Source: Mytilus galloprovincialis (taxonomy: Eukaryota; Mollusca; Bivalvia; Mytilida; Mytilidae). Taken from it: DNA of 64,000 nt. The position numbers were made by a program, and so were the translations under genes. The first letter of the stretch is position 1, and each line of letters opens with the position of its first letter. The notes under the pieces were generated by a model. It ran no database searches. It saw nothing but the letters and a program-made list of their open reading frames with translations, and was not told the DNA's origin. The stretch covers positions 7,445,001 through 7,509,000 of the forward strand of contig NC_134838.1 in NCBI RefSeq assembly GCF_965363235.1, written 5' to 3'. This document shows, one piece after another, positions 1-64,000 of this stretch.

Positions 1-887
1 CATTTTGTTGCTATGGACTAGAACCATTTTTCCGAACGAAATATGTTTGCTCATACTCTGAAAAATTGACTGCATGTCATTTGACCTTTCCATATTGCAT
101 GATATCATCACACTTGTCCGTTGCTTCAATGACATTCCATTTGGTTTCGATGATATTGACAACATGTATAGGTGTACAGAAGGTTATTGCAATACTATTT
201 CCAATCTGGACTAGATATAGCCTCAGCAATAAGAAGAGCATCATTTGTTGTATTTCATGTTTTCTTTCATGTATTATTATAAGCCTTCCAAGACATTTTG
301 CTTTCCAATTTTCTTTCATGATGGGTAACATATGTGTATTAGAAGAATCAGGAGACTATTCGATACTAGAATATTCAGCATTTCATTACTTATTCATTCA
401 GACCTTTTTTATGACGTCATGTTGTATTATAATGATTATTTGTACTGTATATATTGTTTACAAACTGGTCAAAAACACCTTTCACGGACGGATGACAGAC
501 CGCAGGCGACAGGAAATACGTTCAATATTAATGGTAGTAATAATCTTGATAATATTTGTACTATCGGAAATCCCAAAAGCAATACTTTTTCTGTATTTTT
601 GTTGTAACAGACTATTAGGTAATATCAGCGAACAGTTTAACCATTATGCATTGATGCTCGTGATCCGACAGGAAACAGCATTGCCAATTTTGTTCCAGGA
701 ATTAACAACAAGCACAACGATGTTTTATGATAACGTAGATATGTTCTTTGTTGTGACATTTATTGTTGAGAGTTTAAAGTTATTTACAGTAGTGGTATGT
801 ATATCAAAATTTGTTACGTATGTTCTTATGAGCAGAAAACTTAGAGCAGAAATCATCACGTTATTTCACTGCAGGAAGACAATGTAA
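1..887 (+). CDS. Class A (rhodopsin-like) GPCR, C-terminal part
   Basis: The frame is open from base 3 to the TAA at 885-887, with no Met needed, so the gene or its last exon begins left of the window. The translation shows the end of a seven-helix receptor: a Cys-bearing loop and TM3 (about 84-190), TM4 (about 236-300, rich in Cys, Ile and Ser), TM5 (about 385-470), a basic third loop (GRMTDRRRQEIRS), TM6 with a Pro kink (about 525-610) and TM7 (about 745-840), then a short tail with Cys in FHCRK that could be palmitoylated. At the end of TM3, where most class A receptors have DRY, it reads GVQKVIAILFPIW. The pattern recalls invertebrate peptide receptors of the myosuppressin/sex-peptide-receptor type, but I cannot assign a ligand. 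TM1-TM2 are outside the window. GPCR identity is secure; the subfamily is inference. Confidence 0.85.
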   Translation, partial: FCCYGLEPFFRTKYVCSYSEKLTACHLTFPYCMISSHLSVASMTFHLVSMILTTCIGVQKVIAILFPIWTRYSLSNKKSIICCISCFLSCIIISLPRHFAFQFSFMMGNICVLEESGDYSILEYSAFHYLFIQTFFMTSCCIIMIICTVYIVYKLVKNTFHGRMTDRRRQEIRSILMVVIILIIFVLSEIPKAILFLYFCCNRLLGNISEQFNHYALMLVIRQETALPILFQELTTSTTMFYDNVDMFFVVTFIVESLKLFTVVVCISKFVTYVLMSRKLRAEIITLFHCRKTM

Positions 888-977
888 ATGATTAAATCGA
901 AATAAATTGAAAACAAATAATAAACTTATATTTAATATTTTAGCAATGACAAAGTATTTGATGGTACTGATACTGGT

Positions 978-1230
978 CACAATACCAGGTTTAACCCACC
1001 ATTTTTTCTTAAATTGTCCTGTTCCAAGACAGCAATATGGCAGTTGTTATCGAATAGTTCGATTCTTTAATTGTTGCATTGTAGTTTGATTTTTGTTGCG
1101 CTTTTGTGTTCGTTGTTTTCCTCATATAGTTGATGTTTTCCCCCTGGATTTAGTTTGTAACCCGGATTTGTTTTCTCTCAATCGATTTATGGCTGTTGAA
1201 CTGCAGTATACTACTGTTGCCTTTATTTAT
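978..1230 (+). repeat. Dispersed repeat family A, tail type 1
   Basis: It begins near ACCAGGTTTAACCCACC, continues through CCTGTTCCAAGACAG and ends with TACTACTGTTGCCTTTATT. The same ordered segments recur at 10,605-11,030, 32,785-33,291, 47,040-47,145 and 49,370-49,562. No coding capacity is evident. Family class is unknown to me; it is very common in mussel DNA. Confidence 0.8.
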
Positions 1231-2854
1231 CAATCTTACTTATGAAAGTAAGATTGAAATATCATATTCGTAATACTTTATTTGTAATTAGAATAAGAGA
1301 GAAAAGATAATAGACATACCAATTGTCGAAAAGTCCAATACAAAGACAGATTACTTATAAGTTTACTAAAATTTCTAAATTTTAAAGTTAAAAATGTAAT
1401 TTAGAAAATGAATCCGTGAGCTTCACTTGAATATTTAATAGATTTATTTCTCTAACCACCGTATATATTTTTTCTATATGACCATAAATAATATATTGTT
1501 TAAAATGCATCATAACGGAATATATTATATATTGTGTAACATTGTTCTTTTTTATTGGCTAATACGATCACAAAGGGTATTTACGTAATCATATAGACGC
1601 TATGTTTCCTTTTCTATATATCGGCCAATATTAAAAATCTTGCAACAATAGTTAATAATAAACCATCAGCGGTATAGACCCAGTGTAAAAAATGCATAGA
1701 ACTCTTTATACATTGGTTGTGTCCGAAGCGTTTCCTAGATAAACCAATGAAACCCAAATTTTGAAACCCAATTAGTACTGGAATACGGTATGAACTGTAT
1801 GACCATAATGAACTTAAAATAAGCCAAACCATCTCAATTAAACATTCTGCAATAACCAATAAATAATTTAAAAAGGTATGATAAACATTATGTCAGTACA
1901 GAATCAACGAATACTGATCTGATGATTCCGCCGCAATGGTAGGAACCCAGTATTAGAAAACCAAAATAATCTATGTATCTCCAAAGTCTATCACTATAAC
2001 TGTGTTAATGAAAAAAATCCTCATGCAAAAATAATACACTGAAGCCTTTAAAGGCTTTCAAGAGAAATTATGCCTACACAATCAATTCAGTGTTTTGTTC
2101 TTCAATTTTTTTAAATCTCTTTTAATATTTTCTTGTTTCATTTGAAAATCCTTCTGTAATAGAACATTAGCTTAAATAAGTACCAAGTATGTATTTATTT
2201 CTCTATCGTATAGCTGTAATACACTTTCAAAGTACAGTAGTTTCAAGATACGAATATTGGTATTTGGTTAAGCCGAAGTAATAGGGACATCAAATATGAT
2301 ATATAACAGAAAATGTGCTTAAATGCAACATCAAAAATTTGGAATAGAAACAAAACGGCGATCCTATGATTCGTATGAGGTGTATCATCTACATATAGTG
2401 ACCGAGTTTAATTATTGTTTACACATTTACTAGGGTTACTGAACATCAGGGTTCATCACTATTGATTAAAAGATCAAGGACACACTATATGTATATGTTT
2501 AAGTTTTGATAAAATTATGATTATTCGAGCAATTTCATAGCCTTGGATAACCATTTAAATTTTATAAAAACTAATTTCCAGACAACTTTTCTTCAAACGA
2601 GGATAATAAGTTAACTAAATCCTAGCATAGATTGACTGGAAATAATTGATCAAACTGAATTATACACTTGAAAGTTTAAGTCTTGTTTTAAACAATAAAG
2701 ACATTATTAAATGCGATACATTATAAACAAAAACAAAAAAAAGATTTTGTCCTCGATATAGATACATTTATCATATATTTAGTAGTAAATACAGTAGTTT
2801 TGAATATTTGATAAATAGCCTCCTGTTTAATCCATGTCGCTCAACTTTGATACA

Positions 2855-2915
2855 CGCCCTTTATCATACCCTTTATCACACCCCTACCCTTTATCGCACC
2901 CTTTATCACACCCTT
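2855..2915 (+). repeat. Short imperfect CCCTTTATC tandem array
   Basis: About five copies of CCCTTTATC separated by A/C-rich linkers such as ATAC, ACAC and GCAC. A local simple repeat. Confidence 0.8.
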
Positions 2916-3343
2916 ACTATTTTTTTTATACATGAACTCCGTTTTTCAGTTTATGCAAGATTCTTCAGAAATTTGTTCCCTCAAAATGGGTTCTTAATGA
3001 ATGGTCATTCGGGTGTTGCGCAATTTATTGAATGACGTCATTGTTTGGAATGTGACGTCACAAACCTCGAATTTTCATATTTCTGACACACGAAATGGAA
3101 CTATAAAAAGAACTCAATGAAATACCATACAAAACACAAAAAAATACAATAAACAGAATATTTTTGAAACAACAGCACGCAATTTGTAAGGTAACCCAGG
3201 TGCTTCAGATGAGTAATTGAGCAGTTCTTTTAAAGCTTTTAAAACAAGACAAAAGTAGAACTGAAGGTAACCCAGGTGCTAGGGATCAGAAAGCAGTTCA
3301 TATGTACTCTCCTGTTGAAATATATATGATAAAGCGTATAAAA

Positions 3344-3466
3344 CATGGCAAAATCCGTAGCACATGTCGTATCACCTTCGACCAATATCATCACTCGGGC
3401 CTAAAGGCCCTCCGGCTTATATTGGTATCTCGGGATTATACGGCATATGATACGGATTTTGCCATG
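3344..3466. repeat. Near-palindromic hairpin element
   Basis: CATGGCAAAATCCG at the left is answered by CGGATTTTGCCATG at the right. Pairing continues inward with mismatches to a perfect centre, GGGCCTAAAGGCCC, at about 3,397-3,410. The arms are about 60 bp. It could be a foldback or miniature inverted-repeat element; no flanking duplication was identified. Confidence 0.85.
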
Positions 3467-5793
3467 TATTATTCTCTATGTACCGATGTTCGACTTCAAC
3501 TTGAATCTTTGGCAAACCCAATGGCTCTAACTTCCCAATTATCAAATTTTCAGCATAAACAAATCTCTGTCGTTCGTATTGTGTTTCCATAACTAAATTG
3601 CTAAGTTGCGTACTTCCTTAATAGGGAAAGGCTTCATACAGAAAATGATTAGAATTTTTTTTAGAAAGAACCAATTCAATCGACACTACTTAAGTGTGCG
3701 GTCACCATCATAAATTGATTCAACGATACGATATATTTGTGTCTCATCTCACCTGTGCCATGTTTTTGCGAAGTTAGATTTTTTTATTCCAATCTTATCT
3801 TTGATATATTGTTTTTCCGACTGTGACATGAGACTTAGTGTGGATATGCATGGCGATGAGGCATGCATAGCAGAAGACGATTACCTTGTCGGCAAACCCG
3901 ATTTCACTCCTCTGTTCGAATCCACCAAATTTGGTTTGTTACGTTGATTTGTACCTTCTCAATCGATTTATTACTTTACCATCGGTAACCTACCTAAATC
4001 AGTCCTTAGTGACTATCGACATTTTTCATGGTCTTAGATTGAGTTCTATTTCTGATTTTTGACGCATTGACTAAATGCGGTTGGAACATGAGTAGAAGGC
4101 AGGATAGGCTTACCATATCGACAAACCCGGTCCTTTTAGAGTTCATGTCATTTTCCCCAGGATTTGTTTGCTACTTTGATTTGTTTCTCGTAATAGATAC
4201 ATGTGAATTAAATATCGGTAAACTAGTGTTGCCTAAAGTTAACATTAAGTCAATTACTATCAGCAGAATATTTGATAATACATAAAAACATTCGTTCAAG
4301 AACTCCAAATTGTTTGAACGTATATTTATATTGCCCTTGATATTGACAAAACATTGATTGAGAGGTGACAATCAGTTAACTTATACAACTGTAAACAAAT
4401 CATTTTCGGTCACGGTAGAAATATAGTTTTATATGAATTGATGAACCCAAATTTATATAGGACATATTTATATATTCGAATGTAACATTTAAAAAAAGTT
4501 TACATTTTCATTAATATGACCGATAAAAGTATTTTCATTTAATAAAATATTGGTAATTAAATTCAAATATAACGAAAAACAATCACAAACGAGATTTTAG
4601 GAACAGTTATATATATTGTATCATTTCAACAAATGAATTTTAAAATCAAAACAATAATATTCAGTCAAGGTACAGCTTGAAATGATGTTTAATAATTTAG
4701 AAGCATTGTTGGAATAAGAATTAATTTAGAATTCATAGAAATAAATTTCATCTCTTTCAATCCAAAAATAATAGGGGCATTGAAGAACTACATATATATG
4801 TATACCCATCGATCGTTATCCTTTAGTTCTAATTATCATTTCATACAAAATTGTACCATTCCTGTTTATAAATAAGAAATATTAGGGTATCGTAATAGTT
4901 TTTTTCTTGTACCTTTTTACAAAAACAATACATGTGGTATATATAGACAGAAACAAACATGCCTGTTGACATACATACAAGTGATATAAGCACCTTAATA
5001 CCTAATATCAAATTATCAGAATACAATTTGATACTGATAAAACAAAATGTATTTCAAGGCTAAGAAATTGTTTGAATTATGTTATCTTACCTAAACGTAC
5101 ATTGTCCTTGATATTGTTATCAAGAGTGTTGAGTTCCGATAATCATTTAAACCAATGAAACTGCAAACAACCAATAATAATCGGTCATAATAAAGATTAT
5201 GAACATACGTAAATAATAAATTATTACAATATTTGTAATTTTAATAAATGTAGACTGTCTGTGATATGACCTTAAAAGACACATAAATAGGACATTATGA
5301 AATATTTGTTTACGGCTGTAACATGCAATTAGTCTATATGTAGAATAATAGCGTTTGCCTTTATGTATGCTTTAGGTTAGCAACTGCTAATACATATATG
5401 ACATTCATATGTAAAAGAAACACCTTATTCATTAAAGAATGATTAGTAAAATCCGACAAAAGGCCTCCCAGATGCGCTCCTCTTGTATTCGAGTAAATTG
5501 CTCCTGTATTCAAATTTCAAAATTATTCAATTGACCACGACAGGAAAAAGAAGGATGCTATGTGTAAAACCACCTGTTAAGTCTACTGTTGAAACCTTTA
5601 TTTTTGGCGAGAAATTGAACGGCGGTTTCCTCCGAAAATGATATGCACTACTGACGAAGCCTTTAGACGTAATTTTCCGAATACATATGCCATAGTAATA
5701 TATATCATGTCAAATATGTCTCGTGATCAAATAAAATTTAACTGATAACCAAATAAATATTTTATCAAACGTATACTTCATCATTTGTAAATC

Positions 5794-8700
5794 ATGAATA
5801 CCAAATGCTTAGTAGCGTTAGTATCATGTTTGCTATTAATATCAGTTGAAGGATGTGGAATTACAACACATATGTTGATAAGTATGCTTATAGTTTTGTT
5901 TCACGTTTATTCTATTGCTTATACAGTTTCATTCTATATTTATGCATACTTTCGGGATTTTTTATTGTCGGATGCCATTCTATGTTTAAAGCTCATTGCA
6001 AAACATTAACCATTTAGATGTCACACTTCTAATAATAATAAATTTGGCAAATTCTGGTATAAATAAACTCCTCATAGATATAATGAGACGTAGATTGAAT
6101 TCTAAAAGACAGTAATCTTAAAAAATATGAAGACATACAGATAGTATCCCATATTTTCTCAAATAATTCACATTCAAACAGAACTTGTAAAAAAAAAAAC
6201 TCATCACAGATACCAGAATTGAAATTTTGCGCAAGACGCTCGTTATATGAGTTTATTTACAACCACTTGATCGATGCCACTGCTGGTGGAGATTTATTTC
6301 CCCGAGGGTATCAAAAGCCCAGTAGTCAGCACTTTTTGCTATAGCCATCACTTGGCGTCCGTCGTCGTCTGTCGTCTGTCGTCGTCGTCGTCGTTTGTCG
6401 TCGTCCGTCTGGTGTAAACTATTTCAAACATCTTCTCCTCTGAAACTACTGAACCAACCAATTCTAACCAAACTTAAGCTGAATGATCCTTAGGGTATCT
6501 AGAAAGACTGTGTTTTACTTTCTGTTTTGTCGCCATGGCTAAAAATAGAACATAGGGGGGTAAAATGCTGTTTTTGGCTTAAATCTCAAAAACCAAAGCA
6601 GTTAGAGCAAATCTGACATGTGGGTTAAAGTATTCATAAGGTGACGTTCTATCAGGCCGTAAATTTTCAGATAAATCTAATAACCCATTGTTGGGTTGCT
6701 GCCACTAAATTGGTAATTTTAAGGAACTTTTGCAGTTTTTGGTTATCGTCTTGAATATTATTAATGATAAAAATAAACTGTAAACAACAAAAAATTTCAA
6801 CTAAGTAATATCTACAAATAATTTTATACAACCAAAACTGTCAATTGATCCTGAAGGAGTTATTGCCCTTTAAAGACAATTTTACACAATTTGTTTATCA
6901 TGTTTTTAAATTTTAAAAATCTTCTCCTTTGAAACTACTGAACCAATTACAACCAAATTTAAGTTGAATAATATGATTTTTGCTGTTTTTTGTAATCTTG
7001 AATTAATGTGACAGTTATTTTTAACATATCAATCAGTGTTGATGTAAGCATCTTCAAGTCAACTGCAGTTAATCACCTTTTAAAAACCTAACAAACTTAA
7101 AAATTTCACACCAAACACCTTTTTCTTTTGCTTTTGAAGAAAATATGACAAAAAACTGCATTAATATACATTAAACCAAAAAAATAAATTACGATGAAAT
7201 TGGACACTTAAACTCTTAAACGAAAGATAAATGCCAAAAAATAAAGGTGAGCGATTCAGGCTCTTGAGAGCCTCTTGTTTGTGGAAATATTTGGATGGTG
7301 AGAACTTTTTTTAATATGTATAGTTGATGGGCTAGAACTTATTTTATTGGAAAAAAATTGCTATCAATTTTATCGGTGTGTAAGAAATTTCCTTTGCATG
7401 CACAAAAACATAAGGGACATGGTCTCAACAATAATTTTCAGTTTAAGCTAATTCAAGATAGTCATCTTTAAATTTTTTCATAACTTTTTCAAATCAACTC
7501 GAATTTTCATAAAACTTTACAGCATATATTGATCTTACAGAATGCCAGGCTGTATAGTACCTTGATTTATTGCTGTCATTCTTATGGATTTAGCTACTAG
7601 TTTAAAAAAAAGCTAAGTTTAGACTAAATTTAGATGGTCAACTATAAAAAAAAATTATAACTTTTTCAAATCAACTTAGATCTTCATATAACTCTACAGC
7701 TATCTCATTTATATATTGATCTTACAGAATACCAGGTTGTTTGATTGTTTGGTTTTTTACTGTCAAATTGAGGGAATAAATTAATAGGTGAAAAGAGTGC
7801 ATCAAATTCAAAAACATGTCTGCCTAAATTGCTTAAAAAGACCATAATTTCTATTTTGAAAAGTAGATTAGATAAAGGGACATTGATATTTGAACTATAT
7901 TAAACATGCTCTGTTACTAAGATAATAATTAGTAATTCAGCATATGATAATATTTTTACTATTCCAAGAGTTATTGTCCCTTAATTCAATTATTTCCTTT
8001 ATTTTAAATCAATATTGTATCTGAGGCTGCAAATATAAAATCAAATATATACATGTATATTCATACTGGTTTTAAAAACAATAAAATGTATGGTTCTGAT
8101 ACACAATATATATATAAATGGAATTAACTAGCACATTTTAAATTTTGTAATTACACCAAAGTCTATTCTTTGATTTCAAGACATAAACATGCAAACTTTA
8201 AAATAGAAAAAGAACTTAAATAATTTTTGATTGTTTTAAATTTTAGAGGTGCAAGGGCTTTTTTATAGATTTTTTTTAGATGGGCGAGGACTTTTTTCAG
8301 AATTTAAAAGGATGAACATTAACTTTTTTAATGAAACAATATTAAGAATGCACCGGCCCATCCATCTGATAAATATTGAACGGTCCCTTAGAGCTTGTGT
8401 TGTATATTTGTACTTTAATGCCGAATCAAAATAAAGTTTCTTATCTTATTCTTATGTTACGAATAATTATGTAAACAACAAATTTTCAGAAACAGATATA
8501 ATTTTCATGTTAACACAAAAGAGTTTTTTTCCATCTCCATTAGAAGTTACCTGATACAGTCAATATCATATGAACACAAAGAACAATTCGGCATTTGGTT
8601 TGCTTGAGAATGTCTACTATTTGTTGCAAACTATGTCTTTCAAACGTCAAAGGTTGTCAATTAGGCAAACATTTTTTTACCCATTAATTGTTTAATGATA

Positions 8701-11700
8701 TTCGATTTTTATTAGACTAATTGATACAAAGACATTTTGAACGACTCTCAATAAGATCATTTGAACAACCAATTGTGCAGTTCTGGTATTTCTATTGAAG
8801 TCTTTAAGGAGTTTTAAAAAAAATCAAGTAGGGTTAAATTTTTAATAATACGAAAGAGAAGTTTGATTCTGATGATATCCCAAATAATATGAATTTTGAT
8901 ACATTTTTTAAGGCAACGTTTCATGTCCAATGTTGGATGAATATGTAAGTCAAGTAATATTTGATTGCTTTTAACGGGAATATATGAGAACTATTCCTTA
9001 TATTTTAAAATTTTTGTTCTAACGAAATCAAAAATCAAAATGAGTTTTCTGATAGCTTTAATTCATTCTCTAAGAGTTGGACTAATTTTTGCTATAGCCA
9101 CTCCAAAATTGATAATGCTGTATCTCCATGCACAGATTGGGTGGGATACTAAAATCACCTTCCTTTGCAATAATCAAGGTGAACAGGCTTTGTATTTTTC
9201 TATTCTAGTATTAGCGGTTGACATAAGGCTTTGACATTTCCCCTCTCTATTTTACTTAATAATTTAGAACAGTTTTGAAAATTACTAATGTGGTGGGGAT
9301 ATTGTATGCAAAAGACATATTTTTTCGACATCGCTTAGAACTACATTTTTCATTACAATAGCCGCCGTTTGTTGTAATTTGTCATTAAAAGAGGGGCGAA
9401 AGATACCGGAGGGACAGTCAAACTCATAAATTGAAAATAAACTGACAACGCCATGGCTAATGTGATGGTGATTTAAGTAAAATATACGTATATAGCTGCG
9501 TGTTTTTAGTCGGCAACACGTCTTTATATAGCTTATTTCAGTTATGTTCATTTCTATTCCAGGCCACAGGGCAAGATTTCATTTCCTGGGAAATGGAAAA
9601 ACAGTTGATTATCAGAAGGTAAAATTTGCATTTGATCTATTTAGACATGATCTAGTAGTAACAGTGGCAGTCAGGTTTTGGGTATATTTATATCATCTCT
9701 GTTGAATTAATTTACTCCAACTCTGAACCCATGCAATTAAGATCTTGATTTAAAAAAAAATACTTTGTTTTAACAGGAAATCCTGAAATCGAGTATCATG
9801 TTCTTTCGTATTCTATATTCGATACTACTAAGCGATACTAACCAACTGGAGTACAAGTTGATATATCCAAGTGTTTAAATCATATCCAGGACGATAAGTA
9901 GTTAATACGAAAAACATGTGAATCTTGTCTTAACTGGATAGACCTAACAAGGAAACAGTCCGAAAAATTAAAATAACCCTAAAACCGAACCCCAGAGAGA
10001 TTCATAACGGAAAGTCCCCTATCAAATGGTAAAATCAAAAGCTCAAACACATTAAACGAATCTGAAATGAGGCAACTTAAGAAATACCAACATATCTAGA
10101 TAATATAATTACAAATTGTAATTGTTATATTATACATCAAATACCATAATTACAAACCTGATTTTGAACAATATCCAAAAAAATTGAAATTACATGTGAC
10201 GTCACTTTTGTAGAGCTATCATCGTGTGACAATACAGGGTTTTTGTGCTGTCCCATTGTTTTTTTTTACCTTTTTGTGTTTATTCTGTGGTAAAAAAAAG
10301 TTATCAAAGTCACCACTTCGGTGTTGACATGAAAATCAATTATATAGTCTTTTTTTTTTTTTATAAATTTACTGTTTGCAATGGTACGAATGATTCTATT
10401 TACTACGGATTTTCTTGTATCAGATAAAGATAAAATAAGCCGTGTTTGGCAAAATTTTTTGGAATTTTGGGTCATCGGTGCTCTTCAACTTTGTACTGTT
10501 TTGGTTTTCTTACGCTTTTTATCTGGGAGTCGCTGGTGGGTCTTATGGGCGTATGGTGTATTATATTGTGGGCCTGGTACATTTGATAACAATTAGCATG
10601 TCGAAATGTCCTATTGTAATGTTTATTTGTGTTTTTTTTCTGTCCGTAATGTTCTTGCATTTATTTGTACTGTAGTCCTGTCATGTAATGTTATAATTTT
10701 AGTGTTATATTAAACAATACAATAAAAGCGAGAGGTTCGGCTAGTCGCAAAACCAGGTTCAACCCACCATTTTTATAATTAGGTCCTGTACCAAGTCAGG
10801 AAATAAACTCATCATAGATACCAGGAAATGGAAGTTGTTATTTAATAGTTCGTTTCTGTGTGTCTTGCATTGTCGTTTAGGTTTTATGTTGAACTTCAGT
10901 GTTTCTGTTGTTTAGTTGTTTTCCTCTTATATTTGACGTGTTTACCTCAGTTTTGGTTTGTAACCCAGATTTGTTTTCTTTGAATAGATGTATGACGTTT
11001 GAACAACGGTTTACTACTGTTGCCTTTATTTAACGTCTCAACTATACATATATCAGGCCGATCAATTGTAGCCTTTGCATCAACATCAACATACACTACA
11101 TTCTGAGTATGTAAAAATCTGAATCAAAAACAAGTAATAGAGAAGGAACGTCATCATACAGAACTACTAAAATAAATTATTTGTCAAGTCGATTTACTTT
11201 TTTTTTAGTAATTTGTTGTACAACTATCAATAATGATGACGGGTTTTCTTTCAGTTAATGAACAATCACAATGATGCTTTCTTAGCTGGAAGTGCGTTTC
11301 CTGATGCCTTTTACAGTAATTTATGTAAAGAAGGTAAACATATGAAAAAATATATAATAACTACCCCGTTCATAGTGCAAACATAAAAGCTATGCTATAC
11401 GTGAATATATATCTGGAAACAATTAATCCTCTGGGTACTAAATAATTCCATGTTCACAGCTTTGTTTTCAATCGATCCGTTGCTGTCTAGTGTGGGGTAT
11501 ACATGGTTCTTTTAGCCGACTGGAGTGTATCATCAAAGATACCAGGACTAAATTTTGTATATGTGTGTTTTGTTAATATAAATTGCCATGGGATATTTTT
11601 GATCGAGACGCTTTTAACATTCAATAAGAGGTATACACTAAACAATGGAACATACAGTTTTACGAAGATTGCAGTACATTTCGTACTTCTTCAGACAGTC

Positions 11701-14700
11701 CCGTATTTTCGATACAATGATGATTTTGTTTAAAACGGGAATGACATATCCTTTTGAACTATATGATATATGTTGTTTTCTATGAATAATATAGTATTGT
11801 GATGTCACTTTAAGTAAACGTTTGGTTTGAATAGGGGTTTCCTACAACAAGATCGATCAGTCATCCTTTTTATGTATTAAAGTTATACTTGTTATGCGTT
11901 ATGTCTTTGATTTATTAAAGAAGCAGAAGTCATTCGAAGGATACTATACTATTGCACAGGAAGACCTATATTGTATGGACTATCAAGATTGTGTTTATAA
12001 CACTCATAATTTACACCTTTGTAGGTAATTACAGCCAAGTATCAGAAGACACTCATTGGACACCTTTTATTACCGCCTCAGTTAACTACATCAGGAACAA
12101 ATATCCACAACCATGGAACGAGGTTTGATTTGTTGTAATTAAAATAATGCAAAATGCTATCGTAGTTTGCAATTCTGTTAATATAGATAATGCAATTTCC
12201 AATAGGAACTCCCTTTGCGGCTGAAACTGTGCCACTTTTACTATGAAGTTTTGTGAAAAATTATATCCCAGAACGGAAAGTTGATATGCACTACTATTTT
12301 ATACAAAGGTCAAAATATAGGGCTGTGCGGCATATTTTCAACATGTATATGCCCTGAACTTCTAAGTGTTTAATCTTATACTAGAATTCAATACTACCCC
12401 TACTGGCACTCTTGGACCTCCTACGAATTAAACTATTGCCGCTTCCGTGTTTTTTTCTATACTGCTAACATTTGCAAGTTATGTCTCTATGAGATGAAAC
12501 ACATCGATCATATCTGGAACCAGTACTTTAACAAATTAACATATCTATAAATAGTATATATCTCCCAAAAAGAGGCGTGGTTTGAATATCAGCTGTATTT
12601 CAAAGTGCAACCTGCAATATAAACCTGTTTTAGCAATCCAATTGAACTTGGGCCACACCAATTTAATTTATTGTTCTACGGATTTTTGGACTCCAAAAAT
12701 TGGGGCGAGAGAGCGATTTGAAAATTTTTATAAAAAAATATTTAATTTGAAAATTTTTGAGGCGAAGCTTAAAAAGTAAAGGCGAGCGATTATATTTTTT
12801 TTTTTGTAAACATAAAATAATAGGTTTTGACTATATTAAAACTTGATTGATCACTTGCACTTTGAAGTATTTTTTCCCTGTTCAACAAGAAATAATTGAA
12901 TAATTAAATCTGGTCTTTGTATGTGTGACTGACAATGTGACAATTCTCTATTCAAGTCATAATCAGGTTCAGAACAACCCCTTAATGTTATAAATATCGC
13001 TTTTATGACAGGTCAATATAAGTTATAATATTTTTGTTTGTTAAAACACTTTTTAGGCCAAATAAAAATATATGTGTGGTTCCAGTAACCCTACCGTCCC
13101 AACTTTTTTGGCTTATAAAATAGCCTACCCTAAAGATTTTATTGTCATTTTTCATTAAGCACTGTTCAAGTCAGAATGTTGCTCCCTTAGACTCAATGTA
13201 AAAAAAACATAAAATAAAAAAAAATTCCTACCTACCTACCCTAACATTTTTTCAGATGTAACTGGAACCACACATACTTTTTTATTTGGCCTTAGTACAA
13301 AAGGGCTCATATTTTCCCAAAGAACTATAATATCTATATGGTATTAAATGGTCAAAACATATCCAAGAATTTTGTAATATTCCTGGACTTTAACCATGTT
13401 AACACATTTACTTTAACAGTTTAATATTATTCAAAATAAGTGGACCCCTCTTTCAGAAAAGTTGTTTAAAATATAATGTATTTCTCCTCTTTTTGAGTAA
13501 TTCTAAGCTTTCAAAGATTTTGTATAGTAGCACTATACAAATCCTTAGTATTTCATTTCTAATCAACAACAGTAAAATGACCCCTTGTCTGAGGGAGGGT
13601 AGTTCCCAACCTGACTATAACAAAAATAGGTCGAAGTACGGCCTTTCACACAGGGCTTTGATCCAGACCAAACAGCAAGCTATAAGGGACCCAAAAATTA
13701 TTAGTGTACACAATTCGAACATGAAAACCAACGATCTAATTTATATTTCCAAACGGGAAAATACCAATGAACCACATCATACTTTATTTTAACAACGAAC
13801 ATGTTTTGATAGGGAATATAAGCCAGCGGGAAATAAACCAATGTTTTGTTCTGTACAGGTATTTCCGCTGTTATATATTTCTATCGGAGTACTCCCTTTT
13901 GGGATAAATTAGTTTCATGCTGAAACAAATATTCTCACAGATATTTACACAGTGGTGGGGTGCTTATAGGTTTAAAATCATTATATAAAGGTTAGACTGT
14001 GATTTAAAAAACAAATGTTGAGATCTTTTCATAATATTAACAAAAAACGGTGCGGGAAATGGACATGATTACATTATCGGATGCGGGAAGCGGGAATATA
14101 AAAAAAAAATCTGTTATGAAAAAATAGGCGAGGGCGGGTCCGTCGAACAAGGAATTAAATTGGTGTGGCCTTGGTAATCTGTATCACTTCATGGTTTTTT
14201 GTTACAAAAAAGCTAATCTTCATTACAAAAAATTAAATCAATTAATAACAGATCATATATTGAATTCTCTATTCTTACCATATTTTAAGACTTTGATAAC
14301 TATTTACACCACTGGGTCGATGCCACTGCTGGTGGAAAATTTCATAATGAGGATGGTAAAACTTTTTGAATAATAATTATTTTACCGAATTAAAGTTATG
14401 TTCCTCAAATAGTTATCAAAAAGTACCAGGATTATAATTTTATACGCCAGACGCGCGTTTCGTCTACATAAGACTCACCAGTGACGCTCAGATCAAAATA
14501 GTTAAAAAGCCAAACAAATACAAAGTTCAAGAGCATTGAGGACCCAAAATTCCAAAATTTGTGCCAAATACGGCTAAGGTAATCTACTCCTGGGGTAAGA
14601 AAATCCTTAGTTTTTCGAAAATTCAAAGTTTTGTAAACAGTAAATTTATAAAAATTGCCATATAATTGATATTCATGTCAACACCGAATTGCTGACTACT

Positions 14701-17700
14701 GGGCTGGTGATACCCTCGGGGACGAAATGTCCACCAGCAGTGGCATCGACCCAGTGGTGTAAATAGTTATCAAAGTACCAGGATTATCATTTTATACGCC
14801 AGACGCGCGTTTCGTCTACATAAGACTCATCAGTGACGCTCATATCAAAATAGTTAAAAAGCCAAACTAATACAAAGTTGTAGAGCATTGAGGACCCAAA
14901 ATTCCAAAAAGTTGTGCCAAATACGGCTAAGGTAATCTACTGCTGGGGTAAGAAAATCCTTAGTTTTTCGAAAAATTCAAAGTTTTGTAAACAGTAAATT
15001 TATAAAAATGACCATATAATTGATATTCATGTCAACACTAAAGGACTGACTACTGGGCTGGGCAAAACTAGGGGTTTTTTTTATTTAATGTAGATATCAA
15101 ACTTTTGGTTACTATATATTTTTTAAGCACACTTTTTTTACTAGGACTATATACATATTATTAAAATTTCGATATAATTAAATTATTTTGAAGGCCACAG
15201 AAAAGCTTGTAGTTTTCCTTCTTGGAATAATGTCTCATCAAGTGTCAGACGTGGTGTGGCATAGTCTAGGAATTGAACAGGGATTCATTCCAACTCTAGC
15301 TGCCGTAAGTCATCTTTGTTTGTATCAAAAAGTCAGTATGGAACATGTGACCTGCTAGGAAAAGAATTTTTGTTATATCTGGATCAATGTCAATATTCAT
15401 CTAAAACACTCACTATTGTATCTGTTTTGTCACTTAGAATGTTTTCTGCATCTTTCGACAAAATAATGCATGTTCAGTAATGCTCGAGGTCAAACAATTA
15501 CAGAAGGAAACCGAATAAACCTTTGAAAATTGAAGCGTTGATGAAAGTAAAACGTATCAACAGTATATCTATGCATAGGCAGAAAGAAAAAAGCTATGCA
15601 TGAGAGAATTACATTTCTTAATCTCTTAACGAATGTAACTAAATTTGACAGCAAATTAAAAAAAAAAACAATGTTCAAATTGTCATACCATGTCGAATGT
15701 TCTATCTACTGGGCTGGTGATAAATCGGGAACCAACAGGTAATCAGTACAACAGTTAGAAACAAGAATGAATTTTTTAAAACATGAAGGTTTTTCTGTTT
15801 CCATCATTTCGTAATGATGCCTTAAAACAAAACACTGTATGATTATGTAAATGCTACAGTTGACTGTTTGTCCGACTCCAGAAAAGCTACCGAATTCGAT
15901 TTGTCTACTTCACACAATTATGGAAGACGGCACCACATTTGTCTATAATATTTCAAGTTTATAATTAATTTTACTAAATAAGCAAACTAAACGCTTTGTA
16001 ATTGATATAAATTGTTTGTTACTTATAGGTAGATTTTCATGGAAACTATAGCTTGGCCCATGAAGCAGCAGATTTGGGTATGTAATAATTTGGAAATTCT
16101 GAATAGTTTCGGTTGCTGCTTCTTTACCATCATATTGTGATTATGATGAATAACGACGTCAGTTTATATGAATTTTAGATATAAATACTTAATAAAGAAA
16201 TAGATAGAAAGTGTTGCTCACACCTATATGAATTAAAAAAATATTAAATTATAACAATGCAAGATTAGCCTTGATAATTAAAAAAAAAGGATATATCTCT
16301 GTGAAGAACTTCCCTATTTATCCTTGTTGTTGGTTCTGTTGTCCAACCTGTCTAGTTTGAAAGTCTTAATTATGCAAAATGTGTTATAATTATTTTCAGT
16401 TTTCCGATAGATGAAATAAAGTAGATGAAGAGCAATATGAAAGTGTTTTTCCTTTTTACCGAGCATCTCCCCGAGGGGCACTTAAAAATGGAAAAAAAAT
16501 TCGACTGATGTCTGCTCATTTATTAAACGAAAATTATTTAATTTAGAACGTCCTGTTTTTAAGCTAACTATCTGGTTTTGTTTACATTTACAATAGGTGG
16601 TGATGTGATATCTGTGTGGGACATGGAAGTATTTGAGGATCTTGACCCAACAGAAGACTGGTGAGACATACACTACCTTGTACAGTAATGTTAATGTCAA
16701 AGTAAGGAGATGAGATATGATTTCCAATGAGATAATTACATTAATTCCTTAAAACTAACGGGTAGTGGAGTTGACAGATCACAGCATGGCTTTTTTTTAT
16801 ATTTGTACATTGAGAACGCGACAAGACAAAACTTTAAGTAATTCAAATTGTAAAATCAACGGTTTAATTTTTTGCCAACAAAAAAAACATTAAAAACAAA
16901 TATAGCTGACAGCAACAAACGACAACCATTGAATAGCAGACCCCTGACTTGAGACACACAAAAAACGAGAGTGGCAGGGTTAAACATTTTTGCAAGCACT
17001 GCATTTATATGTACACGTTTTGACATTAGTGTACGGTTAGGAATAGCACAACATATATCTATTTCTTTAGATCGAAGATCAACAATTTACTCGCTGTTTT
17101 TCAGTGAAATTGATTACACGGCAATGCAAGCACAAGACATAATTTGAATTTTAAAATAAGTATGAAACATTTTCATTGTAGGTACGTTCCGACTGATGAC
17201 TTATTTAACATATATCAGCAATATTACAGCACTGTTAAAATAGACAAAGATACAATTGACTCCTGTTCAACACTTCTTGTTTTAGCAAGGTAACACTTGA
17301 ATAAAAGTTAAACTTGAAAAGAAGAACTACTTTACAAATGATTGAAATAAAGGCAAAATTGTCCAAGACAAATGAAATCTTTCAAAAATTACAATTTTTA
17401 AAATCAGGTATCGTAGAAAGGTTATGTGAGACCAACACAAATGAATATATGATAAGGCTACGATTTGACCCCTAGTCGAAAATGAAAGGTTTATAATTTG
17501 TTAAAATAGTTGCTCCACTTGTTCATACAGATTAATTCTACAAGCTTATGAGTATTCATATACATAAAATGTGTCTCAATTGTTTTCCTTGCGGCTTCAA
17601 ACTTCTTGCATTTCATGACGTTGAAGTAACATCACAATAAAAATGTCTGTTTTTACGTCTCTATGATATTTTAATTTATTTCTTTATTAATGAAGTATTT

Positions 17701-20700
17701 CTTATCTACCTAATTTAAGAGGATTGATGAATGTTACTATATTTTGCATTTTAGTGGTAAATTAAAGGATCTGATACTACCTCCTTGTACATAAGGTTAT
17801 TTGTTTTTGTTACACAAGTTTAAACTATGCATTAAAAGAAAATAACAAAATTACCGAGCTCCGAGGAAAATTAATACGGAAAGTTCTGAAATAAATGGAC
17901 TAAATCAAATGGTACAATGTAAGTCATATACTTCTCATTTCTTAGCATTGCAGAAATATATGGACTTCCAGAGGTAAGCATTAATTATTCCAATATGTAT
18001 GATTTGTACTAACACAAAAAGGATGCATTGGAAGCAAAAAAACGCTCCAAAGGAGTTTTTATGAAGAACGACTGCAATCGACATAATAAAAAGTTTACCA
18101 TCATGAATTCGTGACCGCTTCAATGAATCGATGTATAAACTTACCAGCTACATGTTTTACACCACTACTCATAGGAAAACAGTTTTGTACCATGTTTAAT
18201 ACTATCATAATAATGAGGTATTGTGTAATATTGACAATGCACAAGATATATGACCAAAAGTGTTTATAACCAATACAGAAACAAGGAGATTGATCACGAT
18301 TGCCGATTAGACTTCATCCACCGTACCTCAAATGTTATGGGTATCTACAATGATATGTGACCGTTTAAACATTATTTGTAATTGGATATACCCAATAGAT
18401 CGAAACAAAACTCACAATTAACATTAAAGCTAGAAAACATAAATCACTGATGTAAGAGTACTTGCAGTTACTGAAATCTACAATTAAAACTAATAAATAT
18501 GTCATTATGTTCTACACAATTTTACCTCAAGAAAAATTTGAATTTAAAGACATGTGCATCTTAGTTGTTATTAATATGACGATTACAATTAATCACGGTT
18601 TCTTCCTTTGTTGTTTGTTTGATCAGCTTTATCAAGTAGTTGCAGAAACAAGTCCATTTTTAGAAAACAATATGGAGGATTATTTTCTGGGCGGATTAAA
18701 CGATATGGTTGGATGGTCTAACCGAAATTGGCAAAATGGAGTGACGCTGTTAGAAAAAGGCACAAGGTAATTTATATCATAATATTGCAAAGGCTACATA
18801 ATGACATAATAATACTTCCTAAATATGATACTTTTAAGGTAAATGAAAAATTGAATCCATGCTAATGAGGTTATGTCATGTTTTATCTAGTTGTGGGTTT
18901 GTGTTTATTCAATGTAGGTCATATTTAACAAGGTTTTTGATTTATTTAACCGACATATATCACTTGTCATTTAAGAATATGAATTCTGAAACTTGGTCTA
19001 AAAACATGTTTTAATGAGGTGTTAACTAAAATATAAACTAAGTAAAAATAGCAAACAATGCAAATAAGTGTGTCGAAACAACAGAGCGACGGAAAAAAAA
19101 TCAAAATTATTTAGGCAAATATAAAAAAGCGAAACCAATCAGTCAAGAAAAATATAAATAGTAAGGCAAGAAAACCAAAGATATTAATATTTGTGTTGAA
19201 AATTATCTTTTGCATCATATCTGGTTTTGAGGTACACGTCATGAAGAAACTGTTTTGCAATTTGCTTGTATATTTTAGTGCCTGTGACTTGAACCATAAT
19301 CCACTATTTGTACATTGTAATACATCGACATCAGCTGAGCTTGAAACAAATAGAAATGGTAGAAACAAGAACGGCTATTTTATACAACCTGACATGCATG
19401 GCTTGACAATAGATGATATGGAAGTACAAAAACAACACAGAGGAATCACGATTAAAGCTTCAGATAGGTTGAAGGTACGATATTTCATCAAAATCAAACA
19501 CCAAGAAATAAACTAATTAAGATATATAGTAAAAATTACGTCTGACAGTAAGTTGCAAACAGCAATTTCTCTATTACCATTTGTTGATTCTAAGCTCTTT
19601 GATTCGGCACTTCGATGTAAAATTCAGAAATATATGTCAAACTCAAAATTTAGCTTAACATGGCTATGCGCCTTGTTTACGGACACTTGCTTCAAGGTAA
19701 ACAACGGTCATTTGTTATAATGAAAACGTCGAAGATTCTTTTTATTTATGTTCGATGTTTTCTTAACTGCGCATAATCGACGAACCAATAAAAAAAGTGC
19801 ATCTCAGTTTAAGTGTATATGAAATTAGTGCCACACAAAACAATGTAAGGACGTATAAGTCGCTTGTTATAGTTTATTACATTCTTTACTTCCGTTACAT
19901 TTTAAAACAGCCGTGTTATTCATAATATGTACTTATGATTATGTTGCAACAAAACATGTCTTTTAATTCTTTTCATATTAAACTTGAAGATGTAGTATGA
20001 TTGCCAATGGGACAACTATCAACTAGGATCAAGGACAAAGATTTATTTTAAAATTGACTATTTGACTATTTCTTGTCGAACACATACGTATAGTTTTGAT
20101 ATATAGTTGAACTTCTTTTAAAGGGTTTCTTTTTGACTTGGTCTAAGTATAATCATTCTATCGGGTTTAGAGGGCTAAACATAAAACGGTTTTATACACA
20201 AATAGATTACAGCACAAAAGATTTCCATTAAGTAGCGCAATGTGTTCCATCTTGATGGCAGTATAGAACATTTAAAGGTTTGTTTGTAGAAAGATATTCG
20301 TTCAAAGTTAAATCACAGACGATCAGCAATACAGGAGAGTAGGAAAAACAAAGATCACAATGATCCCCGTACTGGTATATATGCAGTTAACAGTTCATAT
20401 GCTAAACTTGGATGGTATGTTTTATCTCTTCACTTTCTAATCATCTGGATATTGTTTCCAATTTAAGAGATTGATCGTAAATCATGAACAATTCAGTATA
20501 CTTACGATCAATCTTAGACGAAGTTTGTTTGTGAAACCGACTCCTGAATATTTGTTTTATATTTATAGTCTTAACGTATCGATGTTATATTTCCTCTGTA
20601 CTCAATTTGATAAATTACAGCTGAACATAATAAAGGTCTATGGTTGAATGGATATAGGAAGATGTGGTATGAGTGCCAATGAGACAACTCTCCATCCAAA

Positions 20701-23700
20701 TAGCAATTTATAAAAGTAAACCATTATAGGTCAAGGTACGGCCTTCAACACGGAGCCTTTCATTTCAAAGAATAGTTTTGTATTTTACTGATTAATGGAC
20801 TAACTTGTTGAAAATCACTATTACACATTTTCACTGACAGCGGGAATCGCATGCAAGTGACAAAGCTTAACGGAACCCTTTAGTGGCTGTACAAATATTT
20901 ACTTTTATTAGGTCCCTTGAGACTGGAGACGTGGATGGAGATGGTTTTGACGATTTACTCATTGGTGCTCCAGGATATAGTGTACAGGGGAGTGTACAGG
21001 AAGGCAGAGTTTACATCATCTATGGAAATGGTAACAAAAGGAATTAATTTTTATGCGATTGACTTATTTACACAGTTGGAAACCCGGTTGAAATAGAACA
21101 AAAGAATCGAAGCTCTTTGTTAGAGAAGGCGATAAATGTGTACTGTATTGTTTACTATAGTGACAAAAATTTTAAAAGTTAAAAGAAACAAACAAAATTA
21201 CAATTTTCTTCTCAATTACGAGGTGTTTTATTTTAAAAACACCATTTGCATAAGTTTTCAATTTATCTAGTACATAGTTAAGCAGAACAATTAGATTTCA
21301 AGTCGACGACATGGGTATCTTTCAAGTTGGATGAAGAAAATGCATAACCTCCGAGTTTTTTGAAAAAATTACCACGGACGGAAAACATATATATTAGTTC
21401 AAAAATTTTCGTGTCTGCCCTTCCATTATGTGACTCAAGAAAAAATTCCAAAAAATGGGTAACAATTGTATCGAAAAGAGAAAATCGAGTGCACCTTTTT
21501 ATGTAAGGGCGTGTTTGAGTTGAATATTTTGACTTGATATCGTACAAAGTAAGATTATTTCATACATCGTCTCGCTTCAGATTCTATTATTTTTATATAT
21601 CAAAGCTACAGATTGACTTTATAACACAAAAAAATAACAGTACTAAAAGATGAAATATATGGGTCAAGTGAAATACCTATCTAATGAGTCACAAAAACAG
21701 AGAAGGTTTGTTCGAATAGCTATTTTTTTACTGAAAGTACTTGACGACAGTCTTTCAAGTTGGATGATGAAAATGCATATCTTTGAAAAAATATAATTTT
21801 TTGTGTGTGAAAACTAGGGTTTATAGTCTTTATACACTAAAAAAATCTAGTCTGCCCTTCCACGAAATTTTTAATTAGCATTTTTTTTAAATGTTTATGA
21901 ATTTTTGAAAATTCCACCTGGCAACCGATCAGACAATAGTTTTAAGTTGTATCAATACAGACAAGATCATTAACTGATGCTCATTAGCTAGTTGATACAT
22001 TTGTCTTTTAAAATACAACTGACATATAAGGATCGTAATGGTGCAATGTGGATAAATTTATCGATTTCCATGAGCAAAATTGGTAGCGCGTCATCCCTAC
22101 AATGGCTTCCATTTCTACGATTGTGAAAATGAACTGGCGTAATGTGGAGATAATTCTAATGAAATAGAATCCTGACTGTTTACACGGCCAGATATTGCAT
22201 TACTTATTCGTTGCGTCGCGTTGCGTCAACTGGAAATGCAAAAAACAAACGTTTGTTATTGATTTTAGATTGGTTGTTTAATGGAAACGAAAATGATATT
22301 ATGTAAATTTTGTTACAAGAAACATGTTCATTGTCATTATCATACTTGCTTCTAATTTGTAAAAGTGATTTGATGTGAAATAAAACCAGCATCCGGTACT
22401 GAATGTTCAATGATTTCATATTATAATGTGAACAAATTAATGCTCGTACCGTTTTTTTGTTTGTTTGTTTGTTTTTGTTTTGTTTTTTTATAATTATTAA
22501 TGTATGCTTTATGACATTTTCAAATCATTATTTTATATTTCATTTATTTAAACGCATCTATATTCAATATCATTATATATATATATGTAAAAAAACTTGA
22601 GTGTGTACTATACTGTACGTGTTACAGTTCACTCGTATATGAAGAATATAGTTAACTAATAATAGGAGAAGCGTTTACTATCGCTATTCATATTTTAGAT
22701 TCTGATTCTGGTGGATTTGATTATTATGGAATAAATCTGGATGTTAATTCACGATTTAATCCCATTCACGATCACATAACAACGATACACGGATACCACA
22801 ACGTAAGTATACTTAAGAGGGGCGTAAAGGGGTTATCTGCACGGAAGAACGCGAAATGAAATTGCTATTTTACGAAGAACGAACAATTAAAAAGTTCTTG
22901 CACGTTGATCTTTTTATCAATTTCACGAAACACAGTGAATAACCAACCTTTTTCACGGCTGCTCGTAAAATAAAAATGACAAAAAACGTTGCACGAAAAT
23001 AACACTTTACCACCCTCATTTAATAAAGAAAAAAATCAAAATTGTAGTAAATTTGTCAAATGATAAATTTTCAACTAATACCAATCTTTAATTTTGATTT
23101 ACCAGAACAACTATGGCGGTTATGAGTAGCAATTACTGTAAACCAACTAATTTTTGCGAGCGATTTATTTTCGTGACTTTTGCGAGTAGGAAAATAACGC
23201 GAATATAAATCGTCGCGATTATGTATAACTTGGATCTTTCCTTTCTTAATTACATCAAGTAAATTTGAAAATCGCGAAATTAAATCGCCGCGAAATGGAC
23301 TAGAAAGGACTTATAAAGTATCCGCGAAAATAAGTTGGTTTACAGTATGTAAATAATAAATCATCTGAACATAAAACACAATTGTTCAAATCAATAAGAA
23401 AATCATTATGAGTTTATTTACAACCACTAGGTGGTTGCAACTGCTGGTTGAGTTTTTATTCCCTGAGGATATCACTAGCCCAGTAGTCAACCCTTCTGTG
23501 CTGACATGAATTATCATTGATATGGTCATATTTATAAATAAACTGTTTACAAAACATTGATTGTTTTTTTCAAATTATAAGGCTTTTCTACCTCGGGAAT
23601 AGATTACCTTAGCTGTATTTTGTAAACATTTTAAGAATTTTGGTCCTTACTGCTCATCAACTTCATACTTTATTATTTGGCCTTTATAACTTTTTGGGTT

Positions 23701-26700
23701 CCAGTATCACTGATGAGTCTTTGGTAGACGAAACGCGCGTCTGGCGTAAATACAAAATTTTAATCCTGGTATCGATGATGAGTTTATTTACGAGTCTTTT
23801 ATTTGACATATTATTTGTTTTTAGCTATGAGGTCTGTTTTCAACCCAACTTAGCTTATTATGAGCTGACGTGACGTCAAACACTCATCAAATAAACCAAT
23901 ATATCATATATTCAATTAGTCAACCAATACATTAACCAGTTGTTCAATGTTTCTATTATTAAAGAAACAATCGAGATTTGGATCAGGCCTGGCTGTTTTG
24001 GACATAAACCTTGATGGCATATTAGATATAGCTGTAGGATCTCCTGCATATTGGATCGATAGCCCGTTGGAGTATAAGGTATTTTCTTTAAAATAGAATA
24101 TTTCTAAAAAATCCTTTTTAGAACTTATATATGTTGAGTATGAGTACGTGAACGAGTTAGTTAAAGAATCATGCTCAACATGCACTTTAATTACTTATGT
24201 TGATTTCATTGAAAGGAAATAAAAACTATTAAAAAGATGTCTAGGACAGGTCTAGATGAGACTTTGAAGATACATTCATGTCATAATTCATTCGTTTAAC
24301 TCTATATTTATTCATGATTTTACCCGGTTCTACTAAATTAATGAATTCAAAATAAGAGTATCCATTAACACTACCTTCGCATTTGATATGTTCATGCACT
24401 GATTCTTTGCAGGGATTAATTTCAATTTATCTCGGGACAAAGACCAGAAAGTATGAAGAAGTTGACATTGTAATTACATGTCAGGTAAGTGCTCATCATA
24501 TGGTTAAAAGAAAAATAAGGATATATATTACAAATGTTCATAAATGCTTAAACATTTAAGGCAAATTCCTTTGGATTTTTAAAGAAAAAAATACATTTTA
24601 AAGTTCTTGCCGTGACAGGCTCTGAGTAGATTCTAGAGTATTACCAAACCGCCCATACAACTTCGTCTTGAACTCTACAATAATGTTTATTATTCGTATT
24701 AATTACAAGGTGGAACATCCATGTGCAAAAAATTCAGCATCTATTAAGTTAACTTTAATCTAAATCTTGGTGAAGTTTTAATTCCCCGAGGGTATCACCA
24801 GCCCAGTAGTCAGCACAGAAGTGCTGACATGAATTATCATTGATATAGTCATATTTATAAATTAAACTTTACAAAACTTTTAGGAATGTTGATCCTCAAT
24901 GCTCTTCAACTTCGTACTTAATTTGGCGTTTATAACCTTTTGGTATTTGAGCGTCACTGATGAGTATTGTGTAGACGAAACGCGCGTTTGGCGTTATTAA
25001 AAAAATAATCCTGGTATCCACTATGAGTTTATTTATTATCCATTAGAAGACCCGTGCAAAATCAAGGGTTTGTCAATTGAATTATCACGAATTATTTCAA
25101 AATTTTCATTTTAAAAATTTAGATTGTGAAAAATAATACGAGTATTAAGAGTACGTCTTTCGCCAAATTCATTCGCTTTATGCTATTTTCTCTAATGTCA
25201 AAATGTTGTTTGCCGTAGACTATGTGGTATATTGCTATAACAATATAACAATCTTTTGACCCCGTTATACCAGTGCCTGCAACAGTCCGCCAGTCCATTC
25301 GTTCGCCTGTAAGTCCATCCGTCACTCTCTATTATGGACGCTTTGTTGTTTTATTCTCCATCAATACCAAAGATTAATCTACAGGTCAAATCACAAAATC
25401 TGAAATTGCAGACCATTTTAATGGGAATACAATATGTATTTATTTCTCTTATAAATTTTTAAAAGCAGGAAGGGACATTTTTGATATTTTAATCAGACCT
25501 TCGTCGCATTTTTTACAAAGGTTTTTGACGAATCAAGCAATTGAATATTATGTTAATGATCAGACAGATCTGAAATGGGAAACATTTTTTCTGGAATTAG
25601 AACTCATACTAGTAAAGTGATTGGATATGTGAGCTATCTCACTTTAAAGATTTTATATGAAGTACAAATTAGAGTATTGTTACTGTATATCCTTTTGAAG
25701 ATTTCTTGCCGTGGTACAATGATTAGCGTTAACACACAATACTCTGAGCGGAAAGTTTTTTGTTGGCTTTTAATTTCTCTCTTTGATTGATTGAAAAGGC
25801 TAATTGTAAAATAATTGGTTGCCTTTGTCAAATCGATTTACATCGTAAACAAACATATTCTAATTTGTGATTATCTTGTGTTGCTTAAGTAATGTTTATT
25901 CAAGTACATATGTTATATAATGCGTTTATTTATTCTTTAAAGAGTCAGTATTGTAACCTTGGATACAACCTTGAATCTGGTGACATCGATGGAGACGGAC
26001 ATGATGACCTCATTATGGGTCTACCATTTTATACAGATGAATATAATCAGAGTGGACTTGTGGCTGCATTGATGTCCAGCAAAGATGTTCCAGGTAACAA
26101 ACGATTAACACAATAACGTCAAAGATATATTCAAGAATTCATCTTAGAGTTATGAATTTGAATCATTGTCTGTCTTGAGAAAAACGAATGAACAACTTTT
26201 TCCAAACGTCTTGGATAGCGTAATTACGAAAACCTTTTCATTATTTTTATTTTAATACTTCAAATTTTTGGAGTTACCAAAAGCAAGGTTTTAAATTAAA
26301 CGTTGTTTTGTCTTTAATCGCATAGTAAAAGGCAAGTTCTAATTAACTTATTGAAAAATATATTTTTTAAAATGAATTTTAATAGAAGATAGGCGACAGA
26401 TACCAGAGAAATAGTCAAACTCATAAATCGAAAATAAACTGACAACGCCATGGCTTAAAATGAAAAGACAAACTGACAAATAATAGTACACAAGAAACAA
26501 CATGGAAGACTGAGCAACACGAACCCCAACAAAAGCTGGGGGTGATCTCATGTGATCCGAAAGGGTAAGTAGATTCTGCTCCACATGTGGCATCCGTCGT
26601 ATTTGCACCATTTGTAAAAAGTCTATACAAATCATTGCGCAATAATCTTGAGAAAACGGTGTAACCGAAAGATATCAATGTGACTGTCAAAGCCAATAAG

Positions 26701-28796
26701 GACTTGACAAAAATTATACATTCCTTATGTTGAAATAAAATACAATTTGAAGCACCGAGACGATTACGAACTCCTTAATATGCTTTATGCACTAAGGAAA
26801 TAAAGAATCAAAGTGGAGGACTTATTATAATCTATTTTTTTGGTAGTAAGAGGAAAAGGCTATTCAAATCGGAAAAGGGGTTAATAACGTATCATTTCCT
26901 ATGTATATACTGTTCAAACCCAAAGCAATTAAACAGCATTTATGGTTTGCTTGCTGTTCTCCATCCAAATGTCACAATTGGGCTTCAATAACAGGGTAAA
27001 ATTCCATACCTACCTGCAATTTCAACAAGAACTCGTGTTATGGTGATACTATTGAGCTTGTTATAACACAAAAACCGTATTTAAAGCTACTACATGTAAG
27101 TAGTAAATATAAGTTCATAAAATATCAAGTCCCAAATTTAATACCTCATGACGATCAGAGGCTAATAGAGTGTCAAAATACAGTAAATACTTTTTAGTAA
27201 ATTTTAATAGATGATTAGCTTTATTTCTAGAAAGATTTGCTACTCCAAAAACAAAATTTTAAAATCAAATTACACGAATATCGTATAGTAGGGATGCTGT
27301 TCATATTATTAAAAAGAGATTAAAAATCATATGTGAAATGTAGACTTTAAATTATTAAACCATAAAATAAACAAAAAATTTCCGGTAAAATTCGGTATAG
27401 ATATGCAGTACAAAAAGCGTTTTCGTTTATCCAATATTATTTGAACTTTTTAGTACACAAGACCATTGCATTTGAAAATCTAAAATGGAGGCAGATTCCA
27501 GATAAAGAGGTCAGTAAACGAGTTCTGTTTATGAAAGACGGGAATAAATATATTCATAATATATTAAAAAAGAAATGTTTGTGTTCTGTTTAAAACATTA
27601 GAGACTCATAATGAAATGTAAAGCGGTTTCTTCCATGTAAATTTGTAAGTTTGAATTAAGAAATATTTTCTATCCAACACATATCACTAAATTTTTCTAC
27701 ATTCCCGAATGATCAATTCTGTCATGGTTGTGTGATTGTGGATCATTTTTGAACTTTTATACTTATGTTATACAGACAAACATGTTCAATCCATCGACGT
27801 TTTTGTTTAAACTACATGGACGCCTGCTAAACGAACAATTTCCACCAAATTTATTACTCCAAAAATTATTCTATTTTCAGCAACCATACGCTTGGTTTGG
27901 TTTTAATGTTGTTACCAAGAAACAAACACTGAAAATAAGTTCACCAAACGTACGGAAGTGCATCGAGTAAGTTCGTATGATTTATATGTAATTTATAAAG
28001 TGATATTAAAAAACAATGAACTAATTGAAATATATTAAATTAGAATGTTGTTATTCATATCTTACCGATTGAGTTGTTTTCTCTACGATTATAAAACAAT
28101 GAAATCTACATTTATCGACTGGAAGTTGTATTACTGATTGCAATCATTTAAATGAAAAACACTTTTAGAATAGTTGTCCTCTAGATAAGACCAGACAATA
28201 GCTGTTCTATAGAGTCAAGCTAAACTATCGAGGGAATAAAATTCATACATTTGAGGAACATCTTTCTTGTGGCTAATAGTTAAAGGTATCCAGGGATATT
28301 ATAACATATTTGTATGGGATCTCCTTAAATACAAAACATAACTTTCAACTACAGCTCTGTATATTTTCAGTCCTTTGTGTAAGTTTGATATACACGACGT
28401 CCAGGAGATAGGTCGTGCAGATATTTATAATTATGGAAATATGTCAACAATTAAAAATCTGACAATACTAGGAACAAAATCCCATGAATCTGCAGGCTAC
28501 AGCTTAGATTTTGGATATTTATATGACAAAGTGACAATGATCCTTGCTGTAGCATTTCCTGGAATGACTGTGGAGGGATCATATCTAACACTACCTGTCA
28601 ATATAACACGTGCTGGGATGGTTATACTATATAATATGACAGGCTCGACACCTGTTGAAGTTGCTAGATTTGAGGGTAACAGTAGATATGGTGGATTCGG
28701 AACACTTGTTATGGTACAAATTATTTTTTTCTCAATTAATCAATATAATCCTATGTAAATTTGGGTTATAGTGATTTCAAAACAAATAAAAAATAA

Positions 28797-28870
<74 letters not shown>

Positions 28871-31804
28871 CAAATCTAACTAAGGTCATCTCTCCTTTGG
28901 GGTTGGTAAGATAGGCGTTTGGAATGAGTTTAAAAATTCATAGACAGTACAGGAGAAGGGAGTTCGGCCATTTTTCATCCAAAATATTGTACTTTTTTTA
29001 TAATTTATGGTTTTATGAATAGTGACTATTTCTGTGTTTATATCTTTTAAACACTTGTAATATAAGCTGTTTTATTTGTCAAATACTACCGATGCATATT
29101 CTATTATCATATGTATTTTCATGCCCTATTTATGGTCATTATGTTTTCTGCTCTGTGCGTTCGTTCGTCCGTCCGTTAGATCGTTCTGTCCGTCTGACCC
29201 GCTTCAGGTTAAAGTTTGTGGTCAAAGTAGTGTTTGATGAAGTTGACGTCTTATCATCTTGAAACTTAGTACGCATTTCCTTATGATATGATCTTTCTAA
29301 TTTTGATACCAAACTAGAGTTTGGACCATCATTTCACGGTCAATTGAACATAAAAAGTGATAGTGCGATTAGAGCATTTGTGTACAATGTACTATGGACA
29401 CCTTCTTGTTGTTTTATCAGAACAGCTGTTACAAGTACAAATTGAACATATTTTTGTTCATGTGCAAGCAAAAGCTTTTTCATTTTTTGATTTATTTTAC
29501 CTTTGTTACTTTTTAATTAAATATTGAGCTGTCCTTTTTCACCAAGGAGAGTGTTATTCTTCGGGTTGCCTCCGCTTTCAACTCTTCTCACTTACTTGAA
29601 AACTTACGTTTCGAGTTAACCGAATGCCTTTTATCATAACCGCCCAAATTATAACTCAAATATAAGATACCTAACTAGTTTGCACAATCCTATCATCGTT
29701 TTCGCAAAAGTTTTTCTTTATAAGACATTATGACTAAACCAAGTGAAAAATAGTGTCTTACTACTTAATTTTCAATACATATTCAAAGTACTTTACAAAA
29801 TGTGCATGTTGTTGTCATCAAATGAAGTTTTTAAGGAATTTGTTTGCGAAGGATAACAAAAAAAGAAATTTTTAAGGAATTTGTTTGCCAAGGATAACAA
29901 AAATGAAGTTTTTAAGGAATTTGTTTGCCAAGGATAACAAAAAAATGAAGTTTATGAAACCTGACAAACCCAAACGCCAATCTGTATAAAATGTTTCTAA
30001 AACGATATTTGTTTTGCAGATTGAAGATGTGAATGGAGACGGTATTGATGATTTGTTAATAGGAGAACCGGCCCGTAACAGCAACAAAGCGGAAATTATC
30101 AATGATGGTAAATTTAACAAATGAAAAACTCATTGTTTCGGACATACTTATATGTGTTATGTATCACTTCCTGACTATGTTACATAACGTGGTAATTTTT
30201 TGGCATCGAGTATAACTGAAGAGACATTTACTGTCTGGTGCAGGACAACTGATGCCGTTAATGTCAATACTACCACTGGTTTTATACCTCTGTTGGCGTA
30301 CTAATAGTCCCAAAAAGTACCACCGGCCAAGTATACAGTATTTTTACGGATTTGTGTTTTTAAAATTTGCTTTTTCAAAATGTTTGCCTCGTGCATCACT
30401 TGGACGGTCAAAATATGCATCTGGTTCGGGGAATTGATACCATCAATGTTAATTTTGAAGTTTTTATTTTTTTCCCCATTAAAATGTTATATTACACGAA
30501 CTCTATGTTCCAGATTTGGAAACTCATAAAACATTCTGCTTGACAATATAGCTTTCTTCATGTAGACCAATTGACAATATAAAACAACCATTGTTTTCTC
30601 TACACTATCGGCTTTCCTTTATATATAGTGGATGGACTGGTGTATGTTTACTATGGAGGGAAAAACTTTCCAAAAGGGGATGCTACAAGAGTACATTGTG
30701 GCTTGACAAAACCTTGTCCACAGAAAGCGGTAAGCACTTCTCCATAACGACTGTTCATAAATATTTTATTTGAAAAAAGCAATATGAATTCCTATTGAAA
30801 TTGATTAAAATGTTTCGTTAGGTTTAACATTTTTTTAGTCTTATACAATTTTCAACATGTAATCAATTTTGATATTTGAAAAGGTACCTAGTATAAGAAT
30901 AAAATATTTGTATTATTCTTTTAGGCTAATTTTCTAACAAAGCAATTTGACTATATTGGTGTAAATAATGGATATAAATCTAGAATACTAAAGACCAAGA
31001 CAGAACAGGTACCATTTTATAATATATTTTATTGCATAAATTGCTAAAAAGTGCATTGATGGTAAACAGTACATATCAGCGATAGTCATGAAGAACAAAT
31101 ATGAACATTTCAGAATTTTTCTTCAGAATCATTGATTGCTGAATATAAAATCAAGTTGGTCTAGCATTTGAACTGGACGTATGCAGGACAAATACATGTC
31201 AATTTAAACTAAAGTAAGGCATAATGACTAGTCAATTACAAAAACAAATCAGAAAAATTACCGATATATAAAGTTATATATCAGATATTTCTTCATTCAT
31301 ATGAACTAACATCATTTAAAAACAACCTAAATGTTGTGAAGTGAACCTTGGTGTTGAATATAGTCTTTCCACGAATTTCCAGGATTTGCTTGCTTTTTCA
31401 GAAAGCTTTGGATACCTCTTCCTGTTTTGAATGAGTTCCTATTGCTAAGGTTTTAACACAGAAAAGACTAACACGAATAGCCAAATATAATAGTCCATAA
31501 AAATAACCCACACCAAACACGAACAAACGATTTCTAAAACAAGTAAATGAAAAAGACCGACAAACATGGAAAAATCAGTCAGAACCTAATGACGTTCATG
31601 CCGAGAGAGAGAGTGAGATCAGGAATAACTAATGTTGTTTGATCTTTTAACCTATTTTTTTTATTTTTAACATTATGATATTGTATTCAACGTTTATTTT
31701 AGATTCTGTTTACATCAGACATACGCTACCCTTTCAGTGAAGATGTTGTTTACGCTGGAGAACGATGTGGTGGTGTTCATCATTATTATGTTAATAGACA
31801 GTAA
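5794..31804 (+). CDS. GPLD1: GPI-specific phospholipase D, 24 coding exons
   Basis: This secreted enzyme hydrolyses the inositol-phosphate bond of GPI anchors, releasing the protein and phosphatidic acid. Exons: 5794-5881, 9563-9618, 11255-11333, 12025-12122, 15194-15304, 16029-16077, 16597-16660, 17182-17289, 17946-17973, 18627-18766, 19279-19474, 20290-20414, 20912-21030, 22699-22802, 23965-24078, 24413-24484, 25943-26093, 27454-27509, 27881-27966, 28371-28713, 30020-30107, 30629-30729, 30925-31008, 31703-31804. All introns are GT-AG and the phases join without a stop, giving 853 residues (vertebrate GPLD1 is about 840). Residues 1-20 are a signal peptide before CGITTH. Conserved stretches include DTHWTPF, FHGNYSLAHEAADLGG, WYVP and EDYFLGGLNDM, then FG-GAP loops GDVDGDGFDD and DVNGDGIDD. 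Integrin alpha was considered for the FG-GAP part, but the N-terminal domain excludes it. The start is the first ATG, directly before the signal peptide. The family call is secure; exact borders are hand-made. Confidence 0.95.
6247..6332 (+). repeat. Fragment of dispersed repeat family B
   Basis: ATGAGTTTATTTACAACCAC, the CCCGAGGGTATC box and CCCAGTAGTCAGCACT appear in order, as at 23,407 and 24,781. It breaks off at the start of the next repeat. It lies in GPLD1 intron 1. Confidence 0.75.
6333..7280 (+). repeat. About 950-bp dispersed element with a CGTCGT run and a terminal hairpin
   Basis: It opens with GCCATCACTTGGCGTCC and a CGTCGT/CTGTCGT run (about 6,358-6,411), then the motif CTTCTCCTCTGAAACTACTG, which occurs again near 6,925. 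It closes with GGCTCTTGAGAGCC, a perfect 14-nt palindrome, followed by TCTTG. The 3' hairpin recalls Helitron ends, but there is no coding sequence and no clear CTRR end, so the class is not settled. Limits are approximate. It lies in GPLD1 intron 1. Confidence 0.6.
7475..7740 (+). repeat. Two-copy direct repeat
   Basis: TAACTTTTTCAAATCAACT followed by TATATTGATCTTACAGAAT and CCAGG occurs at about 7,480-7,555 and again at about 7,655-7,740. This is a local duplication in GPLD1 intron 1. Confidence 0.75.
9387..9459 (-). mobile_element. 3' tail of the reverse-transcriptase element family
   Basis: On the minus strand it reads AGCCATGGCGTTGTCAG, then GTTTGACTGTCCCTCCGG and TATCTTTCGCCCCTC, matching the last about 70 bases of the copies ending at 33,957 and 42,345. 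It is strongly 5'-truncated. It lies just before GPLD1 exon 2. Confidence 0.75.
9950..10090 (-). repeat. Dispersed repeat family A, tail type 2 (degraded)
   Basis: Shows the order AAAATTA, AACGGAAAGTCCC, TCAAATGGTAAAATCAAA and AACACATTAAACGAA, seen better preserved at 43,065 and 44,185. It lies in GPLD1 intron 2. Confidence 0.6.
10301..10550 (+). repeat. Dispersed repeat family B fragment
   Basis: TTATCAAAGTCACCACTTCG is followed by the GTGTTGACATGAA segment, the ATAAATTTACTGTTTGCAA segment and AATTTTTTGGAATTTTGGGT, matching in opposite orientation the pair at 14,408-15,061. The overlapping small open frames in this stretch are repeat sequence. Confidence 0.75.
10605..11030 (+). repeat. Dispersed repeat family A, tail type 1, long copy
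   Basis: Contains AAAACCAGGTTCAACCCACC, TCCTGTACCAAGTCAGGAA, a CAGTTTTGGTTTGTAACCC box and ACTACTGTTGCCTTTATT. It also carries a short inserted ATAAACTCATCATAGATACC motif near 10,803, a family B end fragment. Confidence 0.8.
13056..13291. mobile_element. 236-bp miniature inverted-repeat element, Harbinger-like
   Basis: GGCCAAATAAAAATATATGT at the left pairs with the right-hand end, which reads on the other strand GGCCAAATAAAAAAGTATGT; both continue through GTGGTTCCAGT. TTA flanks both sides (13,053-13,055 and 13,292-13,294). A 3-bp TTA duplication with ends starting GG fits PIF/Harbinger-type elements (family knowledge). It is nested inside the larger inverted-repeat element. Confidence 0.85.
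13590..13790 (+). repeat. Dispersed repeat family D (diverged)
   Basis: AGTACGGCCTTTCACACAG, CCAAACAGCAAGCTATAAG, AAATTATTAGTGTA and AATGAACCACATCA appear in the same order as at 51,435-51,640 and 62,095-62,320. Confidence 0.7.
14292..15061 (-). repeat. Three adjacent pieces of dispersed repeat family B
   Basis: A fragment with GGGTCGATGCCACTGCTGG (14,292-14,336) is followed by two head-to-tail long copies, about 14,408-14,771 and 14,766-15,061. Each has AGTTATCAAA..GTACCAGG at its start, GCCAGACGCGCGTTTCGTCT, TTGAGGACCCAAAATTCCAA and ATTGATATTCATGTCAACAC. The copies overlap in the shared AGTTATCAAAGTACCAGG end, so that motif is both start and end. It lies in GPLD1 intron 4. The minus strand is given because the plus-strand copies at 23,407 and 24,781 run the other way. 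Confidence 0.85.
17946..17973 (+). other. GPLD1: GPLD1 microexon 9 (28 nt)
   Basis: It encodes IAEIYGLPE plus the split Ser codon before it. TTAG precedes it and GTAAGC follows. It bridges exon 8 (phase 2) and exon 10 (phase 0), and its residues match the EMYGEML region of vertebrate GPLD1, so it is needed for the frame. Confidence 0.85.
20655..20765 (+). repeat. Dispersed repeat family D fragment
   Basis: AGATGTGGTATGAGTGCCAA, TGAGACAACTCTCCATCC and TCAAGGTACGGCCTTCAACA mark it. The same block is reversed at about 34,690-34,805 and 50,040-50,140. It lies in GPLD1 intron 12. Confidence 0.8.
21300..21900 (+). repeat. Locally duplicated intronic segment
   Basis: TTTCAAGTTGGATGAAGAAA followed by ATGCATA and, about 100 bases on, GTCTGCCCTTCCA occurs at about 21,320-21,425 and again with changes at about 21,755-21,862. 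It lies in GPLD1 intron 13 and has no coding signal. Confidence 0.65.
23134..23347. mobile_element. 214-bp miniature inverted-repeat element with TA flanks
   Basis: TACTGTAAACCAACTAATTT at the left is mirrored by AAATAAGTTGGTTTACAGTA at the right. The interior is rich in TTTTGCGAG and TCGCGA motifs. The TA at each end fits a Tc1/mariner-type target. It lies in GPLD1 intron 14. Confidence 0.88.
23407..23790 (+). repeat. Dispersed repeat family B, long copy
   Basis: ATGAGTTTATTTACAACCAC begins it. CCCAGTAGTCAACCC, TGCTGACATGAATTATCATT, GACGAAACGCGCGTCTGGCG and TAATCCTGGTATCGATGATG follow, and it closes with another GAGTTTATTTA. GAGTTTATTTA is therefore direct at both ends. It lies in GPLD1 intron 14, 175 bp before exon 15. 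Confidence 0.85.
24775..25035 (+). repeat. Dispersed repeat family B, internally shorter copy
   Basis: CCCCGAGGGTATCACCAGCC, AGTGCTGACATGAATTATCA, GACGAAACGCGCGTTTGGCG and ATGAGTTTATTTA appear in the same order as at 23,407. It lies in GPLD1 intron 16. Confidence 0.85.
26380..26600 (-). mobile_element. 5'-truncated reverse-transcriptase element tail
   Basis: The minus strand carries the non-coding 3' tail of the family: CCACATGTGGAGCAGAATCT, CGTGTTGCTCAG, AGCCATGGCGTTGTCAG, CGATTTATGAGTTTGACTAT and GGTATCTGTCGCC. No coding part remains. It lies in GPLD1 intron 17. Confidence 0.8.
28799..28868. repeat. (AT)n microsatellite
   Basis: About 35 uninterrupted AT units, 86 bp after GPLD1 exon 20. 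Likely length-variable between individuals. Confidence 0.97.
29125..29408 (+). repeat. Dispersed repeat with TTCGTTCGTCCGTCC motif
   Basis: TTATGTTTTCTGCTCTGTGC is followed by a CGTCCGTCCGT run, CCCGCTTCAGGTTAAAGT, ATCATCTTGAAACTTAGTAC and finally TATGGACACCTTCTTGTT. I recognise this order from other bivalve DNA. It lies in GPLD1 intron 20. Confidence 0.7.
29821..29955 (+). repeat. Three-copy minisatellite, period about 40 bp
   Basis: TTTTTAAGGAATTTGTTTGC followed by AAGGATAACAAAAA occurs at about 29,828, 29,869 and 29,909. It lies 65 bp before GPLD1 exon 21, near the branch-point zone. Confidence 0.9.
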
Positions 31805-32552
31805 ATTAGACTGGTCGTATGTTGCTAGTTTTAATCGTTGTAAACCTGGTGACAAGATTGACATGTTTTCAACTATATCTGAAATTCGTTCACTGTGTTG
31901 ATGATAAAAACCCATTGACTGTACTACCTCATTTCGATTTTAATGAACAGTTATTTCATCGTTCAATAACACTTATTCTGTTTAAAATAATAGATGACAC
32001 GTTCAAGGAAAATTGACTTTGTTTTTATGTTTAAACCGTCATTTTTATAATCATATTATAAAATTATGGTTTCATTTTACATTATCAGCAATGATCTATT
32101 TGCAATGTTATATGTATATGCATATATATACCCAACAGATCTTAGGAGTGTCACATTAGAATCACTTCGTCTTTTAGTCTGTCTGTCGTTGCTTGAGGCT
32201 ATCTATTCGAGTAACATTAAAAACAGCTTTACTACGGCTAACACCTATATTTCATTGATATGTGTTTAAGGTGTAAAATGATAAAACACCAGTCCTTTAT
32301 GTTTAAGGGGAGATACACGAATATGCTCACTTTAACATTGCAATATGTGCTTATAGTCTTTCGTAGGCACATCTCATAATCAACTGGACTAGACTGATGT
32401 TTTAGGACAGATTACACAGTAGAAAAAAAACCTGAGGACAAAAGATACTACGTCCTGTTTGTTTTTTGCTCGTTTTTCATTTTGACATCATATTATCAGT
32501 TTGTTTTTGACGTTTGTAAATCCATTCAGTATTTCTCAACTCTATTTTAAAG

Positions 32553-33957
32553 AGATGATTTCAGCTTTCCAATTGTAAACTTTCCATTTCTAAGTAGCAA
32601 CATTCCAGCAGCACCTGCATACGGGGTATAATATCTCCCAATTGATACGATATTCCCGTGCTTGCATTTCCTATCATGATTTTCTTGATAGAGGGTTGCT
32701 GCTGACAAGGAAGCTATTAAACCAAGAGTTCCAAATGGTGAAGTTGAAATCATCCCTTCGTAAATTTTATGGACGCCATCACGAGATGTTTTTGTGTTCT
32801 GTTAAATTGTTACTTTTAAAATTGTTATATTGTCATTTTAATGTTATATTTAACAATGCCATCAAAGTGCGAGGTTTGGCATGCCACAAAACCAGGTTCA
32901 ACCCACCATTTGTTTCTTGAAAGTCAGGAAAATGGCCATTGTTATATCATAGTTTGTTTCTGTGTGTGTAACATTTTTACGTTGAGTTACCGTTGTGTCG
33001 GTTTTTTTCTCCTATTTTTGAGTGGGAATTCACATTACTATAAGACGTGCCACGGTACTTTTCTATCCCAAATTAATGAATTTGGTTTTGATGTTATATT
33101 GGTTATTCTCATCGGATTTTGTCTAATGCTTAGTCCGTTGCTGTTAGTGTTACATTTTAATGTTGTGTCGTTGTTCTCCTCTAATATTTAATGCGTTTCC
33201 CTCAGTTTTAGTTTGTTACCCCGATTTTGTTTTTTGTCCATAGATTTATGAGTTTTGAACAGCGGTACGACTGTTGCCTTTATTTATACGATGATGACTG
33301 ATGTACCCATATTTTTACTATTTTATTTATTGTGTCTGTTTAGTTAACGCATTAATGTAAATATAACGGAATTTGATGAGACTATCATTAAAGTGAGAGG
33401 GTTAGCGTTGTAGAACCAGGTTTAATCCACCATTTTCTACATCTGAAAATGCCTGTACCAAGTCAGGACTATGTCAGTTCTTGTCTATTCGTTTTGATGC
33501 GTTTTATTATTTGATTTTGCCATGTGATTATGGACTTTCCGAATTGATTTTCCTCTAAGTTCAGTATTTTTGTGATTTTACTTTTGACCGTTATGGATCA
33601 ACCATTTCACAAATGATATCGGATATGTTCCTTACGTCGTAACTACAATCTACTTCCCTTTCATGAATGTGACCTACCGACTTAGACTATTTACCGGATT
33701 TGTTATCACATAAGCAACACGACGGGTGCCACATGTGGAGCAGGATCTGCTTATCCTTCCGGAGCACATGCGATCACTCCTAGTTTTTTATGGGGTTCGT
33801 GTTGTTTATTCTTTAGTTTTCTATGTTATGTCATGTGTACTTTTGTTTGTCTGTTTGTCTTTTTCATTGTTAGCCATGGCGTTGTCGGGTTATTTTAGAT
33901 TTATAAGTTTGACTGTCCCTTTGGTATCTTTCGTCCCTCTTTTAAAGGGGTAATCAA
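32553..33957 (+). mobile_element. Reverse-transcriptase element copy split by a repeat insertion
   Basis: The left part (32,553-32,784) encodes the family's C-terminal stretch (FPIVNFPF and NIPAAPAYG). The right part (33,590-33,957) resumes with the next bases, GACCGTTATGGA, and runs to the family 3' end, GGTATCTTTCGTCCCTCTTT. Between them sit family A copies (32,785-33,589). The element is 5'-truncated and degraded. The reverse-transcriptase type recalls Penelope-like elements; see 40,215-43,310. Confidence 0.85.
32785..33589 (+). repeat. Family A copies (tail type 1, then tail type 2) inside the reverse-transcriptase element
   Basis: The first copy (to 33,291) has AAAACCAGGTTCAACCCACC and ends GACTGTTGCCTTTATTTAT. 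The second (about 33,385-33,589) starts with the same kind of head, AACCAGGTTTAATCCACC and CCTGTACCAAGTCAGGA, but ends in a different tail: TTGATTTTGCCATGTGATT, GGACTTTCCGAATTG and TTTTTGTGATTTTACTTTT. This shows that two tails go with one head. Confidence 0.8.
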
Positions 33958-34689
33958 TACAGTATATTGAATAGAAAGTAAATGGTAAAGTTATAATTTT
34001 GTATCAATTTTTATTGATATTTCTGCCATTTTTTGCAGAGTTATCTCTCATGTCAATGCAAATCCCAATAGAAATTTTAAAATCGTGATGTTTTAAGCTT
34101 TCCTCAACTCAGATTTTTTGGGACTTTTTTCTGTGTATCTTTGAGGTATAATGCTCAAGATTAAACCATAAAATCTTCTGTTGCAATTACTTCGAGGTTA
34201 GGGTCAAATTTTTGCTAGACTAACTGGACTATATGTATATTGTATGATTTTGCGATATAGCAAATGCTTTTTTCAAACGTGCATGACTGAAATCAGATTT
34301 TGTGCATCTTAAGTCTTCCTATTTATTTACAACTATTAAATAACAAGAATATTTTGACTAATTGTAAATTTGGTCGTGTTGAATTAGAGATAAAATTGTA
34401 TTTACTAGTAGTAAACTAGCGGTATACTAATGTTGCCTTTATTTAACGTCGGGTTTTGCTATGTAGATGAAGTACTCTCAATAAATAATTCAAAGTTTGG
34501 TGACTATGTTAAGCACAGCAAATTTGAAATAAAATATGTAATAGATAAAGTTTAAACCCGCTGCATTTCTTTGCACCTGTCTTAAGTCAGGAATCTGATG
34601 TTCAGTAATTGCCGTTTGTTAATGTGCCACATAAGTGTTTCTCCTTTCTCCTTTTCTATATATATTAGACGCTGGTTTTATCATTTGAC

Positions 34690-35250
34690 CATACTTTGAA
34701 GGCCGTGTTGAAGGCCGTACATTGACCTATAATGGCTTACTTTTATAAATTGTTATTTGGATGGAGAGTTGTCTCACTGGCATTCATACCACATCTTCTT
34801 ATATCTATTTGACCTATAATAGTTTACTTTAACAAGTTGTGACTTGGATGAGAGAGATTTCGTCATATATCTATCAAGTCACAAATCCTGAAATCTGTAA
34901 AAAAAAAAGAAGATGAGGTATGATTGCCAATGAGACAACTCTCAACAAGAGACCAAATGACACAGAAATTAACTATAGGTCACCGTATGGACTTCAACAA
35001 TGAGCAAAGCCTATACAGCAAAGTCAGCTATAAAAGGCCCGAAATAACAAATGTAAAACAAATAAAACGAGAAAAACTAACAGTTTAATGTATATACCAA
35101 AAATGAACGAAAACAAATATGTAACACATAAACAAACGACAACCACTGAATTACAGGCTCCTGGTTTGGTCGGTTTTCAGCTTCCCTATTGTAAAAATTC
35201 CATTTACGGAAAATCACAGTCCCTGTGACGACTGCCCATGGAGCATCCGA
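34690..35250. repeat. Family D copies in opposite orientations
   Basis: 34,690-34,805 is a reversed copy: GGCCGTACATTGACCTATAA, GGATGGAGAGTTGTCTCAC and CATACCACATCTTCTTATAT. About 34,905-35,170 is a forward relative: GATGAGGTATGATTGCCAAT, GAGACAACTCTCAACAAG and AACAAACGACAACCACTGAA. Confidence 0.75.
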
Positions 35251-36198
35251 GATCACCCCCCCCCCCCCCCCGATACTTTTAGTATACTGTTATGTATGTG
35301 CTCGTAGTTTTTTTCATTTGCCATTGCATCTTTAGCTTGTTTTCGACTGTTTCAAACAAAGATTCATCCTTTTAAAAAAAAAGAAAAGAAGACAGCATTC
35401 ACTTTGTCCTCATATGTCCTACTATAATTTGCATGTCCCGGCCTTTTATCACAATATACTTTCTCCGACACGTCTTTTCGTCATTTTCACCAGAAACACC
35501 CAAACACAAATGTGTATGACCTTAATGGACCAAAAACATATAGCTAGTAGCCTGGTCTATCAAAGTTCAGCATAACATTGGAATAAGAACATTAGCTTAT
35601 TGATTGTCTTTAATATATCAACGCAGAGTTTTAGAAAAATGTTTTAATAATGATGTCCGTCTCAAATGTATGTCTACTGCATTGACAATACCCTCGAGGA
35701 CATGATGTTCACCGGCAGCGGTTTTAAATTAGTATAACAAAAACACCGAACTTCAAGTTAAAAAAAATCATAAACAGTGACAAAATCCAATATTATCAAC
35801 AAAAGAAAGGATTAGAGACTAGGTACAGGTATTCTCAGAAGAAAATTGTGTTTTAAACCTAGTTTTATAGCTAACTAAACCTCCCACTAGTATGGTAATT
35901 CTTTAAAGTTCCGTTATATTGACAAAATGAAATATGCACATCAATCAGCCATTATAGGTATATGTGACAATTATAGACCCTGCAACCAAGACTGTATAAA
36001 CATACATTGCGTTCTAACAACGTAAATGAAATACAAACAAACATACATGTAAATCTAACAACAAGTGCTAAAAATGAAAAAGACCACCTTAAGAATTTAG
36101 GGCATCCGCATAATTTTACGGATACATCTGCGCCATGAACATAAGTTAGTGTATTTAGTTTAAAATTTGAGTAAAAGTGACTTCGAAATTAATCTATA

Positions 36199-37488
36199 CA
36201 CATGGAAAAAAGTATTGCAACACCTTGATTTTTTAAAACTTGAAAAATCAGCCTCTTATTTTGGATGAAATATGATAAAATATTTGTAAAATAATATTGA
36301 AACGTAGTTAATGATAACATTGGCATTAAAAACAAACAAAAAATGTATAAAAAAAAATGTTTTATCGAACCAAAATTTTTATTACAAAATGAAGTGTTTT
36401 TTGTACAAAAAAATGCATTTTACAACTTTTACTGTAGTCGAACTTTACAATGTCAGACATTTCAAAATTAATCTACAAATGATTGTTCACATCATGGTTG
36501 ATCGTTATTGGCCAAATAATTAGTACTTTGTGCGCAGCCTCCATTCAAACGGATAACCGCATCTTAACGTCCTCTGATACCTGCCATAAGTAGACTAATT
36601 TGTTGCTAAGGTAGCAGCAACCATTCCTCACAAAGGGTATTGTTTATTTCATGACGTGTTTGAACTGGGGTGTCCTTTCGTGCACTTTACGCCCAATAGT
36701 GTCCCATATATGCTCGAGATGGTTCAAAATCGGGCTACGATCGGGCCAAAGAAGATAAACAGAATTCCATTGGAACAATGGATCTTCCTCCACGATGCTA
36801 ATTTCCAACTTTGGCGAGCTCTACCCTATATTGGATACGGGCAACTGTGTGTCTGTTCGTAGGCAAAGGTCCCCGAAATGGTCTTATCGCACGATAACCA
36901 GTAGCGATGAGCCGATCTCGAACAGTTCTTGTTTAAAGGCTCATGTATGGTCATCACTCCCTTTTAAGGATTGTACCGTTTGCAATGGGTTTCCTTCTGA
37001 CCAACCTTCATTATGCTTGATTTTCCCTAGCAGATGTTATAGGGGGTCTTCTTGATCTCGGAAGGTCTTTAACATCGTTTGTTGCCTGATTTGTATTCTC
37101 AAAACAACTTATAGTGGAATGGTGATGACCAACAATACGTGCAATTGTCACAGCGACATATCTGCTTCTCTCATGCATATTATCTGCCATCTTGCTGCAG
37201 TTATGAGTTGTTGATGACCTATTACAAGGTTTCAATCACATAATTTTATAAACTTGGTTATTTAAAGTGTTGAAAACAATGAGGATAAAACATCTGTTTT
37301 GCTGTTTACGAGTACAGTAGCTGCATTTGCAGATAAGAATTTATTGAGTCGACATTTATTGATTAAACTCAGGTGATATTAAAATACTGTTTAACTAGTT
37401 CTATTTCAACAAATTATATCACAAAAAAATAAAGAGTGGTTTTTTTATTTGAATTTCAATTTGGTGTTGCAATACTTTTTTCCATGTG
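36199..37488 (-). mobile_element. Tc1/mariner DNA transposon with a decayed transposase
   Basis: The ends CACATGGAAAAAAGTATTGC and GCAATACTTTTTTCCATGTG are perfect inverted repeats, extending through AACACC, and are flanked by TATA on both sides (TA target duplication). The minus strand encodes the transposase. The N-terminal helix-turn-helix part is at 37,235-37,011 (RYVAVTIARIVGHHHSTIS, then DLPRSRRPPITSARENQ). The C-terminal hallmark is at about 36,757-36,655: LWPDRSPILNHLEHIWDTIG. The parts fall in different frames with stops between, so it is not functional. The near-perfect ends suggest a moderately recent insertion. Confidence 0.93.
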
Positions 37489-38256
37489 TATAGATATTGA
37501 CATGTATAGGACAAAACAAGTCAATACTTTAATCAACTTGAAACACAGTTACTATTTTTTTTCGTTTTGTAACACTTACTTCATCTCTTACAAGGGTTAA
37601 AAGAACAACACACTTATAAAGGTATCAATTAAAAGTGTCTTTTCATTATATCATAAACAGATGACAAATATAACAATAGTGAAATAATCATTAATAATCT
37701 TTTCTTTTCAAAATATTGTCCAACTGTTAAATAGCATACATATTTATCAGATTACATAAAATAACGAAAAACGTTTTTGACACATCCACCCAAATATGGG
37801 TTATATTCGTCAATACAACCATACCATTTTATATATTTATATAATATATCATATCTATTTAGTATTATGTAAATAAATAACTGAAAAAGCAAAGGTTCAT
37901 GTCCTCCGTAAAGTTAATTTCATTTCCAATATAATATCTATATACATGTATATGTCTTACCCAAATTGACGTCAGGTGCCTAATCGACGTCCAAACTGAC
38001 GGTATTAACCTTATAATGTCATTAATAACGCACCCTAAACCTTGCTGTACACATGTTTTCTGGTGTTTTTTAGCTAGTACATGGACCATTGCTTTATTTT
38101 AGGGTACCTATTATGTAAACATTGTTTAACCAAATGAATAAAATATACGTGAGTACATTGATATGTGTACATGCTTAATACAACATTAGTGGATATGTAT
38201 AATAATATAAAACAAAATACGAGTCTTATAAATAAGGCCATAATTTAAGTCGAATC

Positions 38257-41200
38257 CTACAATTTTGATTGCTGATTAAGTCTATAGCTCTCCATGGCGA
38301 AATCTGTAGCAACTTTTGCACATCCCCAAAATAATGTAATTCCTGATCCTGCATGCCCATAATTGTGAATAATCTAAAAAATATATGGTTTTTGTTTCAT
38401 TCATTTACAACACCTTATTAACTGCAATGCATAAAACGTTCAGAGAGAATGGTAACCCTATTCGTCGGAATTAACGTTACCAAAATACATCTGAAAGTTG
38501 TTACGTACTCACCCACCCCGTAAAGCTAAATGAACCCCACTTTAGCTGGTTAATTATTTTTACATAACCATATGATTATTTAACTTCTCCCCGTAGTATG
38601 TTGGTGTATTATAGCATATGCATTTTCATCATGAAATGTAGTCGTTCCAGTTCTAGTTTTAATTAACAAGACCGTGACATGTTTCTTTTTACATTTTATT
38701 TCGGTTAATTCCGTGTTGATTAGAGATATTTACATGCTTTGCATATGAAACTAGGTTTAATTTTTCTACATAAGGAAATGCCTGTTCCAAGTTAGGAATA
38801 TGGCAGTTGATTTACATTCGTTTAGGGTGTTTGAACTATTGGTTTTGCCATTTATTGAACTTTCCTTTTTGAAATTTCTTCGGAGTTGTTATTTTTGTTG
38901 TTTAACTTTTGGCAGAGTAATGTGTTTTAAAAGTGTAGATTATGATAAAATTGATTTAAGGTAATTCTATGTACTATTTTGCATGCTGTAAAGCATGGAT
39001 TAAATCACATCATAAAACTATTTGTTACGATGTTTTGAAATCGCTTGTGCTCATGGATTTTTTGTTTCTTAAACTGATAAAAATTTGAAACTTACTGTTA
39101 CCGTCCTTCCATTAAAACATACATCTTCTTTCTCCAATCGTATTGTTGGTCTTGATGGTCTTAAACCTGTCCATTCCTCTAATACTTCCGCTTCCTTAAT
39201 TCAATTTGTTTTCATAGTTATTTTTTTGTTGTTATAAACATTTTATCAAGGAGGTGAATTGCATTTTGAGGATAAAAAAAACCGTTTTATACATTTTAGC
39301 AATCAATAAGATTTAGCTTCACCTGGCCCTTTACGAAGAATGTTGAAATTGCATGATTTGAAAGATAATGATACACGAACACCTAAACCCGGAGCAGTGT
39401 TATGACTACAAATGGATTACAAAATTAGCCAAATTCCTCTGTTGTCACCTTTTTCTAAAGATAATCTACGTAAAGTGTGTTATAAACTAGATAAGTAACG
39501 AGGTTCTGACAACTGAACCGATGATACCCCACTGGTCTAACAGTCTTAACTGCATCAGTGCCGACCTAAGTTTAGTAACTGAAAATAACTTTAAAATGAT
39601 TCGTCCAAAGCTCCATTTAATATTGAAATTCATTTTGATCGCTCAAACCAAAATATTTGAGGTCATGGAGTGTATAAATAAACATAAAGCAATATGAAAT
39701 GATATGAATAAAATTAATAAAAAGATGGAGTATAGGTGTTATGTTAATGAGACAACTTTTAACCATACATAATACAATGACGTAGAATTGTTCCCAAATG
39801 ACTATCTGAAGCAGAACAACAACAACAACAACAACAACAACAATACTTTATTTTAAGAGGGTTACACAGTTAGCTATATAACTAATATAGCAATCTAGTT
39901 AATTATAATATGGAGGCTCGAACCATTGCGATCAGTTTCACAATTTATTTTAATGAAATCCGATTTATAGTTGACAGTCTTCTATATTGTCTGTCTAAAA
40001 TCATGAAAACAAAAAGTGTACAAAAGAGTAATTCTGTCATTCTTTTTACCTGCAGACTTGGTATCAACCTTGAACAACCATCCAATATCCTCTTCCTGTC
40101 AGATGCTGTTACATCTGTACTCCAATTTCCTATCTGTGACGTGCCACCTAAAACCACGAAGTCTTTTCTATGAAATAAAAAAACCAAACGAAAAACTATT
40201 ACAAGAAAAACGTAAAATATTATAAAAGAGGAACGAAACATACCAGAGGGACAGTCAAACTAATAAATCTAAAATGACTGACAACGCCATGGCTAAAAAC
40301 GATAAGACAAACAGACAAACAATAGTACACATGACACAATATAGAAAACTAAAGAATAAACAAAACGAACGCCACCAAAAACTAGGGGTGATCTCAGGTG
40401 CTCCGGAAGGGTAAGCAGATCCTGCTCATCATGTGGCACCTGTCGCGTTGCTTATAAGATATCAAATCCGGTAAATATTCTAAGTCGGTAGGTCTCATTT
40501 ATGAAAGGGAAGGGGGTTGTAGTTACGACGTAAGGAACATATCCGATATCATTTATGAAACGGTTATTCCATAACGGTCAACCAACTCGTGATGGCGTCT
40601 GTAAAATTGACGAAGGGATGATTTCAACTTCACCATTTGGAACTCTTGATTTAATAGCTTCCTTGTGAGCAACAACCGTCTATCAAGAAATTCATGATAG
40701 GAAATGCAAGCACGGGTATATTGTATCAATTGGGAGAAATATACACCGTATGCAGGTGCTGCTGGAATGTTGCTACTTAGAAATGGAAAGTTCACAATTG
40801 GAAAGCTGAAATTATCTCTTTTGTCGTAAAGTTTTGTTTTCAATCGACCCTCATTGTCAATTTCTAGATGTAAGTCAAGATGTGAGGCAGACTTAACTGT
40901 ATCTGTAGTATCCTTTATCTCTAGTTCAATGGTATAGATGCATTTGACATAGTCAACAAATTTTGAATTATTCAGTGAAAGAACATCATCTATATACCGG
41001 AAAGTAGAGTTAAAGGATATTGCTAACTACTTATCTTTCTTCTTCATAAGTTCTTGTATGAAGTCGGCATCATAATAATAAAGAAAGAAGTCGGCAAGAA
41101 GAGGGGCACAATTTGTTCCCATTGGAATGCCGATAGTCTGTTGAAAAACACGTCCTCCGAATGTAACAAATATGTTGTCAATCAAGAAGTAAAGCATCTT

Positions 41201-44200
41201 TATAATGTCAGGTTCAGAGAATTTTTTGTTTGAATCAGAGTGATCCTTTGCAAAGTAGGATTAATCCCTTCCAAAGACAAGATACTTGTATCTTTGTTGG
41301 CCATTCTTTTTTTATGAAACAAAGCAATACCAACTCTTTCAATGTGTCTTTTAGTTTGGAATGTGGAATTCTTGTATAAAGTGTAGAAAAGTCAAATGTT
41401 GTAATACTATTACAAGATGAAAGAGAGTTGGATTGTATGTACTTTAAAAGATCTTTGGAATTTTTAAGTATCCACATCTGATTCACCCAACTCTAGAATA
41501 GGCATTTTCACAATAACTTTGAAACCCGTCTTTGATTGCTGATAAAATAGATGTTTATAATTTAGAAAGAGGTTTCGTGGAGCACTTGTAAAACCCAGCA
41601 ATATACCGTTGTTTGTAAGGACACTTATAATTTGGTGACTATGTGAAACGCATCTATCCCATCGAATTGGAGATAAAGGATACTACAGATACAGTTAAGT
41701 CGGCTTAATATCTTGACTTACATCTGGAAATTGACAATGAGGGTCGGTTGAAAACAAAACTTTACGACAAAAGAGATGATTTCAGCTTTCCAATTGTGAA
41801 CTTTCCATTTCTAAGTAGCAACATTCCAGCAGCACCTGCATACGGGGTATATATCTCCCAATTGATACGATATTCCCGTGCTTGCATTTCCTATTATGAT
41901 TTTCTTGATAGAGGGTAACTGCTCACAAGGAAGCTATTAAACCAAGAGTTCCAAATGGTAAATTTTACGGACGCCATCACGAGTTGGTTGACCGTTATGG
42001 AATAACCGTTTCACAAATGATATCGGATATGTTCCTCACGTCGTAACTACAATCCCCTTCCCTTTCATGAATGTGACCTACCGAATTAGACTATTTACCG
42101 GATTTGTAATCACATAAGCAACACGACGGGTGCCACATGTGGAGCAGGATCTGCTTACCCTTCCGGGGCACCTGAGATCACACCTAGTTTTTGGTGGGGT
42201 TCGTGTTGTTTATTTTTTAGTTTTCTATGTTGTGTCATGTGTACTATTGTTTTTCTGATTGTCTTTTTCATTTTTAGCCATGGCGTTGTCAGTTTGTCTT
42301 AGATTTATGAGTTTGACTGTCCCTTTGGTATCTTTCGTCCCTCTGTTATACAGTTTAGGTATCCAATACAGTGATGGAGATCCAGTTCATCATCTTTGGT
42401 TGAAATTCCAAAGGAACATAGAACAGACCTTTGATTATCCGGAATTCCCTCTTTGCTAAGTGTCGTGAGTGTATATGTTGGGTTTCCAAGTGAATTGTCA
42501 ATACCCACTGTACCAATTCGTTTACCAAGCAGTTAATGTAATGAGTTTCACACACAAAAACGATTTTGATTTGGGCTTTATCTGCGGGGACAACAACATA
42601 TTTGTCATGAAGGTAGGATAAGTGTTCTGAAACATTAGGGTCTTTAAAGACTTACGTAGCATGGGCATTGATAGACCCATTCAGTTTCTTAATTCTGATT
42701 TGTATCAACGACCTCACTGCCTTAATCCATTCGGAAAGAGTGTCTACGTCTTTCTTCTCACGCTTAGCCCATTGCCTGGCATAATCCTCGACTGAATCCA
42801 TCAAAATTTTAAAGTTGTATTTCTAATTGATGGATTTCGGCTCACGATATTTTAGACCTTTCGATAACACATTTCGTAGGGAAGTTTTATTTACAATGTT
42901 AAGGTCACAGGTAATAACGTGGCCAGCCGGATTATATGTGAATTGGGAACTAGCACAAGTGCATTCAGAGGTTTAGACTTGAAGTCATCAATACTGAGAT
43001 CCTGCAAAACGTGTTTGTAATTGAAAATTTTAGTTGGAATAGGTTTGGTATAGGTATAAGAAAAAAGTAAAATCACAAAAATACTGAACTTAGAGGAAGA
43101 TCAATTGGGAAAGTCCATAATCACATGGCAAAATCAAATAACAAAACGCATCAAAAACGATTGGTACAGGCTAGTCTTTGAAATAAGGATTATTTTCGAT
43201 TGAACTAATTTATGATGAAGGATATTGCCTAAGTTGACGCCATCGTGACCTTTGTTGGCAAAGGAAAGATTGAGAAAAGATTATTCATATGAAAATCAAC
43301 TTTGCAATCAGAATTATTACTTACTTGTGAAAATAAATAAAAACCTGTATTAAAAAAAAGAATTTAAGCATATTCGTATTTGAATTTTGTTCATATTTAG
43401 TAAATTATTTCAACAAATTTAAAATAAATAAAATGAATATTTACAATTTGTTTTAGATAATCGTTTTAAAATATGGAGTTTCTTTGCGCGCGTGTCGTAA
43501 AAAAAGCATGGTAGATTTAATGAGTTTCTTTTAATTGAGAATGGAAATGGGGAATATTTCAAAGATGCAAAATCCCGCACCCGGTCTTCATCTGGCCCCT
43601 AAATAAAATTGTTTACTAGTTCAGTGAAAATGGACGTCACACTAACCTCTAAAACATATAAATAAACTAAAATTAAGAAAACAAACAATACTAACAAAGA
43701 CCAGAGGCTCTTGGCCTTGGACAGGCACAAAAAATACGGCGGTGATAAACAAGGTTTGTGAGATTGCAACCGTCACCCTATACCTTTAGCCAAAATAGAA
43801 TAGAGAAACGCATAGACATCCGCAACAGTAAAACTCAGTTTAAAAGATGTCCGAGTCCTATGTCAGAATAGGTAACAAAAGAAACTAAGCAAAATGACAA
43901 TGATGAATAAATGAAACAAGGAATACTAGCAGTAACTAAAATGCCAGCTCTAGTCCTGATTACATCTGATTGAAAGATTATGTTTTATTCATTTGAAAAT
44001 CAAGTACAATACCTTCCGCTAGGGGTTTAGTATCATATCATCATAAAATATTTCAGAAAACCATAACCCGTATCATGTTAACAACTGATTTTCAAATAGA
44101 TATGTTTATTTCCGATGTAATGATCATATGAGTGAATCAATATAAATACCAAAATATGGGATGCTTAATGACTCGTATCGTAAAAAGTAAAATCACCAAA

Positions 44201-47200
44201 ATACTAAACTTAGAGGAAAATCTAATCGGAAAGTCCATAATCACATGGCAAAATCAAATAACAAATTACAAAATACAAAATACATCAAAAACGAATGGAC
44301 AAGAACTAACTGTATCCCTTCCGAATGAGTCTGTTTTAACGTTTTGTTAGCTTTTGAGGTGAATACAGACAATTTTGTTCTTTATAAAGAATATTACAAT
44401 TAAATATTGGATTAGAAATTACTGAACGTATAAGATGTCTGCATGTTGATTTATATTAACAAATGATTTCCTTGTACCGATGATAAAATCTATGAGATGT
44501 TTTGACTAGTTTGTGATTTCGGACACCCTGATGTAATAATTCTTACAATGAGTTTCTTGATAATTTTAGAAAATGTGGATAAATGAAGATTAAAAACCCG
44601 CAGACCAGGTGAATGAAATTGGTCCAACTAACATAATATATATAATTATATGCGTACACACATATCATATTAGTCTATACTTACCCTGGGAAGATATATA
44701 ATTTATTTCCTGTTTCTGAAGGGTCCTTGTCAAAGTAAAAATGCTTTACCCAGGGTGCTTTTACCTACAAAATAACTCTCCATTGATCAAAAATGAAATT
44801 GCTACAATGTCAGAGGCTATATGTATAATCATAGTTATTTATAGTAAACATCTTATTATATTCAGTTAATTGGCTTTGCTTATTCAATAAAAAGTAATTC
44901 CAACTCATTCTTTTTGTAAATTCTGCTATATCTGTTATTGGCGAAGTCGTTAGAATAGGTCTGTAAGCATTTAGTATAAACGTTTAAAGTAACTTTTAAT
45001 ACATAATTTAGTTGAAAGACGGTAAAGGAAAATAGTTACCCGTATTACTTGACCTCTAACTGGGTAAACAGAACTGTCTCCAAGGTCGTACGCACCAATG
45101 CCGGTGCAGTTTACAACTAAATCATAATCCGCCATGACCTGGTGAGAAAAGAGTCATTCAAAGCTAATGATTTAAAATTAGTTTGGGAAAAACGAGTGTA
45201 GAGGTTTTTTTCCTTCATTTGTTTCTTATATGGAATATATATTTCTCAATTGATACGACATTCCGGGTTTGTATTTCCTATCATGATTTCCTTGATAGAG
45301 GAATGTTGCTCACAAGGAAGCTATTGAAACAGAGTTCCAAATGAGAAGTTGAAATCATGCCTTCGTAAATTCTACGGACGCCATTACGAGTTGGTTGACC
45401 GTTATGGAATTACCGTTTCACAGATGATAACGGATATCTTCCTTATGTCGTAACTACCATACCCTCCCCTTTTCACGATTGTGACCTACCGAATTAGACT
45501 TTTGACCCTTCCGGAGTACCTGAGATCACCCCCCGTTTTTGGTGGGTTGGTGTTGCTTAGTCTTTAGTTTTCTATGTTTTATCTTCTGCACTAGTATTTG
45601 TTTGTTTGTCTTTTTTATTTTAGCAATGGCTTTGTCAGTTTATTTTCAATCTATGTGTTTGACTGTCCCTCTGGTATCTTTTGTTATACATATGTATTTA
45701 TTTTAATTGTTATGGTTCAATTACGAAAGTGAACTAACAGAAAGCGATCAATATTCATTAACAATCTTTATTTCATGTAGACATTAATCATGTAGTATTC
45801 AATATGTAATTGAACACACATCAATGAGAATAGCTGCCTGTTGTTTCTTGAAATGTTTTCAATAGATCTTTTCAATATTGAATATTAAATGCTTTATATG
45901 TTGAAGCTTTATACCTCTTCCAAAGAGTTTATCTTTCTGTTAATAACTTTTCCATTTTTTATTCTAAATCTGTAAAAGAAAATATATATCTCATTGAATT
46001 CAAACCCTTCTTACTTTTAGTTTTTTTTCTTTTTCTTATTTCTACTTTTGATTCAAAAAGTTGATACAATTTACAAACCATCATTCAAAACAGAAGAACA
46101 AGTTACCACAGAAAAGTGGTGTTTAAATTCACGTAGTTGTATATTCACTTATTATATTAGAGGATATTTTAATGGAATATTGCCACTAAATTATTGTATC
46201 TCTTATGTTTGCGTTGATGACTGTGAGTTCATTTTATATTTTGATGTAAATTTTATTCTTTACATTTAACATTTTTCTCTTTAGAATGATGCCCAAGTGT
46301 GACTATGGAATATAATCATTGTCACTCGTGGTTATCGTCTGGCTTTCAGTAAAACTCTTTTCAAAATGGGACATCCGTTTGACTGTGCGGGATGTACGTG
46401 AACGTTAAACCCAATGCCTCTTGTTGAGAGAATGCACGCTATCTGCTCGTTTAGAACCTTTACAAACAACTCTTCGAGGGGTCATCAGGTTTATGATAAA
46501 ATTTCTGTCCCTATCCATTACTATTATTTTGCACTGGCATTTCAAATTTCTCTTACCTTATCCCACATGGCTTGTATAGGAACTATAAATTTTATTGTGT
46601 TGTTTTCGTCCTGAACATGCATGAAATAAATTCAACAGGACGTTAAGGAACCATCAATCAATCAATCATTCTTTAGATTGACACTTTGTAACAATTTTTT
46701 TTAAGAAAAAAAGAAAACAGAATCTTTTGCAAAAAGTATTGGGAAAGTACCACTTTTGATCGCAATTGATTGGTATTGATTTTTACGCATGCAAAATGTT
46801 GAGAAAAAGTTGAAAATCTACTGAATACATATCTATATCGTATATCTGTTTCTGATCAGGAAAACAATAAAAGCGCATGATCATTGCATTCTTACTTTTT
46901 GAGTATATCTGAAAACTCAGTGTCATAAGTATAAAACACAACTTTCATTTTCGTAGTTGTATGTCCTTTACTTGTAAAGCTGTATAAAAAACTATAAAAT
47001 AAGCAATATTTGTTTTTCTATAATATGCATCATTTATATCTTACGTTGTTTTCCTCTTATAATTGATATGTTTCCCTGGGAGTTTGTTATCCGGGTTGGA
47101 TTTCTCTAAATCTTAAACAGAGGTATACTACTGTTGTCTTTATTTATTTTTTAATGTATCAGTGAACTGAAGATGTGTACACACCAGTATTTTACAGATT

Positions 47201-50200
47201 TTATATACTTCTTTAAGTGTATAAAATCAAGGAAGAATTATACTTACTGTCTCATGAGCCAGGGTAGATATTTCTTTACATTTATCATCATTGTTGTATA
47301 AAACACTCCATCTCTATAAGAAAAGAAAAACTGTGGATTCATTTATTTTCGTAGGTATCAATTTTCGTGGATTGAGGAAAACTTGCATGTTCGTGGATAA
47401 TTGATCTCTTGGTTTTACCAATCTTTGCATACAAACCCTATATATTATATATTTGTATTATTTCAACATTTAAATTTGTGGTTCACCTGTTCTCACGAAA
47501 CCTTCGAAAGTTGTCCTACGATTAATAATAATTTCACAGTAACGTGTTAAGCATGATAATGAATTTTTCAAAATGACCTAAGTGTAACTATTAAAAATTA
47601 AACTATCAAGAACAGTTCTTGACTAGTATGTATTGTGTTAAAACAGTTCTTGACTAGTATGTATTGTGTTAAAACAGTTCTTGACTAGTATGTATTGTGT
47701 TAAAACAGTTCTTGACTAGTATGTATGTGTTAAAACAGTTCTTGACTAGTATGTATGTGTTAAAACAGTTCTTGACTAGTATGTATTGTGTTAAAACAGT
47801 TCTTGACTAGTATGTATGTGTTAAAACAGTTCTTGACTAGTATGTATGTGTTAAAACAGTTCTTGACTAGTATGTATTGTGTTAAAACAGTTCTTGACTA
47901 GTATGTATTGTGTTAAAACAGTTCTTGACTAGTATGTATTGTGTTAAAACAGTTCTTGACTAGTATGTATGTGTTAAAACAGTTCTTGACTAGTATGTAT
48001 GTGTTGAAACAGTTCTTGACTAGTATGTATGTGTTATAACAGTTCTTGACTAGTATGTATTAAAACAGTTCTTGACTAGTATGTACGTGTTAAAACAGTT
48101 CTTGACTAGTATGTATGTGTTAAAACAGTTCTTGACTAGTATGTTTGTGTTAAAACAAAAGTAACAAAAATACCGATCACCAATGAAAATTCAAAACGTA
48201 AAGTCTCTTAAATGCAAAATCTCAAACACATCAAACCATTGGGACAAAAACATTATTTACTTCTTACATGCATTGCCTTATGTAGAAAATCACAATCAAG
48301 TACAATATTAATATGTGGATTCATATTCTTAGTGTAAAAATTTTAAAAAATACAAAATTAACAAGCATTCTTAGAGTATTGCATGGCAGTGCAAGGTGAC
48401 CTACCGATTAAAAATGCATTTTAATGCAACGGAATTCTCACTTGATATAGTATAAGTTGTCATGGTATATTTAACAATATAAAAATATTAAATCAATATC
48501 TTCAATCATGACAAACAAAATGGTTGAAAACTGATTATTTAAGTGATTTTTTAAATGTCATAAGACTATAACTCTGCACAAAATCATCAGACCGAAAGAA
48601 AATTCTAACTCAATCTGTAACTTTCTACAAGTTATTGAAGAATCTTCAATCTAACAAAAAGTTTGAAAAAACTGCTTAAAATAAAATCATAACAATTTGA
48701 CTAAGTTTATACAAGCTTCTGTCGACAAATTCAAATAACAAAATTCTAAAACATAATTTATTTTATATATTTTCTCATAAAATGTAGGCACATTTACTCT
48801 TTCAAGTAAAACAAAATTAATAGAAATACGTATATCCAACCTGTTATCAGGGTGCAGTTTTATCTCTTTGGAAGAGAGACGTCTATAACCTAGCACTTGG
48901 TCTTTCCATGGAGGATCCTTGTATTAGAATATACATTATTGTTAAATTACTCTTTTAAGAATCAGAATTTGTATCGTTACTCGTTGAATTCATATAGTAG
49001 AGTCGTATAAAAAATTTCATGACTTGATATTTCTTTGCTACCAATGATATGTTGTTTTTAGTATTTACAGTCTTTTGATCAAGAGGAAATAATTCAAAAA
49101 CGCGTTTAGTGTTCTGCTGTTTCTTGTGTTATTTGCCTATTAAATGACATTTACTTTCACGACTTATTATTTTAAAGATTGTATTCTGGCATTTTCGTAC
49201 TCCTTTTTCCACAATGACATCCTTAACTCAAGGCTCACACAAACGATTAGGTTGCCTTACTTGTATTGGGCACAACTTGTCGGACTGTACTCGGTTAGTA
49301 ATACTCTGCAACTTCGTAATATTTGATTTTGCTTTACAATGAATTTTTTTTCGAGCGACTGGTTAGTCTTATGTAGATTAAACCCGTTTCTGTTATACCA
49401 AAGTATGTTGACGTTTGATTTTATATCATTCCATGATATGTTGTTCTGGTGTTTTCCTGCTATAATTGATGCGTTTCGCTCTGTTTTGGTTTGAGACCTG
49501 GATTTGTTGTCGCTGAAACGATTGAAGCCTATTGAACAGCGGTATACTACTGTTACCTTTATAAGACTGTTATTTAACTAACTTTGGAGAATGTGAGTAG
49601 TATGGAGGTATGAGTAATTGTGTTTGGTAGTATAAAGTCTTGAAAGATCAACATCCACACTTATTGATATGATTGTACGTCCTTATCAATTGATTGGTAG
49701 GAAGAACATATACCAACTCTTAAATATCTCGTAGAATTTTAGTATCTCCTATGCAATATAATAAAAGAGCGTTCATGAAAATAATAAAACTTACTTTTGG
49801 AATATTTACACCTGTAAAATTATATCCAGAAACTGTATGGACACCAAGAGCTGCAGCAGTTGGCGACTTGACGAGGCTCATTAAATAATCCCATGTATCC
49901 TTACACCATTTACTAAAAAAACATATTTCTGGTTTTTTATATAGATTAGACCGTTGGTTTTCCGGTTTGAATGGTTTTACACTAGTAATTTTTTGCGGCC
50001 TTTATAGCTTGCTATTCGGTGTGAGTCTAGGCTTTGTGTTGAAACCCGTACCTTGACCTATAATGGTTTACTTTTTATAAACTGTGACTTGGATGGAGGG
50101 TTGTCTCATTGGCACTCATACCACATCTTCCTATATCTAAATATGTCGATGTGAGAACTATAAAAATTAGATTGTTTTTTTTATTTGCTGCTTTACACAA

Positions 50201-50889
50201 GCGCAAAACATTTAGGTCACTTTAATCTAAATATTTGTACTGTAAAACTGGGGGAGGGGGGGGGGGGGTTCTATCATTTTACACAGATATATTATATACA
50301 ATTCAGGTCTCAGACATGGTACATATTGTCACATTCCCAGCTCTGAGTTTATATCACCTGAGACATGAGTTATACATGTATTACGGATTAACCCTGTCTT
50401 ACAACAAATATATAATCACAAAACTTGACACTTTTATAATCCGTAATATAAATATATATTGATACGTATACGATATTCCTGGTTATATACCAGTCCATAA
50501 TATTTTGGCAAAATATTATCTTTATTGTTCGTGTAAATTCTTATCCATCGTGTGTTTTTGGCAATGATGTTTTCTAATAGTTCCAATGCAATGAAAAATA
50601 TCCTTGGTCGCTCTAAAAAAAACGACTTTATCGTTATTTGATATATTTTCATATGGAATCATCACTAATGAAAATCAAAAAGAAATGTAACTTACTTGGA
50701 TTGGGCAAGTGATTCTTCGGGTAATAAAAATGGCTCCCAAAATCCTCCTGATCCATCAGAGCATGTGTTCGGGGAGAACTTATCCGCTATGATGGTAATG
50801 TCAACCCCTGGTACGTTTTCTTGAATTCTAACAGCTGACGACAGGCCAATGATGCCAGCGCCAACTACACATACTCTCTGTTTTGACAT
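38257..50889 (-). CDS. DDO: D-aspartate / D-amino-acid oxidase, peroxisomal, 10 coding exons
   Basis: This FAD flavoenzyme oxidises D-amino acids to 2-oxo acids, ammonia and H2O2. Exons in reading order: 50889-50696, 49912-49795, 48917-48841, 47313-47248, 45969-45915, 45138-45040, 44764-44685, 40167-40050, 39194-39096, 38373-38257. All introns are GT-AG, and the frame joins to 340 residues (vertebrate DDO is about 341). Visible motifs are the FAD-binding VVGAGIIGLSSA at the N-terminus, PPWKDQVLGYRRL, YDLVVNCTGIGA, VYPVRGQVIR, YIFPGKDFVVLGGT, GLRPSRPTIRLE (the substrate-carboxylate Arg region) and the signature IIHNYGHAGSGITLFWG. It ends in SKL, a canonical PTS1. The start is the first ATG after an acceptor, TTTTTAG, three bases upstream, so a non-coding 5' exon should exist; the donor near 52,038 (CCG/GTAAGT on the minus strand) is a weak candidate. 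DDO rather than DAO is inference. Confidence 0.93.
38775..38935 (+). repeat. Family A head and tail-2 fragment
   Basis: AAACTAGGTTTAATTTTTCT is followed by ATGCCTGTTCCAAGTTAGGA, TTGGTTTTGCCATTTATTGA and ACTTTCCTTTTTGAA. It lies in the last intron of the oxidase gene. Confidence 0.65.
39816..39843. repeat. (ACA)n microsatellite
   Basis: About nine ACA units, in oxidase intron 8. Confidence 0.95.
41630..42350 (+). mobile_element. 5'-truncated reverse-transcriptase copy nested in antisense inside the previous one
   Basis: It begins at TTTGGTGACTATGTGAAACG, downstream of the catalytic YIDD box in the consensus order. It runs through FPIVNFPFLSSNIPAAPAYG-type coding sequence and the whole 3' tail to GGTATCTTTCGTCCCTCTG. 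Its left border interrupts the host copy right before CPYKQRY and its right border right after YWIP. The two tails form a large inverted repeat around 41,300. Confidence 0.85.
43060..43170 (-). repeat. Family A, tail type 2
   Basis: AAAGTAAAATCACAAAAATA, CTGAACTTAGAGGAAGATCA, GGGAAAGTCCATAATCACAT and GGCAAAATCAAATAACAAAA: the reverse complement of the tail at 33,480-33,589. A sister copy lies at 44,185-44,310. Confidence 0.85.
44185..44310 (-). repeat. Family A, tail type 2
   Basis: Very close to the 43,060 copy: AAAGTAAAATCACCAAAATA, GGAAAGTCCATAATCACATG and CATCAAAAACGAATGGACA. It lies in oxidase intron 7, beyond the retroelement. Confidence 0.85.
45237..45690 (+). mobile_element. 5'-truncated reverse-transcriptase element copy
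   Basis: It starts within the coding 3' region (TATTTCTCAATTGATACGAC), continues through GACGCCATTACGAGTTGGTT with no interruption at the site that is split in the 32,553 copy, and ends with CTGGTATCTTTTGTTAT. It lies in oxidase intron 5. Confidence 0.85.
47040..47145 (+). repeat. Family A tail type 1 fragment
   Basis: TTGTTTTCCTCTTATAATTG, GGGAGTTTGTTATCCGGG and GGTATACTACTGTTGTCTTT identify it. It lies in oxidase intron 4, about 100 bp from exon 4. Confidence 0.75.
47330..47541. mobile_element. About 210-bp miniature inverted-repeat element
   Basis: ACTGTGGATTCATTTATTTT at the left; the right end reads on the other strand TACTGTGAAATTATTATTAA. The interior has TTTTCGTGG and GTGGTTCACCTGTTCTCACG. 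It lies 17 bp upstream of oxidase exon 4, within the intron, close to the acceptor. Confidence 0.75.
47607..48155. repeat. 18-unit minisatellite, 30/31-bp period
   Basis: The unit is AACAGTTCTTGACTAGTATG followed by TATTGTGTTAA (31 bp) or TATGTGTTAA (30 bp). I count 18 copies. In order, the long (L) and short (S) units read LLLSS LSS LLLSS, followed by five diverged or short units. Near-identity across units suggests recent expansion. It lies in oxidase intron 3. Confidence 0.95.
48160..48295 (-). repeat. Family A tail type 2 (diverged)
   Basis: AAAGTAACAAAAATACCGAT, AATTCAAAACGTAAAGTCTC and AAATCTCAAACACATCAAAC directly follow the minisatellite. A similar copy is at 53,775-53,925. Confidence 0.7.
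49370..49562 (+). repeat. Family A tail type 1
   Basis: TAAACCCGTTTCTGTTATAC, TGTTTTCCTGCTATAATTGA and GCGGTATACTACTGTTACCT end this copy. It lies in oxidase intron 2. Confidence 0.75.
50040..50140 (-). repeat. Family D fragment
   Basis: ACCTTGACCTATAATGGTTT, GGATGGAGGGTTGTCTCATT and ACCACATCTTCCTATATCTA: the reverse of the block at 20,655. It lies in oxidase intron 1, followed by a G-rich run at 50,250-50,268. Confidence 0.8.
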
Positions 50890-51434
50890 TACCTAAAAAT
50901 TTCATACTGAAGTTCAAAGAATTTTGATTTAAAGTACATTAAGCATCAACACCATACATGTGTCAATGTATTTTTGTGTAGTTATATATGTTATAAATAT
51001 AAAGGCACATATATACGATTTAAACCATCATTAAGTTTTATCCACTTTACAAGATTATGGTTTTGAATGCTTTATCTGATTGTGTTGCTTGTGGGGTAAA
51101 TGTCTTTTGTCCACCATTACCCATGATCGAAGAACTCACCACGAACAAATTAGTTGTACGCTAGCATCACACAAACATTGCCCTTCGATGCTTTTGATGA
51201 TATCAGTGAGACGACGAAGAAATGATGCAGTGGTTGGTTTTTCTAGTGATGGGGAGATGATGTTGATGTTGATGGCGGTGGTTTTGGTATTTTGACAGAG
51301 AATTGTTTGTGTTATATAGCGAGCATTTACGCCAGTTGAAGGGCACAGGTGTTTTTTTAAAAATGGACAAATATCCTTCCCTTAGTCTACATATGAACAA
51401 AACTGAAGCTCTTTCCTTTTCTAATCGTAAATGT

Positions 51435-51640
51435 GTAAAGAGTAAACCATTATAGGTCAAATAACGGCCTTCAACACGAAGCACTGGCTAACACCGACCG
51501 CAATGTATAAGGGAAACAATAACGACTAGTGTAAAACAATTGAAACAGGAAAACCAACTGTCTAATATATTAAAAAAACGAGAAACACTAATGAACCACA
51601 TCAACAAACGACAACCACTGAAGGTTCCGGACTTTAACAG
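51435..51640 (+). repeat. Family D
   Basis: AGAGTAAACCATTATAGGTC, ACGGCCTTCAACACGAAGC, AACGAGAAACACTAATGAAC and CAACAAACGACAACCACTGA in order. Confidence 0.8.
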
Positions 51641-52611
51641 GTGCCAACAAATTATTACAGCTGGTTTTACGTTTTAACAAGCGCCAACCTTCACCCTGAC
51701 CTTAAATAGTAGTATGACATTACAATCTAGTAAACAACACTATAAAATATTATTTACAATGAAAATGGCTTGAATTGATCAGAAAGAAATATTAACAGAA
51801 TCAAGTTAATATAAACTGAACGAGTAAATATTATTTACGAAACAATATAAATATAACATTAAAACAATGTATAAAAACCAAATATAACCTTGGACAAAGT
51901 ATGTACATATAAATGATTACCATTTCATTAACAAAGTATCTGCATGACACCAACAATGTATCATACACATTTTTTGTGCAACCCTTATGTAAAAATATAT
52001 TTTTGGAGGGCTGCAGATCAGTAAGACGAAAACTTACCGGATAGTTGCACACTCATAAATGGATAGTATTACGCCACTGTACTCAGTTTTATGCTATGCA
52101 CTAAAAATAACCTCGACCAGGAATAAAAATGATAAACTTTGAATTTACCCGTTTGTTCTAATTTACATTTTGTATGTACAAACACTGGTACAAATGAGGT
52201 ACAAATATACACAATACACAATAAATAAAAGTTCCTACTTATCTTATTTCTTGTGATCATTCTGATAAGCTGTCATCATTGCTAGGTAAGTGTGTACTTA
52301 ATTAAGTAAAGGGCCAATATGGATATGCGATACTGTTTAAATGTTGACGTAATACATTGATAAAAGAAAAAGAATTTCTACTATTTCTTGTCAAGCGTAT
52401 CAATGTAAACACATTTAAATGCCTATATATACAATTATAGATCTATGAGTGGCCGTTCGTGTTATAACTGGGATACATGGATTTCATTTGCGTTGATTTT
52501 TCCATCGCTTACCTAAACCAAAAACATTATACACCAGATTCGCATTTCGACAATGAATGTTTTTTTCAGGAATGATCGAGGTCAAAATAATTGATTATCC
52601 AAAGCCTTTTG

Positions 52612-53059
52612 AGGTGGCACGGTAGTATTTCCTGGCCCATAAGGGATAATGATAGCCTTTTTAGAATTTTCACCACTTTCTAACACTGCAAAAAATTCTA
52701 CATTCACAGTTAACTGAAGTACTTTCATTTTACTATTCAGAAATGAATTTGAATATGTATCATGACTGTTTACTTTTTTTGCTATTTTTAAAAACCTAAG
52801 GCCACTAGTACTTTTAGGTATTTTATGGTGCAGTGAATACAAAATTTAAAAAAAATCTCAAAAATTCTTTTTCATCCGTATGTAAAATTATTTCATATTT
52901 TTCTACACCTGATTCATCCCTCAGCATGCTCAGTTTGAGAAAGTATGTTCAGTTGATACTGTATTTTTTGTCCAATCACACTGTTTAGATACATTTACCT
53001 AAGTAGGGTACACAAAAGAGCAACCTAAATTCTGGAATGCAAATACTACCATGCCACCT
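52612..53059. mobile_element. About 450-bp inverted-repeat element
   Basis: GGTGGCACGGTAGTATTTCC at the left matches the right end, which reads on the other strand GGTGGCATGGTAGTATTTGC. It has an 86-codon minus-strand open frame, but I recognise nothing in it. No clear target duplication was found. A non-autonomous DNA element is likely. Confidence 0.75.
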
Positions 53060-53774
53060 TGTAACATCAAAAAGAGCTAATAAAACTAAAAACAAAAGTA
53101 AAAACAAAAGCTGGTCAAGATGAATATTTTTGTGATTTTACTTTTTATATTCAATATCCATTACCATTTCGTTTATCTAGTATAGTATCATATTGATAAA
53201 TGTCATATTTCAGGGGATGTTTTCGTAGTTTTTTATTTGGCACAAAAAATCCTTTAGGTAAAAGCTATTTAAATAAAAAAAAGCTTTCAGTTTTCGTTAA
53301 ATCTACCTTTGGTTCTTGGTTTCCTCAATCTAACAATAACCATTACATAAACTGTAATCTTACCTTTTATCTCGTTGTCATACAACCCGTTGTGGATGGG
53401 GGACAAGGATAGGTTATCTAAACGGCGAAAAATGCACAAACATATTTATCTCTCTTAGAAACGGTGGATTCAATATGTAAGATTTATCTATTATGTCATA
53501 CCTTATACAACTTGTACTAATGTGCAGACGGTATTCTTGTTTAATAATTTATCGATATTATTGAAGGATGATTTCTGATCACTATAGTGTGTACCTTCGA
53601 TCGATCTGATTAGTCAATCTGATTTTTGTATGTTTTCCGTTGTGATGTCCCAGGCGCCCGTGAATATTTTTAACTTATCCATATATTGTATGGGTCTGTA
53701 GATCCGTGGTTGTCTGTTCTTGTATATAGTATTTGTTTTTCGTTTATTGTTTTGTACAGTTTGATCTTTGGGAA

Positions 53775-53925
53775 AGTAAAATAACAAAATCATAGAACTC
53801 CAGGAAAAATTCAAAACGGAGAGTCCCTTATAAAGTGACAAAACCAAAAGATTAAACACATCAAACATGTAAAACAGCTCTTATATTCCTGACTTATTAC
53901 ATGCATTTTGTGTGTAAAAAGCACC
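53775..53925 (-). repeat. Family A tail type 2 (diverged)
   Basis: AAAGTAAAATAACAAAATCA, AATTCAAAACGGAGAGTCCC, AAGTGACAAAACCAAAAGAT and TATTCCTGACTTATTACATG. Confidence 0.75.
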
Positions 53926-56233
53926 GAATTTCACATGGTTTTAAAGCTAGCCAAACATTGTTTTAACAAAACAAACAAAAAAAGACAAAAATTTGAGTAC
54001 AACAGTCAACATTGTATTATAGTCCTAATTGCTATAAAATGAACAATCCAGTCAACAAAGTAAAACTAAATGGCATATAGACAAAGCCTAAAGGCAAAAT
54101 GAAAACACAAGAATACAAAAAATTACCATAGGACAATGGCGGAATGTATAATACCCGAGTCACGCAAAAGACTATTACCATATAAACTAGACTATGACGA
54201 TCATAAAGTTACTCTTGTCCTATTGATTATAATGCATGCTCACTCTTTCAAAGTGGACTTTTAATTGTCAAAACTGCTGCACATACATATTTGTGTTTTT
54301 TTTAAATTGTATATTGATGTGGATTAAAACTTTACAACGTTATGCACGATAACCGAGTTCGAGGTTCATATTAAGACACATGTGCTAACTTCTCATAATA
54401 AATCTGTTCATGTGTCTGAGAATGTGACGTGAATAGTATTTTATAGGACTATTTATGACCATACTATTTTTATAAGTCCATTAAAAGTATTGAAATACAT
54501 TGTTTGACTTGAAACAACATTAGTTGGAAAAATCGGCTGTCAAACAAAAATTAAAGAGAACACAGACAGTAAGTGTTCGTAGAGGGGAACAAAAGTGGTC
54601 AAACACTGTCGAACATCCTTTAGTATGATATTCTTATTTCAACTATAAAACGCATTTCTGGTGAACAAAACTATCGATCTTAAATTAGTTTTTTTAGACA
54701 GTTGGTTTCCAGGAGTTCCGTTTGTTGATATATTTCAGCGTTTTATTTTTTTTTTTATTGTTTTGAGGACTTTTCCCATTTTTTAATTAACCGGCTTGTA
54801 GCGTGGAATATATGTTATTGCTATTTTAAATCACATAATACCATTTTCTCTATCAATCATACACAACATCTGTTCAGGATTCAAATCATTCTTCAGAAAC
54901 AGGCAGTAAAATGCAAGAGACACCATTAAGGAAACAAATGTTTATATTATGTATTAAGCTAGACAAACGATTTGTTTTTAATCAGTATATAGCCATACCT
55001 GTCAACCTTGACGATGAAAATGCAGGTCATGACCTGCACTGAAGAATCAAATCTCAGGTCATAACGCGTACGAACTTTTTCGAGCTGAATTTCAGAATTT
55101 ATGGTACATTTTCTTATAATGTATATCAAAGATACCAAAACATCAATGCATGTTCACTTATTATTTCATTGCACTTTTAAAGATTTTTATAAATTTGTGT
55201 AACTCAGTCTTATGTGCTTTACTTTTTGAGGAAAAATACTACAATCATCAAAACTAGAATTTAATGTAATTCTTAAATGTTTGAGACTATTGACTATGTA
55301 GCCTTAATCCCTTATTTTTTTCAATGACAAGGAAATTAGACTATGATAAAATATAGTAATACAGTTAAAGGAAGTATAAATGAAAAAAATAATTTTCAAC
55401 TTTTTAAAAACAATTGTATTAAGGTATAAAAATAATGAAAAGTTATTTTTCAATATGTATTTGAATTTTATATTTTTATGATTTAATCTTTTTCACCCAT
55501 ACAACGTTAATATAAGGAATAATTTTGAATGGTGACAAATAAGGGGAAGTAACTCTAATTCAGTTTGTAAACCAATGATGCAATTTATTTACGACCTAAA
55601 GCTAAGGTAATTGGTGTTAATTAACAGTGTGTTTGACACCAAAGCTGTCAAGTGAAGCCATGCACTTAATGGGTCACTTAATTTGACAGTTTACATAGCT
55701 ACATGACCTTCCTGTTCATGGAAGAATTACGAATTTGCCGGTATTTCAAAGGAATATTACTTATGAAATCAATCTCAAGGCTAAGAAATACGGGTGAAAT
55801 CGGGTCATTAATAGCGGCTATATATTAGTTTGGTTTGTTTCAAGAATACAGTATTATCTTACCTCCAATACATTTCTAGGAATATGATTGGTTAAAGGTG
55901 TCCGCGTGCAAACTGTGTATATTTGATATTAGGTTAGTAGGGAGGCTGGGATTATTTCATACACGGTTAGTAGTGGTGTTACGTCCCTTTATATTCCATA
56001 TTAGGTAAGAATGAGGCGGGGGCTAGTGGTGGCGTTACGTCTCTTTATAAAAACAAAACGGTACTGAGAAAAAAATCTAAAAGGTTTCAATAGACGACGA
56101 AATTGATGATTACGATGGAAATAAATTCATAAAACACATTTAAACCTAAGAAGTTGTTCTTGTTGGCATCTGTTGTTGTAGGATCAATGGAAGTAGTTTC
56201 TTAATGCTAACAGTAGTCAGTGTGCTAGTGACG

Positions 56234-56329
56234 TAATACGGTATATATAGGGTCAGTTAACTCCATATGGGGATGCGAGCTTGGCTCTCACCCCATATGG
56301 AATTTACTGACCCCATATATACCGTATTA
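56234..56329. repeat. 96-bp hairpin with TAATACGGTATATA ends
   Basis: TAATACGGTATATATAGGGT at the left is mirrored by the right end (CCATATATACCGTATTA). Inward, ACTCCATATGGGG pairs with CCCCATATGGAATT, and the loop is about 10-14 nt (around GCGAGCTTGGC). It lies 290 bp past the HEPN-propeller stop codon. Confidence 0.9.
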
Positions 56330-56620
56330 GGTATGCGTATTTGACCGAAGAGTTATATGTAGATGTTTTATTCTCTCCTTTAACTGGACAGGATCAAAAA
56401 AAGAAATTTAGACAACGTTATATTATTTTTCAATTGCAACAAACGAATCAAATTCACTAAGTGTTTAACTAATCATGTGGGGGTTCATTTACAAGTAGAT
56501 CTATAATCAAAGATAATCATTTATTATAAACAAAACATAAACAAATAACAAAAAGACATATACTAAATGAATAAAAAAATTGTTTGAGTTCAAGAATAGC
56601 AAAATATGATTAACAATTCT

Positions 56621-57441
56621 TTATTCTATCTTTGCATACTTTATGCTGTAACTTGCGGCATACCCGTTGTCTCTATTAACTACCAATAAACAATTTCTTT
56701 TCACACAAAAATATACAAAAGTTGGAAGCCATAGCTTGTCTTTCTTACTCAAAAGCGATTTATGGGACTTACCATTAGCTGAAATAAAATATAGTTGGTG
56801 AGATGTATAATCGGTAACATAAACATTACCAAATGTATCGCATGTCAACGCCGTAGGTCTTTTCAAATCGCTTTCAAATTTCCACAACATACTACCATTT
56901 GTTTCATTTATTTCATAACAAAATACGGAGCCACTAGATCGGTTAGTATGAAAAAGACGATTGTTTCGAGCACAAATTTCATCAGAATGTGGAACAAAAG
57001 ATGGAATTTGTATATTAAGTGATTTAAATTCGTCCTTTGACATGTTATAAGAATGTATTCCTTTGCCCTGTATGTACACAAGTAATGTGTTGTCATCATA
57101 TTTTGTTAGTGTATAGCATTTACCATTAACCTTTTTAAACTTTGTCGGTCCATGTTTGCTAATAGTGCTTAAATTGAGAATTGCAATTTCCTGCTTTTCT
57201 GGGAAGGAAATAGCTACGTTGTTGCTATCAATAATCGCCATACTAAATGGCTTATTTCTTAGTTCAATTTCCTCAGTATCACCAGTTTTGTGATTGGACA
57301 GAATAAGGCACATATTGTTGCTATCAATAAAAATATAATGATTGTCAGACCATACTGCACAACTGGTAAAGAATGCGTTTTGTCTTTTTTGAACTGTCAG
57401 GCTCTTCATTAAAAGTAGTTCAACATCAGCCGGAACGTGGC
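56621..57441 (-). other. Exon encoding the C-terminal NHL/TRIM-like beta-propeller
   Basis: A single 821-bp exon of 272 codons plus a stop. Blade-like repeats are seen, the clearest being RPTALTCDTFGNVYVTDYTS with HQLYFISANGKSHKSLLSKK. The end, LLVVNRDNGYAASYSI, is the closing motif common in mollusc TRIM and NHL proteins. There is no RING or B-box upstream, so it is not an ordinary TRIM. Confidence 0.85.
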
Positions 57442-60400
57442 CTGTAATTAAAGCTAAGCTTTGTTATCAAAACTACAAATATTCTAGTTAAAACATTTAC
57501 ACAGATTAATATAGCTAATGATCTTTTTATCCTGTGATAATAGATAGTTTTCTGGACGTCTTTTTCAATAAGTAACTGAGCTAAATATAAGTAATTTGAT
57601 GTTTTGATTGTGATCACACGTGTTCATGTTGGTTTCAATATACTAAAATTTGTTTGGTGCTCTCAAAGTCTCTCTTTTTCTATTTGTCGTTTAGTAGTTG
57701 TATTAAAAAATCTTTCAAATGGTGTCGTGATAAACATAATGGTATTATCCTTAGGGTTAATTAGATGACAACTGTCCGTACATACAAAAAGTTAAAGTAA
57801 AACCGGACAAAACTGTTCACATTAAGAGACAAATAGCAAATCAAAATCATCTTTAGAGAGAAGTTATTGAGCAATAGGAAAAATTTGTTATTAAGGCTAA
57901 ATAGTTTCGACTCAGTTACGAATGTGATGTCAAAAATCAAAACAATATCTAAACAACAAAAAGATAACTGATGCTAGCGAAACGAGCAATATCGATGGTC
58001 ATTTGTTAAAACTGATACTGGAGAGTCCGTTTCATTTTCAACATGTTTTACCTTCAACCTCAAAATACGTATTACATTATATTAGTCATGATAACATATT
58101 CCTCACAAATAATTTTTTTTCAAAAACTTACTTTGAATTTCATTGATGGATTCAATAGAAACGTTTACTGTGTCCGACTGACCGGTATCAATATTGCACT
58201 GATCAAATATTTTCCGGAAAAATATTTCAATTTCATCTTTCAAATTTTGTCGTATGCGTAGCGTGTCAATCAAAATTTCAACTACCAGCATAAATTGTTC
58301 CAGGGTTGTCTCCTTAATAATGATGTTTCCACCTTTATTTATCTTATCACACATACGTCGTATGGTCTCGACTATGGTATCCTCATCCCATTCTTCGGGG
58401 GTCTGAACGCGTAAAAGTACTTCTACTCTTTTGTTTTCTGTGCAAATTAGATTACAAAAAGGAATAGAGGAAACAAAATATATTGAAATATTACATTATT
58501 CATCATATATCATGAATTTAAAGTTTTTTCTGAGAAATGAAAATTTCGTGGAAATTATGGTTTTTGGCAAGCGATTGTTTGCAAGAATATTAAAACAAAA
58601 AAGGCAATTATGTAAGTTAGTATTTTTCAATAAACAAAAGTAAATACTGTACTTAGTGAGTGGGAACTAATCTGTCTTTGACGGATAATTTTTGGTATAG
58701 CATATTGTATCTCCATTATATTAGTGTGCAATACCACATGTGAGTTCTCAAAGACATTTTTTACTTCTGATATGATAGAACCAGTAAAATATAATTGGAT
58801 CATTATAACCTTTAACAGCATCTTCCTTTATATATGTAGTGTCTACAATGTTGATGTTGATCTCGCCTGCCTTGGCACATATTTTTTCTGAAATGATAAC
58901 ATAAAATGTTTCAATAGTGTTATATGGTAAAACAATTGCTTTCAAGTTTATACTCTAAAATTTTCATCACCAACATAAATTTCATCATAATCTTAATCAT
59001 TTTGTTGCAAACATTGTCTAACATTATCAATATGACGTAAGTGGCTGTTTAATCTCCAGTGCCAAATCAAATGCACATTCAATACTATACATTTATTTCA
59101 AGTGCCTGAGGGAGATATGAAGATTTGCTCACCCAAGAATATTCATATTTCACGAGAACTCTGCCCGAGGCTAAGGGAAATGAATGTTTTATTCCACTGC
59201 CTAAGCTTTGTATACTATCTTAACTTCAAATATTAGTTTGCATACCGGCATTTCTTCTTATACGCTTGTTTTATTACTACAGACGACATACACATTGATA
59301 AACAGTACGGATAAGCATTGATTATTTAATTAGTCTTTTTTCAACATCTGAAATAAATTGAAACACGAAAATGATATTTGCTAAAGCTATTTAGAAAATA
59401 AGAATTTAGTCCTGACATTTCATGATGATCAGAGGTGATTATGAAGTTTTGTTCGACGTCACGTGTGAAAGTTTCAACCAATCTAATGTTGCTATCAAAA
59501 TCAACATGGTCAACATTCCGTGGAATAAAAGAATATGTTATTGTTGTTAAATAATGAACCTTGATTTGTACTAACTTGTTATCTACAGGAAGACATTGCG
59601 CATAACATTTGACATTTGTTTTATTATTTTCAGTTTGACCATTTCTGCATGATATAGACAATATAAGGATGCATATTTTAAAAATGACAATTTTATGAAA
59701 GAGTTTCATCTTATCTTTACCTCGGTTGTATATCGTTGTCCATTGGTGACTTATATCCTCGAGTTTCTGGATTCCAACTGTCTTTAATTTGTCATTAAAA
59801 CTTTTCTCATGTTGTTGCTATTGATCAAGTTTGGCAGCAGCATAATATAAAATAAATTGTAAAATATTACAATTATGTTATAGCATGAATATTGTCATTT
59901 TTAAGCACGATCTTTTACTGACAACATATGTATATAAAATAGATTGAGGCATCAAAAACAGCATTTAACTAATTCAAAGATATGACGTAGATCCAACTCT
60001 TAAATTCTTTTGTTTCATAAAAACTACTACATCAAAGTTTACAATACTTACATGAAGAAGTAGGTTTATGTCTTGTTTGCACTGAATTAATATTTCTTTT
60101 AGTTCCTTTTGACAGTTTGTCACATCTTTGGCTTTTAAAGTCGTTAGTTCCTTTTTAATTCGGTCACTGTATTGACTGCCTACAAGTCGTGCTAGTCCAC
60201 ACACAGCTCCTTCAATTTTTGTCCATTTACGTCTGAACTCCTCAGTAGGTAAACATTTAGAATTTGCTAGATGAAATATCTCATTGCGTGAATCTTTTAT
60301 GTTTTTACACCAGTCCAAAATAGACGACCTTGCGATAGTATCCTTTACTAATGCAGGTGTACATGTACAAATAAGGAGACAGTTAACTAATGTCAGATCT

Positions 60401-60753
60401 AAATTATCGAGGGAAGCATCTTCCCGAACTGATATCTTGTTAAAACAATACATTTTGTTATTTGTCCCGTGTTTATGCTCTTTATTTATTTGTCTGCCTG
60501 TATTAAACATCAGACGGAACTGATCACCTGTAAGCATGCTTTCCGAATAGTTACATTCATCTTTTGGGCATTGGCAACATGTTTTGTTGTTATGCCAAGC
60601 ATGAAACAACACATGCATGTTATTTTGCAAATATAAAATAAAGTTTTCTTCACTGTTTAGCAATTTACAACTAATAACTTTCCTTATAACGTTCATTGCG
60701 ATATTTACTATAAGCAATACAAGTTTACATAGGTTTTCTTCGTCCTGATTCAT
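56621..60753 (-). CDS. HEPN (DZIP3-type) - TRADD-N-like - NHL beta-propeller protein
   Basis: This is one gene. Supported exons in reading order: 60753-60052, 59817-59721, 58887-58810, 58766-58653, 58437-58132, 57441-56621; a probable one is 59644-59587. Splice phases agree at both ends of this set. Between 59,587 and 58,887 the phase does not close, so at least one small exon or a different border is missing there. The product is roughly 725 residues: a HEPN domain with Rx4H, a linker helix (HEKSFNDKLKTVGIQKLED), a middle region resembling TRADD-N and a C-terminal propeller. HEPN domains bind or cut RNA in many systems, TRADD-N folds carry protein contacts in death signalling, and NHL propellers bind protein or RNA. 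A role as a cytosolic sensor or scaffold is inference. The start is the first ATG after an upstream acceptor, TCTTATAG; a non-coding first exon is likely (see 63,388-63,494). Confidence 0.82.
58132..58887 (-). other. Exons encoding the TRADD-N-like middle region
   Basis: Three exons give KAGEININIVDTTYIKEDAV, an alpha/beta stretch (IQYAIPKIIRQRQISS), then RVEVLLRVQTPEEWDEDTI and INKGGNIIIKETTLEQFMLV plus a charged helix. The strand-helix-strand pattern with a GG turn recalls the TRADD N-terminal fold found in many mollusc immune-type proteins. The match is from memory and only moderate; a structure comparison would decide. Confidence 0.55.
60052..60753 (-). other. Exon encoding the DZIP3-type HEPN domain
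   Basis: It encodes residues 1-234. The cluster C59-C60-x-C62 with C67 in HNNKTCCQCPKDECNY looks metal-binding and is usual in mollusc DZIP3-like HEPN domains as I remember them. LDLTLVNCLL and the catalytic-type motif R156-NEIF-H161 follow, then TEEFRRKWTKIEGAV. The exon ends LLLH/GTAAGT. Both Arg and His of the Rx4-6H motif are intact. Confidence 0.85.
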
Positions 60754-61961
60754 TGGTTTAATATTATGTTTATCCTGAAACTGTATGCCTATAAGAGAAT
60801 ATGATAAATGATCATTGTTTGGATTTAAATATTACATAAAAAATTTACTGAATCTGTAGTTTGTAAAGCTATCGAGCATTTGTAACAATTTTTTTGATGC
60901 ATCATTTAGATTCCTTTCCTTTTAAAAGGACCCAAACGGACATGTATTGATTAATATTCTTAATAAAGACTATTTCATCTAAACCATGTGGAAAAAGCAA
61001 TGAATCAACTCATCATAAATACCAGGATTAAATTTTGTATTTACGCCAGAAAAAAAAGTAACCTTACGTCCATATTTTCACTGAATTTAGTTCAACTCAG
61101 GATTTTCAGTTATGTGATTTGCTTAAGGACTCTCCGTTTAGAATTTTTCTCGGAGTTCGGTATTTTCGTAATGTTAGATATTACAAAATAAAATACAGGT
61201 ATGGCGTCATAAAACATTCAGTTGGGACTTCATTTAAAAGGCAATTAAATGTGGTTCTATAGAGAAAAATTCGGAGACATTAGTAAATTTACAACTAATT
61301 TTGGACATTCAAAACGAAACCACATGCATAATCTACGTTGATATATTGTTTATATGGAGTTTACCTGTCGTGGAAATAATCTTGATTTAATCATTCTTTT
61401 CCAATTAATAGTTGGAATGCTACGCTATATAATGGTAATTCATTTTTTAATGTATCAATCAAACCCATTTTTATAAAATTATGTTTGTCAGATACTATTC
61501 ACTTCACCTGATCAAATAGAAAAAGCATGGTTCAAAATGTTCAGTTAAATACATGCAAATGCACATACGATTTATTATAGTTGCATATGTATTAGATGTT
61601 AGCTTCCTTCTCATATCTAAGGGCCGTCATCCTCCAAGATATGAGACGATTACATAGAAGTAATAAATAAATATTTTTGGTTATATTGCCAAAATCTGAA
61701 CTTTTTGTTGATAAATGATACATTTCAAAGTCATACTAAAAAAATATATTTCTCGAAAACTAAAACAAAATATGCAAAAAGATAACCTGCCTTTAATTAT
61801 TTCCTCCAAATGATTTATTGTAAAATAAATTAAGTTTCATAAAATGTTAACGGAAATAAACTGTAGCAAAATTAAAATCTTAGCTATTTTATATAATAAT
61901 AAATACAAAATGCTGGTTTTAAATAGTAATACATTCATACAGATAAATCATTGTGGGAATG

Positions 61962-61964
<3 letters not shown>

Positions 61965-62006
<42 letters not shown>
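61965..62006. repeat. (TA)n microsatellite
   Basis: About 21 uninterrupted TA units. Confidence 0.97.
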
Positions 62007-62010
<4 letters not shown>

Positions 62011-62094
62011 TTAATAAATTTATTTATGAATGCATGTAATTTTACTTTCTGTTATATAGATGATGTTTTCTCACTAAATAATTCAAAATGTGGT

Positions 62095-62320
62095 GAGAGT
62101 AAACCATTATAGGTCAAGATACGGTCTTCAACACGGCGCCATGGCTTACACCAAACAGCAAGCTATAAAAGACTAAAAACACTGACTAGTATAAAACCAT
62201 TCAAACGGGTAAACCAACGGTCTAATCTATACAAAAAAAAAAATGAGAAAGGAAAAACATTTTTGAACCGCATCCATAAACGACAACTTCGGAAAATCAG
62301 GCTCCTGACATTCTGGTTTT
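62095..62320 (+). repeat. Family D
   Basis: AGAGTAAACCATTATAGGTC, ACGGTCTTCAACACGGCGCC, CCAAACAGCAAGCTATAAAA and GGGTAAACCAACGGTCTAAT in order. Confidence 0.82.
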
Positions 62321-62574
62321 TTTTTCTACAAATTTATATATAACAAACTTTCCTTTGCGGACATAATCATTTCAATAAAGCATCCCCTCCTAGAGTCGTT
62401 ATATAACAAATATAGAATACAACTCTCATGAAACATATTCATAACACAGCTGTCAAAACGGATTGTCAACTTAATGTATTGATGACTTTGGATTGCTGTC
62501 CTATAGGCATTCAATGAATTATGTGATATTTAACAATTGTACGTATTTTAAGTTTATTTTCGATTTATTAGTTT

Positions 62575-62630
62575 ATTTTCGATTGACGAGTTTGACTGTA
62601 CCTCTGGTATCTTTCGTCTCTATGTTGTAA
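62575..62630 (+). mobile_element. Terminal fragment of the reverse-transcriptase family
   Basis: TTTGACTGTACCTCTGGTAT followed by CTTTCGTCTC: only the last about 50 bases of the family remain. Confidence 0.65.
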
Positions 62631-63387
62631 AACTCACAAAGTATAATCTTAAAATAATAGTAAAATAAAATTGTTTCTCAATCGATATGTTGCAATGATA
62701 AAAATGCAAGAGACTAATTTCTGAAAAGTCCCAGATTTTCGAAAAAGATAATTATGCTAATTTGAAAAAAAGAACTAGCAACGCGTTAACCAATAAAAAT
62801 TTTAAGTGGATATATACATACTAGAAAAATAATCTTGAATCATTTCTAAAATTCACAGCATCGCAGCATTTGGTAGGATAAGGTTATAATTTAGAAAAAA
62901 AGATTAAATTGTATTTTCAAAAGTGTAGTTAATTAAAACACATACTTTCCCTTAATTTAACCTGCATTTTTAGCAATTCGTATCAAGAAAATGCCTGTCC
63001 AAGTCAGGATTGTGACAATTGTAATCAATTCTTTTGATGAGTTACGAGTTTTTGATTTTGCCTTTTCTTAGGGACTAGTCTAGAATGTCCTGGTAAGTTA
63101 GGTATTTTGTTATATAGTATTTAACTTATTTCTCTCCTTTTAGAATGCATGTGATTCCCATGGTTTTGTTTTTACGGTTATTTGTCTCTTCCTAATCTAT
63201 TTAGATGGTTTGAACTTCGGTAAACTACAATCGCAATAATTTAGAAAATGGAAAATAGATATAAATAAAACACACAACTTTGTGTTTAAAGTAATAGCAA
63301 ATTACATTTACGAGAACACAACTGTTAATATATTTGCAAAAGCACTCACAAAAAGAAATGTCTGTTGAAAAATACAACCATACTTAC

Positions 63388-63494
63388 CTTCCTTTCAGTA
63401 TAACCGCAAACATAAAAATAACAAAGTATTATGTTTATTGATTGTTATATTTATTTGTACGGAAATGCACACTGGAAATCCCACTATTTATATA
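63388..63494 (-). promoter_or_regulatory. Candidate core promoter and non-coding first exon of the HEPN-propeller gene
   Basis: On the minus strand TATATAAATAG lies at 63,494-63,484. About 100 bases further on there is a strong donor, GGAAG/GTAAGT (exon end 63,388). Upstream of the coding exon the acceptor TTCTCTTATAG/GCATACAG (exon start about 60,786) fits as its partner; the join would be untranslated. Position and spacing are right for a TATA-driven first exon, but this is inference. Confidence 0.4.
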
Positions 63495-63499
63495 ATAAT

Positions 63500-64000
63500 G
63501 TTGAAATTTATGAGTTTATAAAAAGTAATCTCCTTTAGGAGGCTGTTGATTGCATAATTAATTTTCAATTTTTCGAAAGAACAAGTATAGTAGAAAAGTA
63601 TGAGAATATGTGTTTTGATTTTAAATCCATAAATAAAAATATTTTGTATTGTCTAGCAACTACAATCTCGGAAAGATTCAATATACGTTACTTTGTCAAA
63701 TATCAATATATTCTATACATCATGCTTTCTAAAGGGAAATGTAATTCACGTTTTCATAAATTAAAAAGATAATTGTCTGTATCCGATCTAGATTTCCTGA
63801 TAGACACCCTTGACAAATATGAACGGATACAGAACAAGAGTAAGGACGCCCTGTCGCCAAAACGTTTCGTGCTTTGGTCAATATAACAGTAACATTTTGT
63901 TCTCTGCACAATAAAAGCTGACACTTTTTTATACATTTAAAAATATTGATTAATTCTCCTAACGTCATTCATGACAATGAACCGTACGCACGGCCGACAC
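63500..64000. other. Right edge, nothing identified
   Basis: An AT-rich stretch with a 79-codon minus-strand open frame (63,968-63,729) that resembles no family I know. The last about 30 bases are more GC-rich. Confidence 0.4.

Follow-up and report, generated by a model that had tools for sequence, protein, structure and literature searches.

Gene organization in the window

The window, that is, the whole 64-kb stretch of DNA analysed here (C1:7445001-7509000), carries on its minus strand five exons, A to E, which, as read from splice sites and open reading frames, join in one frame to give 2,004 nt, encoding 667 aa and a stop codon. The coding region spans 56621-60753 from the ATG to the stop codon, with junction phases of 0, 1, 1 and 1 from exon A to exon E. 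The features are as follows:

60753-60052, minus strand: exon A, with the ATG and the HEPN domain, 234 aa; donor GTAAGT, phase 0
60568-60615, minus strand: Cys/His cluster His47, His51, Cys59, Cys60 and Cys62, inside the HEPN exon
60445-60447, minus strand: Cys103, which goes with the Cys/His cluster, inside the HEPN exon
60271-60288, minus strand: HEPN Rx4H motif RNEIFH, residues 156-161, read from the sequence
59817-59721, minus strand: exon B, a short helix exon (QKLED helix), 97 nt, placed by splice sites and frame only
58887-58810, minus strand: exon C, a linker exon, 78 nt; weak donor GTTATA
58437-58132, minus strand: exon D, middle domain with a predicted RRM-like fold, TRADD-N-like, placed by a predicted model, relatives and a profile match
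58295-58300, minus strand: Glu-Gln in the beta2-beta3 turn in place of Gly-Ser (the TRADD-N uS motif), from alignment
57441-56621, minus strand: exon E, NHL-type beta-propeller and stop codon, assigned by similarity to solved propellers
56768-56869, minus strand: the best-defined NHL blade (residues 191-224 of the propeller piece), which accounts for most of the matches
56525-56520, minus strand: AATAAA polyadenylation-type signal, about 96 nt past the stop, read from the sequence

Judged from the sequence, these exons appear to belong to one gene, which would be a member of a multi-copy family. An earlier note on this DNA had proposed a single gene with in-phase joins from 58,887 to 56,621 and an in-phase junction between the HEPN exon and the QKLED helix exon, and both proposals held, given that the splice sites are present, that the latter junction is in phase 0, and that a paralogue on contig C7 repeats the order. 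Since the interval from 56400 to 60052 contains eleven AATAAA/ATTAAA hexamers, seven of them between 59.8 and 59.0 kb, the signal after the stop alone cannot exclude earlier transcript ends. The frame of exon D holds no ATG ahead of the middle domain.

The two linker exons B and C together encode about 58 residues, in which a Pfam search revealed no Ig or DED match at E <= 10 and nothing else useful; an unseen exon is possible. Exon B is required for the frame by phase arithmetic, and a splice-bounded search identified no clear counterpart in C7 or four other loci, the best scores in the five loci being 23, 25, 27, 27 and 32 on the forward strand versus 21, 18, 27, 21 and 25 on the reverse strand. 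In C7, the HEPN exon is able to splice straight onto exon C without exon B, and the counterpart of exon C is itself weak (52.6% identity over 19 residues, L028:5305-5361, E 0.04 and 0.003). Exon B is a weak piece of the gene model.

The HEPN domain and its conserved residues

The Pfam profile HEPN_DZIP3 (PF18738) matched exon A at 25.1-25.5 bits, under its cut-off of 27, with an E-value of about 1e-5 (1.7e-5). All 15 rows of the HEPN alignment A4, the window included, matched the same profile at E <= 0.1 (best 3.7e-7), which bore out the earlier assignment of a DZIP3-type HEPN domain even though the window copy falls under the cut-off. Furthermore, a profile of 14 HEPN paralogues from which the window was excluded picked out exon A at E 5e-56 among 584 window ORFs of at least 40 aa, the runner-up being a short unrelated ORF at E 0.0098. 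Exon A gave at least 132 rows in its own genome, where at least 150 places scored over the HEPN_DZIP3 cut-off, 150 of 711 first-look candidates having been scored. The structural model was largely helical (pLDDT 82); structure comparison gave no decisive match, and a phmmer search of the HEPN exon against solved structures gave none. In 12 of 14 loci a Met is found no more than about 12 residues from the position of the exon A start, which makes HEPN the probable N-terminal domain.

The Rx4H motif, also claimed to be intact, was indeed found as RNEIFH at residues 156-161; 13 of the 17 distinct loci read, the window included, have an intact copy. The other four carry broken motifs, namely C7 (Gln for Arg), L042 (Tyr for His), L009 (both) and L039. 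In A4, which excludes L009 and L039 (both entered in the 17-locus count), the Arg, the His and the Asn after the Arg were each present in 14 of 15 rows. The cluster comprising His47, His51, Cys59, Cys60, Cys62 and Cys103 was kept in 16 of 16 loci (all 14 covering A4 rows together with L009 and L039), and was retained also in all four loci with a broken Rx4H. These residues may form a possible metal site; a Zn-ribbon inserted in HEPN is described for the Cxorf38 family (Anantharaman et al., 2013, PMC3710099).

The middle domain

Exon D was recovered at E 5e-11, with the next match at 0.12, by a profile built from 21 relatives of the middle domain that all lie outside the window. The model of exon D (pLDDT 88.1, pTM 0.78) was predicted to adopt an RRM-like fold, an alpha+beta sandwich with a four-stranded sheet. 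The Gly-Ser turn that the window copy replaces with Glu-Gln was present in 22 of 22 rows of a related branch (alignment A5) and in 3 of 19 rows of the middle-domain alignment A2, two of these three (L039 and L040) being also in A5. Profile comparison of A2 with A5 without the shared rows gave 98.2% probability (E 4e-14), and the window and C7 alone against A5 gave 97.9% (E 3.5e-13), while 20 column shuffles reached at most 1.9%.

The Pfam family TRADD-like_N (PF20694), in contrast, matched none of the 12 rows of A1 at E <= 1 and none of the 22 rows of A5 at E <= 10, these being the rows that the scan covered, with seven further A2 rows outside it. The same family matched five places elsewhere in the same genome, three of them over the cut-off. 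Two of these genomic sequences used as a profile, a thin test, scored 0.1% against A2 and 0.5% against A5; one of the two, searched against the PDB set, found no TRADD chain, and this route thus cannot decide. TRADD was not among the 50 listed of 1,096 Foldseek matches or of 999 aligned chains, which is no evidence of a difference, and neither the middle-domain profiles against solved structures nor the A2 consensus against Pfam gave anything meaningful. Because the window copy lacks the Gly-Ser turn and PF20694 fails to match, we describe the domain as TRADD-N-like, not as proven TRADD-N. The region had previously been called TRADD-N-like: the RRM-like fold class and the Gly-Ser turn of the sister branch agree with that call, and the missing turn in the window copy and the absence of a PF20694 match do not.

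The propeller

In phmmer searches against solved structures, exon E matched the designed propellers v31Bagel8 (1.1e-13) and Pizza6 (3.9e-12), followed by PknD (4.7e-7) and TRIM3 (1.8e-4), with TRIM2 and TRIM71 chains also matching. The Pizza and PknD propellers are of the NHL type. The proposal of an NHL propeller was accordingly sustained by similarity to solved NHL-type propellers, mostly over one blade, with Pfam NHL itself reaching 13.2 bits, below its cut-off of 20; the further statement that the gene has no RING agreed with the absence of a Pfam RING match in it. The net charge of the propeller was +6 in the window copy and 0 to -7 in four others. Elsewhere in the genome, many propeller relatives form part of open frames some 560-600 residues long, which are possibly TRIM-like genes.

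Repetition of the three-part order in the genome

When the genome (1.385 Gb, 331 contigs) was searched with each of the three domains, C7 emerged as the second region after the window itself. In C7 the parts lie on the plus strand in the same order (HEPN at 13690494, middle domain at 13697281, propeller at 13701239), with splice phases, read from the sequence, that match those of the window (HEPN donor 0, middle acceptor and donor 1, propeller acceptor 1). Identity between the window and C7 was 46-47% for HEPN, 56% for the middle domain and 70% for the propeller; the propeller is thus the best conserved part of this pair and HEPN the least. The three domains are alike in a C13 pair, at 55, 62 and 57% identity, respectively. 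Between the window and C7, dN/dS was 0.175 for the propeller (264 codons, dS 1.1) and 0.11 for the middle domain (95 codons, dS 3.0, near saturation), and the HEPN comparison was saturated (pS 0.77, pN 0.33, 233 codons).

Order was counted with at least 132 HEPN rows, 51 middle-domain places (eight weak rows with E 0.01 to 0.8 being omitted) and 29 propeller rows hand-picked from 292. At 47 of the 51 middle-domain places, a same-strand HEPN match lay no more than 30 kb upstream, the nearest same-strand match being downstream at none; the remaining four had no same-strand HEPN, and three places had one on the other strand. Within 15 kb upstream, HEPN was found at 43 middle-domain places, whereas 500 random placements gave 0.04 on average and at most 2. 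Sets in the order HEPN, middle domain, propeller, with the propeller within 60 kb and no HEPN in between, numbered at least nine (the window, C7, C9 and six on C13). Two of the nine are less secure, since 40 and 54 kb separate their propellers from the middle domain; a tenth candidate, which has a HEPN match in between, is not counted.

In the second middle-domain branch, counted with all 32 middle-domain rows and 58 mostly short-frame propeller rows of 150 listed, the nearest propeller lay downstream within 30 kb in 16 of 32 matches and upstream in one, so that the pair of middle domain and propeller is wider than the set with HEPN. The propeller counts are lower bounds because of the selection of rows (29 of 292, and 58 mostly short-frame rows of at least 150). 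The strongest evidence for the one-gene reading is comparative, since both C7 and the genome-wide order repeat it.

Possible mode of action

Our overall reading, which we put forward tentatively and at slightly less than an even chance, is that of an HEPN RNase gated by pairing, with a ligand-holding propeller and an immune role, in a protein that is probably cytosolic. The propeller would hold a ligand or a partner, and the RRM-like domain would make protein contacts that gather copies of the protein or related family members. HEPN RNases act as dimers. Gathering might thus pair two HEPN domains, whose Rx4H residues would together form the RNase site, and the paired enzyme would cut RNA, thereby halting either viral growth or the cell itself. 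The immune role is suggested by the family and, as far as their available text goes, by two papers on bivalves: in the pearl oyster Pinctada fucata, 194 of 202 DZIP3-type HEPN proteins keep Rx4-6H as a putative RNase site (PMC9646362), and the WD40 propellers of C. gigas HEPN proteins have been proposed to recognise invader molecules (PMC8195603).

In favour of the RNase reading are the order found in nine places, the low dN/dS of the propeller and the middle domain, the RNEIFH motif intact here and, window included, in 13 of 17 loci, the predicted RRM-like fold, the kinship to the Gly-Ser-bearing branch, and the NHL-type propeller. Counted against it are an Rx4H that is broken in the closest paralogue and in three more of the 17 loci, beside a Cys/His cluster kept in 16 of 16, as well as the lack of the Gly-Ser turn in the window copy and the propeller net charge of +6 here versus 0 to -7 in four others. 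The conservation of the propeller (70%) over HEPN (46%) between the window and C7 is the reverse of what would be expected of an arms-race sensor.

The alternative that survives best, doubtful in our judgement yet well ahead of the others, is that HEPN is non-catalytic and that the protein serves as a scaffold for binding RNA or protein; HEPN, together with its Cys/His cluster, would then be a dimerization or binding module. That the cluster is kept in all 16 loci, the four with a broken Rx4H among them, fits this alternative, whereas the retention of the full motif in the window and across deep divergence in 13 of 17 loci argues for catalysis. The natural variants themselves, with Rx4H intact in the window and broken in C7 and the cluster present in both, could be used to probe HEPN catalysis.

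Some TRIM-NHL proteins bind RNA directly via the propeller. By analogy, the propeller here might bind RNA that HEPN then cuts, making the protein a selective RNA-decay factor, perhaps for self RNA; this we consider improbable. The NHL-type matches, which include TRIM3, TRIM2 and TRIM71 chains, and the position of the propeller as the best-conserved part between the window and C7, which suits a fixed ligand, speak for it, but none of the five propellers counted bears a strong positive net charge. The fuller version, in which one protein would combine an RNA-reading NHL propeller, an RRM-like switch domain and an HEPN RNase that carries a Cys/His metal site of its own, we hold to be a shade less probable still. 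On this version, the fact that the propeller is the best-conserved part in the closest pair of copies would suggest a fixed cellular RNA or protein as its ligand and not a changing pathogen target.

Far less probable is the presence of two neighbouring genes, with an HEPN mRNA separate from an mRNA for the middle domain and propeller. Exon B without a clear counterpart, the weak donor of exon C, the seven hexamers between 59.8 and 59.0 kb, and the pairing, in one branch, of middle domain and propeller where no HEPN was detected (16 of 32 with a propeller within 30 kb downstream) would all suit separate genes; however, HEPN stands upstream on the same strand at 47 of 51 middle-domain places, downstream at none and on the other strand at three, and no ATG precedes the middle domain in the frame of exon D. 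Gene families of this kind usually turn over rapidly, and some related copies carry stops, but a decaying or unexpressed copy is very unlikely here, all exons being open and dN/dS against C7 being well under 1 for two domains.

Comparison with known systems

The three-part set had not been known to the earlier note as a described family, but the view that it is undescribed is not borne out, HEPN, TRADD-N and a C-terminal beta-propeller being already in print for a bivalve: the available text of Kaur et al. (2021, PMC8195603) describes a C. gigas expansion whose members start with HEPN and continue through Ig repeats and DED-TRADD-N to a WD40 propeller at the C terminus. The present gene resembles that type in its N-terminal HEPN, the RRM-like adaptor that comes next, the C-terminal beta-propeller and the multiple copies, and differs in a propeller of NHL rather than WD40 type, in linker exons with no Ig or DED match, and in a window copy without the Gly-Ser turn. 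At the related locus L037, an Ig domain lies downstream of the middle domain. A HEPN domain together with an NHL repeat was found nowhere in the literature searched, whose coverage excluded most subscription journals, and this is weak evidence of novelty.

Among DZIP3/hRUL138-like proteins, the likeness lies in the HEPN type, its often N-terminal position, an Rx4H with Asn after the Arg, and the large expansion. The partners named for such HEPN domains in the available text of two papers (PMC3710099, PMC9646362) are TPR, Zn-ribbon, RING, ankyrin, CARD, NACHT, Death, LRR and WD40, and NHL is absent from those named there. With TRADD-N and TRADD-like_N (PF20694), the middle domain shares the predicted RRM-like order of strands and helices and, in its sister branch, the Gly-Ser turn; the motif is missing from the window copy, however, and PF20694 does not match. 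The TRIM-NHL proteins (TRIM2/3/71) have an NHL-type propeller in common with the present gene, which differs in having no Pfam RING or B-box match and in carrying the propeller on its own exon.

Based on these sequence comparisons, the gene looks like a variant of a described class of bivalve immune genes, with NHL instead of WD40. It adds an NHL-propeller branch to the bivalve HEPN/TRADD-N-like gene expansions, in which, within one genome, a HEPN exon precedes the RRM-like adaptor exon at 47 of the 51 places.

Apparent variation of the C-terminal part

Two features were noted elsewhere in the same genome.

L037:910-1767 (-), locus encoding HEPN and the middle domain, with an immunoglobulin domain downstream (Ig_3, E = 2.7e-12)
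G000:C13, about 0.6-5.2 Mb, densely clustered propellers of NHL type and exon size, found by genome searches

Given the immunoglobulin domain at L037, the C-terminal part appears to be variable across the family. Some propellers of the C13 cluster were paired with middle domains of the Gly-Ser type, and no HEPN lay within this interval among the matches listed in two genome-wide HEPN searches. Downstream of another HEPN and middle-domain locus, a Myb/SANT-like open frame, possibly of transposon origin, was recognized by eye (L040:1208-1585 (-)).

Other open frames in the window

Three further frames were judged by eye.

40553-41026 (-), reverse-transcriptase-like, resembling a repeat remnant
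32594-32920 (+), reverse-transcriptase-like, resembling a repeat remnant
28342-28758 (+), similar to FG-GAP or GPI-phospholipase D type repeats

The former two, which share long peptide stretches, look like remnants of a repeat, and none of the three matched Pfam at E <= 0.01.

HEPN copies with a broken motif

The Rx4H motif was broken in four HEPN exons (L028, L039, L009 and L042), all of which retained the His47/His51/Cys59/Cys60/Cys62/Cys103 cluster (residue numbers of the window gene). The window gene has a sister that combines all three of its parts, located as follows.

G000:C7:13690494-13702024 (L028, L029), three-part sister gene

In its HEPN, the motif Arg is replaced by Gln, a naturally occurring change with which the importance of catalysis could be probed.
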